Shown: positions 1-64,000 of the stretch, piece by piece | Layout of the letters: the number at the start of each line of letters is the position of its first letter | Position numbering within the stretch: the stretch's first letter is position 1 | From: Lysobacter enzymogenes | GTDB lineage: Bacteria > Pseudomonadota > Gammaproteobacteria > Xanthomonadales > Xanthomonadaceae | Direction of reading: 5' to 3' | Assembly: GCF_900106525.1 (NCBI RefSeq) | Contig: NZ_FNOG01000002.1 | Span: 186,001 to 250,000 of the forward strand | DNA: 64,000 nt | Notes under the pieces: model-generated | The model's database searches: none | What the model saw: only the letters and a program-made list of their open reading frames with translations | Told to the model about the DNA's origin: nothing | Made by a program: the position numbers and the translations under genes

Positions 1-381
1 CGCGAGGCTTGTCGGTTTCGGGCGTGTCGGCGCCTGCGCGCACGCGGCCGGCGCGGGTTCGGTGCCGCACGCGCGTCTGCAGCCGCAGCGGCGGCGCCTT
101 CGCAGCACGGGCGCGTTCGCGGACGCCAGGTGACTGGTTCGCGAACGGCCGGATCGGACTCGTCCGAAAGCGGAAACTTTGCAAATTCAATCACATATTC
201 ACATTCAGAAGATTCTCGTCCGGTCGCTACCGCCGGTTGCGCAACTCCTAACGTGGATCGCGACTCGCCGCGTCGCCGCGCTTTCGCCAGCGCGCCGGCG
301 CGACGCAGCCGACCGGCGGCGTCCGCGCGCATCGCGCCCGAGCGCCGCCTCTTCACAGCACCTTCCATAGGGGATCGCTCC
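1..381. other. Upstream region of the first M4 protease gene, no gene supported
   Basis: I see no convincing gene here; open frames in it are short and of arginine-rich, shadow-like composition. Bases 170 to 225 are clearly richer in A and T than the surroundings and lie about 160 to 210 bases before the protease start, so this is the likely promoter area. I cannot name a -10 or -35 box with confidence. The first 130 bases may belong to the flank of a gene outside the window. Confidence 0.4.
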
Positions 382-2208
382 ATGCAGTTGAAGACCGCTT
401 TGCTCAGCACCGCCGTCGTCGCCGCCCTCGCCGGCCTGTGCCTGCATACGGCATCGACCGATACACCGGCCGCACGCGCCGCCGCCCTGCCGGCGGCCGG
501 CCAGGCCGCGTCGGCCACATCCGCCGCGCCGGCCCTGGCCGCGACCACGGCCGCAGCGCACGCCGGGCACCGGCTGTCGGGCCTGTTCGCCGGCACCGGC
601 GCGCGTCCGGGCAGCGAACTGGCCGCGGCGTCCGAGTCGCCGGCGCAGGCCGATGCCTCACCCGCGGCGAACCGGGCCCGCGCCCTGCTGCACGGCGCGA
701 CCGGGCAAGAGCTGCACCGCGTCGCCGCCGACGCCTTCGTCGCCCGCGACGTGATGATCGACCGCGACGGCACCGAGCACGTGCGCATGGAGCGCACCTA
801 CCAGGGCCTGCCGGTGGTCGGCGGCGATTTCGTCGTGCACAGCCGCAACGGCGAACTCGAGTCGATCAGCCAGGGCGACAACCTGCGCACCTTCGGCCGT
901 CCCGACATCCAGCCGAAGATCGACGCCGCGCAGGCGCGCGCCACCGCCGCCAGCGCGTTCGACGGCGCCGTCGCCGCGGTCGACAACGCCGGGCTGGTGG
1001 TGTTCGCCCAGGGCACCGCGCCGACTCTGGCCTACCAGATGGAGCTGCGCGGCGATCGCCGCAACGATCAGGCGCCGGGCCACCTCACCTATTACGTGGA
1101 CGCCGGCACCGGCGCGCTGCTGCACACCGAAGACCGGGTCCAGACCGCCGCCGCCAACGGCACCGGCAAGAGCCTGATCTACGGCAACATCGGCATCGTC
1201 ACCGACTCCACCGCCAGCGGCTTCCGCCTGGTCGATCCCAATCGCGGCGGCGGCTCGACCCTCGACGCCAACAACGCCTCGGTCAACAACGTCAGCGGCG
1301 GCTATCCGAACGCGGTGCTGTTCACCGACGCGGACAACGTCTGGGGCAACAACGCCATGTCCGACCGCGCCAGCGCCGCCACCGACGCGCACTACGGCGT
1401 CGCGGTCACCTGGGATTACTTCAAGAACGTGCATGGCCGCAGCGGCATCTTCAACGACGGCAAGGGCGTGCGCAGCGTCGTCCATATCGGCACCAACTAT
1501 GTCAACGCGTTCTGGTACGACAACGGCAGAACGGTCAAGTACATGGGCTACGGCGACGGCGACGGCAACACCTACAACCCGCTCGTCGCCATCGACGTGG
1601 CCGGCCACGAAATGACCCACGGCATCACCGGCGCGACCGCCCGGCTGGGTTACTACAACGTCAAGGACACCGGCGGCATCAACGAAGGCATCTCCGATAT
1701 CTTCGGCACGCTGGTCGAGTTCTACGCCAACAACGCCAGCGATGCGGGCGACTACCTGATCGGTGAGAAGATCTATAAGAGCAATCCCAGCGGAACCAAC
1801 GCGCTGCGCGTGATGTTCAAGCAGGACGCCGACGGCGCCTCCAAGGTGTGCTATCCGTCCGGCGGCTTCGCCACCGGGACCCAGGCCAGGGGGCCCAACG
1901 ATCCGCACCTCACCTCCGGCGTGATCAACCGCGTGTTCTATCTCGCCTCCGAAGGCGCGGTGGTGCCGAGCGGCTTCAACTACACCAAGGCCCAGTTGGT
2001 GTGCAACAACGACACCACCATCGCCGGCGTCGGCCGCGACAAGATCGGCGCGATCATGTACCGCGCGCTGACCCGTTACTTCGTCTCCAGCACCACCTAC
2101 CCGCAGGCGCGCACCTGGACCCTGCAGGCGGCGGCCGACCTGTACGGCGCCAACTCGCCCGAGCACGCCACCCTGGCGCGGGCCTGGAGCGCGGTCAGCG
2201 TCAACTGA
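382..2208 (+). CDS. Secreted M4 family (thermolysin-like) zinc metalloprotease, copy 1
   Basis: This is a 608-residue extracellular neutral protease precursor. An N-terminal signal peptide (about 1-25) is followed by an Ala-rich linker, an FTP/PepSY-type propeptide (roughly 85-260) and the M4 catalytic domain. The zinc motif HEMTH is at 409-413, the third ligand is Glu435 in NEGISD, and a DPH motif further on supplies the thermolysin His231 equivalent. The gap between HExxH and the Glu is two residues longer than in thermolysin. The ATG at 382 is chosen because it starts a normal signal peptide; the frame is open further upstream but has no such feature. The next gene is a close paralog in the same orientation. 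Proteases of this type are activated by cleaving off the propeptide; a role in feeding on proteins or prey is inferred. Confidence 0.95.
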   Translation: MQLKTALLSTAVVAALAGLCLHTASTDTPAARAAALPAAGQAASATSAAPALAATTAAAHAGHRLSGLFAGTGARPGSELAAASESPAQADASPAANRARALLHGATGQELHRVAADAFVARDVMIDRDGTEHVRMERTYQGLPVVGGDFVVHSRNGELESISQGDNLRTFGRPDIQPKIDAAQARATAASAFDGAVAAVDNAGLVVFAQGTAPTLAYQMELRGDRRNDQAPGHLTYYVDAGTGALLHTEDRVQTAAANGTGKSLIYGNIGIVTDSTASGFRLVDPNRGGGSTLDANNASVNNVSGGYPNAVLFTDADNVWGNNAMSDRASAATDAHYGVAVTWDYFKNVHGRSGIFNDGKGVRSVVHIGTNYVNAFWYDNGRTVKYMGYGDGDGNTYNPLVAIDVAGHEMTHGITGATARLGYYNVKDTGGINEGISDIFGTLVEFYANNASDAGDYLIGEKIYKSNPSGTNALRVMFKQDADGASKVCYPSGGFATGTQARGPNDPHLTSGVINRVFYLASEGAVVPSGFNYTKAQLVCNNDTTIAGVGRDKIGAIMYRALTRYFVSSTTYPQARTWTLQAAADLYGANSPEHATLARAWSAVSVN

Positions 2209-2240
2209 TCCATCGCCACATCGCGCCGTCGCGGCGCTTG

Positions 2241-2268
2241 CGAACGGCCCGCACACGCGGGCCGTTCG
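2241..2268 (+). terminator. Rho-independent-type terminator after M4 copy 1
   Basis: A perfect 12-bp stem (CGAACGGCCCGC with its complement) closes a 4-base loop 32 bases past the stop codon. Only three T follow closely, so termination may be partial. The hairpin corresponds to the one after copy 2, so it was probably duplicated with the gene. Confidence 0.7.
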
Positions 2269-2345
2269 CCTTTGCGATCCGGGCGCCGACCCAGCGCGCG
2301 GCGCCGCTTCGCACGCGCCACAGACCGACCGTTCGGCTGCTTGCG

Positions 2346-2401
2346 CATTACGGCGCTGTAATGTGTGACAAACAACAATAAGCACTGCGCGATTGTGTGA
2401 C
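2346..2401. promoter_or_regulatory. Palindrome and direct repeats in the promoter region of M4 copy 2
   Basis: CATTAC and GTAATG form an inverted repeat spaced by 6 bases (2346-2363). TGTGTGAC occurs directly repeated at 2362 and 2394, exactly 32 bases (about three helical turns) apart. This spot lies about 190 to 245 bases before the second M4 protease gene, in the most A+T-rich part of the gap. A regulator-binding role is inferred; the half-sites resemble one half of a Clp/CRP site but no full TGTGA-N6-TCACA is present. Confidence 0.35.
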
Positions 2402-2590
2402 GCGCGGGAGGGTTCGCTCGCTCACACAAGATGTGCCGCGCGCCTAAGGTCTTCCTGCCCGCTCGTTATCGGCACGCCACTTGGAACGTGCCAGGCGACG
2501 CGGGTCCACCGCACCCGACGCGTTGCCGCCACCGGCGCGGCACGGGCGCGCTTTGGCCCGATTTTCCAACTCTTATGGGGAAGACCGCAG

Positions 2591-4393
2591 ATGCAACTCA
2601 AGACCGCATTGCTCGGCAGCGCCATTCTCGCCGCCCTGGCCCTCGTCGCCGGACGCACCGGCGCCGGCATCGACACCGCTCCGGCCGGCCGCGCCGCCGA
2701 CACCGCCGCTACGGCCGCCGGCAGCGCCGCGAACGCCAACGCGCCGCAGTCCGTCGCCGCGCACCACCACACCCCGCTGGCGGCGCTGTTCGCCGGCACC
2801 GGCGCGCGTCCGGGCAGCGACCTGGTCGCGTCCTCGTCCGGCGAAGCCGAAGCCGACGCCTCGCCGGCCGCCACGCGCGCGCGCGGCCTGCTGCAAGGCG
2901 CCGCCGGCGAGCAGGTGCATCGCGTCGCCGCCGACGCCTTCGCCGCCCGCGACGTGATGGTCGACCGCGACGGCACCGAGCACGTGCGCATGGAACGCAG
3001 CTACCACGGCCTGCCGGTGGTCGGCGGCGATTTCGTGGTGCATAGCCGCAACGGCGAACTCAAGTCGATCAGCCAGGGCGACAACATGCGCACCACCGCG
3101 CGCCCCGAGCTGCAGCCCAAGATCGGCCTGGAGCAGGCCAAGATCGAGGCCGGCGCCAACTTCGACGGCCAGGTGCGCAAGATCGACAACGCCGGCCTGG
3201 TGGTGTTCGCGCGCGGGGTCGAGCCGACCCTGGCCTATCAGCTGGAACTGCACGGCGAGCGCCGCAACGACCCGCTGCCGGGCCACATCACCTACTTCGT
3301 CGACGCCGGCAACGGCAAGCTGCTGCAGGCCGACGACCGGGTCCAGACCGCCGCGTCCAACGGCACCGGCAAGACCTTGCTGATCGGCAACGTCGGCATC
3401 GTCACCGACTCCACCAGCAGCGGCTTCCGCCTGGTCGACCCGAGCCGCGGCAACGGCTCGACCTACGACGCCCAGGGCTCGATGAGCTACAGCACCGGCT
3501 TCCCCGGCGCGCCGTTGTTCACCGACGCCGACAACACCTGGGGCAACAACGCCACCAGCGACCGCGCCACCGTCGCCGCCGATGCCTACTACGGCGTCGC
3601 TGCGACCTGGGACTATTACAAGAACGTGCACGGCCGCAACGGCATCTTCAACGACGGCAACGGCGTGAAGAGCTTCGTCCATGTCGGCAACGCCTACGAC
3701 AACGCCTTCTGGTACGGCTCGCAGAAGCTGATGGCCTACGGCGACGGCTCCAGCTTCAAGCCGCTGGTGGCGCTGGACGTGGCCGGCCACGAGATGACCC
3801 ACGGCGTCACCGAGGCCACCGCGCGCCTGGGTTACTACAACATCAAGGACACCGGCGGCCTCAACGAAGGCATCTCCGACATCTTCGGCACCCTGGTCGA
3901 GTTCAGCGCCAACAACCCGAACGACCCGGGCGATTACCTGATGGGCGAGAAGCTGGTCAAGAACAACCCCAACGGCACCAGCGCGCTGCGCATCCTGTTC
4001 AAGCAGGACGCCGACGGCCGTTCGAAGGTGTGCTACCCGTCCGGCGGCTTCACCGCTTCGCAGACCGGCCAGGGGGGCACCTACGATCCGCACTTCACCT
4101 CCGGCGTGCTCAACCGCGTGTTCTACCTCGCCTCCGAAGGCGTGGTGGTGCCGAGCGGCTTCAGCTACACCAAGGCCCAATTGGTGTGCAACAACGACAC
4201 CACCATCGCCGGCATCGGCCGCAACAAGGTCGGCGCGATCATGTACCGCGCACTGACCCGCTACTTCGTCTCCAGCACCACCTATCCGCAGGCGCGCACC
4301 TGGACCCTGCAGGCGGCGACCGATCTGTACGGCGCCAACTCCGCCGAGTACAACGCGCTGGCGCGGGTGTGGACGGCGGTCAACGTCAACTGA
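2591..4393 (+). CDS. Secreted M4 family zinc metalloprotease, copy 2
   Basis: This 600-residue paralog of the preceding gene has the same order: signal peptide, Ala-rich linker, FTP/PepSY propeptide and M4 catalytic domain. The motif HEMTH is at 400-404 and the third zinc ligand is Glu426. The two proteins are nearly identical through the catalytic core and the C-terminal 90 residues, and they differ most in the N-terminal linker and around residues 280-380. The start ATG at 2591 gives MQLKTALL, matching copy 1. Each copy has its own upstream region and terminator, so they are probably separate transcription units rather than one operon. Confidence 0.95.
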   Translation: MQLKTALLGSAILAALALVAGRTGAGIDTAPAGRAADTAATAAGSAANANAPQSVAAHHHTPLAALFAGTGARPGSDLVASSSGEAEADASPAATRARGLLQGAAGEQVHRVAADAFAARDVMVDRDGTEHVRMERSYHGLPVVGGDFVVHSRNGELKSISQGDNMRTTARPELQPKIGLEQAKIEAGANFDGQVRKIDNAGLVVFARGVEPTLAYQLELHGERRNDPLPGHITYFVDAGNGKLLQADDRVQTAASNGTGKTLLIGNVGIVTDSTSSGFRLVDPSRGNGSTYDAQGSMSYSTGFPGAPLFTDADNTWGNNATSDRATVAADAYYGVAATWDYYKNVHGRNGIFNDGNGVKSFVHVGNAYDNAFWYGSQKLMAYGDGSSFKPLVALDVAGHEMTHGVTEATARLGYYNIKDTGGLNEGISDIFGTLVEFSANNPNDPGDYLMGEKLVKNNPNGTSALRILFKQDADGRSKVCYPSGGFTASQTGQGGTYDPHFTSGVLNRVFYLASEGVVVPSGFSYTKAQLVCNNDTTIAGIGRNKVGAIMYRALTRYFVSSTTYPQARTWTLQAATDLYGANSAEYNALARVWTAVNVN

Positions 4394-4426
4394 TCCATCG
4401 CTGCATCGCGCCGCGGATCGCGGCGC

Positions 4427-4462
4427 AAGGAACGGCCCGCTCGCGCGGGCCGTTCCTTTTTC
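4427..4462 (+). terminator. Strong Rho-independent terminator after M4 copy 2
   Basis: A perfect 14-bp stem (AAGGAACGGCCCGC and its complement) with a TCGC loop is followed by a run of T. It sits 33 bases after the stop codon and shares the ACGGCCCGC/GCGGGCCGT core with the hairpin after copy 1. Confidence 0.85.
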
Positions 4463-4528
4463 GATGCGGTCTTGGCGGCGCGTTCGTCGCGACCGTTTTA
4501 TCGGCGCCGTGTTTTCAGCGCTGTCGCT

Positions 4529-5770
4529 TCAACGCCGCGCCGGCTCGACCCGCAACGGCGGCCAGCGCCCGTAGGTGAACGCGCGCCACAACCACTCCAC
4601 CGGCCCAAAGCGAAACCGCCGCAGCCACCACGCGCTGAACGCCATTTGCGCGGCGAACAACACCAGCGCAGTGACCATCAGCGTGCTGTACGGCCAGCGC
4701 CCCCACTGGCCCAGGCCGTAGCCGTACAGCGCCCAGGTCGCGATCAGCGATTGCGCGAGGTAATGGCTCAGCGCCATGCGCCCGGCCGGCGCGAAACGCA
4801 GCGGCCAGCGCACGCCGCGCGCGAGCATCAGCGCCACCGCACCGGTCGCGGCCAGCGCCAGCGGCAGGCCGGAGGCGACGTGCAGCGCCTGCGCCAGCAC
4901 CGATCTTGCCGTGAACACCGCCATCGCCGGCGACGGGTCCAGGGCCACGCTGGCGGCGGTCAATACGACGCCGAGCGCAACGCCCCAGCCGATCGCTGCG
5001 CGCCAGTGCGTGCGCCACCCGGCCGCGTCGGCGAGCGCGCCGCTGCGCGCGATGCCGGCGCCGATCAGGAACAAGCCCAGCGTCAACGGCAGCATCACCA
5101 CCCAGCCGCCCACCGTGGCGTCGAAGAAGAACGACCAGCGCTGCGCGGTCGCCGCGGCGTAGTCGCCGCTCGCATAAGCGGCCACTTCCGCGGCGCGCTC
5201 GGCCTGCGCTGCGGCCAGGTGCACGGCGTCGCCGACGGCCACGCCGGGCAGGCTCAGCGAGGCGGCGATCAGCAGCATGAAACCGATGCCGCTGGCGTAC
5301 AGCGCGCCGCCCAGCACGACCCAGCGCTCGGGCGCCCAACCGCGCAGCGCCAGCAGCGCGAACGCGCACAGGGCGTAGGTGACGAGGATGTCGCCGGCCC
5401 AGATCAGCCACGCATGGATCAGGCCGATCGCCAGCAGCCCGACGCTGCGGCGCAGATAGATCGCGGCGAAACCGCGCCCGGCCGACGGCGCGCGCCCGAG
5501 CATGCTGGCGAAGCCCATGCCGAACAGCAGCGCGAACAAGGTCCAGGCCTTGTCGCGGATCGCGACGTAGACGAAGGCCGACCAGGCGTAATCGCCGCCG
5601 CGCAGCGAGGCGTCGATGCCGTCGTGCAGTTCCCGCAACGGCCCGGCGAACGCGGCGACGTTGCTCAGCAAGATGCCGAGCAGGGCCAGGCCGCGCAGCG
5701 CGTCGAGCGCGGCGATGCGCTCGGGCGCCGGCACGGGCGCGAGTTCGAGGGAGGCGGTCGTCGGGGGCAT
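4529..5770 (-). CDS. DUF418 family (YeiB-like) membrane protein
   Basis: The 413-residue product has about ten hydrophobic segments. It opens with the family hallmark DALRGLALLGILLSN near residue 25 and ends with the DUF418 region (about 230-400), which includes LSHYLAQSLIATW and a Trp-rich tail. Members of this family are inner-membrane proteins often proposed to be transporters or acyltransferase-like; no substrate is established. The ATG at 5770 places the hallmark motif at the usual distance from the N terminus; the frame stays open upstream but that extension is Arg-rich and unlikely. It stands alone, convergent with the M4 protease gene. Confidence 0.9.
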   Translation of the reverse strand: MPPTTASLELAPVPAPERIAALDALRGLALLGILLSNVAAFAGPLRELHDGIDASLRGGDYAWSAFVYVAIRDKAWTLFALLFGMGFASMLGRAPSAGRGFAAIYLRRSVGLLAIGLIHAWLIWAGDILVTYALCAFALLALRGWAPERWVVLGGALYASGIGFMLLIAASLSLPGVAVGDAVHLAAAQAERAAEVAAYASGDYAAATAQRWSFFFDATVGGWVVMLPLTLGLFLIGAGIARSGALADAAGWRTHWRAAIGWGVALGVVLTAASVALDPSPAMAVFTARSVLAQALHVASGLPLALAATGAVALMLARGVRWPLRFAPAGRMALSHYLAQSLIATWALYGYGLGQWGRWPYSTLMVTALVLFAAQMAFSAWWLRRFRFGPVEWLWRAFTYGRWPPLRVEPARR

Positions 5771-5862
5771 TGCGGTACGCAGGCGGAAAGGCGAGCGCGA
5801 GTATGCCAAGCGCGGCGGGCAAAGCCGCGGCCGGCGGCGGCGCGCGAACCCACGCAGCCTGA

Positions 5863-6096
5863 TTACTTGCCGAAAGCCACCAACACCGACAACACCAGCA
5901 GCGCCGGCGGCCAAAAACGCACCGGAACCGAATACAGCGACGATTCGGCGCCTATGGACTCTCTAAAGAAGAAGATCAGCCCCGCCGACGCCGCCAGTCC
6001 GGCCGCGGTGCCGGGATGACCGCCCACCTTGCCCGCGCCGGCGACGATCAGGGCGACCAACAGCCCTGCCCACAATCCATTCCCCCGCCACCACAT
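5863..6096 (-). CDS. Small hypothetical membrane protein (77 aa)
   Basis: This short frame encodes 77 residues with three hydrophobic stretches: about 8-22, 31-44 and 61-75. It begins MWWRGNGLW and ends VLVAFGK. Composition is typical of a real small inner-membrane protein rather than an antisense shadow, and no other frame competes here. It lies 92 bases upstream of the DUF418 gene on the same strand and might be cotranscribed with it. I do not recognise a family. The start is uncertain because the frame is open upstream. Confidence 0.5.
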   Translation of the reverse strand: MWWRGNGLWAGLLVALIVAGAGKVGGHPGTAAGLAASAGLIFFFRESIGAESSLYSVPVRFWPPALLVLSVLVAFGK

Positions 6097-6380
6097 CGCG
6101 ACTGCCCCCTGTGCCTTGCCGTCCCGAACGCCAGTATCGGCGCGCCGGAATTCGCGCGGACATCCGGTTCGAGCCGAACCCAGCCGCTCCGCCCCGGGCC
6201 GCCGCGCGTGGCGGCGATGGTAAGCCGCTGGGGCTTGCACGGGTGAGGCATCGGCGATCCGGGCACTCGGCCGCGGTCGGTCGCGGCGGCCGTGCTGCCT
6301 TCCCTTGCCTGTGCTGCTCCCCTCGGCCGCCGACGCATCGCCGCCGCCCTCATCGCAAACCGCAGCCCCGCAAACGCGAA

Positions 6381-6400
6381 CGGCCCGCATGCGCGGGCCG
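6381..6400 (-). terminator. Terminator-like hairpin downstream of slyD
   Basis: CGGCCCGC and GCGGGCCG form an 8-bp stem around an ATGC loop, 41 bases past the slyD stop. The core is the same as in the two M4 terminators, so it may be a favoured terminator stem in this genome. There is no strong T run. Confidence 0.5.
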
Positions 6401-6441
6401 TCCGGTGTCGCCTCGTCGCAGCCCGAACGGGCCGCGCAGGT

Positions 6442-6921
6442 TCAGTGGGCGTGGCCGCCGTCGCCGTGCACGTGGCCGTGCTCGATCTCTTCGGCCGCCG
6501 CTTCGCGCACATCGACGATCTCGATGGCGAAGTGCAGGTCCTTGCCGGCCATCGGGTGGTTCAGGTCGACGTCGACCACGCTCATGCCGACCTTCTGGAT
6601 CGTCACCGCGCGCGGGCCGAAGTTGGTCGGCAGCACCGCCTGCATGCCCGGGACCAGCTTGGCGTCCTTGAAGTACTTCTTCGGCACGCGCTGGGTCAGG
6701 CCGTCCTGGCGCTCGCCGTAGGCCTCGGCGGCCGGGACGTCGGCTTCGAACTTATCGCCGGCTTCGCGGCCGTCCATCGCCTTTTCCAGGCCCGGGATGA
6801 TGTTGTTGTGGCCGATCAGGATCGCCAGCGGTTCGCGGCCTTCCGAGCTCTCGACGGGCTCGCCGCCCTGCTCGGCTACGGTGTAGTGGAAACGCACGAC
6901 GCGATCTTTTTCGATTTTCAT
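6442..6921 (-). CDS. slyD: SlyD-type FKBP peptidyl-prolyl cis-trans isomerase
   Basis: This cytoplasmic prolyl isomerase and chaperone has 159 residues. The FKBP fold halves (about 1-70 and 130-150) are split by an IF (insert-in-flap) domain, seen here as the AYGERQDGLTQRVPKKYF segment and following residues. Typical SlyD motifs are VVRFHYTV near the start, GHNNIIPGLEKAMDG, and NHPMAGKDLHF. The C terminus is His-rich (HGHVHGDGGHAH), as in metal-binding SlyD proteins that help nickel enzyme maturation. The ATG at 6921 matches the family N terminus. It is divergent from an NlpC/P60 lipoprotein gene. Confidence 0.95.
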   Translation of the reverse strand: MKIEKDRVVRFHYTVAEQGGEPVESSEGREPLAILIGHNNIIPGLEKAMDGREAGDKFEADVPAAEAYGERQDGLTQRVPKKYFKDAKLVPGMQAVLPTNFGPRAVTIQKVGMSVVDVDLNHPMAGKDLHFAIEIVDVREAAAEEIEHGHVHGDGGHAH

Positions 6922-7055
6922 GGCTAGTCCGGCTGGGTGGACGCGCACGGCGCGCCCGGGAAATGGAGGAATCGGCGGCCGATGCGTGCCGGCCGCCACA
7001 AAACGACACATCGATTGTCTTGTCGCCGTTGCCGCTAGCCGCCAAGCTATCGGCC

Positions 7056-7631
7056 GTGACGAAGGCCGCGCATTATCCCGGCAACACCGCTCCCGCGCCA
7101 GCGCGCGGGCCCTGGCCGTTGCCGGCCGCCGTGCTCGCCGCGGCCCTGTGCGGCCTGCTCGCCGCCTGCAGCGGCGGCAAGCAGACGGTGCGGCGCGGGC
7201 CGCCGCCGGCGCAACCGGCCCGGGTCTGGCCGCACGTCGCCCCGGACAACCCCGAAGCCGCCAACGCCGTGCTGATGCGCGCCTTCAGCCTGGTCGGCAC
7301 CCCGTACCGCTACGGCGGCAACACCCCGGAAGGCGGCTTCGACTGCAGCGGCCTGGTCAACTACGTCTACCGCGACATGCTGGCGCTGAACCTGCCGCGC
7401 ACCTCGCGCGACCTGGCCGGCTACCAGGGCCCGCGCATCGACCCGATGCGGCTGGCCGGCGGCGACCTGGTGTTCTTCGGCAGCGCCGGCAACGTCAGCC
7501 ACGTCGGCATCTACGTCGGCGAGGGCCGCTTCGTCCACGCCCCCAGCAGCGGCGGCACGGTCCGCCTGGACCGCCTGGACGGGCCGTACTGGCGCGATCA
7601 CTACAGCGGCGCCAAGCGAATTCTCAAGTAA
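7056..7631 (+). CDS. NlpC/P60 family lipoprotein, probable peptidoglycan hydrolase, copy 1
   Basis: The product is a predicted outer-membrane lipoprotein: a signal peptide ends in the lipobox LLAAC near residue 38, followed by a Pro-rich linker and an NlpC/P60 domain (about 70-190). The catalytic Cys97 is in FDCSGL, His149 in SHVGIY and the third polar residue is His161 in FVHAP. Such enzymes cut peptide stems of the cell wall. A GTG start at 7056 gives a normal lipoprotein leader; an ATG at 6963 would add 31 residues and make the n-region too long. The neighbouring gene is a paralog with the same catalytic set. Confidence 0.85.
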   Translation: MTKAAHYPGNTAPAPARGPWPLPAAVLAAALCGLLAACSGGKQTVRRGPPPAQPARVWPHVAPDNPEAANAVLMRAFSLVGTPYRYGGNTPEGGFDCSGLVNYVYRDMLALNLPRTSRDLAGYQGPRIDPMRLAGGDLVFFGSAGNVSHVGIYVGEGRFVHAPSSGGTVRLDRLDGPYWRDHYSGAKRILK

Positions 7632-7678
7632 TTTTGAGATCCGACTGAACAGGACTGAGGCCTGGGACGCGTCAGAAA

Positions 7679-7694
7679 TGTGAGCAAAATCACA
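7679..7694. promoter_or_regulatory. Perfect Clp/CRP-type binding site
   Basis: TGTGAGCAAAATCACA matches the CRP-family consensus TGTGA-N6-TCACA at all ten fixed positions, and one more base pairs on each side. It is centred about 99 bases before the GTG start of the second NlpC/P60 gene and about 55 bases after the stop of the first. In Xanthomonas and Lysobacter the CRP homolog Clp uses this consensus and controls extracellular hydrolases, so the downstream gene is a likely target. Direct regulation is inferred. Confidence 0.75.
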
Positions 7695-7785
7695 TGGATG
7701 ATTACGGCCGCCTAACGAAATTTGAACCACACTGTCCCACCTGGCGGGTATTGTCCTTCTCCGGTGACGACTCTGTGATTACTAA

Positions 7786-8532
7786 GTGACGACTTCGACC
7801 CATCGCCACAACCGCCAGACTGCCACCCCCCAAGCATCTTGCGACACCGTCCACGGCCGACGCCCCGGCCGCCGGGCCAGCCAACGAATCCTGCTGACCG
7901 CCACCCTGGCGGTCTGCGCCCTGCCTGCGTTCGCCCAGTCCGTTTCCGCCAGCGCGGCCTCGTCCCTGCTGCCGGGCGGCCCCTCGCTGCGCAACGATTC
8001 GGCCGACGCGCCGGAAGCCCGCGGCGGCAACATGCTGCCGGAGGCGATGACCCTCTCCGACCGCGCCCTGATGCTGGCGACCGACCTGAACCGCATGCTC
8101 GGCCAGGGTCAGGACGTCCCGCTGAGCAAGAGCGACATCCCGGTCGCCGAACAGGGCCGGATCAAGGGCATGCTGCAGAAGGCCCTGGCCCTGCTGGGCA
8201 CCCCGTACCGCTGGGGCGGCACCTCGCCGGACCAGGGTTTCGACTGCTCGGGCCTGGTCGGCTACGTGTTCCGCAACGCCCTGGGCATCGAACTGCCGCG
8301 CGTCTCGCGCGAGATGGCCAAGACCGGCGAAGTGATCGACCGCGACGCCATGACCGAAGGCGACCTGGTGTTCTTCGGCCGCCGCGGCCGGGTCGACCAC
8401 GTCGGCATCTACCTCGGCGACGGCCGCTTCGTGCACGCCCCGCGCACCGGCAAGGACGTGACCGTCTCGAGCCTGGACAGCGGCTACTGGAGCGGCAAGT
8501 TCATGGAAGCGCGCCGGGTCGACGGGATCTGA
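7786..8532 (+). CDS. NlpC/P60 family secreted cell-wall hydrolase, copy 2
   Basis: This 248-residue protein has a long basic N terminus (HRHNRQ, GRRPGRRAS), a signal peptide core (LLTATLAVCALPAFAQ, about 36-51), a linker and an NlpC/P60 domain (about 125-245). Catalytic residues are Cys154 (FDCSGL), His205 (DHVGIY) and His217 (FVHAP). Unlike its upstream paralog it lacks a lipobox, so it is probably periplasmic or secreted. The start is GTG at 7786; a later start would cut into the leader. A perfect Clp-type site lies about 100 bases upstream. The 154-base gap and that site suggest its own promoter. Confidence 0.85.
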   Translation: MTTSTHRHNRQTATPQASCDTVHGRRPGRRASQRILLTATLAVCALPAFAQSVSASAASSLLPGGPSLRNDSADAPEARGGNMLPEAMTLSDRALMLATDLNRMLGQGQDVPLSKSDIPVAEQGRIKGMLQKALALLGTPYRWGGTSPDQGFDCSGLVGYVFRNALGIELPRVSREMAKTGEVIDRDAMTEGDLVFFGRRGRVDHVGIYLGDGRFVHAPRTGKDVTVSSLDSGYWSGKFMEARRVDGI

Positions 8533-8555
8533 GTTTCGCCGCTACGCGCATTCGA

Positions 8556-8577
8556 CAGGCCGCCTTCGGGCGGCCTG
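8556..8577 (+). terminator. Terminator-like hairpin after NlpC/P60 copy 2
   Basis: CAGGCCGCC and GGCGGCCTG form a 9-bp stem around a TTCG tetraloop 23 bases after the stop. The T tract is weak (TTGCGTTT). Confidence 0.6.
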
Positions 8578-8611
8578 TTGCGTTTGGGGGCTGTATCCCG
8601 ACTTCGTGCTT

Positions 8612-8955
8612 GCGCCGCGACCGGCTGCCCCGCGGTCGCAGCTTGCGCAGCTCCTACAGTCGGAAACGAAGCTACGGCCCCGCCCTGTAGGAGCGGCGCG
8701 AGCCGCGACCGCGACACCGCGCCTACGACGCGACCGGCTACCCCACGGTCGCAGCTTGCGCAGTTCCTACAGTCGCAAACGAAACCACGGCCGCCCCCTG
8801 TAGGAGCGGCGCGAGCCGCGACCGCGACACCGCGCCTAAGACGCGACCGGCTGCCCCGCGGTCGCAGCTCGTGCAGCTCCTACAGTCGGAAACGAAACCA
8901 CGGCCGCCCCCTGTAGGAGCGGCGCGAGCCGCGACCGCGACACCGCGATCACGAC
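8612..8955. repeat. Array of dispersed palindromic repeat, period 113 bp
   Basis: Three units carry an inward and an outward copy of the main dispersed repeat of this window. The marker CTCCTACAG (TTCCTACAG in the second unit) occurs at 8651, 8764 and 8877, exactly 113 bases apart. Each unit also ends in CTGTAGGAGCGGCGCGAGCC. No gene is supported in the 448-base gap that holds this array. Confidence 0.85.
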
Positions 8956-8980
8956 GCAACCCGCCTCGCGCGAGCCCGGC

Positions 8981-9478
8981 TCAACCTTCGTGCACGTACC
9001 GCTCCACCGTCGCCTCGATGCCCTTGCTCAGCTCCATGATCTTGAGCGCGTACTCGGCCAGGCGCTTGTCGTCGTCGGTGACCGGGGTCCACGGCGGCAC
9101 CGGGGTCGGCTTGCCTTCGACCGTGTCCATCGCCACGAATACGATCACGCAGTGGGTGCACAGCCGCTCTTCCGGCTCGCCGTCGTCCAGGCCCGGGTCG
9201 CGCGCCTTGACGTCGACGGCGAAGTGCATGCTGCTGGTGCCGGTGTGGATCAGCTTGGTGTGCACGGTGACCAGGTCGCTGATCCGGATCGGCGCGACGA
9301 AGCGGATGCCGCCGACCGCGACGGTGACGCTGTACTTGCCGCTCCAGCCGACCGCGGCGGCGTAGCCGGCCTGGTCGATCCACTTCATCACCATGCCGCC
9401 GTGGACCTTGCCGCCGTAGTTGACGTCGGTGGGCTGGGCGAGGAAGCGCAGGTTCAATTCGCGTTGCTGGCCTTTCAT
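8981..9478 (-). CDS. Acyl-CoA thioesterase, hotdog fold
   Basis: This 165-residue hotdog-fold protein should hydrolyse acyl-CoA thioesters in the cytoplasm. The family motifs are NYGGKVHGGMVMKWIDQAG near the N terminus (the Gly-rich helix with the active-site Asp/Asn) and the strand GGIRFVAPIRISDLV. It resembles the YciA/BFIT group. The ATG at 9478 overlaps the stop of the upstream FMN reductase gene by ATGA, so translation is probably coupled to that gene. The chain length fits a single hotdog domain, which usually forms hexamers. Confidence 0.9.
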   Translation of the reverse strand: MKGQQRELNLRFLAQPTDVNYGGKVHGGMVMKWIDQAGYAAAVGWSGKYSVTVAVGGIRFVAPIRISDLVTVHTKLIHTGTSSMHFAVDVKARDPGLDDGEPEERLCTHCVIVFVAMDTVEGKPTPVPPWTPVTDDDKRLAEYALKIMELSKGIEATVERYVHEG

Positions 9479-10086
9479 GCCGGGGCTCCCTGGGTGGCGT
9501 AGACGCGCAGATGGCGCACGACCGCGGCGCCAACGCGGTGCACGGCTTCGCGCTGGCGCTCGTCGCCGAGTTCGCCGTAGTCGTGCAGCTTGTCGCCGGC
9601 CTGGCCGACCGCGACCTGCTGCGGCACCACGATCAGGCCGAGCTTGGCCAGCGCGTCGCGCAGCACCAGCAGCGAGCGCAAGCCGCCCAGCGGCCCCGGC
9701 GAGGCCGAGACGATGCCGGCGACCTTGTCGGCGAACAGCGTGGTGCCCGAGCGGCCGTCCGGCAGCGGGCGCGAGATCCAGTCCAGCGTGTTCTTGACCA
9801 GCGCCGGCATCGAACCGTTGTACTCGGGGGTGGAGATCAGCAGGCCGTCGTGCTGCGCCATCAGCTCCTGCAGGCGGCGCGCGTTCTCGGGCATGGCTTC
9901 GGCTTCGATGTCGCCGTCGTAGACCGGCAGCGAATAATCGCGCAGTTCGATCAGGCTGACCTGCGCGCCGGCGGCGCGCGCGCCCTGCGCCAGCACCGGG
10001 ATCAGGCGGCGGTTGTAGGAACCCGAGCGCAGGCTGCCGGCGAAGGCGAGCAGGCGCGGGGGCGAAGGAACGGGGCTGGCGGACAT
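9475..10086 (-). CDS. NADPH-dependent FMN reductase family protein
   Basis: The 203-residue flavodoxin-like protein fits the NADPH:FMN/azo/quinone reductase family. The phosphate-binding loop is GSLRSGSYNRRL (about 16-27), and the flavin-contact motif TPEYNGSMPA is about 86-95, followed by LKNTLDW-like VKNTLDWISRP. Members reduce flavins, quinones or chromate using NADPH, so the true substrate is unknown. It is the first gene of a two-gene unit with the acyl-CoA thioesterase (4-base ATGA overlap). An ATG start with the sequence MSASPVPSPP gives a short disordered lead into the fold. Confidence 0.92.
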   Translation of the reverse strand: MSASPVPSPPRLLAFAGSLRSGSYNRRLIPVLAQGARAAGAQVSLIELRDYSLPVYDGDIEAEAMPENARRLQELMAQHDGLLISTPEYNGSMPALVKNTLDWISRPLPDGRSGTTLFADKVAGIVSASPGPLGGLRSLLVLRDALAKLGLIVVPQQVAVGQAGDKLHDYGELGDERQREAVHRVGAAVVRHLRVYATQGAPA

Positions 10087-10258
10087 CGACGGACTCCTGT
10101 GCTGGCGCGGGAATTATGCGCGAGCCGCGCGTCCGCGGGCCGACACGCGGGTGCACGCGCCTGGCCGCACCGAACTGCGCCGCGCTTGCAGGCCGCGCAC
10201 GCCGGCGCGATGCTCGCGCTGTCGCCGGCCGCGCGCCGGCTTGCCAGGGAGCGATGCG

Positions 10259-10666
10259 ATGGGACGCACGATGGTGGCGGCGATGGCGGGCCTGGCCCTG
10301 GCGATGGCGACGATGCTGCTGTTCGAAGCCGGCTACGGCCTGCTGCACCCGCTGCCGGCCGGCGCCCAGGCGCAAGACCCGGCGACGATGAGCGCGCACC
10401 TGGCCGCCGCGCCGCTGCCGGCCCTGCTGCTGGTGCTGGCCGGCTGGGTAGTCGGAGCGCTCGACGGCGGCCTGCTGGCCGCGCTGATCTCGCGCCGGCA
10501 CAAGCGCGGCGCGGCGCTCGCGATCGGCCTGCTGGTGACGGCGGGCGTGGTCGCGGTCACCGCGATGTTCGCCCACCCGCTGTGGCTGCTGATCGCCGGC
10601 GTGGCCTTGCCGCTGCCGGCGAGCTGGCTCGGCGCGCGGCTGGCGCAGCGGCGCGCGGCGGGCTGA
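10259..10666 (+). CDS. Small hypothetical membrane protein (135 aa)
   Basis: The 135-residue product has four hydrophobic segments (about 5-23, 45-65, 77-97 and 101-120). I do not recognise a family, although the layout is like small integral membrane proteins of unknown function. The ATG at 10259 is preceded by AGGGAGCG, a usable ribosome site. An upstream in-frame start would add an Arg/Pro-rich segment that looks non-coding. It is divergent from the FMN reductase unit and convergent with the M16 peptidase operon. Confidence 0.75.
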   Translation: MGRTMVAAMAGLALAMATMLLFEAGYGLLHPLPAGAQAQDPATMSAHLAAAPLPALLLVLAGWVVGALDGGLLAALISRRHKRGAALAIGLLVTAGVVAVTAMFAHPLWLLIAGVALPLPASWLGARLAQRRAAG

Positions 10667-10831
10667 TCCCGCGCCGTCGCCGCGCCGGGCTGCGGCGCCC
10701 GATCCGAAGCCGCTTAGCGCCTGCAAGCTCTCGCTGCACCTGCCCGCACCGCCTCGAGGCTGTCGCTCGCGGCACGAGCGCGAGCGCAGATTGCGCGACC
10801 GCCCTCCCCGCGCGCATCCGCTGAAAACAGA

Positions 10832-10853
10832 AACCCCGGCCGAAGCCGGGGTT
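10832..10853 (-). terminator. Terminator of the M16 peptidase operon
   Basis: AACCCCGGC pairs with GCCGGGGTT around a 4-base loop. Read on the minus strand, it lies 29 bases past the stop of the last M16 gene and is followed by TCTGTTTTC. Confidence 0.75.
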
Positions 10854-10882
10854 CGCGGGCACTGCGCGCAAACGCGCGGAAC

Positions 10883-12304
10883 TCACTTCTCCTGCTTGAA
10901 CTCGCCGAACTCCTTGAGCTGCGGCGCCACCGCCTTGTAGTCGCCGACCACGACGATCGACTGGTCCTTGGCGGCGTAGTACTTCTTCGCCATCGCCTGC
11001 ACCTGGGCGGCGTCGACTGCGCGGATCTTCGGCACGTACTCGCCGAGGAACTCGGCCGGCAGGCCGATCAGCCAGTTGCCGGCCAGGCTGGCGGCGACCG
11101 AGCGCTGCTGCTGGTTGCCGATCAGATAACCGCCCGCGACGTAGCGCTTGGTGTCTTCCAGTTCCTGGGTCGGCACCGGGTAGTCGTTGAGGCGGCCGAA
11201 CTCGTAGACGAACTCGCCCAGCGAAGCGCCGGTGACTTCGTTGCGCACGTCGGCCGAGGCCTGGATCGCGCCGCCGGCGCGCATCGTGGTGAGGCCGCCG
11301 CGGGCGCCATAGGTGTAGCCCTTGTCCTCGCGCAGGTTCTGCATCAAGCGGCTGCTGAAACCGCCGCCGAGCACGATCCCGGCCAGTTGCGCGGGCACGT
11401 AGTCGGCGTCGGTGGCGGCGATGCCGGGACGGCCCAGCCGCAGCGCCGACTGCACGCTGCCGTCGCGCTGGATGAAGATGCGCTGGGCCGGCGCGCTGCG
11501 CTGCGCCGGCGCGGTGTCGGCGATCGCTTCGCCGCTCGCCTTCCAGCCGGCGAAGGCCGCTTCGGCGAGCTTGAAGCCTTGCTCGGCGGAGATGCGGCCG
11601 GTCACCACCAGCAAGGCGCGGTCGGGACGGAAGCGGCGCGCGTGTTCGGCGCGCACCTGTTCGGCGGCGACCGCTTCGATCGAGGCCTCGGTCGGCTGGG
11701 TGCGGGCGTAGGGATGATCGCCGTACACCGCCGCCGACAGCGCGCGCGCGGCCTTGTAGCCCGGCTGCGCCTGCGCCACCTTCAGGCCTTGCAATGCATT
11801 GGCCTTGGCCAGTTGCACTTCGGCGTCGGGGAAGCTCGGGCTCTGCGCGACTTCGGCGATCAGCTGCAGCATCGAAGCGGCCTGCGAGGCCAGCGCGTCG
11901 CCGCTGAGGACCACGCCGTCGTTGGTCGCGGACGCGCCGATCGAGCCGCCGTAGCTCTGCGCGGCTTCGGCGATCGCCTTGGCGTCGCGCTTGGCGGTGC
12001 CTTCGACCAGCAGGCTGGCGTAGAGCGAGGCGAAACCGCGCGCGTCCGCGGCATCGGCGGCGTAGCCGGCGTTGCGTACGGCCAGCACGTAGTCGACCCG
12101 CGGCAGGCCCTGGCGCGGCACCACCCACACTTCCAGGCCGTTGGCGAGGGTCTTGCGGGCGATCTGCGGCACCGGCAGCGGCTTGTCGGCGGCCAGCGGC
12201 GGCAGCCGCTCCGGCAGTGCGACCGAGGCGGCGCTGGCGGCCCCGGCGGCGAGGGTCAGCGCCAGCGCGAGCGGCAGCGCGAGGGGCTTGATGGTCAGGC
12301 TCAT
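10883..12304 (-). CDS. M16 family peptidase-like protein, non-catalytic subunit
   Basis: This 473-residue secreted or periplasmic protein has a signal peptide (about 1-26) and two M16 (insulinase) half-domains. At the position of the zinc motif HxxEH it has GFASLYASLL (Ser93, Ala96, Ser97), so all three key residues are lost. Later M16 features survive, including the R/Y-containing region REDKGYTYGARGG near 325. In bacteria such inactive partners form heterodimers with an active M16 subunit, which is exactly the gene 13 bases upstream. The gene is second in that operon. Confidence 0.92.
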   Translation of the reverse strand: MSLTIKPLALPLALALTLAAGAASAASVALPERLPPLAADKPLPVPQIARKTLANGLEVWVVPRQGLPRVDYVLAVRNAGYAADAADARGFASLYASLLVEGTAKRDAKAIAEAAQSYGGSIGASATNDGVVLSGDALASQAASMLQLIAEVAQSPSFPDAEVQLAKANALQGLKVAQAQPGYKAARALSAAVYGDHPYARTQPTEASIEAVAAEQVRAEHARRFRPDRALLVVTGRISAEQGFKLAEAAFAGWKASGEAIADTAPAQRSAPAQRIFIQRDGSVQSALRLGRPGIAATDADYVPAQLAGIVLGGGFSSRLMQNLREDKGYTYGARGGLTTMRAGGAIQASADVRNEVTGASLGEFVYEFGRLNDYPVPTQELEDTKRYVAGGYLIGNQQQRSVAASLAGNWLIGLPAEFLGEYVPKIRAVDAAQVQAMAKKYYAAKDQSIVVVGDYKAVAPQLKEFGEFKQEK

Positions 12305-12317
12305 GGCTGGGCTCTCC

Positions 12318-13721
12318 TCAGGGCTTGGCCGGCGCGGCGGCGGCGGGCGCCGCGGCGGGCGCGGCCGGACGGCGGTCGATGACGGTGCGGTTGGCGCGGG
12401 TCAGGTAGGTCTTGGCCACGCGCTGCAGATCGGCCGAGGTCACCCCTTCGATCAGCGCCGGGATCTTGTTGATCGCGTTGGCGTCGCCCCACAGCGTCTG
12501 CATCACCGCCAGGGTGTCGGCGCGGTCGATGAAGGCGTCCAGGCCGTTGTACCAATTGGCCAGCATCTTGGTCTTGACCCGCTTGAGGGTGGCCGCGTCG
12601 ACGCCGCTCTGGGCGATCTTGGCCACTTCCTCGTCGATCACCGCCAGCACCGCGTCGGCGCTGCTGTCGGGCTTGTACAGCGCGAACAAGGTGTAGAGCG
12701 TGGGGCCGTTGTAGTTCCACTCGTCGCCCAGGCCGTACAGCGGCTGCACGTTGAGCGCGAGCTGGCGCTGCTTGACCAGCGCCTGATGCAGGCGCGAAGC
12801 GTCGTCGCCGGCGAGCACGTTGCCCAGCACCGCCATCGGCGCCTGGTCGCGGCTGCCGCGCGCGGGCATCTTCCAGCCGGCGGCGATCGCCGGCACCTGG
12901 GCCAGCGCGTCGGTCTGGCTGATGCGCTTCTCGGCGCTGTTGAGGCCTTCGCTATAGTCGGCCGGCGCCGGCGTCGGCCGCCCGGCGACCGCGCCGAAGT
13001 ACTTGTCGGCCAGGGCGAAGGCTTCTTCCGGCGAGATGTCGCCGGCGATGCCGAGCACCGCGTTGTTGGGGCCGTAGTAGTCGCGGTGGAACGACTGCAC
13101 GTCGGCGAGGCTGGCGCTCTCCAGGTCCTGGAAGCTGCCGTAGCCGTCGTGGTTGTTCTCCCACTTCTGGAACGCATGCTGGCCGATGTCGAGCCACATG
13201 AAGCCGCCATAGGGCTTGTTCTTGACGTTGACCCGGATCTCTTCCTTGACCACGTCCTGCTGGTTCTTCAGCGTGGCCGGGTTGAAGTCCAGGGTCTTCA
13301 TGCGGTCGGCTTCCAGCCACAGGATGCGTTCCAGCGCGGACACCGGCGCGACTTCGATGTAGTTGGTGTAGTCCGGCCGGGTCGAGCCGTTGTTGCGGCC
13401 GCCGCCGCCGGAGATGACCTGATCGAACACGCCCTTGGGCGCCTTCGGCGTGCCCTGGAACATCAGGTGCTCGAACAGATGGGCGAAGCCGGTGCGGTTC
13501 TTCGGCTCCAGCCGCATGCCGACGTGATAGACCACGCTGACGCCGACGGTCGGCGAGCTGTGGTCGGGCGATACGACCACGGTCAGTCCGTTGTCGAGTT
13601 TCTTGACCGCCACCGGCAACTGCCAGCGATCGCTCTCGGCGGCGGACGCGGAGGTCGCGAACGCGGCGGAGGCGAGCGTGGTCAGGCCGGCGAGCAGCAC
13701 GCAAAGGTGAGGCTTGCGCAT
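12318..13721 (-). CDS. M16 family zinc metallopeptidase, catalytic subunit
   Basis: The 467-residue protein has a signal peptide (about 1-27) and the inverted zinc motif HLFEH at 81-85, with the third ligand likely Glu161 in VVKEE. It is thus the active partner of the inactive M16 protein encoded 13 bases downstream; together they should form a clam-shaped peptidase that degrades peptides in the periplasm. The C terminus is an Ala/Pro-rich tail. The ATG is 18 bases after a GGGAGCC-like sequence on the minus strand. The gene starts about 190 bases from a divergent NUDIX gene. Confidence 0.94.
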   Translation of the reverse strand: MRKPHLCVLLAGLTTLASAAFATSASAAESDRWQLPVAVKKLDNGLTVVVSPDHSSPTVGVSVVYHVGMRLEPKNRTGFAHLFEHLMFQGTPKAPKGVFDQVISGGGGRNNGSTRPDYTNYIEVAPVSALERILWLEADRMKTLDFNPATLKNQQDVVKEEIRVNVKNKPYGGFMWLDIGQHAFQKWENNHDGYGSFQDLESASLADVQSFHRDYYGPNNAVLGIAGDISPEEAFALADKYFGAVAGRPTPAPADYSEGLNSAEKRISQTDALAQVPAIAAGWKMPARGSRDQAPMAVLGNVLAGDDASRLHQALVKQRQLALNVQPLYGLGDEWNYNGPTLYTLFALYKPDSSADAVLAVIDEEVAKIAQSGVDAATLKRVKTKMLANWYNGLDAFIDRADTLAVMQTLWGDANAINKIPALIEGVTSADLQRVAKTYLTRANRTVIDRRPAAPAAAPAAAAPAKP

Positions 13722-13907
13722 GAGGGCTCCCTGTCCTGTCGTAATGGTCCGCGCCGGCGCGGCGCGGGCGCAGTCCTGCGCACATTAACCGAGCCGCGGC
13801 GCCGACGGTGCGGGTCGGAAGTCACGTGGGGATGCCGGCGCCGCTGGCCGTTGCCGGCGCGATCGCCCACACTGTGCGCCTGCCCTTCCCCGCGCGCCGA
13901 TCCGCCG

Positions 13908-14396
13908 ATGCCGTACACCCCCATCGTGGCCACCCTGGGCTACGTGATTTCGCCCGATGGCCGCCAGGTCCTGATGGTCCATCGCAACGCCCGCCCCGAC
14001 GACCACCAGCTCGGCAAGTACAACGGCCTGGGCGGCAAGCTCGAACCCGACGAGGACGTGCTGGCCGGCATGCGCCGCGAGATCCGCGAGGAAGCCGGGA
14101 TCGAATGCACCTCGCTGCAGTTGCGCGGCACCATCAGCTGGCCCGGCTTCGGCAAACGCGGCGAGGACTGGCTGGGCTTCGTGTTCGTGATCGACGCCTT
14201 CGAAGGCGAGGCGTATGCGAGCAATCCCGAAGGCACGCTGAAGTGGGTCGACATCGACCGCCTGCACGAGCTGCCGATGTGGGAAGGCGACCGCGAGTTC
14301 CTGCCGCTGGTGTTCGACCGCGACCCGCGGCCGTTCCACGGGGTGATGCCGTACCGCGAGGGGCGGATGGTGTCGTGGACGTATTCGCGGGTGTGA
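13908..14396 (+). CDS. NUDIX hydrolase (8-oxo-dGTP diphosphatase-like)
   Basis: This 162-residue protein has a complete Nudix box from about residue 42 to 64: G, five residues, E, seven residues, then REIREEAGI. The RE..EE..G residues bind the metal and hydrolyse nucleoside diphosphate links. The substrate-side motif NGLGGKLEP resembles MutT/MTH1-like 8-oxo-dGTP hydrolases, but the substrate is not proven. The ATG at 13908 starts MPYTPIVATLGYV, the usual first strand. The end lies 42 bases before a large inverted repeat. Confidence 0.92.
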   Translation: MPYTPIVATLGYVISPDGRQVLMVHRNARPDDHQLGKYNGLGGKLEPDEDVLAGMRREIREEAGIECTSLQLRGTISWPGFGKRGEDWLGFVFVIDAFEGEAYASNPEGTLKWVDIDRLHELPMWEGDREFLPLVFDRDPRPFHGVMPYREGRMVSWTYSRV

Positions 14397-14437
14397 GCGG
14401 CTTTGTGCGTAGCGCGGCTGCCTGATCGGGTCGAAAG

Positions 14438-14523
14438 GCGTCGGGCCTGAAGGCCCTCCCACAACTGCGCAGCCGCTCATCCATGCGGCGATGCGGTTGT
14501 GGGAGGGCCTTCAGGCCCGACGC
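14438..14523. repeat. Perfect 27-bp inverted repeat (second dispersed palindrome family)
   Basis: Two perfect 27-base arms (14438-14464 and 14497-14523) flank a 32-base centre. The outer arm reads GCGTCGGGCCTGAAGGCCCT inward. It lies between the convergent NUDIX and TonB-like lipoprotein genes, where it could end transcription from both sides. A near copy with one arm difference and a longer centre is at 55987-56145. Confidence 0.85.
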
Positions 14524-14544
14524 TCTTCGGCCCGCCCTTGCGCC

Positions 14545-15099
14545 TCAATCCCCCATCCGCACCGTGCCGCGACCTTCTTTCTGTTCGAATACGAAACTGT
14601 AGGCGAGGCTGACCGCGACCGCTTCCTCGCGGCCGCTAACGCAGCCCTGCTCGTCGGCCGGCTTGGCGCCGGGATAGACGCAGCGGAACGCCGGATCGAA
14701 GCGCCAGCGCGCGACCGCGGCGCGCGCGGCGTCGAGCAAACGCGGATCCGCCGGTGTCTGCGCGGGGCAGCCCTCGCCCGCCGCCAGCGCGCGGCTGCCG
14801 GCGACCGCGCCGTCGGCGCCGATGGCGACGCTGAGGCACACCGTCTGCGGCGGCAGGCGCTGCGCCAGCAAGGCCTGCGGATACTCCGGCGCGGCGTTGC
14901 CGGCTTCGGCCAGCGGCATCTGGAAGGTTTCGTTGGCGGCCAGGGCCAGGCGCTCGGCGGCGACGAGGCGTTTGTCGATGGAACGCACGCCGACGGCGCC
15001 GGTGGGCGCTGGCATCGCAACTGGGCGCGGCGCGCTGGCGCAGGCGGCGAGCGCCAGCGCGCAAACGGCCGGCGCGAACAACGACAGTCCGTTCGGCAT
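14545..15099 (-). CDS. Lipoprotein with TonB C-terminal-like domain
   Basis: The 184-residue product has a lipoprotein signal ending in LALAAC (Cys near residue 19). The middle and end (about 75-150) look like an energy-transducer TonB C-terminal fold: YPQALLAQRLPPQTVCLSVAIG, then a segment ending ARWRFDPA. It lacks the transmembrane anchor and Pro-rich arm of true TonB, so it is more likely a stand-alone TonB-fold lipoprotein than an energy transducer. The ATG at 15099 has the strong site AGGAGGACGCCGC in front of it. It is downstream of a membrane protein gene on the same strand. Confidence 0.75.
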   Translation of the reverse strand: MPNGLSLFAPAVCALALAACASAPRPVAMPAPTGAVGVRSIDKRLVAAERLALAANETFQMPLAEAGNAAPEYPQALLAQRLPPQTVCLSVAIGADGAVAGSRALAAGEGCPAQTPADPRLLDAARAAVARWRFDPAFRCVYPGAKPADEQGCVSGREEAVAVSLAYSFVFEQKEGRGTVRMGD

Positions 15100-15179
15100 G
15101 CGGCGTCCTCCTGGATGACTGCGGCGATCATGGCCGATCGCCGGCCGGCCGCCAATCGCGGCGGAACCCGCAGCAAGCG

Positions 15180-15887
15180 CTAACGCAAACGCCGCTCGAC
15201 CTCGGCCCAGTCGTGCTCCCACAGCCGGGCGTCGTGGCTCCAGTCGGGCACCGGATGATCGAGCGGTTCGAGCTCGCAAGGGGCGAAAGGCTCGCCCTCG
15301 AAACGCAGGCCGAGCAGCAGTTCCGATTGCGGCGCCCAGCGCAGGATGGCTTCGCGCGCCGGCCGCAACGGGCTGGCCGCCGGGTCCGCGCCGCTTTCGG
15401 CCAAGTCGAAGCTCGCATGATCGAACACGACCAGGCAGCGCCCGTCGTGCGTGCGCAGCAGATAGATGCGGCCGCCTTCGTCCGGCTCGCGCACCGCGCG
15501 GCACTCCAGCACGCGGTAGCGCTCCTCGCGCACCAGCGCGGCCTCGGCGTCGGCGCGATACGGGCCGAGGGCTCGCGACAGGTTGGCTCGCGCATCGCGC
15601 GCAAACGCCCGGCGCACCGCGATCGCGCCCAGCGCCACCGCGGCCGCGCCGAGCCAGGGCGCCGCGCGCCAGAAGCCCGCGCCCCACCCGGGCGCGCCGG
15701 CGACGTCTCGGACGATGTGGGTGACGATCCAGGCCAGGATCAGCGCGAACGACACGTAGATCGCCGCGACGGCGACATGCAACAGCCACTCGCCGACGCC
15801 GGCGGGTTCGACGCGCTCGCAGGCGTCGCTCATCGGCCGCAGACGCTCGCGTTCTTCCGACGTCATCGCAACGACAGCGGTTTCCAT
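15180..15887 (-). CDS. Hypothetical membrane protein (235 aa)
   Basis: I do not recognise a family. The N-terminal third has two transmembrane segments (about 32-58 and 70-92), and the rest is a soluble domain of about 140 residues with many Trp and acidic residues, including YLLRTHDGRCLVVFDHASFDL. The orientation and 51-base gap place it right after the dicarboxylate symporter gene on the same strand. The soluble domain has strand-rich patterning, so it might be a small beta domain on the cytoplasmic or periplasmic face. Confidence 0.75.
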   Translation of the reverse strand: METAVVAMTSEERERLRPMSDACERVEPAGVGEWLLHVAVAAIYVSFALILAWIVTHIVRDVAGAPGWGAGFWRAAPWLGAAAVALGAIAVRRAFARDARANLSRALGPYRADAEAALVREERYRVLECRAVREPDEGGRIYLLRTHDGRCLVVFDHASFDLAESGADPAASPLRPAREAILRWAPQSELLLGLRFEGEPFAPCELEPLDHPVPDWSHDARLWEHDWAEVERRLR

Positions 15888-15938
15888 CGCCCCACCTCCC
15901 TGTGTCGGCCTGCACGGCGCTTGGCGCCGGCGTGCGCA

Positions 15939-17264
15939 TCAGCCCTTTGCGTTTTCCTCGATCCCGACATCGGTCGGCGCCGCCTCGTAGATCTCGCGGT
16001 CGAGCAAGCCGGTTTCCTTGGCCACCAGCACCGGCACCAGCATCTGCCCGGTGACGTTGGTCATGGTCCGCATCATGTCGAGCACGCGGTCGATGGCGTA
16101 CAGATAGCCGATGGTCTCCAGCGGCAGGCCGGCGGCGCTGAGCACCACGGTGGCCATGATCACCGCCGTGCCCGGAACGCCGGCGGTGCCGAAGCTGCCG
16201 AGCACCGAGGCGATCAGGACGATGAAATATTGATCGGCGGTCAGCGGCGTGCCGGTGTATTGGGCGATGAACACCGCGCACAGCGCCGGATAGATCGCGC
16301 CGCAGCCGTCCATCTTGATGCTCGCGCCCAAGGGCGATGCGAACGCCGCGTAATCCTTGTTGACGCCGAGGTTGTGGGTGATCGAGCGCATCGCCACCGG
16401 CATCGCGGCGAAGCTCGACGAGCTCACGAACGCCACCTGCATGCCCGGCGCGGCGCCGCGGAAGAACTTCAGCGGGTTGAGCCCGTGCGCCAGCAGCAGC
16501 GCGCTGTAGACCACCACGATGTGCAGCGCACAGGCCACGTACAAGGCCAGCACGAAGTTGCCCAGCGGCAGCAGCTTCTCGAAGCCGTAGGCGCCGACCA
16601 GCGCGGCGATCAGGCCGAAGGTGCCGATCGGGGTGACTTCCAGGACGAAGCGGGTGACCTGGATCATCAGCTCGCTGGCCTCGCCGACCAGCTTGCGGAG
16701 GCCTGCGACCTTCTCGCCGAGCTTGACCATGGCGAAGCCGAGCAGGCCGGCGAAGAAGATCACCGGCAGGATCGACCCCTTGCCGACCGCCAGCACGGTC
16801 TCGCCGGCGGCGTTCTTGGTCGTGCCGATGCCGGTCAGGGCGTAGAACGGATTGCTCGGCACCACGTCGAGCAGCACCTTGGTCACGCTGGGCACGTCGC
16901 GCGGCTTGTAGTCCGAGTCCATCGCCAGGCCGATCACGCCGGCGCCGGGCTGCAGGATCGTGCCGACCGCCAGGCCCACCGCCACCGCCAGCACCGCGGT
17001 GATCGCGAACCACAAGAAGGTGCGGCCGCCGAGCGCGGCGATGGATTTCTGCCCGTGAAGCGAGGCGACCGCGTTGATCACCGCGAAGAACACCAGCGGC
17101 ACCGCGATCATCTTGATCAGGGTGACGTAGAGATCGCCGAGCGGGCCGAACCAGGTCTCCGCCGCCGGCCCGAACGCCCAGCCCGCCAGCGCGCCGAGGA
17201 CGAAGCCGCCGACCACGCGCTGCCAAAAGGGAATGCGGAACCAGGCGGAGAACAAAGCGGTCAT
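15939..17264 (-). CDS. Dicarboxylate/amino acid:cation symporter (DAACS family)
   Basis: This 441-residue inner-membrane transporter has the GltPh/DctA layout: six N-terminal helices, then two re-entrant hairpins and two helices. The first hairpin carries FVSSSSFAAMPVAMRS near 285, and the second carries PGTAVIMATVVLSAAGLP near 375. The NMDG-type cation motif reads KMDGCG here. Such transporters import C4-dicarboxylates or glutamate/aspartate with sodium or protons; the actual substrate cannot be told. An ArsR-type regulator gene lies 192 bases upstream on the same strand. Confidence 0.93.
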   Translation of the reverse strand: MTALFSAWFRIPFWQRVVGGFVLGALAGWAFGPAAETWFGPLGDLYVTLIKMIAVPLVFFAVINAVASLHGQKSIAALGGRTFLWFAITAVLAVAVGLAVGTILQPGAGVIGLAMDSDYKPRDVPSVTKVLLDVVPSNPFYALTGIGTTKNAAGETVLAVGKGSILPVIFFAGLLGFAMVKLGEKVAGLRKLVGEASELMIQVTRFVLEVTPIGTFGLIAALVGAYGFEKLLPLGNFVLALYVACALHIVVVYSALLLAHGLNPLKFFRGAAPGMQVAFVSSSSFAAMPVAMRSITHNLGVNKDYAAFASPLGASIKMDGCGAIYPALCAVFIAQYTGTPLTADQYFIVLIASVLGSFGTAGVPGTAVIMATVVLSAAGLPLETIGYLYAIDRVLDMMRTMTNVTGQMLVPVLVAKETGLLDREIYEAAPTDVGIEENAKG

Positions 17265-17456
17265 CGCGGGCTACCGAGGTCGAAAGGTGGCGGGGACGGG
17301 CGTGTCGTCAGCGCAGGACGGGCCCGCAGGACGGCACAAGGGACGACACGATAAACAGCTTGGCCCGCGCGCCGGCTGATCCAAGTGCATAAGCGCGCAA
17401 CCAAACGTCATGACTGTGAGCGGCATCGGCAAAATCGCACCAGGCCGCGGCCGCGC

Positions 17457-17891
17457 TCACGAGCGCGCGCGCCCCGTGCGCGCCGGCGCCGCGGCCGTGC
17501 GCTTGGACGCCGCGGCCGGCCGCGAAGCCGCGCGCGGCGCGGGTTTGGCGGCTTCGGCGGGCGCCGCCGCGCCGGTTTCGGCGAACAGGATCGCGCGCAG
17601 CAGGCCCGGGAAGCGCTGCTCCAGGTCGTCGCAGCGCAGGGTGTTGAGATACTGCGTTCCGGACTTGACGGTGTGCACCAGCCCGGCCGAGCGCAATACG
17701 TCGAAATGCCGCGACAGCGTCGCCCGCGGCAGCGCCAGCTGCTTTTCCTCGCTCACGCGGATGCACGACACCGGTTTGTCGCGGCTCAGACCGCGCACCA
17801 GGCTCAGGCGCACCGGGTCGGCCAGCGCGTACAGCACCGAGGTCAGCTCGATATCGGCGGTGGCGGGGTGATGCAGGGGTCTCATGCTCAC
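17457..17891 (-). CDS. ArsR family winged-helix transcriptional regulator
   Basis: The 144-residue protein has an ArsR-type winged helix (about 15-95). The recognition helix region reads LPRATLSRHFDVLRSAGLV, and ALADPVRLSLVRGL is the first helix pair. The metal-binding ELCVCDL motif is absent (CIRVSEEKQ stands in its place), so it is probably not a metal sensor. The C-terminal 45 residues are a low-complexity Ala/Pro/Arg tail. It is upstream of the symporter gene on the same strand and could control it. Either of two ATG codons (17891 or 17885) could start it. Confidence 0.88.
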   Translation of the reverse strand: MSMRPLHHPATADIELTSVLYALADPVRLSLVRGLSRDKPVSCIRVSEEKQLALPRATLSRHFDVLRSAGLVHTVKSGTQYLNTLRCDDLEQRFPGLLRAILFAETGAAAPAEAAKPAPRAASRPAAASKRTAAAPARTGRARS

Positions 17892-18020
17892 AGCTTGCTA
17901 CAAGCGCGGGGCGCGCGCCAATGATCCGTAGTTCCGAAAATCGGAATCTGTGTCCCGAGGCGCCAGGGCCTTCGCTGGTGATGGGCTTGGAGCGACCTCG
18001 GGTTTCGTCGCTGTCGTGGA

Positions 18021-18110
18021 TTCGCGGTCGCGGCTTGCGCCGCTCCTACAGGTAGCCCATGCGGTATCCGTAGCCGCTGTAGGAGCGGCGCGAGCCGCGA
18101 CCGCGAAACC
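18021..18110. repeat. Inverted pair of the main dispersed repeat
   Basis: A copy reading towards CTCCTACAG ends at 18051, and a copy starting CTGTAGGAGCGGCGCGAGCC begins at 18077. The two face away from each other around a short centre, in the gap before the alkaline phosphatase gene. Confidence 0.8.
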
Positions 18111-18247
18111 GCGAACGACCGCGAACCCCGCAAATTCCGCCCCCACCGCCAGCCACACTCCGCAAACCCCGCCTGCGCCGCGGACCTTCCGCCGTCACGC
18201 ACCCCGGGCATAATCGCGGGCTTGTCCGTCCACCGCCCGGCCCGCCC

Positions 18248-19954
18248 ATGTCCAAGCTGCGTTCCGCCTCCGTCCTCCTCGTTCCCGCCCTGCTGACCGC
18301 CTGCGCGGCCGCCGCGCCGGCCACCCGCGCCGACGCGCCCACGGCCGGCGTCGTCATCGACGTGCCGACGATCAAGCACCCGCAGGAAGAGACCCCGGCC
18401 TGGTGGTACCGCGACGGCGCCGCCCAGGCCGCGCAGCGCGGCGCGCCGCAGGCCAAGGCCAAGAACGTGATCCTGTTCGTCGGCGACGGCATGAGCCTGA
18501 CCACGGTCGCCGCCGCGCGCATCCTCGCCGGCCAGCTCAAGGGCGCGCCGGGCGAAGAGAACCGGCTGAGCTGGGAGCGCTTCCCCTCCACCGCGCTGAG
18601 CAAGACCTACAACACCGATTCGCAGACCCCCGACTCGGCCGGCACCATGAGCGCCATGGCCACCGGCGTGAAGACCCGCGCCGGCGTGCTCAGCATCGGC
18701 CAGAAGGGCTCGCGCGGCGACTGCAGCGAAGCGCTCAAGGCGCCGATGCTGACCCTGTGGGAACTCGCCGCCGGCAGCGGCCTGGCCACCGGCGTGGTCA
18801 CCACCACCCGCGTCACCCACGCCACCCCGGGCGCGACCTTCAGCCACTCGGCCGACCGCAACTGGGAAAACGACATGGACCTGCCGGAGAAGGCCAAGGC
18901 CGAGGGCTGCCTCGACATCGCCCGGCAGATGATCGAAAGCCCCTACGGCACCGGCCCGGACGTATTGCTCGGCGGCGGCCGCGCCAACTTCATGACGGTG
19001 GAACAGCGCGACCCCGAGTACGACGACAAGGTCGGCCAGCGCCTGGACGGCCGCGACCTCATCGCCACCTGGAAGCAACGCCATCCGGGCGGCGCGTATG
19101 TGTGGAACGCCAAGCAACTGGTAGCGGCGCCCAAGGACCAGCCGCTGTTCGGCCTGTTCGAGCCCGACCACATGCAGTTCGAGCACGACCGCCCGCAGGA
19201 CGGCGCCGGCGAGCCTTCGCTGAAGGAGATGACCCTGGCCGCGATCGAGCGGCTCAAGCGCAATCCCAACGGCTACGTGCTGCTGGTCGAAGGCGGCCGC
19301 ATCGACCACGCCCACCACATGGGCAACGCGTATCGCGCGCTGACCGACACCATCGCCCTGAGCGAAGCGGTCGACGCCGCCAACCAGGCGACCTCGGCCG
19401 ACGACACCCTGATCCTGGTCACCGCCGACCACTCGCACACCCTGAGCTTCGTCGGCTACCCGACCCGCGGCAACCCGATGCTGGGCAAGGTGCGCGGCAC
19501 CAGCGGCGAGGACGGCGACCCGAACGACTACGCCCGCGACGCGCTCGGCAAGCCCTACACCACGCTCAACTACAGCAACGGCCCGGGCTACACCGGCGCC
19601 AGCGCGCAGCAGCCCGAAGGCCCGCACACTTTCCCGCACACCGTCAGCGGCACGATGGAGATCGAGAAAGGCCGTCCGGATTTGACCAAGGTCAACACCG
19701 AAGCCCCCGACTACATGCAGGAAGCGCTGGTGCCGACCAGCAGCGAGACCCACGGCGGCGACGACGTCGGCATCTGGGCGCGCGGCCCCGGCAGCGCGGC
19801 GGTGCGCGGCAGCGTCGAGCAGAACACCATCTACCACTTCCTGCTCCAGTCCATGCCCAAGCTGCGCGCCTCGCTGTGCGCCAAGGGCGATTGCGACGGC
19901 CACCAGATCCCGGTGACCCTGCCCAAGCCCGAGGACTTCAAGAGCGCGCGCTGA
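18248..19954 (+). CDS. Alkaline phosphatase family lipoprotein
   Basis: This 568-residue PhoA-superfamily phosphatase has a leader ending in the lipobox LLTAC (Cys near 19), so it is probably anchored to a membrane on the periplasmic side. The metal loop NVILFVGDGM is about 74-83, the nucleophile is Ser130 in TPDSAGTMSAMATG, and the other metal ligands are in GGRIDHAHH and VTADHSH. The length is longer than E. coli PhoA (471). The function is release of phosphate from organic esters, probably under phosphate limitation; no Pho box was identified by eye. Confidence 0.93.
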   Translation: MSKLRSASVLLVPALLTACAAAAPATRADAPTAGVVIDVPTIKHPQEETPAWWYRDGAAQAAQRGAPQAKAKNVILFVGDGMSLTTVAAARILAGQLKGAPGEENRLSWERFPSTALSKTYNTDSQTPDSAGTMSAMATGVKTRAGVLSIGQKGSRGDCSEALKAPMLTLWELAAGSGLATGVVTTTRVTHATPGATFSHSADRNWENDMDLPEKAKAEGCLDIARQMIESPYGTGPDVLLGGGRANFMTVEQRDPEYDDKVGQRLDGRDLIATWKQRHPGGAYVWNAKQLVAAPKDQPLFGLFEPDHMQFEHDRPQDGAGEPSLKEMTLAAIERLKRNPNGYVLLVEGGRIDHAHHMGNAYRALTDTIALSEAVDAANQATSADDTLILVTADHSHTLSFVGYPTRGNPMLGKVRGTSGEDGDPNDYARDALGKPYTTLNYSNGPGYTGASAQQPEGPHTFPHTVSGTMEIEKGRPDLTKVNTEAPDYMQEALVPTSSETHGGDDVGIWARGPGSAAVRGSVEQNTIYHFLLQSMPKLRASLCAKGDCDGHQIPVTLPKPEDFKSAR

Positions 19955-19995
19955 GGCGCGACGGCGCCGGCCTGCGGGCCGGCGCGGCGAACCGG

Positions 19996-20026
19996 ACGGC
20001 GGCCCGTGCGCGGGTCGCCGTTTTTT
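19996..20026 (+). terminator. Rho-independent terminator of the alkaline phosphatase gene
   Basis: An 11-bp stem with one G-U pair (ACGGCGGCCCG and CGGGTCGCCGT) closes a TGCG loop and is followed directly by six T. Confidence 0.85.
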
Positions 20027-20091
20027 CGCCCGCGCACCGCGGCCGCAGCCGAGAGCTGCGCTCGCCGACGCACGCGGATCGCGCGTCGGGA

Positions 20092-20376
20092 TCAGGAATA
20101 GAGTCTGACCAACCGGATCGCCACGCCGATCAGTTGCAGCACTGTGGGCAGCAGGAACACGACCACGAAAACCAGCGGCCCCGCGTTCCGCAGAATGTTC
20201 CGATAGCCGGTCTGGTAGCACAGCGCCATCGATATCGCCGCGATCCAGCCGGCGCGGAAATCGTCGCTGCGGTCCGCAGCGCCGAACACGGACACCCCGG
20301 CCGCGACGTACAGCGCGAGCGCCAGGAACGCGAGAACGACGACCATCGCCCATTTCTCTTGCTTCCGGGTGAACAT
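20092..20376 (-). CDS. Small hypothetical membrane protein (94 aa)
   Basis: The 94-residue frame starts MFTRKQEKWAMVVV and has three hydrophobic segments (about 10-30, 44-56 and 68-86), ending RLVRLYS. Positive charges near the start and the aromatic pattern suggest a real small inner-membrane protein. It lies 173 bases downstream of the WG/Bug fusion gene on the same strand. I do not recognise a family. The ATG at 20376 is preceded by CAAGGGATG, a weak ribosome site. Confidence 0.6.
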   Translation of the reverse strand: MFTRKQEKWAMVVVLAFLALALYVAAGVSVFGAADRSDDFRAGWIAAISMALCYQTGYRNILRNAGPLVFVVVFLLPTVLQLIGVAIRLVRLYS

Positions 20377-20549
20377 CCCTTGTTCTCGTCTGGCCGGCCG
20401 TGGTGTCGGTTTCGCCCTGCGCGAGCGGCGAGACGCGCAGTGTAGGCGCTTCGCCCGACGGCACGCGCCTGGCCGCGGCGAGCGACGACGGGTTGCGCGG
20501 CGGCGGTATCGACTGCGCAGGCGCGCCGCAAGCGCGGCCTGCGCACCGG

Positions 20550-22691
20550 TCAGGGCGACGGCGGCGCAGCCGGCGCCGGGAGCGAAAGCGCGCGCTCCCA
20601 GCGCCGGCGCTCTTCGTTTTCCAGCGCCAGCAATTGCTCCGGCGAACCGCCGCCGGCCACGACCTGAAGGTCTTGCAATTGCTTTTGCACCGACGGCAGG
20701 GCCAGCACCTGGGCCACCGCTTCCTGCAGCTTGCGGTTGGACGCGGCCTGCGAATTTTCCGGCGCCCACAGGCTGAACCGGTCGTAGGCGGTGAAGCCGG
20801 CCAGTGCGGCATTGGATGCCAGCGTAGGCCACACCGCGCCATCGAAGCGCTGCGGATGCGCCGGCTCGGCCGCGGTTCCCAGCACCCGCAGCTGGCCGCG
20901 CCGCACCGCCGTCGCCACGCCGTTCACCGGCGCGAACAGCAACTGCGCCGCGTGCTGCTTGGTGATGACGTCCGAGTCGGGGTACATGCCCGCGACCACC
21001 ACGCGCTGCACATCGACGCCGCTCAACGCGCGGAACTGACCGAAGGCGAGGTGCCCGGTCCAACCGTCGTCGCCGGTCGCGATGCGCAGCGCGCCAGGAT
21101 GGGCGCGCGCGTAGTCGAGCAGATCGTCGATGTCGCCGATGCCCAACGCATCGGCCTGCGCGCTGTCGATCGCCAACACCTGCGGCTGCGACGCCAGCAG
21201 GGCGACCGGGCGCAGGGCATGCATCAGTTGGTCGATGTCCGGGCCCTTGTGCACGCCGGCGATGCCTCCGCGCGGCAGCCGCAGCGCGGCCAGCAGGGCC
21301 GTCGCCGTTCCGCCCTGCGTCATCAGTCGGCGGTAGTCGTCCTGCGTCGCCTGGGGCACGTAGTCGACCTGCACCTCGCGCCCGAGCAGCCTGGGCAGAT
21401 GCTGGGCCAGCAGTTCGGCGTAGTAGCCGCTGCGGCCGCCCGGCGGAACCAGCACGGCGATGTGGAACACGTACTCCGGCATCGGCGCGAGCCATTGCCC
21501 GGCATCGTTCAACACGCCGTAGCGCAGCGCCCACTGTCCGCCCGTGGACGCGTTGCGCACCATCGCTTCGGCCACCCAGTGCCGGCCCGAGCGCTGGATG
21601 CTGCGCAGGATCGGGCGGCTGTCCTGCCAACCGGGCGGGCGCCACTGCTGCGGATACGGCCCCGAGACCACCGCATAGCCATGCCGGAATGCGCGCGCCT
21701 GCTGGAACTGCGGCGCGATCGCCCAGCGGCCGCTCGCGTCCTGGTAGCCCCAGCGGCCGCTGTCCGGGTCCTGGACCGGCCGCGGGGGCGTGCCGGCCGC
21801 GCCGCCGCGCAGGCGTTGCCAGCGGCAGGCGCGCGGCGTGTCGGCGCTGAGCCGCCGGTCCTGGCCGGCGGCGGTGCACAGGCGGATGCGGCGCGGCCCG
21901 GCCGCGTCGGGCAGTTCGGAGAAGAGGAAGGGGATCACCGTGCGTCCCTGCGCGTCGATGAGGCCCAGCGCGGTGGAGCCGGCAGGAACCGGCTCCTGGC
22001 GGCCGCGCATCCATTGCGCCGTGGCGATGTCGCGCACCGGCGCGGGCGTGCGCCAGTGCCCCTGCGCATCGCGCAAGCCGGGCTGCCCCAGCACCGTTTC
22101 CACCTGCAGGCCGGACTCGGTGGGCGCGGGTTCGCCGGCCATCGGGTAGGACAGCGCAGCCGGCGCGTCGGTCGATACCGTGTCTTCGCCCGCGCAGGTC
22201 TTGGGCGGCACGGCCCATCGGCCCTGGGCATCGACGCGCCCGTAGGCCTGGGTGGTGCGTTGCGCGCCATCGGGCCCGCGCTCGACCAGCCACACCTTGA
22301 GCTCGGGCTGCAGCGCGGCGTTGATGCCGATCCGCTCCAGCCGCACGACCCGCCAGCGACCGTCGCAGAAGCTGCGCGCCGTCGGCGCGAGGAACAGCGC
22401 GCGGCCCTCGAGCGTGTCGAACAGCGCCGGCGAGCGCTCGGCGTTGTCGCCGGGATTGAGGCTCAACCAGCGCGACCGCGCCACCAATTCCGGCGCCATC
22501 CCGAGGGTGAAGGCGAAGACGTCCTCCCACGGCGGCGCGTCCGGGTCCACCGGCCGAAGCTGCCACACCGGCTGCATGGGCAGCGCGTCGGGATCGGCGC
22601 GCAGATCGTCGTAGCTCGGCGCCGCGGCCTGGGCCGGCGGGAAGACGGCGCCGAACCACAGCAGGACGGCGAACAGATGCAGGCGCTTCAT
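20550..22691 (-). CDS. WG-repeat protein fused to a Bug-type (TctC-like) solute-binding domain
   Basis: The 713-residue exported protein has a signal peptide (about 1-22). The N-terminal half (about 30-400) is a WG-repeat-like beta region; the clearest repeat is WGYQDASGRWAIAPQFQQA near 315. The C-terminal part (about 405-700) resembles Bug/TctC tripartite tricarboxylate binding proteins: VLVPPGGRSGYYAELLAQHL, then a middle with WTGHLAFGQF and VVVAGMYPDSDV, then helices with VQKQL. Bug proteins usually stand alone at about 320 residues. No TctA/TctB transporter genes are nearby. The ATG at 22691 was chosen because AAGGAGG lies 12 bases ahead; the ATG at 22703 would touch that site. Confidence 0.75.
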   Translation of the reverse strand: MKRLHLFAVLLWFGAVFPPAQAAAPSYDDLRADPDALPMQPVWQLRPVDPDAPPWEDVFAFTLGMAPELVARSRWLSLNPGDNAERSPALFDTLEGRALFLAPTARSFCDGRWRVVRLERIGINAALQPELKVWLVERGPDGAQRTTQAYGRVDAQGRWAVPPKTCAGEDTVSTDAPAALSYPMAGEPAPTESGLQVETVLGQPGLRDAQGHWRTPAPVRDIATAQWMRGRQEPVPAGSTALGLIDAQGRTVIPFLFSELPDAAGPRRIRLCTAAGQDRRLSADTPRACRWQRLRGGAAGTPPRPVQDPDSGRWGYQDASGRWAIAPQFQQARAFRHGYAVVSGPYPQQWRPPGWQDSRPILRSIQRSGRHWVAEAMVRNASTGGQWALRYGVLNDAGQWLAPMPEYVFHIAVLVPPGGRSGYYAELLAQHLPRLLGREVQVDYVPQATQDDYRRLMTQGGTATALLAALRLPRGGIAGVHKGPDIDQLMHALRPVALLASQPQVLAIDSAQADALGIGDIDDLLDYARAHPGALRIATGDDGWTGHLAFGQFRALSGVDVQRVVVAGMYPDSDVITKQHAAQLLFAPVNGVATAVRRGQLRVLGTAAEPAHPQRFDGAVWPTLASNAALAGFTAYDRFSLWAPENSQAASNRKLQEAVAQVLALPSVQKQLQDLQVVAGGGSPEQLLALENEERRRWERALSLPAPAAPPSP

Positions 22692-22912
22692 GGGATGGCG
22701 CATCCTCCTTGACGAACTTCTAGCGCTTCCAGCGTAAGCGCAAAACGGCATCGTGCCTCGACGGCAGCGTAGGCGCTGGCGCCGGAGAAAGACAGCCGGG
22801 CCGCGGGGGTGCTCGGGTTTCCCTGCCTGCCGTCGTTCCGGCGAAGGCCGCGGTCCACCCGCCCCCGGCTTCGGTTTCGGCCGTGAGCTTTCCGCCCCGC
22901 GCTCGCTCAGCC

Positions 22913-23733
22913 CTGGACAAAAATCAGCCACTCCGTCGGGGCTCGCTTCCGCACGTTCGCCCACGGCGATGCGGGTAGCGATCGGGCCCAAGCGCGCCCG
23001 GAACCTGCGACTTACGGCGCGTCCACGATGCCCGCTGCGATTTCCACCGCTGGACATTTTTTGTCCAAACCGCCGAAACCCTTGCAGCGCAAGGCGTGGA
23101 ACCCGATTCCACAGCCGCTGTCCGCAACCTTGTCCACAGCGTGTGTGGATAGCCGCGCGCTCGCGGCCTGCCTGCGAAGCCCGGGCTAGGCGATGAGCGT
23201 GGTGGCGTCAAGCCGTCGCGATTTTCGCCGGTTTCGGCGGCTGGCTAAAATTTAGCCAAACTTGCGCAGGCCTTGTCGCATAAGGCGTGAAACCCGATTC
23301 AACGCAGAGTGTCCGCAAGTTTGTCCACAGGCGATGTGGATAGCGCAGTGCTGAAAAACCCGCGGCCGAGCGCATGCGCGGCCGGGCGCGATGCGATCCA
23401 CGCTGGATTTCCAGCCTTTCCCCAGCCTGGACAAAAAATAGCCAAACTCGCGAAAGCCCCGCCGCATAAGGCGTGAAACCCGATTCCACGGCAACTGTCC
23501 GCATGTTTGTCCACAGCGCGTGTGGATAGCGCAGCGGCGTCGCGCAGGCTGCGAAACCTGGGAACGCGCCGGCGTGGAACGCGTGAAACTGCCGTGCAGA
23601 GCCAAGTCGGCGCGCTTATCCAGCGCCTGGACAAAAAATGACCAATTTCGCGAAAGCCTTGCGGCGCAAGGCGTGGAACCCGATTCCACGGCGTCTGTCC
23701 GCATGTTTGTCCACAGGCGCTGTGGAAATCGTT
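22913..23733. repeat. Tandem structured repeat, four units plus a decayed copy, with DnaA-box-like inverted pairs
   Basis: Four units of about 107 bases start at 23051, 23241, 23427 and 23627 (spacing 190, 186 and 200), and a shortened copy spans 22913-22981. Each full unit has, in order: a hairpin of the TGGAC...GTCCA kind, a CTTGC/GCAAG-type stem, the block GGCGTGRAACCCGATTC with its partner, CTGTCCGCA or GTGTCCGCA, and a terminal pair TTGTCCACA and TGTGGATA. The first stem covaries: TGGACA/TGTCCA in unit 1 and TGGCTAAA/TTTAGCCA in unit 2. The 1.2-kb gap has no supported gene. Non-repeat spacers differ, so selection acts on the 107-base core. The role is unknown. Confidence 0.85.
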
Positions 23734-23787
23734 GCGGCGGGCGAAGCGACAGCACCGGCAAAGCCGGTGCGCGATGCGACGAAGCCG

Positions 23788-23876
23788 CTGTAGGAGCGAC
23801 GCGAGTCGCGACCGCGACACCGCGCTGACGAGGCAACCGGCTACCCCGCGGTCGCGGCTCGCGCCGCTCCTACAGG
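23788..23876. repeat. Inverted pair of the main dispersed repeat
   Basis: CTGTAGGAGCGACGCGAGTC begins at 23788, and the facing copy ends with GCTCCTACAG at 23876. The left copy has the A-T form of the hairpin stem and the right copy the G-C form. Confidence 0.8.
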
Positions 23877-23917
23877 AAGCTGCGGATCGCGCGCGCAGCT
23901 TCGCCGCTTCGGCGAAA

Positions 23918-24370
23918 TCAGAACGGCTTGGCCAGCACCAGCCAAACGATCGCGATCAGGGCCACCAGCGGCAGTTCGTTGAACCAGCGCAACGTGCGCG
24001 AGGACGGCAGCGCGCGGCCCTTGTCCAGGCCTTTGAGCCAGCGGCCGGTGAAGATGTAGTAGGCCAGCAGCACCGCGACCAAGGTCAGCTTGACGTGCAG
24101 CCAGCCGCCGACGGCGAACATCTGCGGCAGGCCGTCGCCGAACACGCGGTAGCCCTGCCACATCAGCAGGCCGCAGACGAAGGCCAGGCCGAACATGACG
24201 TGGCCGAAGCGGTAGAGCTTGCGGCCCATCAGCAGCAGCCGCGCGCGCACCGCCGGTTCGCCCTGGGCCTCGGCGAGGTTGACCAGGATCCGCGGCAGGT
24301 AGAAGACCGAGGCCATCCAGGCGATCACGAACACGATATGGAAGGTCTTGGTCCACAGATAGGCGTTCAT
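23918..24370 (-). CDS. hemJ: HemJ-like protoporphyrinogen oxidase / CopD family membrane protein
   Basis: This 150-residue protein has four transmembrane helices. It begins MNAYLWTKTFHIVFVIAW with a His at 11, followed by YLPRILV, and ends with RWFNELPLVALIAIVWLVLAKPF-like sequence, all typical of HemJ (UPF0093). HemJ oxidises protoporphyrinogen IX to protoporphyrin IX in the membrane during heme synthesis. The conserved central segment GGWLHVKLTL is also present. No other heme gene is close. The gene is divergent from a methyltransferase gene. An alternative is a generic CopD-family protein. Confidence 0.75.
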   Translation of the reverse strand: MNAYLWTKTFHIVFVIAWMASVFYLPRILVNLAEAQGEPAVRARLLLMGRKLYRFGHVMFGLAFVCGLLMWQGYRVFGDGLPQMFAVGGWLHVKLTLVAVLLAYYIFTGRWLKGLDKGRALPSSRTLRWFNELPLVALIAIVWLVLAKPF

Positions 24371-24651
24371 CGCAGGCTTCCCGGTACGGAACAGGTGGCG
24401 GTGTGGGCGGCCCCGCAGGCGTTGCGCGCCGATGCGAGGCTTGGTGCGTTTCCAGCGGGCCCGAGGGGCTCGCGCAATGCGGGCGGACCGATGCGGCTGC
24501 GCTTGTTTCCAGCGGGTCGGCGGCCGCGCCCGCTGCGCGCGGGCCTTGCGGCCCCGGGCGCGTTAGCATGCCACGCTCCACGCAACCCCAGCGCCCGGCC
24601 GCCGCATCCGCCGGCGCCGCCGCGGCGCTGCACCGACCGGCCCGACTCCGC

Positions 24652-25260
24652 ATGAGCAAACAGTACGACCGCGACTACTTCCAACGCTGGTACCGCGACC
24701 CCGCCCTGAAGGACGAGGCCATCGGCGGCGCCGCGCGCCTGGCGCGCAAGGTCGCCCTGGCCGTGGCCGCCGCCGAGTACCACCTCGAACGCCCGATCCG
24801 CAGCGTGCTCGACATCGGCTGCGGCGAAGGCCCGTGGCGCGCGCCGCTGCTGAAGCTGCGTCCGCGCGCGCAGTATCTGGGATTCGACGCCAGCCAGTAC
24901 GCGGTTGCGCGCTTCGGTCGCACCCGCAACCTGCACCTGGCCCGCTTCGGCGATTTCGAATTCCTGCGCCCGTGCGCGCCGGCCGACCTGCTGATCTGCA
25001 GCGACGTCATGCATTACCTGGACACGCGCGAGCTCGACCGCGGCCTGTCCGGCCTGGCCGACCTGTGCGGCGGTGTGGCGTTCCTGGAGACCTTCACCCG
25101 CGAGGACGGCATCGAAGGCGACACCGACGGCTTCAAGCGCCGGCCGGCCAAGTTCTACCGCGAGCGCTTCGCCGCGCATGGCTTGCAGGCGCTGGGTTCG
25201 CACCTGTGGCTGGGGCCGGCGTTGGCCGGAGGGACGGCGGCGCTGGAGACCGCCGGCTGA
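24652..25260 (+). CDS. Class I SAM-dependent methyltransferase
   Basis: The 202-residue protein has the Rossmann methyltransferase core: motif I SVLDIGCGEG (about 50-59), the acidic end of strand 2 in YLGFDASQY, and motif IV ADLLICSDVMHYL (about 110-122). The target is unknown; the YDRDYFQRWYRD opening resembles trans-aconitate or small-molecule methyltransferases. The ATG at 24652 follows CTCCGC with no strong ribosome site. The frame is open upstream, but the added residues look like shadow sequence. The downstream gap carries a repeat pair. Confidence 0.85.
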   Translation: MSKQYDRDYFQRWYRDPALKDEAIGGAARLARKVALAVAAAEYHLERPIRSVLDIGCGEGPWRAPLLKLRPRAQYLGFDASQYAVARFGRTRNLHLARFGDFEFLRPCAPADLLICSDVMHYLDTRELDRGLSGLADLCGGVAFLETFTREDGIEGDTDGFKRRPAKFYRERFAAHGLQALGSHLWLGPALAGGTAALETAG

Positions 25261-25309
25261 TTGCCGAACGACGCCGCGCGAGGCCGCTCGCGTCGCAAGC
25301 GCGGTGGCG

Positions 25310-25492
25310 CGGTCGCGGCTCGCGCCGCTCCTACAGGGAGTGGCCGCGGCTTCGATCCCGACTGTAGGAGCTGCGCAAGCTGCGACCGCGGAGCTGCCGC
25401 TCGCGCCGCAAGCGCGGTGGTACAGGGAGTGGCCGCGGCTTCGATCCCGACTGTAGGAGCTGCGCAAGCTGCGACCGCGGAGTAGCCGGTCG
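25310..25492. repeat. Repeat array, period 89 bp
   Basis: A 62-base block beginning TACAGGGAGTGGCCGCGGCT occurs at 25332 and again at 25421, 89 bases apart, containing the GAGCTGCGCAAGCTGC form of the main repeat. An inward G-C copy precedes it. The gap of 399 bases between the methyltransferase and PHA depolymerase genes has no supported gene. Confidence 0.8.
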
Positions 25493-25659
25493 CGCCGCAA
25501 GCCACGCCCCGGGCAAGTCTCAGCCCCGATCGCGACCGGAATCCCCCGCTTCACGCGACCGCCATCCCAATCCGCTATGCTGCGCCGCAGCAAACCGCAC
25601 GTCCCGGAAGCGTTTACGCTCCCGCGCCAGCCCTGCCCGCCACAGAGAGTCCGACCCGA

Positions 25660-26907
25660 ATGCTGCTCTATCAGATGCACGAACTCGGCCGCGCCTGGAT
25701 GGCCCCGATGACCTACTGGGCCGATGCCGGCGCCAAGATGTTCGCCGCGCCCGGCAGTTGGCTGTCCACCCTGCCCGGCGCCTCGCGCGTGGCCGCGGGC
25801 TGCGAGCTGCTCTACCGCATCGGCAAGGATTACGAGAAGCCCGAGTTCGGCATCCACTCGATCCAGATCGACGGCAACGCCTATCCGGTGATCGAACGCG
25901 AGATGGCGCGCAAACCGTTCTGCCGGCTGCTGCGCTTCAAGCGCTACGCCGACGACGCCGGCAACATCGCCGAGCTCAAGGACGACCCGCCGGTGCTGGT
26001 GGTCGCGCCGCTGTCGGGCCACCACGCCACCTTGCTGCGCGACACCGTGCGCACCCTGCTGCGCGACCACAAGGTCTACATCACCGACTGGATCGACGCG
26101 CGCATGGTGCCGGCCGAGGAAGGCGCCTTCACCCTCGACGACTACGTCGCCTACATCCAGGACTTCATCCGCCAGATCGGTGCCGACACCGTGCACGTGA
26201 TCAGCGTCTGCCAGCCGACCGTGCCGGTGCTGGCGGCGGTGTCGCTGATGGCCGCGCGCGGCGAACCCACGCCGCGGTCGCTGGTGATGATGGGCGGCCC
26301 GATCGACACCCGCGAGAGCCCGACCAAGGTCAACGACCTGGCCGAGCACAAGCCGCTGTGGTGGTTCGAGAGCAATCTGATCCACCACGTCCCGGCCAAT
26401 TTCCCCGGCCGCGGCCGCCGCGTGTACCCGGGCTTCCTGCAGCACAGCGGTTTCGTGGCGATGAACCCGGAGCGGCATTTCCAGTCGCACTGGGATTTCT
26501 ACCAGGACCTGCTCAAGGGCGACCTGGAAGACGCGCAGTCGCACCGCCGCTTCTACGACGAATACAACGCCGTGCTCGACATGCCGGCCGAGTACTACCT
26601 GGACACCATCGAAGTCGTGTTCCAGCAGCACCTGCTGCCGCGCGGCCTGTGGGACGTGGCCGGCGAGCGGGTGAACCCGGGCGCGATCAAGAACACCGCG
26701 CTGCTGACCATCGAAGGCGAGCTCGACGACATCTCCGGCCAGGGCCAGACCCGAGCCGCGCACACCCTGTGCACCGGCGTGGCCGAATCCCAGCGCGAGC
26801 ACATCACCGTCGACGGCGCCGGCCATTACGGCATCTTCAGCGGCCGACGCTGGCGCGAGCAGGTGTATCCGCAGGTGCGCGAGTTCATCGCTCGCTACGC
26901 CGACTGA
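25660..26907 (+). CDS. phaZ: Intracellular polyhydroxyalkanoate depolymerase
   Basis: This 415-residue alpha/beta-hydrolase mobilises stored poly-3-hydroxybutyrate granules inside the cell. It starts MLLYQMHELGRAWMAP, the family N terminus. The nucleophile is Cys184 in ISVCQPTVPV, as in Ralstonia PhaZ1, where Cys replaces Ser. The PHB depolymerase C-terminal region runs from about 200 to 410, with VEGELDDIS-like EGELDDIS and the catalytic His in GAGHYGIFSGRRW. It has no signal peptide. A repeat-filled gap precedes it and a strong terminator follows. Confidence 0.95.
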   Translation: MLLYQMHELGRAWMAPMTYWADAGAKMFAAPGSWLSTLPGASRVAAGCELLYRIGKDYEKPEFGIHSIQIDGNAYPVIEREMARKPFCRLLRFKRYADDAGNIAELKDDPPVLVVAPLSGHHATLLRDTVRTLLRDHKVYITDWIDARMVPAEEGAFTLDDYVAYIQDFIRQIGADTVHVISVCQPTVPVLAAVSLMAARGEPTPRSLVMMGGPIDTRESPTKVNDLAEHKPLWWFESNLIHHVPANFPGRGRRVYPGFLQHSGFVAMNPERHFQSHWDFYQDLLKGDLEDAQSHRRFYDEYNAVLDMPAEYYLDTIEVVFQQHLLPRGLWDVAGERVNPGAIKNTALLTIEGELDDISGQGQTRAAHTLCTGVAESQREHITVDGAGHYGIFSGRRWREQVYPQVREFIARYAD

Positions 26908-26931
26908 GTTCGCATCGCGACGCACGCTCCG

Positions 26932-26959
26932 AAAGCCCGGCCCCGCGCCGGGCTTTTTT
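26932..26959 (+). terminator. Rho-independent terminator of phaZ
   Basis: AAAGCCCGGC and GCCGGGCTTT form a 10-bp stem with a 5-base loop, followed by T, 24 bases after the stop. Confidence 0.88.
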
Positions 26960-26991
26960 CTTGCCGCTCGCGTCGATGCCCCGGCCGCTAC

Positions 26992-27090
26992 CTGTAGGAG
27001 CGGCGCGAGCCGCGACTGCGACAACGCGGTCACGACGAAAGTTTCGGCGCAGTTGCGTTGTCGCAGTCGCGGCTCGCGCCGCTCCTACAG
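26992..27090. repeat. Perfect 36-bp inverted pair of the main dispersed repeat
   Basis: Arms at 26992-27027 and 27055-27090 are exact inverse complements over 36 bases, around a 27-base centre. The outer ends are CTGTAGGAGCGGCGCGAGCC on each arm. This is the cleanest example of the pair form in the window. Confidence 0.9.
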
Positions 27091-27107
27091 GGCGCTATCG
27101 CGAAAAC

Positions 27108-27139
27108 GAACAAGGCCGGCGTGGGCGCCGGCCTTGTTC
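27108..27139 (-). terminator. Terminator of the PadR/HAAS operon
   Basis: GAACAAGGCCGGCG pairs with CGCCGGCCTTGTTC over 14 bp with a 4-base loop. Read on the minus strand it is followed by GTTTTCG, 20 bases after the stop of the HAAS gene. Confidence 0.85.
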
Positions 27140-27159
27140 TCGATGCCCGTCGGCGGCGC

Positions 27160-28173
27160 TCAGCCCCAACGCACCAGCAACGCCTTGGCCAGTTGCGCAT
27201 GCAGGTAGCCGATGCCGCGCGCCAGGTGCAATGTCGCGAACAGCAGCACGATGCCGATCAGCAGCGACAGCGGCCACAGCACCACGCCGGGCAGCACGCC
27301 TAGGTCGCCGGCGTAGGAACAGCCGCCGTCGATGCAGATGTTGCCGTCGAAGAACCCGAACCACACCGCCAACGGCACCGCCACGAACGACAGCGACACC
27401 GCCAGCGCCGTCACCGCGATGGTGAAGTAGGCCGTGCCCAGCGGCAGCATCAGCAACTGATACAGCAGCGTGCCCCAGGTGCGCGGATCGGTGAACACGT
27501 CCTTGATCCGCTCCAGCCACGGCCGTTCGCGGTCGGTGTACAGCGGCCGGCGCGGCATGCGCTCGCCGAGCATGACCTCCACCAGCCGCCCCTCCACCAG
27601 CGCCAGCACCCGCACCGAGGCCAGGAACAGGATCAGCAGCGGCACGCCGATGATCAGGATCAGCAGCCCCAGCGAGAGCGACAGGCCGGTGCTGACCCAG
27701 GTGAAGTAGAACGTGCCGGTGGCCAGCGACAGCAGCATGTAGAACAGCGCGCCGTAGCTGCGCGGCTCCAGCGCCACGCCGAAGAAGCGGCCCAGCCACG
27801 AGCGCCGCGGCGCCGGCTTGGGCGGGCGCAGCGCGGTCTGCACTTTGACTTCGGTGTCGCGGTAGATCTCGGCCACCTCGTCGGGCGCGCCGTAGCTGCC
27901 GGCGACGCTGGCGATCACCTCGGCCTCGCTCTTGCCGGGGTTTTCGGCCAGCTCCGCGCGCAGGTACTCCTCGGCGTCGTACAGCGCGTCCTGGACCAGC
28001 GCCGGGTCGGCGCCGCGCAGCGCCTGGCGCAGGCGCTGCAGGTACTCGGGGATCGAGCGCGGCAGGTCGACGGCAGCACTGGCCGCGGCGTGCGCGGGGT
28101 CGGCGCGGTCGGGCCCGGCCGGGACCAGGTCGGCGGAGGTCGGGGTGTGGGCGGTGCCGGTGATGGCGTTCAT
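27160..28173 (-). CDS. HAAS-domain membrane protein with putative sensor domain, PadR partner
   Basis: The 337-residue protein has an N-terminal HAAS/DUF1700-like helical region (about 35-110; IPEYLQRLRQALRG, SYGAPDEVAEIY) and then a putative sensor domain with about six transmembrane helices (about 130-330). HAAS domains occur next to PadR-type regulators and are thought to carry the signal. Here the start codon overlaps the stop of the padR gene by ATGA, so translation is coupled. The signal sensed is unknown. The C-terminal KALLVRWG is short and cytoplasmic. Confidence 0.88.
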   Translation of the reverse strand: MNAITGTAHTPTSADLVPAGPDRADPAHAAASAAVDLPRSIPEYLQRLRQALRGADPALVQDALYDAEEYLRAELAENPGKSEAEVIASVAGSYGAPDEVAEIYRDTEVKVQTALRPPKPAPRRSWLGRFFGVALEPRSYGALFYMLLSLATGTFYFTWVSTGLSLSLGLLILIIGVPLLILFLASVRVLALVEGRLVEVMLGERMPRRPLYTDRERPWLERIKDVFTDPRTWGTLLYQLLMLPLGTAYFTIAVTALAVSLSFVAVPLAVWFGFFDGNICIDGGCSYAGDLGVLPGVVLWPLSLLIGIVLLFATLHLARGIGYLHAQLAKALLVRWG

Positions 28174-28535
28174 GGATCGAGCCCCTGCAGGACGGAATCG
28201 ACGGAGTTGCGGGTCGCGCGCCAGGCCTGCGCCCATTCGCGCAGAACCGCCCGGCCGCTGTCGGTGATGCGGTAGTAGCGCCGCGGCGGGCCGGTCACCG
28301 ACGGCTCGACGTGGCTGTCCAGCAGCCCGGCCGCACCGAGGTTGCGCAGCACCGGGTACAGCGCGCTCTGCTTGCCGCTGAGCACGCCCTCGCCCTCGCG
28401 CTCCAGGCGCTTGGCGATCTGGTAGCCGTACATCGGCTCGTCCGCCGCGCCCAGCACCGCCAGCAGCGCCAGCGACACGGTTCCGGTGCTGAGCTCCTTC
28501 TGGAACTTGCGCAGATGGCTGTCGAGGTCGGTCAC
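28170..28535 (-). CDS. PadR family transcriptional regulator
   Basis: The 121-residue protein has a PadR winged helix (about 20-95): LALLAVLGAADEPMYGYQIAKRL and KQSALYPVLRNLGAAGLLDS, then the RRYYRITDSGRAVL wing. It is the first gene of a two-gene operon with a HAAS-domain membrane protein (4-base overlap). Two overlapping palindromes 35 to 58 bases upstream of its ATG are candidate operators, which would fit autorepression; this is inferred. The chain is the usual length for the small PadR subgroup. Confidence 0.93.
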   Translation of the reverse strand: MTDLDSHLRKFQKELSTGTVSLALLAVLGAADEPMYGYQIAKRLEREGEGVLSGKQSALYPVLRNLGAAGLLDSHVEPSVTGPPRRYYRITDSGRAVLREWAQAWRATRNSVDSVLQGLDP

Positions 28536-28569
28536 GGGCGGGGCCCCTGGGCTAGTCTTGAGATCATGC

Positions 28570-28593
28570 TATTGCGAAGTTCGCTATAGCGAA
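28570..28593. promoter_or_regulatory. Two overlapping palindromes, candidate PadR operator
   Basis: TTCGCTATAGCGAA (28580-28593) is a perfect 14-base palindrome. TATTGCGAA and TTCGCTATA (28570-28588) form a second palindrome around a central G with one mismatch. Both share the half-site TTCGCTATA. They lie 35 to 58 bases before the padR start. Operator function is inferred. Confidence 0.55.
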
Positions 28594-28616
28594 TGTGCCG
28601 GTAGTAACTAGGAGAG

Positions 28617-28682
28617 AGCGGATAGGAGCTAGGAGGTAGTGCGAGGCGAAGTGCGGTCGCTAACTCCTAGCTCCTATCCGCT
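28617..28682. repeat. Perfect 19-bp inverted repeat
   Basis: AGCGGATAGGAGCTAGGAG (28617-28635) and its exact complement (28664-28682) flank 28 bases. The sequence is less GC-rich than its surroundings and unlike the main dispersed repeat. It sits between the divergent PadR operon and the DUF1579-like gene. It may be a mobile or decayed element; nothing else supports that. Confidence 0.8.
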
Positions 28683-28725
28683 ACCTTCTAGCTAGCCCAG
28701 CCCCTGACCCGCCACCGGAGCCGCC

Positions 28726-29190
28726 ATGCAACCGCCCCGCCCCGACCCCGCCCAGCTCGCCCGCCTGCACCGCCTCGCCGGCGACTGGGCCGGCGCTGAG
28801 CTGGCCCAGCCCTCGCCCTGGGGCGCCGGCGGCCCGGCCCACGGCCGCAGCCGCTTCCGCGTCGGCCTGGACGGTGTCGCCCTGCTGCAGGACTACGAGC
28901 AGGAGAAGGACGGCCAGGTGGTGTTCCGCGGCCACGGCGTGTTTCTGGTCGAACCCGACACCTCCGACGTGCTGTGGTGGTGGTTCGACTCGATGGGCTT
29001 CCCGGCCGAGCCCGCGCGCGGCCGCTGGGACGGCGAGGTGCTGCGCTTCGAACGGCGCACGCCGCGCGGCGAAGCGCGCTCGCGCTACGAGTTGCGCGGC
29101 GATACTTACCGCTTCGCGATCGAAAATCGCTTTCCCGGCCAGGACGACTTCGCCGAATTCATCCGCGGCGACTACGCGCGCCAAGCCTGA
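28726..29190 (+). CDS. DUF1579-like lipocalin-fold protein
   Basis: The 154-residue product looks like a heme- or ligand-binding beta-barrel of the DUF1579 type: an N-terminal helix with LHRLAGDWAG, then alternating strands with many Trp (VLWWWFDSMG). No signal peptide is seen, so it is probably cytoplasmic. The ATG at 28726 lies 22 bases before the cyclophilin gene's partner arrangement ends: the next gene starts 22 bases after its stop, so the two may be cotranscribed. The family name is a tentative call. Confidence 0.7.
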   Translation: MQPPRPDPAQLARLHRLAGDWAGAELAQPSPWGAGGPAHGRSRFRVGLDGVALLQDYEQEKDGQVVFRGHGVFLVEPDTSDVLWWWFDSMGFPAEPARGRWDGEVLRFERRTPRGEARSRYELRGDTYRFAIENRFPGQDDFAEFIRGDYARQA

Positions 29191-29211
29191 GCCACGACCC
29201 CAAGGACGCCC

Positions 29212-30150
29212 ATGACTGCGAACACGATGAACCCCTCGCGCACCGCCCTGCTGGCCCTGTCGCTGGCGCTCGCCGCCGGCGCGGCGCACGCGGCCGCGCC
29301 CGCCGCGCCGGCCAAGGGCCGCACCATGCAGCAGGTGCTCGACGCCAGCCAGCCCGGCGACTGGCGCGAGTTGGATCCGCACAACACGATCTACCTGGAA
29401 CTCGAGCGCGGCCGGGTGGTGATCGAGCTGGCGCCGCAGTTCGCGCCCGAGCACGTCGCCAACATCCGCGCGCTGGCCCACAGCGGTTACTGGAACGGCC
29501 TGAGCGTCAACCGTTCGCAGGACAACTACGTGGTGCAGTGGGGCGACCCGGAAGAAGACGCGGCCAAGCGCAAGCCGCTCGGCGCGGGCGCCAAGGCCAA
29601 GCTGCCGGCCGAGTTCGCGCGCAAGAGCGCCGGGCTGAAGATGACCGTGCTGCCCGACGCCGACGGCTGGGCCAAGCAGGCCGGCTTCGTCGACGGTTTC
29701 CCGGCGGCGCGCGATTCCGCCGCCGGTTCGAGCTGGCTGACCCACTGCTACGGCACCGTCGGCGCCGGCCGCGACATGGCCCCCGATTCCAGCAACGGCA
29801 GCGAGCTGTACGTGGTGATCGGCCAATCGCCGCGCCACCTGGACCGCAACATCACCACCGTCGGCCGGGTCGTGCAGGGCATGGAACTGCTGTCGGTGCT
29901 GCCGCGCGGCACCGGCGCGCTGGGCTTCTACGAGAAGCCGTCCGAGCGCGCGCCGATCGTTTCGATCCGACTCGCCGCCGACGTACCGCAAGCGCAGCGC
30001 CCCCCGCTCGAAGTGCTGCGCACCGACACGCCGCTGTTCGCCGAGCTGGTGGAATCGCGGCGCAACCGCCGCGACGATTGGTATCTGCAGCCGGCCGGGC
30101 ACATCAACGTGTGCAACGTGCCGCTGCCGGTGCGGGAGAAGAAGGGCTGA
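29212..30150 (+). CDS. Periplasmic cyclophilin-type peptidyl-prolyl isomerase
   Basis: The 312-residue protein has a signal peptide (about 6-28) and a cyclophilin domain (about 55-250). Visible motifs are [30 protein letters not shown] (in pieces: the PPIase N-terminal signature), [16 protein letters not shown] and [11 protein letters not shown]. The insertion between about 105 and 165 is longer than in standard bacterial PpiA, so it is larger than the usual 190 residues. It should speed proline isomerisation in exported proteins. Starts at 29212 or at the ATG 15 bases later are both possible. A palindromic repeat follows directly. Confidence 0.9.
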
Positions 30151-30160
30151 GGCGTCGAAG

Positions 30161-30260
30161 CCCCTCTCCCGTTTGCGGGAGAGGGGTTGGGGTGAGGGCA
30201 AGCCAGCCGCGTGCCCTCATCCGCCCCTGCGGGGCACCTTCTCCCGCCAGCGGGAGAAGG
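30161..30260. repeat. Composite multi-hairpin repeat (third palindrome family)
   Basis: CCCCTCTCCCG and CGGGAGAGGGG form an 11-bp stem (30161-30186). GAGGGCA and TGCCCTC pair in the middle, and CCTTCTCCCG with CGGGAGAAGG forms the outer end (30237-30260). It separates the convergent cyclophilin and speG genes and may end transcription on both strands. Confidence 0.8.
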
Positions 30261-30271
30261 AAAAGGCGGGG

Positions 30272-30835
30272 CTAGTTCCCGACCCGGCCCAGCACCTGAT
30301 GCTGGAACAAGCACATCCGCACCACGTCGTGATAGCGCCCGTCGGTGAAGAACTCGTCGACCAGAACCCCTTCGCGCTGAAATCCGGCGTCTTCGTAAAT
30401 CCGGATCGCGCGGGTGTTGTCCACGTCCACCAGCAAATACAGCTTGTACAGATTCAACACCCGGAACGCGTAGTTGATCGCCAGCCGCGTCGCCAGCCGC
30501 GCATAGCCGCGGCGCTGGTGCTCCGGCGAGATCATGATCAGGAACTCTCCGCGCCGATGCAGGTGGTCGATCTCGACCAGCTCGACCAGTCCGATCCGCT
30601 CCATCGCGCTGTCCTGGACGATGAAGCGGCGCTCGGACTGGTCGTGGATGTGCTTGCGGTAAAGCTCTTCGAGTTCGACGAACGACTCGTACGGTTCCTC
30701 GAACCAATAACCCATCACGCTGCGGTTGTTGTTGAGCATGTGGATGAAGTGCAGATCGCCGCGCTCCAGCGGACGCAGGGTCACGCCGTTGCCGGCGGGC
30801 GGGGGAGCGGGGTCTTCGACGGGCACGCTGGTCAT
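30272..30835 (-). CDS. speG: Spermidine N1-acetyltransferase
   Basis: This 187-residue GNAT-family enzyme moves an acetyl group from acetyl-CoA to spermidine. The match to SpeG is strong: [49 protein letters not shown], the CoA-binding loop [10 protein letters not shown], and [13 protein letters not shown]. It acts in the cytoplasm to limit toxic polyamine levels. An N-terminal extension of about 15 Pro-rich residues precedes the fold, so a slightly later start is possible. It is convergent with the cyclophilin gene. Confidence 0.95.
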
Positions 30836-30985
30836 GCCGCTACCCTACTCCGTCGCGATGCAGCGCGTGTGACGCCGCGCGACGGCGTGTGACGATGCGC
30901 GCGGATCGCGTATGCGCGATGTTCACGCAGTCTTAGCCGGCCGCTGCCTAGCCTCCAGACTCCCTCGCGATCCCAGGTGTCCGCC

Positions 30986-31282
30986 ATGCCCCTGCTTCGA
31001 TTGCGCATCACCGGCAACGACGACGACGCGCGCGCGATCGGCAACCTGCTCAACAGCCTCGACGGCATCGAACACGTCGAGGAAGTCGCCGATCTGATGC
31101 CGCACATGGACGATGCCGATTCCAGCTCCGCCGGCCTGCCCGACGACAGCGGCCCGGGCGTGCACGAACTGGAAATCGACGCGCCCAATGCCTCCACCGC
31201 CAACAAAGTGCGCGAAGCGGTGGAAGCGTTGGCGTTCGATCTGGACGTGCTGGTCGAGTTCGAGACCGAAGAGGAACGCTGA
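30986..31282 (+). CDS. Small acidic hypothetical protein (98 aa)
   Basis: The 98-residue product starts MPLLRLRITGNDDDARAIG and is very acidic, with a central low-complexity stretch (MPHMDDADSSSAG). The ends look like a small ferredoxin-like alpha/beta fold: LLNSLDGIEHVEEV and VREAVEALAFDLDVLVEFE. I do not recognise a family. Codon bias and its isolated position support it as a real gene. A GTG nine bases earlier is an alternative start. Confidence 0.75.
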   Translation: MPLLRLRITGNDDDARAIGNLLNSLDGIEHVEEVADLMPHMDDADSSSAGLPDDSGPGVHELEIDAPNASTANKVREAVEALAFDLDVLVEFETEEER

Positions 31283-31344
31283 GGCCGGGCGCTCGTCCTC
31301 AAGGGGGCTCGCCCTCGACGGACGAGCCCCGAGAGCGGAATCGA

Positions 31345-32220
31345 TCAGCCCGCGGCCTTGCGCCGACGGCGCGCGCGCCACAGCTTCAGCACCACCCACA
31401 GGCAGAACCCGCCGACCAGGCCCAGCGGCAGCAACACCGCGAACGCGCGGATCAGGAACGCGACCACCGAAGCGACGATGCCGCCGAATTCCTTCAGCGC
31501 CTGGCCGATCTCGCTGCTGCTTTCCTGCGCGGCGGTGGTGGCGAATTCGAAGGTGATCAGCTGGGTCGAGATCCGGCGCTGCTGTTGCGCGGCCTCCTGC
31601 TCGGCGGCCTGCAGCTGCGATTCGATCTCGGCGATGCGCTCGGACAGGGTCAGCACGTCGGCCATCTTCAAGTCGCGCCGCTCCTGGAACTCGAGCAGGC
31701 GCGCGTGCTCGCGGCGCAGGCGGTCCTGGCGCATCGTGTTGTCGCGCACGGCCACGGCCAGATCCTCGGCCTGGATGCCGCGCTCGGCGATCTGGTCGCC
31801 CTGCCCGGCCAGCGCGATCAGCGGCTCCACGCCCTGCGGCACGATCCGCACCTGCAGGCTCGCCGACGGCGCGTCGCCGCCGCTCTGATTCATGCCCAGC
31901 ACCACGCAGGCGCCGAATTTTCCGCCGCTGCAGGCGTCCTGCACGGCTTTGGTGCGGCCGGCGATCTGCTCGCCGGACAGGCGCACGCGCACGCGGTGCT
32001 CGTAGGCCAGCAACACGCCGAGGTCGGCCTTGGCCGAACCGCCGCCTGCGTCCGGCGCGGCCGCCTCGTCCGCGGCCGACGCCGCCGCTTCCGGCGCGTG
32101 CTTGCTGCTGCAGCCCAGCGCCGCGACGGCCAGCGCCGCCAGCAACAGCCAGCGCATCGCCGATCCCGTCCTGCGCGCTCGCTCGCCCTGTGTTCCCTTA
32201 CCCATGTGCGGTTTCTCCAT
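31345..32220 (-). CDS. DUF4349 domain lipoprotein
   Basis: The 291-residue protein has a lipoprotein leader with AALAVAALGC (Cys near residue 37 from this start). The DUF4349 region (about 80-270) contains a long coiled coil with ERIAEIESQLQAAEQEAAQQQRR, and a transmembrane segment near the C terminus (about 255-282) ends RRRRKAAG. The family often sits beside membrane or stress genes; the exact role is unknown. The ATG at 32220 has GGGAGAGGCAACA in front of it; an ATG at 32157 would give a shorter leader and is also possible. Confidence 0.85.
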   Translation of the reverse strand: MEKPHMGKGTQGERARRTGSAMRWLLLAALAVAALGCSSKHAPEAAASAADEAAAPDAGGGSAKADLGVLLAYEHRVRVRLSGEQIAGRTKAVQDACSGGKFGACVVLGMNQSGGDAPSASLQVRIVPQGVEPLIALAGQGDQIAERGIQAEDLAVAVRDNTMRQDRLRREHARLLEFQERRDLKMADVLTLSERIAEIESQLQAAEQEAAQQQRRISTQLITFEFATTAAQESSSEIGQALKEFGGIVASVVAFLIRAFAVLLPLGLVGGFCLWVVLKLWRARRRRKAAG

Positions 32221-32880
32221 TGTTGCCTCTCCCTCGCCGTCTTGGCTGGCGGCACTATGCCATTGCGGCGCGGAATCTGCGCATTCCCCGGCCCGCCGAA
32301 CTGGCAACGTCCCGGGCGGCGCAACGGGGTTCGAACGCAACACCACCCTCCATGCCGACATCCCGCTTGCGCCGAGGCCGCGCGGCCAACCTGGCCGGGT
32401 GCGCATCGAGTCCGAGCGACACCGCCGCTGTTGCCCACAGCGATCGCACGCGGCGGCCGACCCCGCTCGCACTCGCCACAGCGAAAGCGAAAACCCGCAC
32501 CGTGCGACGTCCGTGCACGCACCGACAACGTGAGAATCAGCACATCGAGACGCGCGGAATCGCGCAGAAAACTCCATCAGGCGATAAATTCTAAGTAAAT
32601 AAAACGCCTATAAAACACATAAAAAACACTATTCGTAGTGCTCTTGAAATTACGCATTGCCAACGAAGTGCAGCGTGGAGGAATATCCGCGCTGCAAGCC
32701 ACGACTCGACTGCGCGCGCAGGCACCGTAATCGCTGCGATGCGCCTGCGAGTCCTGTTCGCGATGTCCGGGTTCCGCCCAACGTGCAGGCACGTCCAACG
32801 GCAGGCCGCAATCGACGAAGGCGCACCCGCGGCATGACTTGCACCCAGCCGACGACATACAAAGACACAACGGCCAACAC
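32221..32880. other. 660-base intergenic region with an A+T-rich island
   Basis: I find no gene here. Bases about 32575 to 32650 are strikingly A+T-rich for this genome (stretches such as CCTATAAAACACATAAAAAA), with a small CACTA-TTCG-TAGTG hairpin at about 32627-32640. That makes a likely promoter zone for the surface protein gene that starts at 32881, about 240 bases on. The rest has normal high GC. Confidence 0.5.
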
Positions 32881-34974
32881 ATGGATGCGAACAAGAAAGA
32901 CCGCTGCGGCACACCACGACCGCCGCAACGTCCCCCAGGCCAGCCGTCGCGCACAGCGCCTGCGCCCTTTCGCCGCCTCGGCTGGCTCGCCGTTTTCGCC
33001 GCCGCGCTGATGCTGGCGCCGGCGGCGCAGGCGCAGTTCGCCACCGGCGGCAGCGGCGCTTATCGCAACAACATTCTGTGGTTCCGCTGGGGCGCCAGCG
33101 GAGCCAACATTGCGCAGACCGGCGCGACCATCACCAACTCCACGCGCGTGGACGACCAGTTCCTGCGCATGACCTGCAGCCTGTCCAACATCACCGGCAC
33201 CGGCGCCAGCCCGGCATTTTCAGCTTATCGTCCCGGCAGCTTCAGCGGCGACGGCCTCGACGATCTCTACAACATCGGCGGCACCGGCACGGCCAATACC
33301 TTGACGGTCGGCTTGGCCACACGCGTTGGGGGATCGACGGCTACGGCCAGGTTCTCCTGCTCGGCGACGTTCGGCCCGACCAACAGCAATGCCGATCCCA
33401 GCTTCCCCATCGACGGCTTGGTGTTCGCCGACGCAGAACAATCCTGGACCGGCCAGGGCGAATTCGTCGCTGCGACGCTCAACGGCGCCGGCACCTTCCG
33501 CATCCTCGAGACGTTCCGCACCAGCGGCTGCACCACCAACGGCACCGTAACCGTCGCCGGTTCGACCATGACGATGAACGGCTCCAATCCTCTGTGCCCG
33601 TCCGGCCCGATGGCGATCGGCTTTCTCGACGGCGCGACCTCGGCCGACATCAGCCTCAAAGGCGGCGGCAGCTCAGCGATCGCTTTGGGCGTGATGGTGT
33701 TCGTCGCCGACGGCGGCGACGCGCCGGAGAGCTACGGCGACCCGCACCACCTGCCGGACTTCCGCTTCACCGGCGGCGTGCCCAGCGGCGCGAACTGGAA
33801 CTACTCGACCAATGCGCTGGCACAACTCTCCCCACCGCTGATCCGGCTGGGCGCGCGAGTCGATACCGAAACCGTCTCGCTGGCCAACGCCAACGCCAGC
33901 GGCGACGACGGCAACGGCAGCGACGACGAAGACGCGTTCGCCAGCCTGCCCAACCTGCGCCTGCGCGCGGGCGGCACGCATACGCTCGCGGTGCCCTGCT
34001 CAGGCGGCGCGGCGGCGACGGTCTACGGCTATATCGACTTCAACCGCGACGGCGATTTTCTCGACCCGAACGAGCGCTCGGCGGCGGCGGCCTGCGCCGG
34101 CACCAGCGCCAGCGTGACCTGGACCCAGCCCACCGCGTCGGGATTGGCCGACGGCCCCAGCTTCCTGCGCCTGCGCATCGGCAACACCGCCAGCCAGCTG
34201 ACCTCGCCGTTCGGCGTCGCCAGCGGCGGCGAGGTGGAGGACCATCCGATCGTCCTGGTCGGCGCGACGATTTCGCTGCAGAAGGCGCTCGGCGCCACCG
34301 GCCGGCGCAACCTCAACGACCAGTTCGTGCTGTCGATCGCGCCGGCCGGCGGTACTGCGACGACCCGCACCACCACCGGCGCCGGCACCGCGATCACCTC
34401 GGACGCGGCGGTGTTGGATCCGGCCACCATCGGCATCGCCCACACCTTGTCCGAAACGGCCGCGGTCACCACCCCGGCGACCGCGCTCGGCCGCTACCAG
34501 AGCGCCTACCAGTGCAGCAACGCGCTGCCCGGCGGGCAGACGCCGAGCGGCAGCGGCGCGTCGTTCGCGGTCACGCCGGTGCTCGACGACGAGCTGACCT
34601 GCACCTTCACCAACACCTGGGCGCCGACCGTGGACCTGGCGGTGGCCAAGAGCAACGCCGCCGCCTTCGATATCCGCACGCCGAGCGACGCCGCCGACGA
34701 TGCCGTGAGCGTGGGCGCGACGACCTACACGCTCTCGGTCTGGAACCGCGGCCCGGACGATGTCGCCGACGCGATCGTGCGCGACGCGCCGCAAGCGGGC
34801 CTGACCTGTACCGGCGCGGTGAGCTGCACCAGCGTGGGCGATGCGGCCTGCCCGGGCGCGGCCACGGTCGCCGACCTGACCGGCGCCGGCCTGACCATTC
34901 CGCGCATCGCCGCCAGCGCCGCCACGCCGCCGCAGAATTACCTGACCTTGCAGGTGCCTTGCCAGGTGCAGTGA
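32881..34974 (+). CDS. Secreted adhesin-like protein with CshA, GEVED and DUF11-type domains
   Basis: The 697-residue exported protein has a long N-region and a signal core (WLAVFAAALMLAPAAQAQ, about 35-53). A CshA-type N-terminal domain (about 55-275) follows. Next comes a GEVED region (about 285-460) with GDAPESYGD, DDGNGSDDEDA and YGYIDFNRDGDF, which suggest Ca-binding turns, and then Ig-like/DUF11 repeats to the end. There is no LPXTG, PEP-CTERM or autotransporter barrel at the C terminus, so how it is held at the surface is unclear. A TTG start 42 bases earlier is possible. It probably works in adhesion. Confidence 0.8.
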   Translation: MDANKKDRCGTPRPPQRPPGQPSRTAPAPFRRLGWLAVFAAALMLAPAAQAQFATGGSGAYRNNILWFRWGASGANIAQTGATITNSTRVDDQFLRMTCSLSNITGTGASPAFSAYRPGSFSGDGLDDLYNIGGTGTANTLTVGLATRVGGSTATARFSCSATFGPTNSNADPSFPIDGLVFADAEQSWTGQGEFVAATLNGAGTFRILETFRTSGCTTNGTVTVAGSTMTMNGSNPLCPSGPMAIGFLDGATSADISLKGGGSSAIALGVMVFVADGGDAPESYGDPHHLPDFRFTGGVPSGANWNYSTNALAQLSPPLIRLGARVDTETVSLANANASGDDGNGSDDEDAFASLPNLRLRAGGTHTLAVPCSGGAAATVYGYIDFNRDGDFLDPNERSAAAACAGTSASVTWTQPTASGLADGPSFLRLRIGNTASQLTSPFGVASGGEVEDHPIVLVGATISLQKALGATGRRNLNDQFVLSIAPAGGTATTRTTTGAGTAITSDAAVLDPATIGIAHTLSETAAVTTPATALGRYQSAYQCSNALPGGQTPSGSGASFAVTPVLDDELTCTFTNTWAPTVDLAVAKSNAAAFDIRTPSDAADDAVSVGATTYTLSVWNRGPDDVADAIVRDAPQAGLTCTGAVSCTSVGDAACPGAATVADLTGAGLTIPRIAASAATPPQNYLTLQVPCQVQ

Positions 34975-35031
34975 GCGCGGGCGCGCGGCGGCGGCAGCAT
35001 CCGCACACAAGAACGAGAGCGCTACAACGAA

Positions 35032-35061
35032 AACGGGCGGGAGCCGCAGCCCCCGCCCGTT
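35032..35061. terminator. Hairpin between convergent adhesin and TonB receptor genes
   Basis: AACGGGCGGG pairs with CCCGCCCGTT around a 10-base loop. It lies midway between two convergent stops, so it could serve both strands. T runs are weak on both sides. Confidence 0.55.
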
Positions 35062-35114
35062 CGCGCATCGTTTCTTCGCGTATCCGCTAGCACGCGGCGC
35101 GCGCCGTCCGCCGC

Positions 35115-37754
35115 TCAGAACTTGTACTTCACCCCCACGGTCACGAAGCGGCCGAGCGCGTCGTACTGGGTGAAGTCGTACGGCAGCGCGCCGCCGGCCG
35201 GGTCGAACGGCGGCGCCTTGTCGGCGAGGTTCTGCACCGAGGCGTACAGCGTGGTGTCGCGCAGGCCCTCGTAGCCGACGTACAGGTCGAACTGGTGGTA
35301 ATCGTCGACCTTGCTGCGCAGGCCCGGATTGCTGCGCGCATCGACCACGTCCTGCTTGTAGCCGCCGATGTAGCGCCACGACAGCTGCGCGTTCCAGTCG
35401 CCGTGGCCCCAGGCCAGCGAGGTGATGCCGCGCCACTTGGGCAGCGCGCCGAACAGGTTGCTGCCGGCGCCGTCGCGCTTGTCCTGCCCGGCCACCAGCG
35501 GCTGCTCGAAGCTCAGCAGGCGGGTCCAGGTGCCGTCCAGGGTCCAGGTGTCGTCGCCGGCATGCCAGACCTTGCGCCCTTCCACGTCGAAGCCGGTGGT
35601 GGTCAGGGTGCCCTGGTTGGCGTAGCGGTTCTCCACCAGTTGCAGGCGGCCCTGGGCGTCGCGGGTGATGCGGCCGGGGTTGGCGGTCGGGTTGGAGACG
35701 ACGAACTGCACGTTGTCCGGCGCGATCAGGTCGTCCTGGCGAATCCGGTACAGATCGATGCCCAGGCTGGTGTCGGAGTCCGGCGCCCACAGCAGGCCGA
35801 GGTTGATGTTGCTGGAGCGTTCGGCCTTCAGATCCGGATTGCCGGCGCGCAGGATGGTCACGCCGCGCGAGGCGCCGGGCTGGACCGGGTCGAACGGATC
35901 GATCACCGAGCCGTAGCTGATCGTGGTGCTCTGCGCGATCTCCGGCAGCGACGGCGCGCGGAAGCCGCGCGAGGCGTTGAAGCGCAGCAGGAAATCGTCG
36001 CCCAGCTGCCAGCGCACGCCGAGCTTGGGCGAGAACGCGCTGCCGAAGTCGCTGTAGTGGTCGCCGCGGCCGGCCAACTGCACTTCCACCTGTTCCCACG
36101 GCTTGAGGCTGAGTTCGAAGAACGCGGCGGCGACGCGGCGGTCGCCGTCGATCAGGTTGATCGCCGGGCGCAGCTCGGTGCCCGACAGCACCTGCGGGCT
36201 GGTGCGCGCGTCCTGGGCTTCGTCGCGGAACTCCACGCCCGCGGCCACGCCGACATCGCCGGCGCGCCACTGGAACGGGAAGCCGGAAATCTTGCCGCTG
36301 AGCGTGCTCAAGCGATACGTGCCCGGGCGGCGCGTGGACAGGCGTAGCGCGTCGAGCGCGCCGGGCGTGCGCGAGGGGTTGAGGAAGTCGTAGCTGCCGT
36401 CGGCCAGCACCTGCTCGAACGCGTAGCGGTTGAGGAAGTTGCGCACGTACTCGCGCTGGCGGCTTTCCGAATGGCTGGCGGCGACTTCCCAGTCCCACAC
36501 TTCGCCGTTGCCGCGCAAGCCGACCAGGGCGCGCGAGAACTGCGACTTGTTGATCTTGTAGCGCGCGCCCAGGTCGAGGAAGGAATACTCGAACGGGGTC
36601 GGCACCGCATTGGGATTGTTCGGATGGCCGACCGGCAACACCGCCGGGATGTCGACCAGACGGCCGGTGCTGCGGTCGTAAGCGCGCAGGCCCGCGCCGA
36701 CCGTCATCGGCGCGCTGAAATAGGCGCCGTTGTGGCTGGTGCTGTAGAGGATCTCGGCGAAGCCCTGGACGTTGTCGCTCAAGCGCACGTCGCCGGCGAC
36801 CATCGCCTGGTAGCGCTCCACGTCCGGGATCAGGGTGCGGAACGGCTGGGTGTTGAAGGCGCAGGCGTTGCCCGGCAGCGGGCTGCCGAAATCGCTGTAC
36901 GGCCGCGACTGGGTGCCCGGCTGGCAGGCGAAGGCGACCGGCGCGCGCGGGTTGCTCAGGAACGCGCCGCCCTGGGTCGACCAACCGGCCAGGCGTCCGC
37001 CGGGCTGGCCGCGGTAGTCGCCGCTCTTGGTCAGGTCGCGCTCGTCGGCGTTGAGCTGGCCGCGCTGGAACACGTCCAGGCTGAAACGCAGGCTGTAGCC
37101 GTCCTGGTTCGGATCGCCGTGGCCGGCGCGCAGGCCGATGCTGTGCTGGTCGATGCCGCCTTCGGTGGCGGCGCCATAGGACGCGTCGAGTTCGACGCCT
37201 TCGATCTTGCGGCGCAGGATCAGGTTGACCACGCCGGCGATGGCGTCGGAGCCGTACAGCGCCGAGGCGCCGTCCTTGAGGATCTCCACGCGTTCGATCG
37301 CGCCCAGCGGCAGCGCGTTGAGATCGACGAAATTGTCCTGGGTGCTCTGGGCGAAACCGTAGGACGCCACGCGGTAGCCGTTGACCAGCACCAGGGTGTT
37401 CTTCTGGCTCAGCCCGCGCAGCGAGACGCCGGCCGAACCGTTGGCGAAGCTGCCGGTGTACTGCTCGTTGAAGCTGTTGCCGCTGTTGACGGTGAGGCTG
37501 CGCAGCAGGTCGGAGACGGTGACCTTGCCGCTCTTCTCGATCTGCGCGCGGTCGATCACCAGCACCGGGTTGACCCCGGCTTCGTCGCTGCGCTTGAGGT
37601 TGGTGCCGGTGACCTGCACCGCGTCCAGGGTGACGCCGGGGCCGGCCGCATCGGCCGCGTCGGCGGCCTGCGCCAGCGGCGCGGCCAGGCTGAGGGCGAG
37701 CGCCAGCGACAGACGTCGGTAGCGCGCTTCGGGAAGACGGATGGAACGGGACAT
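35115..37754 (-). CDS. TonB-dependent outer-membrane receptor
   Basis: The 879-residue receptor has a signal peptide (about 1-36), a TonB-box-like segment (TLDAVQVTGT), a plug domain (about 55-170; SLRGLSQKNTLVLVNGYR, VEILKDGASALYGSDAIAGV) and a 22-strand barrel ending YKF. It belongs to the group with GSDAIAGVVN plugs common in Xanthomonadaceae. Such receptors import plant or prey-derived molecules, chelated iron or peptides; this one's ligand is not evident from neighbours. The last aromatic residue is the usual outer-membrane insertion signal. The ATG at 37754 starts MSRSIRLPEAR. Confidence 0.94.
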   Translation of the reverse strand: MSRSIRLPEARYRRLSLALALSLAAPLAQAADAADAAGPGVTLDAVQVTGTNLKRSDEAGVNPVLVIDRAQIEKSGKVTVSDLLRSLTVNSGNSFNEQYTGSFANGSAGVSLRGLSQKNTLVLVNGYRVASYGFAQSTQDNFVDLNALPLGAIERVEILKDGASALYGSDAIAGVVNLILRRKIEGVELDASYGAATEGGIDQHSIGLRAGHGDPNQDGYSLRFSLDVFQRGQLNADERDLTKSGDYRGQPGGRLAGWSTQGGAFLSNPRAPVAFACQPGTQSRPYSDFGSPLPGNACAFNTQPFRTLIPDVERYQAMVAGDVRLSDNVQGFAEILYSTSHNGAYFSAPMTVGAGLRAYDRSTGRLVDIPAVLPVGHPNNPNAVPTPFEYSFLDLGARYKINKSQFSRALVGLRGNGEVWDWEVAASHSESRQREYVRNFLNRYAFEQVLADGSYDFLNPSRTPGALDALRLSTRRPGTYRLSTLSGKISGFPFQWRAGDVGVAAGVEFRDEAQDARTSPQVLSGTELRPAINLIDGDRRVAAAFFELSLKPWEQVEVQLAGRGDHYSDFGSAFSPKLGVRWQLGDDFLLRFNASRGFRAPSLPEIAQSTTISYGSVIDPFDPVQPGASRGVTILRAGNPDLKAERSSNINLGLLWAPDSDTSLGIDLYRIRQDDLIAPDNVQFVVSNPTANPGRITRDAQGRLQLVENRYANQGTLTTTGFDVEGRKVWHAGDDTWTLDGTWTRLLSFEQPLVAGQDKRDGAGSNLFGALPKWRGITSLAWGHGDWNAQLSWRYIGGYKQDVVDARSNPGLRSKVDDYHQFDLYVGYEGLRDTTLYASVQNLADKAPPFDPAGGALPYDFTQYDALGRFVTVGVKYKF

Positions 37755-38965
37755 GAGCGATTCCTGCAAGACGTGGGAGAGGCGAAGCGAAAACGAAGAA
37801 AAAAAGCCGGCCCGCGACGGCGTGCGGCCGCCATCGCTGCGGCGAGCGCAGCGCGGTCGTTGGGAGGGGAGAGAGACGAGTGCGGCCTCAGCCGCAGGTC
37901 GCCCGTCGCGCGGGCCGGTTTGGAAACGTTCGGCAGGCTCGGCCGGTGGCTGCGCTCAGCGCAGCGGCCTCACCCGCCCGCTACACCACGCGCGCATTCG
38001 CGCTACGGCGGCAGGACAGCGGGGACGGCGTGCGGAGATGCGCAGCGGCATGGCGAGTCGACCTGTGCAAACGGAACGTGCGAACGAAAACTTGAGCGGC
38101 GGGCGCGAAAGCGCGGCGGTCTCAGCGCCGACACATCGCCATGCGACACCCACCCGCGAAGCGGCGGTTGGCGGACGGCAGGACGGTCGGACGGAATGCG
38201 TTCACGGCGGAGAGTTCGGTTGCGAAGGAAGGTCGCGGCGCGTGCCGGCGACGGGGTTTATGTTGCATCGCGATAAAGCGATGTCAACGACACCGACAGC
38301 ACGATCGGCGGCGCCGGGCCTTTTTCCCCGATTCGCGGGGATTCGCCGCACCCCGCCCTGTTCAGCCGCAACGCCCGCCGTACAAGGCGATCCCCGCGGC
38401 GACCGTGGTCGCCGTGCGCCCCGGCATCCCACCCCAGCCGCATGAGGCCATGACCGATGGTTATGAAACCCGCCCCCGCCGAGCCCCCGAAATCCAACCG
38501 CCGACACGACAACTGCGCAAAAACTCACCCGCAGCCCCTGTAGGAGCGACTGTAGGAGCGACGCAAGTCGCGACCGCGAACCCCGCATGCCGGCGCCAGC
38601 GGCGACCGCTCGGGATCCGCCCGACCGCATTGGGGCACCACGCCCATGGGCCAGGCCGAACGCGGATCGCGCGCATAGACCTCCCGCCATCGCCGGCCCA
38701 CGACTGTCGCAGTCGCGACCCGCTACGCTCCTACAGGGGGCGCCCGCGGCCACCTCGCTTTGCCCGTCCTGCCGGCTGCATTGACCGCGACGCCGCCGCC
38801 TCGGCAAAGCCGCCGGCGCGAGCCCCGCGCCGCGCCGATCACGCCGCATCGCGGCCGCGCCGGCCCGCCGATCCGCCCCGACCAATGACCCATGCGGCAG
38901 TCATGCCCATGCCCTATCCTGCGCGCCAACCGGCCCGCGGCCGTTCCAAGCCACCGAGATTCCCC
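37755..38965. other. 1.2-kb divergent intergenic region without a supported gene
   Basis: This gap separates the divergent TonB receptor and DUF885 genes. No frame in it has credible protein character. It contains a CATCGC-GATAAA-GCGATG hairpin near 38265 and two copies of the main repeat. Part of the sequence (about 37860-38260) shows mixed GC and no recognisable motif; a long regulatory leader or a decayed gene is possible. Confidence 0.45.
38539..38582. repeat. Main dispersed repeat, partly doubled
   Basis: CTGTAGGAGCGA is followed at once by a full copy with GACGCAAGTC, so the first 12 bases occur twice. A diverged copy in the other orientation, ending GCTCCTACAG, is at about 38703-38740. 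Confidence 0.75.
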
Positions 38966-40810
38966 ATGCGTTCGCTGCATCGCACCTCGCTCGCCCTCGC
39001 CCTGTCCGCTTCCCTGCTGGCCCTGGCCATGACCGCCTGCAAACCGCACGAAGCCGCCGCGCCGGCCGCTCCCGCCGCCGCGCCCGCCCAGGCCGCCCCC
39101 GCCGCCGCCGACCCGGCCGTGGACGCCGCCTTCGCCGAGCTGTCCAAGCGCTGGCTCGACGGCTTCCTCAAGATCAATCCGGTCGGCGCCACCCAGATCG
39201 GCGAGCACCGCTACGACGGCCAGATCGACGACCTCAGCGCCGCCGGCCGCCAGGCCCAGCTCGACTTCAACAAGAAGCTGCTGAGCGAACTCGACGCGAT
39301 CGACGCGACCAAGCTCTCGCGCGAGAACCAGGTCGACGCGCTGATCCTGCGCAACCGCCTGCAAGCCGAAGTGTGGAACCTGCAGACCCTGCAGAGCTGG
39401 GCCTGGGATCCGCTGGTCTACAGCGGCCTGGCCGGCGATGCGATCTACAGCCTGATGGCGCGCGACTTCGCGCCGATGCCGCAGCGGCTGGAATCGGCCA
39501 CCGCGCGCATGGAGAAGATCCCGCAGGTGTTCGCCCAGGCCCGCGCCAACCTCGATCCGGCGCGGGTGCCGAAGATCCACGCCGAGACCGTGGCCAAGCA
39601 GAACGCCGGCGTGCTCGACCTGATCGACACCTTCATCGTACCCAACGCCGGCCAGCTCAAGGGCGAACCACGCAAGCGCCTGGACGCCGCCGTCGCCGGC
39701 CTGCGCAAGGCCGTGGCCGAGCAGCAGACCTGGCTCGACAAGACCCTGGTGCCCAACGCCAAGGGCGACTTCCGCATCGGCCAGACCCTGTACGACGAGA
39801 AGCTCAAGTTCTCGCTCAACTCCTCGCTGTCGCGCGCGCAGATCATGCAGCGCGCCAAGGCCGAGCTGGCGCGCGTGCGCGGCGAGATGTACGCCATCGC
39901 GGTCAAGGAGCTCAAGGGCAAGCCGAACGCGCCGGCGCTGCCGGACAAGCCCACGCCCGAGCAGCAGCAGGCCGCGATCGAAGCCGCGCTGGAGCTGGCC
40001 TACGCCGACAAGGCGCCACGCGACAAGGTCGTCGACTTCGCCAAGCAGACCCTGGCCGAGGCCACCGAATTCACCCGCGCCAAGAACCTGGTGACCGTGC
40101 CCGACGCGCCGGTCAAGGTGATCTTGATGCCGGAATTCCAGCGCGGCGTGGCCCTGGCCTATTGCGACTCGCCCGGCCCGCTCGACAAGGGCCTGGACAC
40201 CTACTACGCGATCTCGCCGATCCCCGACGACTGGAGCGACGCGCAGGTCGACTCGTTCCTGCGCGAATACAACACGCGCATGATCCACCTGCTGTCGATC
40301 CACGAAGCCATGCCGGGCCACTACCTGGAAGGCGCGCACTCGGCCAAGGCGCCCTCGACCCTGCGCGCGGTGCTGCGCTCGGGCGTGTTCGCCGAAGGCT
40401 GGGCGGTGTACAGCGAAGACCTGATGGCCGACTCGGGCTATTTGAACAACGACCCGCTGTTCCGCCTGGTGCAGCTGAAGTTCTACCTGCGCAGCATCGG
40501 CAACGCGATCCTCGACCAGGGCGTGCAGGTCGAGGACTGGAGCCGCGAACAAGCGATGGAGTTCCTGACCAAGCAAACCTTCCAGCAGGAGCGCGAAGCC
40601 GCCGGCAAGTGGGTGCGCGCGCAGCTGACCTCGGCGCAGTTGCCGACCTACTTCGTCGGCGCGCAGGAACACTTCGACATGCGCCGCGCGGTGGAAGACA
40701 AGCTCGGCCCGAAGTTCGACCTCAAGGCCTACCACGACCAAGTGCTGTCCTACGGCGCCCCGCCGGTGCGGTTCGTGCGCGAGCTGATGCTGGACGAACC
40801 GATTCGCTGA
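38966..40810 (+). CDS. DUF885 family lipoprotein, putative zinc metallopeptidase
   Basis: This 614-residue protein has a lipobox leader (LAMTAC, Cys near 25), then an Ala/Pro-rich linker and a large helical DUF885 domain (about 55-605). The motif HEAMPGHYLEG (His446, Glu447, His452) resembles a zinc-peptidase HExxxGH signature, followed by FAEGWAVYSEDL with another conserved Glu. The family is related in fold to M3/M32-like peptidases. The ATG at 38966 gives a standard leader; the frame is open far upstream, but only with shadow-like sequence. A strong terminator follows. Confidence 0.92.
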   Translation: MRSLHRTSLALALSASLLALAMTACKPHEAAAPAAPAAAPAQAAPAAADPAVDAAFAELSKRWLDGFLKINPVGATQIGEHRYDGQIDDLSAAGRQAQLDFNKKLLSELDAIDATKLSRENQVDALILRNRLQAEVWNLQTLQSWAWDPLVYSGLAGDAIYSLMARDFAPMPQRLESATARMEKIPQVFAQARANLDPARVPKIHAETVAKQNAGVLDLIDTFIVPNAGQLKGEPRKRLDAAVAGLRKAVAEQQTWLDKTLVPNAKGDFRIGQTLYDEKLKFSLNSSLSRAQIMQRAKAELARVRGEMYAIAVKELKGKPNAPALPDKPTPEQQQAAIEAALELAYADKAPRDKVVDFAKQTLAEATEFTRAKNLVTVPDAPVKVILMPEFQRGVALAYCDSPGPLDKGLDTYYAISPIPDDWSDAQVDSFLREYNTRMIHLLSIHEAMPGHYLEGAHSAKAPSTLRAVLRSGVFAEGWAVYSEDLMADSGYLNNDPLFRLVQLKFYLRSIGNAILDQGVQVEDWSREQAMEFLTKQTFQQEREAAGKWVRAQLTSAQLPTYFVGAQEHFDMRRAVEDKLGPKFDLKAYHDQVLSYGAPPVRFVRELMLDEPIR

Positions 40811-40830
40811 GCCTGCACGGCAACACCTGC

Positions 40831-40862
40831 GAAAAAGGCGCGGGCCAGCCCGCGCCTTTTTC
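40831..40862 (+). terminator. Strong Rho-independent terminator after the DUF885 gene
   Basis: GAAAAAGGCGCGGGC pairs with GCCCGCGCCTTTTTC over 15 positions with a tiny loop, 20 bases after the stop. The A run on one side and T run on the other fit a bidirectional terminator. Confidence 0.88.
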
Positions 40863-40879
40863 GTTTCTGCGCCCGGCCC

Positions 40880-41628
40880 GAATGCGGGTTCGACGCGACC
40901 GGCCACCCCGCGGTCGCGACTCGCGTCGCTCCTACAGTCGCCTCCGGCCGCTTCCGCATCTCGCCCGAAGCTCCCTGTAGGAGCGACGCAAGTCGCGACC
41001 GCGACAACGCAACTACGACGCAACCCACGGCGGCCCGCGCAGCATCACGCCCGAATGCGGTTTCGACGCGACCAGCCACCCCGCGGTCGCGACTCGCGTC
41101 GCTCCTACAGTCGCCTCCGTCCGCTTCCGCATATCGCCCGAAGCCCCTGTAGGAGCGACGCGAGTCGCGACCGCGACAACGCAACTACGACGCAACCCAC
41201 GGCGGCCCGTGCAGCGTCACGCCCGAATGCGGTTTCGACGCGACCAGCCGCCCCGCGGTCGCGACTCGCGTCGCTCCTACAGTCGCCTCCGTCCGCTTCC
41301 GCATCTCGCCCGAAGCCCCTGTAGGAGCGACGCAAGTCGCGACGCGACAACGCAACTACGACGCAACCCACGGCGGCCCGCGCAGCATCACGCCCGAATG
41401 CGGTTTCGACGCAATCGGTCGCCCCGCGGTCGCGACTCGCGTCGCTCCTACAGTCGCCTCCGTCCGCTTCCGTATCTCGCCCGAACCTCCCTGTAGGAGC
41501 GACGCAAGTCGCGACCGCGACAACGCAACTACGACACAACCCACCGCGGCCCGCGCAGCATCACGCCCGAACGCGGTTTCGACGCGGCCGGCCACACCGC
41601 GGTCGCGACTCGCGTCGCTCCTACAAGG
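40880..41628. repeat. Tandem array of the main dispersed repeat, period about 172 bp
   Basis: The marker GAATGCGG occurs at 40880, 41053, 41225 and 41396, and its variant GAACGCGG at 41569: four full units and a partial fifth. Each unit holds one inward copy (ending CTCCTACAG) and one outward copy (CTGTAGGAGCGACGCAAGTC or GCGAGTC). Units differ by few bases. No gene is supported in this 839-base gap. Confidence 0.92.
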
Positions 41629-41649
41629 TGGCTGCGTGACTGCGCGGGA

Positions 41650-42735
41650 TCAGGAAAAAACCTCGCGCGCCGAGGCGAAGGCTTCGCGCAGGGTCTGCAC
41701 CTCGCCGCACCGGCCCGCGTCGTAGCCCGCCAGCTTGCCGAGCTCGGCGCGGAAGCGGTCGCTGCGCAGGATCGCCAGCAGTTCGCCCAGGGCCGGCGAG
41801 TCCAGGGTGCTGGCCCGGGCCAGGAAGAAGTAGTGCTCGCTCGCCACCGGCACGAACTCCAGGCCGTAGCGCCGCGCCGGCGTTTCCAGGCCGAAGCCGG
41901 CGTCGGCCATGCCGCTGGCCACGTACGCCGCGACCGCGGCGTGGGTGAGTTCGTCGATGCCGCAGCCGCGCACGTCGCGGATGCTGTGGCCCTGCCGCGC
42001 CAGCATGCGTTCCAGCAGCAGGCGCGCGCCGGAGCCGGGCTGGCGATGGATGAAACGCACGTCGGCGCGCAGCAGGTCGGCCAGCGCGGCGATGCGCTTG
42101 GGGTTGCCCGGCGCCAGGATCAGGCCGATGCGGCGCGTGGCCAAATGCAGCACGCGGTCGCCGTGCGGATCGATGCGCTCGGCGTAATGGGCGAGGATGT
42201 CGCGCTCGAACGCGCCGATCGGCAGGTGCACGCCGGCCAGATCGCAGGCGCCGGCGCGCAGCGCGTCGAGCGCGTCGCCGGGGCTGCGGTACTTCAGTTC
42301 CACTGCGGCGTCGGCCTCGTCGAGGAAGCGGCGCAGTGTTTCGACCGCGAAGCCGTGCGCGGCGTGCACGCGCGGCGGCGCGGCCTGCGCGCTGAGCGCG
42401 CGGCCCAGTTCCACTTCCACTTCCGAAGCCAGACTGTCCAAGGTCGGCGCCAGCCGCGCGGCGATGCGCTGCTCGGCCCAGACCAGGCGCTCGCCCAGCG
42501 CGGTCAGGCGCGCGCCGCGGCCGCGCGCCATGCGCAGCAGCGGCGCGCCGAACAGGGTCTGCGAATCCTGCAGCAGGCCCCAGGCGTAACGGTAGGACAG
42601 CCCCAGCTCGCGGCAGGCCGCGGCCAGCGAACCGGTGGCGTGCACGCCCAGCAACAGCTCGATCAATTTCGGCGGCAGCGGCCGCCCGTCGGCGGCATGA
42701 AGTGTCCATTTGGGTTGGATCTGGACCTTGAACAT
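41650..42735 (-). CDS. ModE-type DNA-binding protein fused to a substrate-binding domain
   Basis: The 361-residue one-component regulator has an N-terminal ModE-like winged helix (about 1-110; LLLGVHATGSLAAACRELGLSYRYAW) and a C-terminal periplasmic-binding-protein-like domain (about 125-350; AGVHLPIG, FIHRQPGSGARLLLERML). The domain pair resembles regulators of molybdate or tungstate genes in which the binding domain senses the ligand. It is divergent from an OFA transporter, fdhD and a molybdopterin oxidoreductase gene, so control of this locus is likely. The ATG at 42735 begins MFKVQIQPKWTLH. Confidence 0.88.
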   Translation of the reverse strand: MFKVQIQPKWTLHAADGRPLPPKLIELLLGVHATGSLAAACRELGLSYRYAWGLLQDSQTLFGAPLLRMARGRGARLTALGERLVWAEQRIAARLAPTLDSLASEVEVELGRALSAQAAPPRVHAAHGFAVETLRRFLDEADAAVELKYRSPGDALDALRAGACDLAGVHLPIGAFERDILAHYAERIDPHGDRVLHLATRRIGLILAPGNPKRIAALADLLRADVRFIHRQPGSGARLLLERMLARQGHSIRDVRGCGIDELTHAAVAAYVASGMADAGFGLETPARRYGLEFVPVASEHYFFLARASTLDSPALGELLAILRSDRFRAELGKLAGYDAGRCGEVQTLREAFASAREVFS

Positions 42736-42803
42736 GATCGTCCTCGCATCGTTTCGATACCGCTGCGCACACGCGCCGCATTCAGCCGTCACACCGGGGC
42801 CAC

Positions 42804-42827
42804 TAATCGGCTTTTTGCAGCCGATTA
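42804..42827. promoter_or_regulatory. Operator-like inverted repeat in the formate locus promoter
   Basis: TAATCGGCT and AGCCGATTA are perfect inverted 9-base arms around TTTTGC. The site lies 69 bases before the regulator gene and 124 bases before the OFA transporter gene, in the only A+T-rich part of the divergent gap. It is a candidate site for the ModE-like regulator. Confidence 0.6.
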
Positions 42828-42950
42828 TTAGACTACCTTGCGATATACGGCCGCGTCCCGAGTGAGTTAGCCTCGTCCGCGCCCAGGGCCTTCCCCCGAT
42901 CTTTATGCCCTGCACAGCCTATTGGCCGTCGTCATACCAGAGGGGTCCGC

Positions 42951-44651
42951 ATGTCCAGTCAAAGCGCGCCATCCAGCCACAGCGCGGCGATCGCCGCACC
43001 GCCACCGGCCTCGGACGGCCTGCTGTCGAAAGAACGCATCGTCGCCAAGCCCGGCTTCAACCGCTGGCTGGTGCCGCCGGCCGCGCTGGCGATCCACCTG
43101 TGCATCGGCATGGCCTACGGCTTCAGCGTGTTCTGGCTGCCGCTGTCGAAAGCGGTGGGCATCGAGCAGCCGCTCGATTGCCCGGCCGACATGGGTTTCT
43201 TCGCGCGCATGGTCGCCACCGGCTGCGACTGGAAAGTCAGCGCGCTGGGCTGGATGTACACGCTGTTCTTCGTCCTGCTCGGCTGTTCGGCGGCGCTGTG
43301 GGGCGGCTGGCTGGAACGCGCCGGGCCGCGCAAGGCCGGCGTGGTCTCGGCGCTGTGCTGGTGCGGCGGGCTGGTGATCTCGGCCATCGGCATCAAGACC
43401 CACCAGATCTGGCTGCTGTGGCTGGGCTCGGGCGTGATCGGCGGCATCGGCCTGGGCCTGGGCTACATCTCGCCGGTGTCGACGCTGATCAAATGGTTCC
43501 CCGACCGCCGCGGCATGGCCACCGGCATGGCGATCATGGGCTTCGGCGGCGGCGCGATGATCGGCAGCCCGCTCGCCGACGCGCTGATGAAGCGCTTCGC
43601 CACCGCCGATTCGGTCGGCGTGTTCGAAACCTTCCTGGTCCTGGCGGCGGGCTATTTCGTGTTCATGATGGCCGGCGCGTTTGGCTATCGCGTCCCGCCC
43701 AGCGGCTGGCAGCCGGCCGGCTGGACGCCGCCGCCGGCCAGCCAGAACGCGATGATCACCCAGCAGCACGTGCACGCCAGCAAGGTCTGGGGCATTCCGC
43801 AGTTCTGGCTGCTGTGGGGCGTGCTGTGCCTCAACGTCTCGGCCGGCATCGGCGTGATCGGCATGGCCTCGCCGATGCTGCAGGAAGTCTTCGGCGGCAA
43901 GCTGATCGGCGTGGATGGCGGGATCAAGTCGCTGGGCGAGGACCAACTCAAGGCGATCGCCGCGATCGCCGCCGGCTTCACCGGCCTTTTGAGCCTGTTC
44001 AACATCGCCGGGCGCTTCTTCTGGGCGTCCACCTCCGACTACATCGGCCGCAAGATGACCTACGTGGTGTTCTTCGTGCTCGGCTTCGTGCTGTACGCGG
44101 CCGCGCCCTCGGCCGGTTCGGCCGGCAGCATCGCCGCGTTCGTGGCGATCTTCTGCGTGATCCTGTCGATGTACGGCGGCGGCTTCGCGACCATTCCGGC
44201 GTATCTGGCCGATTTGTTCGGCACCCAGATGGTCGGCGCCATCCACGGCCGCCTGCTCACCGCCTGGGCCACCGCCGGCATCCTCGGCCCGGTGGTGGTC
44301 AACTACATGCGCGATTACCAGCTCGGCCTGGGCCTGCCGCCTTCGCAGGTCTACAACACCACGATGTATATCCTGGCCGCGATGCTGGCGCTGGGCTTGC
44401 TGTGCAACCTGCTGGTGCGGCCGATCGCGCAGAAGCACTTCATGACCCCGGAAGAACTGGCGCGCGAGAAGGCGCTGGCGCACGAGAAGACCGGCCGCAA
44501 CGGCGAAGCCGCCTACAGCGCCGAGCAGATGGCCTTGGTCGGGCGCGGCGGCAATCCGGCGCTGGTGCTGGCGGCCTGGGCCGCGGTCGGTGTGCCGCTG
44601 GCCTGGGGCATGTGGGTGACTTTGCAGAAAGCGTTCGTGCTGTTCCACTGA
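42951..44651 (+). CDS. OFA (oxalate/formate antiporter) family MFS transporter
   Basis: This 566-residue inner-membrane transporter has about 12 helices plus a cytoplasmic C-terminal region. Family features are GWMYTLFFVLLGCSAALWGGW, the MFS motif WFPDRRGMATGMAIMGFGGG, and GRFFWASTSDYIGRK. The extra loop at about 70-95 (CPADMGFFARMVATGCDW) is common in this subgroup. It could exchange formate or oxalate or move a related acid. The next genes are fdhD (8-base gap) and the oxidoreductase, so formate uptake is the likely role. A ribosome site GAGGGGTCCGC precedes the ATG. Confidence 0.9.
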   Translation: MSSQSAPSSHSAAIAAPPPASDGLLSKERIVAKPGFNRWLVPPAALAIHLCIGMAYGFSVFWLPLSKAVGIEQPLDCPADMGFFARMVATGCDWKVSALGWMYTLFFVLLGCSAALWGGWLERAGPRKAGVVSALCWCGGLVISAIGIKTHQIWLLWLGSGVIGGIGLGLGYISPVSTLIKWFPDRRGMATGMAIMGFGGGAMIGSPLADALMKRFATADSVGVFETFLVLAAGYFVFMMAGAFGYRVPPSGWQPAGWTPPPASQNAMITQQHVHASKVWGIPQFWLLWGVLCLNVSAGIGVIGMASPMLQEVFGGKLIGVDGGIKSLGEDQLKAIAAIAAGFTGLLSLFNIAGRFFWASTSDYIGRKMTYVVFFVLGFVLYAAAPSAGSAGSIAAFVAIFCVILSMYGGGFATIPAYLADLFGTQMVGAIHGRLLTAWATAGILGPVVVNYMRDYQLGLGLPPSQVYNTTMYILAAMLALGLLCNLLVRPIAQKHFMTPEELAREKALAHEKTGRNGEAAYSAEQMALVGRGGNPALVLAAWAAVGVPLAWGMWVTLQKAFVLFH

Positions 44652-44658
44652 GCCATCG

Positions 44659-45558
44659 ATGAGCGTGAAGCCGTCCAGTTCCGAACCGCAGGCCGCGCAC
44701 GGCGACGGCGCCGTGCGCCGGCGCGTGCGCCGGGTGCGCGACGGCGAGCTGCGCGAGGCGATGGACGAAGTCGCCGCCGAGGTGCCGGTGGCGCTGGCCT
44801 ACAACGACGAACCGTTCGCGGTGATGATGGCCACGCCGCAGGACATCGCCGATTTCGCGCTGGGGTTCTCGCTCAGCGAAGGCATCGTCGACGCCGCTGG
44901 CGAACTCTTGATCGAGGACATCGCGACGTCGCTGGAAGGCATCAGCGTCGCGCTGCGGGTGCCGCCCGCGCGCGCGGCGGCGCTGCAGGCGCGCCGGCGC
45001 AACCTGCAAGGCCGCAGCGGCTGCGGCGTGTGCGGCACCGAAAGCATCGAGGCGGTGCTGCGGCCGCCGCCGCGGGTCGGCGACGGCCCGCGCATCGCCG
45101 CGAGCGCGCTGCAACGCGCGCTGCGCGAACTGCGCCGCAGCCAACCGCTCAACGCGCTCACCGGCGCCACCCACGCCGCCGGCTGGGCCGACGCCGACGG
45201 CGCGCTGCGCCTGGTGCGCGAAGACGTCGGCCGCCACAACGCACTCGACAAACTGATCGGCGCGATGGCGCAGGCCGGCGTCGACCCGCAGCGCGGCGTG
45301 TGCGTAGTCACCAGCCGCGCCAGTTACGAGATGGCGATGAAGGCCGCCCAGGCCGGCATCGCCGTGCTCGCCGCGATCTCGGCGCCGACCGCGCTGGCGA
45401 TCGCTCTGGCCGACAGCGCCGGCCTGACCCTGATCGGCTTCGCCCGCGACGACGGGCACGCCCTCTACACCCATCCGCAGCGGTTGCTGGACGACGATGC
45501 CGTCGCCGCGCCGGGCGGGCACGAGCGCGCGCCGCGCGCTACGGAGCATCAGCGATGA
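44659..45558 (+). CDS. fdhD: Formate dehydrogenase accessory sulfurtransferase FdhD
   Basis: The 299-residue protein delivers sulfur to the bis-MGD molybdenum cofactor before it enters formate dehydrogenase. The active CGVCG motif has Cys122 and Cys125. Other FdhD marks are YNDEPFAVMMATPQDIADFALGF and FTGATHAAG-like LTGATHAAGW, plus EDVGRHNALDKLIG. It lies 8 bases after the OFA transporter and its stop overlaps the start of the oxidoreductase gene (ATGA), so expression is coupled to its client. Confidence 0.96.
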   Translation: MSVKPSSSEPQAAHGDGAVRRRVRRVRDGELREAMDEVAAEVPVALAYNDEPFAVMMATPQDIADFALGFSLSEGIVDAAGELLIEDIATSLEGISVALRVPPARAAALQARRRNLQGRSGCGVCGTESIEAVLRPPPRVGDGPRIAASALQRALRELRRSQPLNALTGATHAAGWADADGALRLVREDVGRHNALDKLIGAMAQAGVDPQRGVCVVTSRASYEMAMKAAQAGIAVLAAISAPTALAIALADSAGLTLIGFARDDGHALYTHPQRLLDDDAVAAPGGHERAPRATEHQR

Positions 45559-47909
45559 GCGACAAGAACCCGATCCGCCGCTACGACGGCCCCGCCGGCG
45601 GCTGGGGCGCGCTGCGCAGCGTCGCCAAGCACCTGATCGAACAGGACGTGCCGGTCAGCGGCGCGCGCACCCTGCTCTCGGCCAACCAGCCCGACGGCTT
45701 CGACTGCCCCGGCTGCGCGTGGCCCGACCGCGACCACACCTCGACCTTCGAGTTCTGCGAAAACGGCGCCAAGGCCGTCGCCGCCGAAGCGACCAAGCAC
45801 CGCGCCACGCCGGAGCTGTTCGCCGAGCACACCGTCGCCGAACTGGCGCGCTACAGCGATTACTGGCTGGAAAACCAGGGCCGCCTGACCCATCCGATGC
45901 GCTGGGACGCGGCCAGCGACAAATACCTGCCGATCACCTGGGACGAAGCCTTCGCCCGCATCGGCGAACACCTGCGTGCGCTGGCCTCGCCCGACGAGGC
46001 GCTGTTCTACACCTCCGGCCGCTGCAGCAACGAGGCCGCGTTCCTGTACCAGCTGTTCGTGCGCGAGTTCGGCACCAACAACTTCCCCGACTGCTCGAAC
46101 ATGTGCCACGAACCTTCCGGCACGGCGATGAAAGCGCAGATCGGCGTCGGCAAGGGCACGGTGCTGCTGAGCGATTTCGAAGTCGCGCAGGCGATCTTCA
46201 TCTTCGGCCAGAACCCCGGCACCAACCATCCGCGCATGCTCGGCGAGCTGCGCCAGGCGGCCAAGCGCGGCGCAGCCATCGTTTCGTTCAACCCGCTGCG
46301 CGAGCGCGGGCTGGAGAAATTCGCCGACCCGCAGGACAAGCTGGAGATGCTGCACAACGGCTCGACCCGGATCTCCTCGGATTATTTCCAGCTGCGCATC
46401 GGCGGCGACCTAGCCGCGGTCAAGGGCATCATCAAGCGCGTGCTCGAACTCGACGCGCAGGCCCAGCGCGAGGGCGCGGCGCGGCTGATCGACACCGCCT
46501 TCATCGCCGAACACACCGAAGGTTTCGATGCCTTCGCCGCCGACGTGGCGGCCGAATCCTGGGACACGATCGTCGCCGAGTCGGGGCTGTCGCGCGCCGA
46601 ACTCGAACGCGCCGGCGACATCTACGCCACGGCCGACAGCGTGATCTGCTGCTGGGGCATGGGCATCACCCAGCACAAGCACTCGGTGGCGACGATCCAC
46701 ATGATCGTCAACCTGCTGCTGTTGCGCGGCAACATTGGTCGGCCCGGCGCCGGCGCCTGCCCGGTGCGCGGCCACAGCAACGTGCAGGGCGACCGCACCA
46801 TGGGCATCTACGAGAAGCCCTCGCCGGCCTTCCTCGACCGCCTGCGCGACGTGTTCGGCTTCGAGCCGCCGCGCCATCACGGCCACGACACCGTCGGCGC
46901 GATCCAGGCCATGCTCGACGGCCGCTGCAAGACCTTCTTCGGCCTCGGCGGCAACTTCGCCACCGCCACGCCCGACACCGAAGCCACCCATCGCGCGCTG
47001 CGCCGCTGCGAGCTCACCGTGCACGTCACCACCAAGCTCAACCGCAGCCATCTGGTGCACGGACGCGACGCCTACATCCTGCCGTGCCTGGGCCGCACCG
47101 AGATCGATCTGCAGGCCGCCGGCCCGCAGGGCGTGACGGTCGAGGACTCGATGAGCATGGTCCACCTGTCGTCCGGCATCAACGCGCCGGCCGCGCCGAC
47201 GCTGCTGTCGGAACCGGCCATCGTCGCGCGCCTGGCCCACGCCACCCTGGGCGCGCGCAGCAAGATCGACTGGCTGGAGCTGATCGGCGACTACGACCGC
47301 ATCCGCGACCTGATCGCGCAGGTGTTCGACGATTTCCACGGCTTCAACCACCGCGTGCGCGTGCCCGGCGGCTTCCACCTGCCCAACGCCGCGGCCGAGC
47401 GGCGCTGGATCAATCCGCAGGGCAAGGCGTTGTTCAAGCCGCACGCGGTGCCGACCGACCTGCCGGTGCACCGCGCCCGCGCCAGTCGCGAGCAGCCGGT
47501 GTTCACCCTCGCCACCACCCGCTCGCACGACCAGTACAACACCACCATCTACGGCATGAACGACCGCTACCGCGGCGTGTTCGGCGAGCGGCGGGTGTTG
47601 TTCATCCACGCCGAGGACATCGCCCAGCTCGGCATGAAGGCCGGCGACTGGGTCGACCTGGAAAGCCTGTGCGAGGACGGCGTCAAGCGCGAGGCCAAGC
47701 GCTTCTTGCTGGTCGAGTACAACATCCCGCGCGGCTGCCTGGCCGCGTATTACCCCGAAACCAATTCGCTGGTGCCGCTGTCGAGCTTCGCCGACGAGGC
47801 GCGCACGCCGACCTCGAAATCGATCCCGGTGATCGTGCATGCGCACGCGCCGGCGCGCGCGGGCGAGCTGCAATCGGCCAAGGACATCGGCCTTGTCCGG
47901 GTTGACTGA
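45555..47909 (+). CDS. FdhF/YdeP family molybdopterin oxidoreductase (putative formate dehydrogenase)
   Basis: This 784-residue bis-MGD enzyme is the likely formate dehydrogenase of the locus. It has Cys51 and Cys54 in CPGCAWPD and Cys184 in NMCHEPSG next to His, in the place of the Sec/Cys-His pair of formate dehydrogenases. Cofactor-binding segments include GQNPGTNHPR, RGNIGRPGAGACPVRGHSNVQG and, at the C terminus, TTRSHDQYNTTIYG. It lacks the four-Cys N-terminal cluster motif of classic FdhF, like YdeP relatives. The start is fixed by ATGA overlap with fdhD. No selenocysteine codon is needed. Confidence 0.93.
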   Translation: MSDKNPIRRYDGPAGGWGALRSVAKHLIEQDVPVSGARTLLSANQPDGFDCPGCAWPDRDHTSTFEFCENGAKAVAAEATKHRATPELFAEHTVAELARYSDYWLENQGRLTHPMRWDAASDKYLPITWDEAFARIGEHLRALASPDEALFYTSGRCSNEAAFLYQLFVREFGTNNFPDCSNMCHEPSGTAMKAQIGVGKGTVLLSDFEVAQAIFIFGQNPGTNHPRMLGELRQAAKRGAAIVSFNPLRERGLEKFADPQDKLEMLHNGSTRISSDYFQLRIGGDLAAVKGIIKRVLELDAQAQREGAARLIDTAFIAEHTEGFDAFAADVAAESWDTIVAESGLSRAELERAGDIYATADSVICCWGMGITQHKHSVATIHMIVNLLLLRGNIGRPGAGACPVRGHSNVQGDRTMGIYEKPSPAFLDRLRDVFGFEPPRHHGHDTVGAIQAMLDGRCKTFFGLGGNFATATPDTEATHRALRRCELTVHVTTKLNRSHLVHGRDAYILPCLGRTEIDLQAAGPQGVTVEDSMSMVHLSSGINAPAAPTLLSEPAIVARLAHATLGARSKIDWLELIGDYDRIRDLIAQVFDDFHGFNHRVRVPGGFHLPNAAAERRWINPQGKALFKPHAVPTDLPVHRARASREQPVFTLATTRSHDQYNTTIYGMNDRYRGVFGERRVLFIHAEDIAQLGMKAGDWVDLESLCEDGVKREAKRFLLVEYNIPRGCLAAYYPETNSLVPLSSFADEARTPTSKSIPVIVHAHAPARAGELQSAKDIGLVRVD

Positions 47910-48150
47910 GCCGCTGCTGGCGTTGCTGGCCGAGCATCCCGACGGCCTGTCGCTGCCGCGCGTGTGCAAGCGCCTGGGCGTGCGCATGAGCGTGCTGCTG
48001 CGCGAGCTGGCCTGGATCGGCGAAGACGCCATCGGCGATACGCCGGGGCCGGGCTGGGTGCGGGTGGATGCGAGCGGCGAGACCCAGGTGGCGACGATTA
48101 CCGCGCGCGGACACGCGCGGCTGGGCCGCACGTCCGTCCCGAACGCCTGA
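47893..48150 (+). CDS. Small winged-helix-like protein overlapping the oxidoreductase end
   Basis: The 85-residue frame overlaps the oxidoreductase stop by 17 bases and has no ATG near its start; TTG at 47893 or 47902 would begin it. The sequence LLALLAEHPDGLSLPRVCKRLGVRMSVLLREL followed by a GPGWVRV strand looks like a winged helix-turn-helix. Its place at the end of the formate operon suggests regulation or maturation of that system. I do not recognise a named family, so the call rests on pattern and context. Confidence 0.55.
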   Translation: MSGLTEPLLALLAEHPDGLSLPRVCKRLGVRMSVLLRELAWIGEDAIGDTPGPGWVRVDASGETQVATITARGHARLGRTSVPNA

Positions 48151-48240
48151 GCAGCGCCGCCGCAGGGCCTGCGAACGCAGTTGACGCAACGCGGGCGCCC
48201 AGGCGCCCAAGCGGCGCAACCGCTGCGCCGGCAACGAAAA

Positions 48241-48262
48241 GCCCCGGCGCGAACGCCGGGGC
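48241..48262 (-). terminator. Terminator of the subtilase gene
   Basis: GCCCCGGCG pairs with CGCCGGGGC over 9 bp with a CGAA loop. On the minus strand a TTTTCG run follows, 52 bases after the subtilase stop. Confidence 0.8.
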
Positions 48263-48313
48263 CCCCTCCCCTGCGGCGGCCGCGCATGCGCCCGCCGCTT
48301 CTTGCGTACTCGC

Positions 48314-49783
48314 TTACGGCGTGCGCGCCGCCTGCACGGCCGCCGCCGCATTGACGATGCCCGCGCCGATCGGCTTGGCGCCCGGCGAGACCGGGAACGC
48401 GCGCGCGGTGTTCTTGAGCAGCGTGCGCATCTGTTCCTGGGTCAACGGCGTCGGCGCGACCGACTGGACCAGCGCCGCGACGCCGGCCACGTGCGGCGAC
48501 GCCATCGAGGTGCCGTTGAAGCTGGCGTAGCCCTCGGTGGTCGGGGTGCGGGTGCCGGTGTTGACCGTGGACAGGATGCCCGAGCCCGGCGCGGCGATGT
48601 CGACGGCGGTGCCGAAGTTGGAGAAGCTCGAGCGCGCGCCGGACGAAGTGACCGCGCCGACCGAGATCACCGTGCCGCAGTTGGTCATGGTGTAGCCGAC
48701 CGCCTGGTTGCTGGCGTTGCGCGCAGTGGTGACGTCGGCGTCGCTGTTGCCGGCGGCGACGACCACGACGGTGCCGCGCGCGACCGCGCCCTGCAGCGCG
48801 GTACGGTAGATCTGCGGGCAGGCGGCCGGCGCCCCGCTGCCGAGGCTGAGGTTGATCACGTCGGCCGGGTTGGGATTGGCCGGCACGCCGGGCACGCTGC
48901 CGCCGGAGGCCCAGGTGATCGCATCGGCGATATCCGAGCCGTAGCCGCCGCAGCGGCCCAGCACGCGCACCGGAACCACCTTGGCGCCCCACGCGGTGCC
49001 GGCCACGCCCTTGGCGTTGTTGGTCACCGCAGCCACGGTGCCGGCCACGTGGGTGCCGTGCCAGCTCGAGTTGCCGGTGCGGCAGATGTTGGCGTTGTCG
49101 TTCCAGTCGCCCGGGTCGGCCGGATTGGCGTCGCGGCCGTTGCCGTCGACGGCCACGAAGAAGCCGTTGCCCGGCAGGCCGGAATTGGGACCGTCGCCGC
49201 TGATGAAGTCGTAGCCGCCGATCACGTTGGCATTGAGATCGCTGTGGCTGGTGACGCCGGTGTCGATCACCGCCACCACCGTGCCCTCGCCCTTGGTGGT
49301 GTCCCAGGCGGTGGTGGCGCGGATGCCGCCGGCGCCGGCGCCATAGCCGAACTGCTGGCCGAAGCTGGTGTCGTTGGGCGTGAGGTAGGGAACCATGCGG
49401 ATGTCGTTTTCGACCGAGACGACATTGGGATCGGCTGCCAGCGCGCGCATCGCGGCCAGAGCGCCGACGCGATCGAGCGAGCGGTTCAACACCACCACGT
49501 CGGTGCCGTCGGCGGTGCGGCGCAGGCGCTGGAACTGCAGCGCCTTGCCGCCGAGCGCGCGGCTGGCCGTGCCCGCAGCAGCGTCGATGGAGCGCTGGAA
49601 GCTGGCCGCGTCGCGGCGCGGGGCGCTGCCGGCGGCATAGGTGACCAGCAAGCGCTGGAAATGCGCGCTGCCGTCGTCGAGCGAGGCCAGATTGAGCTTG
49701 CCGGCCGCATAGGACGGCGCGGATGCGGACGCGCCCAGCACGAGGGCGGTGGCGAGGGACAGCAGATTGCAGCGATTACCCAT
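48314..49783 (-). CDS. Secreted S8 family serine protease (subtilase)
   Basis: The 489-residue preproprotease has a signal peptide (about 1-27), an inhibitor-like propeptide (about 35-130) and the subtilisin domain (about 140-485). The triad is Asp174 (VIDTGV), His242 (HGTHVAGT) and Ser426 (NGTSMASPHVAG). It resembles the extracellular proteases of Xanthomonas and Lysobacter. Cysteine pairs around 235-290 may form disulfides. It lacks a C-terminal autotransporter or P-domain, so type II secretion is likely. The ATG at 49783 was chosen because it opens a normal leader; the upstream frame is Arg-rich. Confidence 0.95.
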   Translation of the reverse strand: MGNRCNLLSLATALVLGASASAPSYAAGKLNLASLDDGSAHFQRLLVTYAAGSAPRRDAASFQRSIDAAAGTASRALGGKALQFQRLRRTADGTDVVVLNRSLDRVGALAAMRALAADPNVVSVENDIRMVPYLTPNDTSFGQQFGYGAGAGGIRATTAWDTTKGEGTVVAVIDTGVTSHSDLNANVIGGYDFISGDGPNSGLPGNGFFVAVDGNGRDANPADPGDWNDNANICRTGNSSWHGTHVAGTVAAVTNNAKGVAGTAWGAKVVPVRVLGRCGGYGSDIADAITWASGGSVPGVPANPNPADVINLSLGSGAPAACPQIYRTALQGAVARGTVVVVAAGNSDADVTTARNASNQAVGYTMTNCGTVISVGAVTSSGARSSFSNFGTAVDIAAPGSGILSTVNTGTRTPTTEGYASFNGTSMASPHVAGVAALVQSVAPTPLTQEQMRTLLKNTARAFPVSPGAKPIGAGIVNAAAAVQAARTP

Positions 49784-50143
49784 TTGCGATGGACCCCAAG
49801 AGAATGATCGGGCGAGCCCGAGAGCGGCGGGGCCGGATCGCACCGCGCGGCAGCGCGAACCGCGGCCGTGCGGCCCCTGCGATCCGGGGCCCGCCTCCGC
49901 GCTGCGGCGACGCGATCGGTTTCGACGGGGAACCGCGCGAATCCGCTCGCGCCGCATTCGCAGCGCTCATAGAGTCCTAACGCGCCGGTACCGGCGCTCC
50001 CTATTGGGACGCGTCTGAAAGTGCGGCGCCGCTACCGCGATCTGCGATGCAGCGCACTACCGCACAACCGCACCGCAAATTCATCGGCGCGGCGACGCCG
50101 CATCTGCACATCGCCGCGCCCGGCCGCGCGGTGCGGCGTCGGT
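49784..50143. other. 360-base intergenic region, nothing recognised
   Basis: This gap lies between the subtilase and GFA genes, both on the minus strand. I see no gene, repeat or clear palindrome. It is high in GC throughout. Confidence 0.4.
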
Positions 50144-50494
50144 TCAGAACGAACGCCCATCGATCTCGACGATCTTTACCGCGCCCAGGTCCACGTCCTG
50201 CAGGCAACGCGCATTGACCGCGATCATCGGCGTGCCGTCGGGCATCCGTCCCTCGCTGAACGGCGCGATGCCGCACTGGGTGCAGAAGTGGTGTTCGATG
50301 ACGTGCTTGTTGAACTGGTAAGTGGCGACGTCTTCGCGCGCGGTCTTCAGCTCGAACGCGTCCACCGGCACGAACCACAGCAGTCCGCCACGGCGGCTGC
50401 ACATCGAACAGTTGCAGGCATAGGCTTCCTTGAGCTCGCCCTGCACGTCGTAAGCGATCTTGCCGCAATGGCAACTGCCGGCATAACGGGACAT
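50144..50494 (-). CDS. GFA (glutathione-dependent formaldehyde-activating) family protein
   Basis: This 116-residue Mss4-like zinc protein has cysteine motifs in order: CHCG (about 8-11), CNCSMC (about 29-34) and CTQCG (about 74-78), which together bind two zinc ions in the family. Members help or mimic glutathione-dependent formaldehyde detoxification, but many have unknown substrates. The start MSRYAGSCHCGKIAY has AGGAGGAGCACG in front of it on the minus strand. The gene is divergent from a VOC-family gene, 135 bases away. Confidence 0.9.
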   Translation of the reverse strand: MSRYAGSCHCGKIAYDVQGELKEAYACNCSMCSRRGGLLWFVPVDAFELKTAREDVATYQFNKHVIEHHFCTQCGIAPFSEGRMPDGTPMIAVNARCLQDVDLGAVKIVEIDGRSF

Positions 50495-50629
50495 CGTGCT
50501 CCTCCTGCCGCAGCGCGGCACCGTGAAGGTGCCAGGATAGTCGCGCCGCGCTATGCTCGTCGCCTGCGTTTTGTCATGCCCCGACGCGGGGCGACCCGCG
50601 CGCATCCGCCCCGCCGCACAGGAGTTCCG

Positions 50630-51055
50630 ATGAACGCTTTGGCCGGCAGCACCATCATTCCCTGCCTGCGCTACCGCGACGCCCACGCCGCGATCGATTG
50701 GCTGTGCCGCGCGTTCGGCTTCGAAAAGCACGCCGTCTACGCCGACGGTGCGATCGTCCACCACGCCCAGCTGACCTACGGACCCGGCATGATCATGCTC
50801 GGCTCGGTCGACCCGGACAACGAAAGCGAGTGGTCGCGGCGCATCGTCCAACCCGATGAGATCGGCGGGCGCGAAACTCAGGCCTGTTGCGTGCTGGTCG
50901 GCGACGCCGACGAGCACGCGACCCGCGCCCGCGCCGCCGGCGCGCAGATCGTGGTCGAGGTCGCCGATCAGGACTACGGCGGCCGCGCCTACACCTGTCG
51001 CGACCTGGAAGGCCGGCTGTGGTGGTTCGGCACCTACAACCCCTGGAATCTATGA
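50630..51055 (+). CDS. VOC (glyoxalase/PhnB-like) family protein
   Basis: The 141-residue protein has two VOC half-folds: IIPCLRYRDAHAAIDWLCRAFGFEK at the start and a second metal-side motif with DLEGRLWWFGTYNPW at the end. Members include glyoxalases and dioxygenases; this sort is often called PhnB-like and has no fixed substrate. The stop overlaps the start of the DUF72 gene by ATGA, so both are translated from one message. The ATG at 50630 follows ACAGGAGTTCCG, a good ribosome site. Confidence 0.92.
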   Translation: MNALAGSTIIPCLRYRDAHAAIDWLCRAFGFEKHAVYADGAIVHHAQLTYGPGMIMLGSVDPDNESEWSRRIVQPDEIGGRETQACCVLVGDADEHATRARAAGAQIVVEVADQDYGGRAYTCRDLEGRLWWFGTYNPWNL

Positions 51056-52014
51056 GCAAGCGCAAAGACCCACCGCCCGCGGGCGGCGACCTGTTCGGCG
51101 CAGCGGCGCCGGCGCAGCCGTCCGCGGCGCAGACGGGCAAATCCCCCATCGGCAAATCCGCTGCCGCCAAACCGGCCGCCGAGGATCCGCTCGCCGGCGC
51201 AACCGGCGTCGCCGCGATCGACGGCATCCGCTGCGGCATCGGCGGCTGGACCTACGCGCCGTGGCGCGACAACTTCTATCCGCCCAAGCTGGTGCAGCGG
51301 CGCGAGCTGGAATACGCCAGCCGCCGGCTCAGCAGCATCGAGATCAACGGCACCTTCTACAGCGCGCAGAAGCCGGCCACCTACGCCAAGTGGGCGGCGG
51401 AAACGCCGGACGGTTTCGTGTTCTCGCTCAAGGCGCCCGGCCGGGTGACCCAGGCCGGCGCCCTGGCCAAGGCGGCATCGCAGGCCAAGGCCTTCATCGA
51501 CGGCGGCCTGGCCGAATTCGGCGACCGGCTCGGGCCGATCCTGTGGCAGCTGGCGCCGAGCCGACGCTTCGATCCCGACGACCTGGCGCCGTTCCTCGAC
51601 GCGCTGCCGCGCACGCTCGACGGGCGCGCGCTCAAGCACGTGCTGGAAGTGCGCCATTCCAGTTTCCTCGGCCCGCAATACCTGCAGCTCGCACGCGAGC
51701 GGCGCATCGCCACGGTGTTCACCGACTCCGACGAATACCCGTCACTGGCCGACCTCACCGGCGATTTCGTCTACGCCCGGCTGATGCGCTCGCGCGCCGA
51801 AATCGCCGCCGGCTATCCCGACGGCGAACTCGACGCCTGGGCGCAACGCGCGCGCACCTGGGCGCGCGGCGGCGACACCCCCGACCTGCCGCACGTCGGC
51901 GCAGCGCAGGCCGATGGTGCGACGCGCGAGGTCTATCTCTACTTCATCAGCGCCGCCAAGCACCGCAATCCCGCTGCGGCGATGGCCTTGACGGAGCGAT
52001 TGCGCGGCGGCTGA
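51052..52014 (+). CDS. DUF72 (YecE-like) TIM-barrel protein
   Basis: The 320-residue protein has a flexible N terminus of about 50 residues (Pro/Ala/Lys-rich) and then the DUF72 barrel: GIGGWTYAPWRDNFYPPKL, SIEINGTFYSAQKP and HVLEVRHSSFLGPQYL. The family is widespread but without a known reaction. It is translationally coupled to the VOC gene upstream. The C-terminal KHRNPAAAMALTERL helix is the usual end. A repeat array starts 33 bases after the stop. Confidence 0.9.
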   Translation: MSKRKDPPPAGGDLFGAAAPAQPSAAQTGKSPIGKSAAAKPAAEDPLAGATGVAAIDGIRCGIGGWTYAPWRDNFYPPKLVQRRELEYASRRLSSIEINGTFYSAQKPATYAKWAAETPDGFVFSLKAPGRVTQAGALAKAASQAKAFIDGGLAEFGDRLGPILWQLAPSRRFDPDDLAPFLDALPRTLDGRALKHVLEVRHSSFLGPQYLQLARERRIATVFTDSDEYPSLADLTGDFVYARLMRSRAEIAAGYPDGELDAWAQRARTWARGGDTPDLPHVGAAQADGATREVYLYFISAAKHRNPAAAMALTERLRGG

Positions 52015-52046
52015 TCCCGCCACTCGCGCATCGGTCGCCGCAATCG

Positions 52047-52710
52047 CTCCTACAGGGGGCCATCGGTTCGAACGCCGATATCCGCGCTGCTACGGCCGCT
52101 CCCTGTAGGAGCGGCGCGAGCCGCGACCGCGCTGTTTCGATTCGCGGCGCAAGCCCGATGTCGGCAACGCCGCTGCGGCCGACAGGTCGCGCGGCGCGTG
52201 TCGATCCTTGCGAGCACAGGCTGACGTCGTAACTGCAGTTTCGCGGTCGCGACTCGCGTCGCTCCTACAGGGGGCCATCGGGTCGAACGCCGACATCCGC
52301 GCCGTCACGATCGCTCCCTGTAGGAGCGACGCGAGTCGCGACCGCGCTGTTTCGATTCGCGGCGTGAGCCCGATGTCGGGAACGCCGCTGCAGACGACGA
52401 GTCGTGGGACGCGTGTCGATGCTCGCGCACGCAAGCTGGCGTCGTAACTGCGGCTTCGCGGTCGCGACTTGCGTCGCTCCTACAGGGGGTCATCCGGTTG
52501 AACGCCGACATCCGCGCCGTCACGACCACTCCCTGTAGGAGCGACGCGAGTCGCGACCGCGCTGTTTCGATTCGCGGCGTGAGCCCGATGTCGGGAACGC
52601 CGCTGCAGACGACGAGTCGCGGGACGCGTGTCGATGCTCGCGCACGCAAGCTGACGTCGTAGCTGCGGCCTCGCGGTCGCGACTTGCGTCGCTCCTACAG
52701 GGGGCGGCCG
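52047..52710. repeat. Tandem repeat array with an exact 215-bp period
   Basis: CTCCTACAGGGGG occurs at 52047, 52262, 52477 and 52692, exactly 215 bases apart, giving three full units and a start of a fourth. Each unit contains an outward main-repeat copy (CTGTAGGAG...) and a unique spacer of about 130 bases that is also conserved between units (for example CTGTTTCGATTCGCGGC). The first unit has the G-C stem form, the others the A-T form. There is no supported gene in the 940-base gap. Confidence 0.93.
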
Positions 52711-52954
52711 TAGCGGCGCGCGGGGTCATGTTGTGGCGCAGCATGCGATGGTGCCGGCCTATGACTTCCAACACAGCGAAAGCGCGTTCGGTCGCGAAGG
52801 CGCGGGCGTTTCTGTCCGCCAGTGGTACCGTCCGATGACATTTCTGTCAGGCGCCTGCGTGGCCTGTGTGCGGCGATTAGGCTGGCGGCTTCGCGCAGCG
52901 TCCGTTCGCGCCGACGTGCGCGTGCGTGCCTGCTTCCCAGACGAGATCCCGCCA

Positions 52955-53926
52955 ATGGCTAACCGTCGCGATTTCCTCCACACCGCCGCGCTCTCCGCCG
53001 CCGGGCTGGCGCTGGCGCCGCTGGCGGCCTGCAGCCAAGAGACCGCCGCGCCGGCGTCGACCGCAGCGGCGCCCACCGAAGCCGAGAAGCCGTTCTCCGG
53101 CACCTTGCTGAAACGCGAGATCCCCGCCACCGGCGAGCGCATCCCGGTGATCGGTATGGGCACTTCCGGCAGTTTCGAAGTCGGTGCCGATGCCGCCGCG
53201 CGCGCGCCGCTGCGCGAGGCGCTGCGACGTTTCATCGCTGCCGGCGCGACGGTGATCGATACCGCGCCGACTTATTCCAGCGCCGAGGATGCGCTCGGCG
53301 ACCTGGTCGCCGAGGCCAAGGCCCGCGACAAGCTGTTCATCGCCACCAAACTCTCCGGCGTGAGCGGGCGCGAGCAAGGTTTGGCGCAGTTCGAAGAATC
53401 GCTGCGCCGCCTGCGCACCGAGCGCATCGACCTGTTGCAGGTGCACAATCTCGGCGACACCCGCACCCAGCTGACGCTGGCGCGCGAACTCAAGCAGCAG
53501 GGCAAGGTGCGGCTGGTCGGCCTCACCCATTACCGCGAACAGGCGCAGGAGCAGCTCGCGCAGGAAATGCGCGCGCTCAAGCCCGACTTCGTCCAGATCA
53601 ACTACTCGCCAGTCTCCCGCGGCGCCGAACGCACGATCTTTCCGTTCGCGCGCGAGCTCGGCATCGCGGTGATGATCAACCGCGCCTTCGAGGACGGACG
53701 CCTGTTCGCCCAGGTCAAGGGCAAGCCGCTGCCGCCGTGGGCCGGCGAAGTCGGCGCCGATTCCTGGGCGCAGTTGTTCCTGAAGTTCGCGCTCAGCGAC
53801 CCAGCCGTAACCGTGGTGATCCCGGCTACATCCAAGCCCAAGAACCAGACCGACAATCTGCGCGCGGGCACTGGCGTCATGCTCGACGCCAGGCAGCGCG
53901 AGGCGCTGGTCGCGGCGATCGGTTGA
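52955..53926 (+). CDS. Exported aldo/keto reductase
   Basis: The 323-residue protein has a Tat-type leader (MANRRDFLHTA) ending in LAAC, so it may be a lipoprotein or Tat-exported. The reductase domain (about 45-320) carries the catalytic set: Asp and Tyr in VIDTAPTYSSAE, Lys in ATKLSG, and His in LQVHNLGD. Periplasmic aldo/keto reductases of this type are common in Xanthomonadaceae; substrate unknown. NADPH for the reaction would need cofactor loading before export, which fits Tat. The ATG at 52955 is chosen by that leader. Confidence 0.9.
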   Translation: MANRRDFLHTAALSAAGLALAPLAACSQETAAPASTAAAPTEAEKPFSGTLLKREIPATGERIPVIGMGTSGSFEVGADAAARAPLREALRRFIAAGATVIDTAPTYSSAEDALGDLVAEAKARDKLFIATKLSGVSGREQGLAQFEESLRRLRTERIDLLQVHNLGDTRTQLTLARELKQQGKVRLVGLTHYREQAQEQLAQEMRALKPDFVQINYSPVSRGAERTIFPFARELGIAVMINRAFEDGRLFAQVKGKPLPPWAGEVGADSWAQLFLKFALSDPAVTVVIPATSKPKNQTDNLRAGTGVMLDARQREALVAAIG

Positions 53927-54109
53927 GACGCGCGATGACGGCTTCGTTCGTGTCCGCCGCGTTGCGCTGCGCAGGCCCGCCATCGGCGCTGCGCAAACCG
54001 CGCCGGCGCTGGCCGATGCGTTGACGCAGCGGCCGGCAATCGTTGCGTTGCTGATCGCGCGAGGCTAGGCCGTAGCAGGCGACGGATTCGCCCATGTGGT
54101 GCGCGCGAA

Positions 54110-54313
54110 ATAGGAGATAGGCGATAGACAAAAGCCCCAGCGCTGCGGCTTGCGGCCTTTGCTACCTCCTGCACCATCCGCCCACTTCCGGCTTCGATAC
54201 GTCAAGAAGCAGGAGACAACGGATAGAAAACAGGAGATCGACAAAAGCCCGTGCGCTACAGCTCGCAGCCTTCGCCACCTCCCGCCTTCCACCCGCCGAC
54301 TTCCAGCCTCAAT
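54110..54313. repeat. Imperfect tandem duplication of about 90 bp
   Basis: Copy A is about 54110-54200 and copy B about 54228-54313. Both carry AGGAGAT, then GACAAAAGCCC at 54127 and 54240, a GCGCT-containing segment, CCACCTCC/CTACCTCC and ACTTCC before CAATA or CGATA. The copies differ at many bases, so this is old. Copy B reaches the very end of the oxidoreductase gene at 54309. The region is less GC-rich than average. It has no supported gene. Confidence 0.65.
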
Positions 54314-54959
54314 AGGCCAACGTAAAACGCGTGCGCGAATGCGCCGGCTGCTCGAGCTCGTCGATCAGCGCCACCGCATAGTCCTGCACCGAAATCTTGC
54401 TCTCGCCGTCGGCATCGACCAGCAACTGGTCGCCGCCCAGACGGAAGCGGCCGGTGCGCTCGCCCGGCACCAGGTGCGCGGCCGGCGACAGGAAGCTCCA
54501 GTCCAGTTCGCGCTCCTCGCGCAGGGTGTTGAGCACGCTGCGCATGGCCTCGGCGCCGCCGCGGTATTCGTCGGGGAAGCCGGGCTGGTCGAGCACTTGC
54601 TGGCCCGGCGCCACTTCCAGGCTGCCGGCGCCGCCGACCACCAGCAGGCGCGGCACGCCGGCCTGCTTGGCCGCGGCGACGATCTGCGCATAGCCGGCGA
54701 CAGTGTCGGCGCCGAGGTTCGGGTTCTTCCAGCCGCCGGCGTTGAACGAGGCGATCACCGCGTCGGCGCCGCGCAGCACGGCGGCCAGCGCGGCCGGATC
54801 GCCGCTGCCGACGGTCGCGGCCTTGGCGGTCAGGCCGGCGTGAGCCGGCAGCGCATCGGTGTTGCGGGCCACGGCGGTGACGCGGTGGCCGCGGGCGAGG
54901 GCTTCTTCGAGCACGGCGCGGCCGACGTAGCCGGTGGCGCCGATCAGAACGAGGTTCAT
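54309..54959 (-). CDS. NAD(P)-dependent epimerase/NmrA-like oxidoreductase
   Basis: The 216-residue Rossmann protein starts MNLVLIGATGYVGRAVLEEAL with the dinucleotide-binding glycines. It matches small NmrA/YwnB-type atypical SDR proteins: VIASFNAGGWKNPN and LLVVGGAGSL, and no YxxxK pair at the usual place. These often act as redox sensors or reductases. It is divergent from a LysR gene with 83 bases between, a common regulator-target layout, so regulation by that LysR is likely. Confidence 0.92.
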   Translation of the reverse strand: MNLVLIGATGYVGRAVLEEALARGHRVTAVARNTDALPAHAGLTAKAATVGSGDPAALAAVLRGADAVIASFNAGGWKNPNLGADTVAGYAQIVAAAKQAGVPRLLVVGGAGSLEVAPGQQVLDQPGFPDEYRGGAEAMRSVLNTLREERELDWSFLSPAAHLVPGERTGRFRLGGDQLLVDADGESKISVQDYAVALIDELEQPAHSRTRFTLAY

Positions 54960-55042
54960 GGGGGACTCCCGTGGGTGTGTGGACGGGATATAGTCTGTGC
55001 GCTAACAGGTCCGGCGATAATCCGGCCGTGGAGACTAGGACC

Positions 55043-55945
55043 ATGAAGCTGGACTTCACGATAGACCGCCTCAAGCGCATGGCCCTGTTCGCCCGCGTGG
55101 TCGAGCTGGGCTCGATGAGCGCGGCCGCGCGCGAGCTCGACATGACCCCGTCCGCGGTCAGCCAGCAACTGCGCCAGCTCGAGGCCGAGACCGGCGTGGC
55201 CCTGCTGCACCGCTCCACGCGCAAGCTCAGCACCACCGAAATCGGCCAGCGCTATTACGAGGACTGCGCGGCGATGCTGCACGCCGCGCGCGCCGCCGAA
55301 CACCACCTGGGCGACCTGCGCGAGGAACCGCGCGGCGAGCTGCGCATCGCCGTGCCGGTCGGCTTCGCCCAGCATCTGGCGCCGGCGCTGGCGCCGCTGC
55401 TGCGCGCGCATCCGGCGCTGGCGCTGCGGGTCTTCGCCGACGACCGCCAGATCGACCTGATCGGCGAGCGCATCGATCTGGCGATCCGGGTCGGCCGCCT
55501 GCTGGACTCGAACCTGGTCGCCCGGCGCATGGCCGAATGGCGGCATCTGCTGGTGGCCTCGCCCGAGTACGCGCGCGAGCACGGCCTGCCGCGCACGCCG
55601 GAGGAACTGGCCGAGCACCCGATGCTGATCCTCAGCGTCATCAACCAGCCCGAGTACGTCGAGCTGTTCCGCGAGGGCGAACCGGCGCGCAAGGTGCGGG
55701 TGAGCGGGCGCATCGTCGCCAACAACTCGCGCGTGGTCGGGCAGATGATGCTGCAAGGGCTCGGCATCGTGCGCCTGCCCGAGCCCGACGCGATGCCGCT
55801 GGTGGACGACGGCCGCGCGGTGCTGGTGCTGCCGCAGTGGCGCATGCCGCCGCTGGGCGTGTTCGCGGTGACCGCGCAGCGCGAGCCGCAGCCGGCGAAG
55901 GTACGGCTGGCGATCGCGGCGTTGCAGGCGTATCTGCTGCGGTGA
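55043..55945 (+). CDS. LysR family transcriptional regulator
   Basis: The 300-residue protein has an N-terminal winged helix (about 8-70; SMSAAARELDMTPSAVSQQLRQLE) and an effector-binding domain (about 95-290; ELRIAVPVGFAQHLAPAL, PRTPEELAEHPML). It resembles the CrgA/AaeR-like LysR group. It probably regulates the divergent NmrA-like oxidoreductase gene. A second LysR gene of a different subgroup lies at 59.1 kb. The ATG at 55043 follows GAGACTAGGACC. Confidence 0.94.
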   Translation: MKLDFTIDRLKRMALFARVVELGSMSAAARELDMTPSAVSQQLRQLEAETGVALLHRSTRKLSTTEIGQRYYEDCAAMLHAARAAEHHLGDLREEPRGELRIAVPVGFAQHLAPALAPLLRAHPALALRVFADDRQIDLIGERIDLAIRVGRLLDSNLVARRMAEWRHLLVASPEYAREHGLPRTPEELAEHPMLILSVINQPEYVELFREGEPARKVRVSGRIVANNSRVVGQMMLQGLGIVRLPEPDAMPLVDDGRAVLVLPQWRMPPLGVFAVTAQREPQPAKVRLAIAALQAYLLR

Positions 55946-55986
55946 GGATTTGCTGGGGTGTAGCGCGGCCTCTTCTGAGAGAAGAG

Positions 55987-56145
55987 CATCGGGCCTGAAG
56001 GCCCTCCCACAAGAGCGGCGGGCTGAAGCGCCTGCATAAAGCGGCGGCTGCGCAAAGCGTCGGGGCTGAGGCTCCTCGCGCGAAAGCACCGGCCGCGGGA
56101 TTGGGCCGCAGGCCGGTGGTTGTGGAAGGGCCTTCAGGCCCGACG
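55987..56145. repeat. Second copy of the CGGGCCTGAAGGCCCT palindrome family
   Basis: Arms at 55987-56012 and 56120-56145 match the 27-bp arms at 14438-14523 with small changes, around a centre of about 107 bases. It sits between the convergent LysR and cyclase genes. Confidence 0.8.
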
Positions 56146-56167
56146 CTTTCCTCTCAGCGGCGACGCA

Positions 56168-57064
56168 CTAACCTTGCAGCTTCGCCAATGCCCGCACCGG
56201 GAACGTCCCCATCCTCTTCACCTTCGGCGGCACCGCGCTGAAGCTGAAACCCGTATCGGGCAACGCGGCCAGGTTGCGCAGGTGTTCGACGATCAGGATC
56301 CCCGCGCCGAGCAGCGTGGAATGCACCGGACGAGTCCCGCCGGAGGTGTCGTCGATATTTATCGAATCGATGCCGACCAGGCGCACACCGCAATCGCGCA
56401 GCCACACCGCTGCGGCCTCGGTCAGGAACGGATGGCCGTCGCCGTAGGCCTGGGTTCCGAAATGCCGGTCCCAGCCGGTGTGCACCAGCACCGCGCGGCC
56501 GCGCAGTTCCAGCGCGCGGAAATGCGTATCGTCGATCGCGCGCACCGACTCGGGCACGCGCACCACCAGCGCGTCGAGATCGACGCAATCCTCCGGACCG
56601 ATCTGCGACAAATCCTTGCCGTCGGCGTAGCGATGCGAAGGGCAATCGATGTAGGTGCCGGTGTTGGCGACCATGTCGATGCGGCCGATCTGGAACTCGG
56701 TCCCGTCGGCATAGACCTCGCGCGAACGCTCGCGGCTGAGGTAATCGCAGATGTGCGCCGGCGGCATGCCCGGATAGGTGACCAGGCCGTCCTCGATGGT
56801 GTGGCTCAAATCGACGTAACGCACGCGGCCGCTTTCCAGCGCGCCGGCCGTGCGCTTGTGCGCTTCGGTCAGGATGGTCTTGTTGAGGATGCGCACCGGC
56901 CCGACCATCAGCAGGCGCAAGTCGCGCACGATGTAGGCGGCCAGTTCGGCGTCGGCGATGTCCTCGCCGTCGATGTCGAGGCGGAAACCCTGGCCCTGCA
57001 GGCCGCCGCCGTTGGTGAACTCGATTTCGAAGTCGAACTGGACGCGGTGCTGGATCGGGTTCAC
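56168..57064 (-). CDS. Cyclase (kynurenine formamidase-like) family protein
   Basis: The 298-residue protein has an N-terminal extension of about 80 residues (FTNGGGLQGQGFRLDIDGED) and then a cyclase/formamidase domain (about 82-290). The usual metal motif HxGTHxDxPxH reads NTGTYIDCPSH at 134-144: Asn and Tyr replace two His, while Asp140 and His144 remain. A whole branch of this family carries NTGTY, so this may be a distinct activity rather than a dead enzyme. The substrate is unknown. A ribosome site is not obvious; the ATG at 57064 fits the extension. Confidence 0.9.
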   Translation of the reverse strand: MNPIQHRVQFDFEIEFTNGGGLQGQGFRLDIDGEDIADAELAAYIVRDLRLLMVGPVRILNKTILTEAHKRTAGALESGRVRYVDLSHTIEDGLVTYPGMPPAHICDYLSRERSREVYADGTEFQIGRIDMVANTGTYIDCPSHRYADGKDLSQIGPEDCVDLDALVVRVPESVRAIDDTHFRALELRGRAVLVHTGWDRHFGTQAYGDGHPFLTEAAAVWLRDCGVRLVGIDSINIDDTSGGTRPVHSTLLGAGILIVEHLRNLAALPDTGFSFSAVPPKVKRMGTFPVRALAKLQG

Positions 57065-57203
57065 GTCTGGGCTCCGGGATGGGGTGGTTTGGGAATGGCG
57101 GCAGTTTGGGGTCGCGGCGCGACGACAGGTGTGGGTCGCGGCGTGACGGCAAGTGTGGGTCGCAACACGACGCCGGTCGGATTTCGTGGCGCCTCTCCCA
57201 GGT

Positions 57204-57452
57204 CGTCATCCCCGCGAACGCGGGGATCCAGAGACTTCAGAGACTTGTCGCGGAGAAGCCCTGGATGCCCGCCTTCGCGGGCATGACGATAGGTGGGTTG
57301 CGCGGCATAACAGCAGGTGGGTTGCGCGACGCGACGCCGGCTGGGTTTCGCCTCGCCGCTCCAAGATCGTCATCCCCGCGAAGGCGGGGATCCAGAGACT
57401 TCAGAGCCATGTCGCGATGAAGCCCTGGATCCCCGCCTTCGCGGGCATGACG
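57204..57452. repeat. Two copies of a CGTCATCCCCGCGAA palindrome repeat
   Basis: Copies at 57204-57289 and 57368-57452 each begin GTCATCCCCGCGAA and end GCGGGCATGACG, forming a long hairpin. Similar elements are widespread in proteobacteria. The gap before the DMT exporter gene has no supported gene. Confidence 0.85.
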
Positions 57453-57507
57453 GCCGGGAGAGTTCGCCAGCGCAACGCGGCGAAACGGCGGCCGAACCCG
57501 CGCGCGC

Positions 57508-58443
57508 TTACTTCGCCGCGCGCTGGCTCATCGCCACACTGCCCAGGATCAGCGCACCCGCGATCAGCATCGTGATCGTCAGCGGCTCGCCCAGCAGCAT
57601 CCAACCCCAGGCCACGCCGAACAGCGGCACCAGGTAGGTCACCGCGACCGCGCGGCCGGCGCCGATGCGCTGGATCAGGCGGTAGTACATGACGAAGGCG
57701 ATGCCGGTGCACAGCACGCCGAGCATCGACGCCGACAGCCACGACTTGGCCGGGATCGCGTGCGCCGGCCAGGTGGCGACGGCGAACGGCAGGGTCAGCA
57801 GCGCCGAGCAGCCCAGCGTCGCCGCCGCCACCGCCGCGGCCGGCAGGCCGGTGAGCTGGCGCCGCACCAGGTTGGCGCCGATGCCGTACAAGAACGCGGC
57901 CGCGCAGCCCGCCGCCACCGCCCAGCCGATGCTGGCGCCGGCGGTCTTGCCGCTGGCCAGCACCACCACGCCGGCGAACCCGGCCAGCAACGCGATGCCG
58001 CGCTGTATGCCGATCTTCTCGCCGAAGAACAGGAAACCGACCAGGGCGGTGAACAGCACCGCCATCGAGTTGGTGATCGCGCCGATGCCGGCCGGCGCGC
58101 GCTGCGCGGCCCAGGCGAACAGCGCGAACGGCAGGGCCGAGTTGATCAGGCCGATCAAGGCGAGCTTGGCCCAGATCTTCGCGCCGCGGAACGACTCGCG
58201 CGCCTTCCACAGGAACGGCAGCAGGATCAGCGCGCCCAGGCCCAGGCGCATCTCCACCAGCGGCAGCGCGCCGAAGTCTTTGGCGGCCACGCGCATGAAC
58301 AAGAACGAGCCGCCCCAGATCGCGCCGAGCACGGTCAGCTCCAGCGGCGTGCGCCAACCGGCGCGGGCGGTGTCGTCGACGGCGGCCGGCGCGGGCGCAG
58401 AGCCGTTGGCGGCGACGGTGGCGGCGAGTTCGGGGGAACGCAT
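57508..58443 (-). CDS. DMT superfamily (EamA) exporter
   Basis: The 311-residue membrane protein has ten helices in two EamA halves (about 30-160 and 170-305). Marks include GAIWGGSFLFMRVA, NSALPFALFAWAAQR and LVPLFGVAWGWMLLGEP. Members export metabolites such as amino acids or threonine-type compounds; the substrate is unknown. The ATG at 58443 precedes MRSPELAA. The neighbouring cupin gene is on the same strand 250 bases upstream. Confidence 0.92.
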   Translation of the reverse strand: MRSPELAATVAANGSAPAPAAVDDTARAGWRTPLELTVLGAIWGGSFLFMRVAAKDFGALPLVEMRLGLGALILLPFLWKARESFRGAKIWAKLALIGLINSALPFALFAWAAQRAPAGIGAITNSMAVLFTALVGFLFFGEKIGIQRGIALLAGFAGVVVLASGKTAGASIGWAVAAGCAAAFLYGIGANLVRRQLTGLPAAAVAAATLGCSALLTLPFAVATWPAHAIPAKSWLSASMLGVLCTGIAFVMYYRLIQRIGAGRAVAVTYLVPLFGVAWGWMLLGEPLTITMLIAGALILGSVAMSQRAAK

Positions 58444-58693
58444 GCGCAAGATCCTCTAAAACGGCGGCCGCGCGGTGCGGGCGCCTGCGGGGGAGTTCAA
58501 TCGCGCCGGCCTCGCGGCGGCGCGGGCAACGCGTCGGCCGGCGCCGTCGCGTTGGAAAGGCGGGCCGCTGGCGACGCAGCGCATCCGATACCAGTGTCGC
58601 CGCGCGGGTCGTTCGCGGATATCCGCATTCGTAACGACTTCGCGCTGACTCGGGCCGGTGGGCGCGCGACCATCGGGCCCGACGCGCGGTCGC

Positions 58694-58990
58694 TCAAACG
58701 TCCAGGATCGCCAAGGTGCCGCGGCTGCCCGGCGCCACCGCATGGGCCACGCCCGCGGGCACCACGTACAACTGCCCCGCGCCGACATCGACGATCGCGC
58801 CGCCGACGCTCAGGCGCATCGCGCCGTCGAGCACCAGCAAGCCCTCGGCGAAATCGTGGGTCTCTTCCTCGTAGGCGCCGGCGTCCATGCGCAGCAGCTT
58901 GAAGTTGGCGCCGCCGAAGCGGCCGACCACGGTCGAACGCCAGGCATCGGGCAGTTCGGCGGCGGTCGCGAGCAGGTCGATGAGGCTCAT
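58694..58990 (-). CDS. Small cupin domain protein
   Basis: The 98-residue protein is a single cupin barrel: ETHDFAEGLLVLDGAMRLSVGG (first motif, with a reduced metal-binding set) and GQLYVVPAGVAHAV (second motif). It probably binds a metal and a small molecule. The LysR gene starting at 59136 is divergent with 145 bases between, so it may be its regulator. The start at 58990 gives MSLIDLLATAAELPD. Confidence 0.88.
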   Translation of the reverse strand: MSLIDLLATAAELPDAWRSTVVGRFGGANFKLLRMDAGAYEEETHDFAEGLLVLDGAMRLSVGGAIVDVGAGQLYVVPAGVAHAVAPGSRGTLAILDV

Positions 58991-59135
58991 GCGGGGGCGA
59001 TGGCAGGCGGGGCGCGGCGGGGGGCGCTGGTTGCGACGACAATCTGGCTTTTCCCTGGCGCCTATTCTGACTGGCCCGAAACCCGACGCAAGCGCATACT
59101 TTCGCATCCAGCCACAAACCTGATTTGAGGCTCCG

Positions 59136-60020
59136 ATGGCCTTGCGAGCGGACTGGCTTCCGGCCCTGGCGGCGTTCGAAGCGGCGGCGCGCCACCAGAA
59201 TTTCGCCCACGCCGCCGAAGAGCTGCACCTCACCGCCAGCGCGGTCAGCCACCACGTGCGCAAGCTCGAAAGCCGGCTCGGGGTGAGCCTGTTCCAGCGC
59301 CATGCGCGCGGGGTCGCGCTGACCGCGCAGGGCCGCCAGTTGGCCGACGCCGCCGGCACTGCGCTGGCCGACGTCGACGGCGTGCTGCGCAGCCTGCGCC
59401 TGGCGCGCGATGAGCGCGACCGGGTACGCATCACCACCCTGCACTCGCTGGCCTACACCTGGTTGCTGCCGCGGCTGCCCGAGTTCACCCGCGAGCACCC
59501 CCACATCCAGCTCAGCGTCGACACCGAGATCGCCCTGACCCGCTTCGACGACGGCGGCCCGGACCTCGGCATCCGCCACGGCGCCGGCCACTGGCCCGGG
59601 CTGACCGCGCATTTGCTGATGGAAGACGCGCTGTTCCCGGTGACCTCTCCGCATACGCCCGGCGCGCAGGCCATCGTCGAGGCGGCGCAGATCGCCGAAC
59701 TGCCGCTGATCGCCGACCACGCCCGCCAGGGCTGGCACGATTGGTTCCGCGCCGCCGGCGTGCACGGGCGCAAGCTGGAAGAGCGCTACACTTTCTCCGA
59801 CACCACCGACGCGCTGATGGCCGCCGCCCACGGCCTGGGCGCGGCGCTGGCACGCGAGCAGATCGTCGTGCCCTACCTGCGCTCGGGCCAGCTGATGCGC
59901 CTGCCGGGCCCGAAAATGGCGGCGCGCTGGGCCTATTACGCGATCTACCCCGCGCACCGCCGCCTGCGCCCGGCTGCGCGGACGTTCCTGGAGTGGTTGC
60001 TGGCCGTGCAGAAAGATTGA
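59136..60020 (+). CDS. LysR family transcriptional regulator (GcvA-like)
   Basis: The 294-residue regulator has a winged helix (about 8-65; RHQNFAHAAEELHLTASAVSHHVRKLE) and an effector domain (about 90-290). The opening LPALAAFEAAARHQNF is typical of the GcvA/AmpR-like branch. It is divergent from the cupin gene and may control it and the nearby DMT exporter. A repeat pair follows the stop. Confidence 0.94.
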   Translation: MALRADWLPALAAFEAAARHQNFAHAAEELHLTASAVSHHVRKLESRLGVSLFQRHARGVALTAQGRQLADAAGTALADVDGVLRSLRLARDERDRVRITTLHSLAYTWLLPRLPEFTREHPHIQLSVDTEIALTRFDDGGPDLGIRHGAGHWPGLTAHLLMEDALFPVTSPHTPGAQAIVEAAQIAELPLIADHARQGWHDWFRAAGVHGRKLEERYTFSDTTDALMAAAHGLGAALAREQIVVPYLRSGQLMRLPGPKMAARWAYYAIYPAHRRLRPAARTFLEWLLAVQKD

Positions 60021-60046
60021 GCCGCCGCGTAGCCGCGGTTCACTAC

Positions 60047-60320
60047 CTGTAGGAGCGGCGCGAGCCGCGACCGCGGCAACGCAACTGCGCCGAAACTTTC
60101 GCAACAAGCGAGGTGGCGCGGTCGCAGCTTGCGCAGCTCCTACAGTCGGAAACCCACTTCCGCTGCGGGCTTGCGGCTCTTCAACAAGCCGCCGCGCAGC
60201 CGCGGTTTACTACCTGTAGGAGCGGCGCGAGCCGCGACCGCGGCAACGCAACTACGCCGAAACTTTCGCAACAAGCGCGGTGTCGCGGTCGCAGCTCGCG
60301 CAGCTCCTACAGTCGGAAAA
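60047..60320. repeat. Main dispersed repeat, two units with period 166 bp
   Basis: CTGTAGGAGCGGCGCGAGCC occurs at 60048 and 60214, 166 bases apart, and inward copies end at about 60143 and 60310. The spacer between copies is also conserved. It fills the space between the LysR and TfoX-like genes. Confidence 0.88.
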
Positions 60321-60331
60321 CCACATCCGAC

Positions 60332-60718
60332 TCAGGCCCGCGGCTTTTTCTTCGCTGCCTTCTTGACCGCGCGCTTCTTCGCCGGCGCCTTCTTCGCGCC
60401 CTTGCGCAGCGCCGCCTCCCACGCCAGCGCCAGCCACGGCCGCATCTCTTGCGGCGAATCCATCGCCTCCTCCGGTACCGTCCAATAGCTGGTCGGCACC
60501 GTCTCGCCGCGCCGCGTGTACAGGAACGGCTGGCACCCTGCCGCCTGGAAGCGCGGCAGGGTCTGCTCGTCGGTCTTCAGGTACAAGGTCTCGTCCGACA
60601 ACAACCCGATCATCGTGCCGTCGCGGTACACGCCGTGGCCGCCGAACATCCGGCGCGCGTCGAGCGCGCCGAAGCCGGCGGACAGGTCGTGCAGGTGGGC
60701 GATCAGATCCTCATGCAT
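60332..60718 (-). CDS. TfoX/Sxy N-terminal domain protein
   Basis: The 128-residue protein has the TfoX N-terminal fold (about 5-95; RRMFGGHGVYRDGTMIGLLSDETLYLK) and a Lys/Ala-rich C-terminal tail (KKAPAKKRAVKKAAKKK) that could bind nucleic acid. TfoX proteins regulate competence in some gamma-proteobacteria, but many single-domain relatives have no tested role. The tail resembles histone-like tails, which is unusual for this family. It sits 29 bases after the stop of the TonB receptor gene on the same strand. Confidence 0.88.
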   Translation of the reverse strand: MHEDLIAHLHDLSAGFGALDARRMFGGHGVYRDGTMIGLLSDETLYLKTDEQTLPRFQAAGCQPFLYTRRGETVPTSYWTVPEEAMDSPQEMRPWLALAWEAALRKGAKKAPAKKRAVKKAAKKKPRA

Positions 60719-60747
60719 GGTCCGATCTTATCGCCCTGCCCCGCCGC

Positions 60748-63216
<2,469 letters not shown>

Positions 63217-63410
63217 GGCGGGGTCCTTGCGGTGGCTGGGCGGGGCGATCCCCCTAGCCTAAAGCCAAGACGACCGTTCGCGCACAGCGTCGGGACCGGA
63301 AATGTGAAGCCGGAAGCGTGACCGCGGACAGACCGGCGAAGCCGTGGCAGGTGCGCGACGGCGACGGCCGCGGACGGCGAGACGGTTTTTCGCCGCGATC
63401 GGAACGAGCG

Positions 63411-63495
63411 CAGTCGCGGCTCGCGCCGCTCCTACAGGGCGAGCCCGCAGCTGGAAGTCCACCTGTAGGAGCGGCGCAAGCTGCGACCGCGAAAC
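63411..63495. repeat. Inverted pair of the main dispersed repeat
   Basis: An inward copy ending GCTCCTACAG and an outward copy CTGTAGGAGCGGCGCAAGCT flank a short centre. The outward copy has the intermediate G-T stem form. The gap of 351 bases between the TonB receptor and M1 genes has no supported gene. Confidence 0.8.
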
Positions 63496-63567
63496 CACGC
63501 CTGCGGCGCAACCCACTGCAACCGGGCCGCACCCCACGTAGCTCGGACGGCGAACCTTCGGCCGGAA

Positions 63568-64000
63568 CTACTTCGCCGGTTCGGGCTTGGCCGCCGCCGG
63601 CGCCGGCTCGGCGCCATCGACCCAGCGCGCGAAGAACGCCGACAGGTCGCGCCCGCTGGCGCGCTCCATGACCTTGCGCAGGTCGGCGGTGCTGGCCGAA
63701 TGCCCGTAGAAGGCGCGGGTGTAGGTGCGGATGCCGCGCCAGAACGCGCGCTCGCCGATCTCCTCGCGCAGCAGATGCAGCACGTAAGCGCCCTTCTGAT
63801 AGACCACGGCGCGGTCGTCGGCGCTGGGTTTGCTCCAGTTGGCGTAGACCAGGCTATGGTCCTTGCCGCTCTCGCGCAGCTTGTCCACGCGCTTCTTCCA
63901 GCCGTCCACGCGCTCGCGATAGGCCTCATCGCCGTAGCGGTGCTGCAGGTAGGCGGCGGCCATGAAATTGGCGAAGCCCTCGTTGAGCCAGAACTGGCCC
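63568..64000 (-). CDS. M1 family aminopeptidase, C-terminal part, cut by the window edge
   Basis: The gene runs off the right end, so only its last 143 residues or so are seen. The fragment opens with QFWLNEGFANFMAAAYLQ, where NEGFA holds the third zinc ligand Glu of the M1 HExxH-x18-E motif; HExxH itself is outside. The remaining part has helices typical of the catalytic domain end (YQKGAYVLHLLREEIG) and a short Ala/Pro tail. M1 enzymes remove N-terminal residues from peptides. The real start is beyond 64000. Confidence 0.9.
   Translation of the reverse strand, partial: GQFWLNEGFANFMAAAYLQHRYGDEAYRERVDGWKKRVDKLRESGKDHSLVYANWSKPSADDRAVVYQKGAYVLHLLREEIGERAFWRGIRTYTRAFYGHSASTADLRKVMERASGRDLSAFFARWVDGAEPAPAAAKPEPAK

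Follow-up and report, generated by a model that had tools for sequence, protein, structure and literature searches.

The stretch of Lysobacter enzymogenes DNA analysed here, called the window below (64,000 nucleotides, C12:186001-250000 of a 6.26-Mb genome designated G000), carries a tandem repeat in an intergenic gap beside hemJ, which raises the question of what such a repeat might do. The sequence-only reading offered three options, a tandem small RNA, a leader RNA or a DNA hairpin array recognised by a protein. Judging from its sequence, the array is probably a tandem set of modules resembling the DnaA-reactivating sequences (DARS) of Escherichia coli, which would regenerate ATP-DnaA.

The repeat array and its neighbours

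The repeat search returned one family of 126 nt, with copies at 23037, 23228, 23414 and 23614 that are 71, 75, 100 and 80% identical to the reference copy and are separated by successive spacings of 191, 186 and 200. A profile with a core of 101 columns matched the window over 23051-23728, with starts at 23051, 23242, 23428 and 23628. A blastn search found six places in the same genome (best other E value, 7.4e-45) and gave matches in 23 of 41 genomes, including all 20 genomes of the genus. The earlier description of a four-unit repeat with a core of about 107 bases was thereby borne out beyond chance, and the array comprises four units of ~107 bp plus a decayed fifth. The profile search also placed fifth units, weaker or full, upstream of the first of four in loci L053-L056. 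The gap had been called gene free; from the gene start at 22691 to the hemJ 3' terminus at 23918 it contains mechanical open reading frames only, and conservation tracks motifs that look like binding sites.

The features are listed below in window coordinates. Units were located by the repeat search and the profile and boxes by a box scan; the 15-mers fit the Fis-type motif GnnYAnnnnnTRnnC, taken from PMC8682772. hemJ scored 131 bits with Pfam UPF0093, above the cut-off, and 108 bits with TIGR00701 (HemJ), below the cut-off of 138.

20550..22691, minus: neighbouring gene encoding WG repeats and a TctC-type receptor domain; the start, picked by eye, faces the array
22912..22930, plus: fifth-unit remnant, a related 19-nt fragment of the repeat family with the Fis-type dyad alone recognisable
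23051..23152, plus: unit 1, from the dyad to DARS-type box I
23052..23066, no strand: Fis-type 15-mer, unit 1
23118..23126, plus: box III, unit 1 (CTGTCCGCA)
23130..23138, plus: box II, unit 1 (TTGTCCACA)
23144..23152, minus: box I, unit 1 (CTATCCACA), head-to-head with box II, 5 bp between
23242..23343, plus: unit 2
23243..23257, no strand: Fis-type 15-mer, unit 2
23309..23317, plus: box III, unit 2 (GTGTCCGCA)
23321..23329, plus: box II, unit 2
23335..23343, minus: box I, unit 2
23428..23529, plus: unit 3
23429..23443, no strand: Fis-type 15-mer, unit 3
23495..23503, plus: box III, unit 3
23507..23515, plus: box II, unit 3
23521..23529, minus: box I, unit 3
23628..23729, plus: unit 4
23629..23643, no strand: Fis-type 15-mer, unit 4
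23695..23703, plus: box III, unit 4
23707..23715, plus: box II, unit 4
23721..23729, minus: box I, unit 4 (ATTTCCACA)
23918..24370, minus: flanking gene hemJ, 3' end toward the array

A separate REP-like repeat on CTGTAGGAGCG and CGCGGTCGCG, distinct from the array units, occurs in tandem or inverted copies at 8616-8961, 23788-23875, 25332-25502, 40876-41625, 52044-52705 and 60020-60329.

Conserved sites within the units and the structured-RNA question

The profile yielded 162 matches in 25 loci of 20 genomes of the genus, this one included; 151 were on the main strand, and the 147 unique ones among these were aligned. Seventeen alignment columns exceeded 1.75 bits. Three 9-mers resembling DnaA boxes (TGTCCGCA, TTGTCCACA and TGTGGA.A) account for 13 of them, and the dyad, TGG..A/T-rich..CCA, for 3. 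Box I stands head-to-head with box II at a distance of 5 bp, and box III follows 3 bp further on, oriented like box II. Read on the opposite strand, box I is CTATCCACA in 43 of 147 units and a variant elsewhere, box II is the reverse of TTGTCCACA in 113, and box III is most commonly the reverse of CTGTCCGCA (61 units). The I-II spacing is 5 bp in 141/147 units and the II-III spacing 3 bp in 128/147; all four window units have both, and in each of them box I runs counter to the other two boxes; the spacing is kept while identity between units drops to about 0.5. Compared with the consensus TTWTNCACA, box II has a single mismatch in 126 units and at least two in the other 21; for box I the corresponding numbers are 82 and 65 units, and the commonest form of box III has three mismatches. 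All of this we counted against the DARS reading.

Sixty of the 147 units carry the strict Fis motif, where shuffling predicts 4.5, and 129 carry the relaxed form G...A.....T...C. In 46 of the 60 strict matches the 15-mer dyad starts 78 bp before box II, and all four window units carry the strict motif at about that distance. One Fis homologue is present in G000 (50% identity, E = 2.4e-19). The 87 units that fail the strict motif were also counted against the DARS reading, and because of them, and because conservation of the dyad in TGG/CCAA extends past the Fis motif, the dyad may be bound by a protein other than Fis. A search of the two arrays of this genome for IHF sites (WATCAANNNNTTR, at most one mismatch) returned none, a difference from DARS2 that was likewise counted against the DARS reading.

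In the centre of the unit, CCTTG..CAAGG and GTGGAA..TTCCAC are partly conserved (unit columns 42-73, approximately 23080-23111 in the window, and equivalents). These central 30-40 bp match none of the sites tested, which was held against the DARS reading as well, and a further protein may bind there.

The sequence-only reading had claimed covariation in the first stem and, in the second, pairing kept through a G-U change. Neither claim withstood the larger alignment. Across the 147 units, 666 of 1,029 cells of stem 1 are Watson-Crick pairs, against 682 expected from independent columns, and 648 of 882 cells of stem 2, against 637. G-T cells (79 in stem 1 and 70 in stem 2) scarcely outnumber A-C cells (76 and 64); therefore, neither strand acts like a transcribed stem. 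In the window itself, unit 3 breaks both variable pairs of stem 1 and unit 4 breaks one. Stem 3 pairs above expectation, in 415 of 731 cells against 373.

RNAalifold and shuffling tests were run on 36 hand-chosen units. RNAalifold predicted the DnaA dyad alone, with double-sided changes in none of its eight pairs. The named structure had 84.8% of cells paired compared with 83.2% after shuffling (reached by 0/500 shuffles), 22 cells changed on both sides compared with 14.3 (3/500), and a covariation score of 0.123 compared with 0.108 (3/500), although related sequences may surpass shuffles without any structure. The effect was less marked for pairs with a double-sided change (7 against 5.4; 88/500) and for pair types (35/500). 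A weak residual covariation signal persists in stem 3 and in the 36-unit shuffles. An Rfam scan of the window gave no family at gathering score, the best lax match in the region being DUF3800-IX (18.4 bits where 36.8 are required, E = 0.66). A consensus scan of 22680-23950 detected nothing promoter-like, and its single terminator-like site lies outside the array.

A reading of the units as structured small RNAs in tandem, or as leader RNAs, is barely credible on these results. The dyads could fold, and the stem 3 excess and the covariation score, reached by 3/500 shuffles, go in that direction; against this, stems 1 and 2 pair as expected by chance with G-U not favoured over A-C, RNAalifold finds no compensated pair, and the Rfam, promoter and within-array terminator scans are negative. 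The units were not assigned to a structured RNA family, compensatory changes being absent from the conserved stems 1 and 2 and leaving a weak residue in stem 3 and the shuffle test. Of the three options offered at the outset, a DNA array recognised by a protein is the best fit, with the correction that the elements look like binding sites in duplex DNA, not hairpins.

Spacing of the boxes and distribution of the loci

To ask whether the 5-bp head-to-head arrangement is more than chance, we scanned 137 kb of DNA from the same genome and found 49 boxes at no more than one mismatch from TTWTNCACA. They form nine head-to-head pairs 0 to 30 bp apart, all nine at a spacing of 5. The window and an array between folP and miaA account for four pairs each, and the ninth lies beside priA. 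When the gap was left free from 0 to 25 in a search of 60 genomes of the family, 12 matched, and the gap was 5 in all 30 of the matches listed (25 distinct sites); the reversed controls gave no match in the 60 genomes. Upstream of miaA in 55 other genomes of the family, the spacing was 5 at 20 of 23 sites. A spacing-5 pair is absent from the oriC stretch of this genome and from E. coli oriC-mioC, and the E. coli datA stretch has none, its single head-to-head pair being at spacing 3; the comparison in E. coli covered a few loci rather than the whole genome.

The free-gap search was extended to 94 genomes of Gammaproteobacteria, almost every one from a separate family, and 46 matched. By hand tally, they contain 74 distinct sites, of which 65 have a gap of 5; among the remaining nine, four have a gap of 17, which is the distance from box I to box III. 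Consensus boxes at the 5-bp head-to-head gap occur in 44 of the 94 genomes (hand tally), and the reversed control gave a match in G130 alone. Sites with head-to-head consensus boxes at exactly 5 bp number up to five per genome (G133).

The 23-base three-box pattern was found in 26 stretches of a genome collection covering 84,980 species, with records near the window's genome possibly omitted. Twenty-five are titled Lysobacter, Lysobacteraceae or Vulcaniibacterium, the last of which we take to belong to the same family as Lysobacter, and one is Paraburkholderia bannensis, an exact match at L252:4490-4520.

All 20 genomes of the genus have the folP-miaA array, with 4 to 11 main-strand units on the strand of both genes. 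In the 55 other family genomes, cores lie upstream of miaA in 11; in several of the rest miaA directly adjoins folP, and in others the stretch taken contains no folP. The hemJ-side array is present in 5/20 genomes (G000, G003, G008, G014 and G018), 56-68 kb from the folP-miaA array and in inverse orientation, and no unit was found at the hemJ loci of the other 15 with flanks of up to 1.5 kb. Units 2-4 of the G000 hemJ array are 0.88-0.95 identical to their counterparts in G008 and G018, and unit 1 is 0.76 and 0.79 identical to its counterparts; the G000 hemJ units are 0.56-0.84 identical to the folP-miaA units of the same genome. From these identities, the hemJ-side array is probably older than the split of these species.

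Full units occur at three places in this genome, according to blastn and the pattern search, the third being a single unit (L004:1433-1534, contig C6) between a hybrid sensor kinase gene and that of a LuxR-type response regulator. Outside the arrays, 31-bp matches were seen in 11/20 genomes of the genus (hand count; neighbours looked at in G000). A perfect core, TTATCCACA-5-TGTGGATAA, occurs once per genome in 20/20, with the PriA start ~0.1 kb away in every case; G018 has an additional site with a gap of 0. In G000 the priA core is at C4:131799-131821 (L132:3799-3821). A box III-like sequence, TGTGCA[TC]G[GC], lies 3 bp beyond the priA core in 19/19 loci read. Two IHF-type sites with one mismatch were noted near this core in G000.

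These distributions bear on two further explanations. One holds that the units are mobile or REP-like repeats without function, for which the second array of five genomes, displaced and inverted, and the decayed fifth unit at 22912 could speak. We consider it highly improbable, as blastn and the pattern search found full units at three places in this genome, the folP-miaA place is constant in 20/20 genomes of the genus and recurs as cores in other family genomes, and the spacing stays constant though the units diverge. The other holds that DnaA, with a Fis-like protein, regulates transcription from sites upstream of either miaA or the WG/TctC gene. That the array is upstream of miaA and shares its strand in 20/20 genomes agrees with this, whereas the module also occurs beside hemJ and between the sensor kinase and LuxR-type genes, the core occurs beside priA, the window's gap has no promoter-like site, and 4 to 11 copies would seem more than a promoter needs; this makes transcriptional control very unlikely.

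Chromosomal positions were expressed as distance from dnaA (or oriC) relative to a terminus set as the opposite point; additional contigs in G007 and G019 were ignored. On this scale the folP-miaA array sits at 0.56-0.68 in 9/10 genomes and at 0.20 in G004, the latter counted against the DARS reading. The priA core lies at 0.16-0.22 in 9/10 genomes and at 0.96 in G004. The same arithmetic gives 0.66 for DARS1, 0.41 for DARS2 and 0.20 for datA of E. coli.

Comparison with known DnaA-binding loci and a possible function

According to the review PMC5742627, the DARS core consists of three boxes whose spacings are identical between DARS1 and DARS2, and boxes II and III are oriented oppositely to box I. 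In E. coli MG1655, DARS1 reads TTATCCACT-5-TGTGGATAA-3-TGTGTATTA and DARS2 TTATTCACC-5-TGTGGATAG-3-TGTGAAGAA, with orientations as in the array units. The opposed boxes I and II are described as helping head-to-head contact of ADP-DnaA and hence ADP release (PMC8682772). By ChIP-seq, E. coli DnaA favours double boxes 2-3 bp apart (PMC11317965), the type represented by boxes II and III of the array units at 3 bp.

The array shares with DARS1 (101 bp, upstream of uvrB) the 9-5-9-3-9 layout and identical orientations. DARS1 is reported to be active in vitro without additional factors (PMC5742627), the array has no IHF site that we found, and the relative distance of DARS1 from oriC is similar to that of the folP-miaA array. 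DARS1 differs in having one core rather than a tandem array, boxes nearer the consensus and other neighbouring genes. DARS2 (455 bp, upstream of mutH) shares the core layout and CTATCCACA, which is box II in DARS2 and box I in the array; its Fis sites FBS2-3 near the core may have a counterpart in the Fis-type dyad. DARS2 differs in being a single copy, in its further DnaA boxes IV-VI and in its need for the IHF sites IBS1-2 (PMC4585315, PMC4245941); the array was not classed as DARS2 proper, no such site having been found in the two arrays of this genome at up to one mismatch. By sequence, the layout resembles DARS1 with an added Fis-type site more closely than it does DARS2. E. coli is described as having at least two DARS loci with one core each (PMC5742627, PMC4245941). 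Our search of open-licence PubMed Central found no article on DnaA-reactivating sequences or DnaA box clusters in Xanthomonas, nor on tandem intergenic repeats in Lysobacter.

oriC, which would be expected next to dnaA and to have high-affinity boxes and an unwinding element, was rejected as an identity for the array; dnaA and, downstream of it, three TTATCCACA boxes lie on another contig, C3. datA was rejected too, with its lack of a spacing-5 pair in E. coli and with no DnaA boxes flanking an IHF site in the two arrays of this genome.

The main rival to the DARS reading is that the array titrates or inactivates DnaA and so restrains initiation, like datA or the DnaA-box clusters of Bacillus subtilis, because many boxes together could bind DnaA regardless of the chemistry that follows. 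The array does offer 12 box positions in ~0.6 kb, of which 8 depart from the consensus by at most one mismatch; datA is likewise a non-coding DnaA-box cluster fairly near miaA, at ~6.5 kb (datA coordinate from PMC11317965), and the B. subtilis clusters also lie outside oriC, though by description they are titrating sites (PMC13220808, PMC5010248). However, single boxes of the array are sub-consensus, datA has no head-to-head pair at spacing 5, it depends on an IHF site according to PMC4585315 where the two arrays of this genome have none at up to one mismatch, and it is nearer oriC than the folP-miaA array is in 9/10 genomes. Titration is therefore an unlikely explanation.

ATP-DnaA regeneration remains the most likely function because the three-box geometry is that of the part of DARS which arranges DnaA for ADP release. 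By analogy with E. coli, we infer DnaA binding, ADP release, a role for the Fis-type site and a benefit of tandem copies. Two DnaA molecules would sit head-to-head on boxes I and II of each unit, with a third on box III, past box II, in the same direction as the molecule on box II. The oligomer would promote ADP release from ADP-DnaA, as described for the E. coli DARS, and the freed apo-DnaA would rebind ATP, raising ATP-DnaA ahead of the next initiation. A Fis-like protein bound ~78 bp away could bend or gate the complex, possibly linking it to the growth phase, and adjacent modules would provide a higher local dose.

The DARS three-site layout in tandem form suggests an amplified version of a known cell-cycle control element. 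More tentatively, it is quite possible that Lysobacter amplified a DnaA-reactivation module into arrays of 4 to 11 units, two arrays in some species, so that module number and chromosomal place form an evolvable dial for ATP-DnaA regeneration, and that the 5-bp head-to-head core recurs as an element of replication control across the Gammaproteobacteria. A tandem DARS form with variable copy number would be a natural test of DARS dose against initiation timing, and the fixed 5-bp head-to-head signature may offer a simple search handle for similar sites elsewhere.

Ten of the 11 opposite-strand profile matches overlap the last two units before miaA (L034-L040 and L046-L048), so that this pair of units may make up a larger inverted structure.
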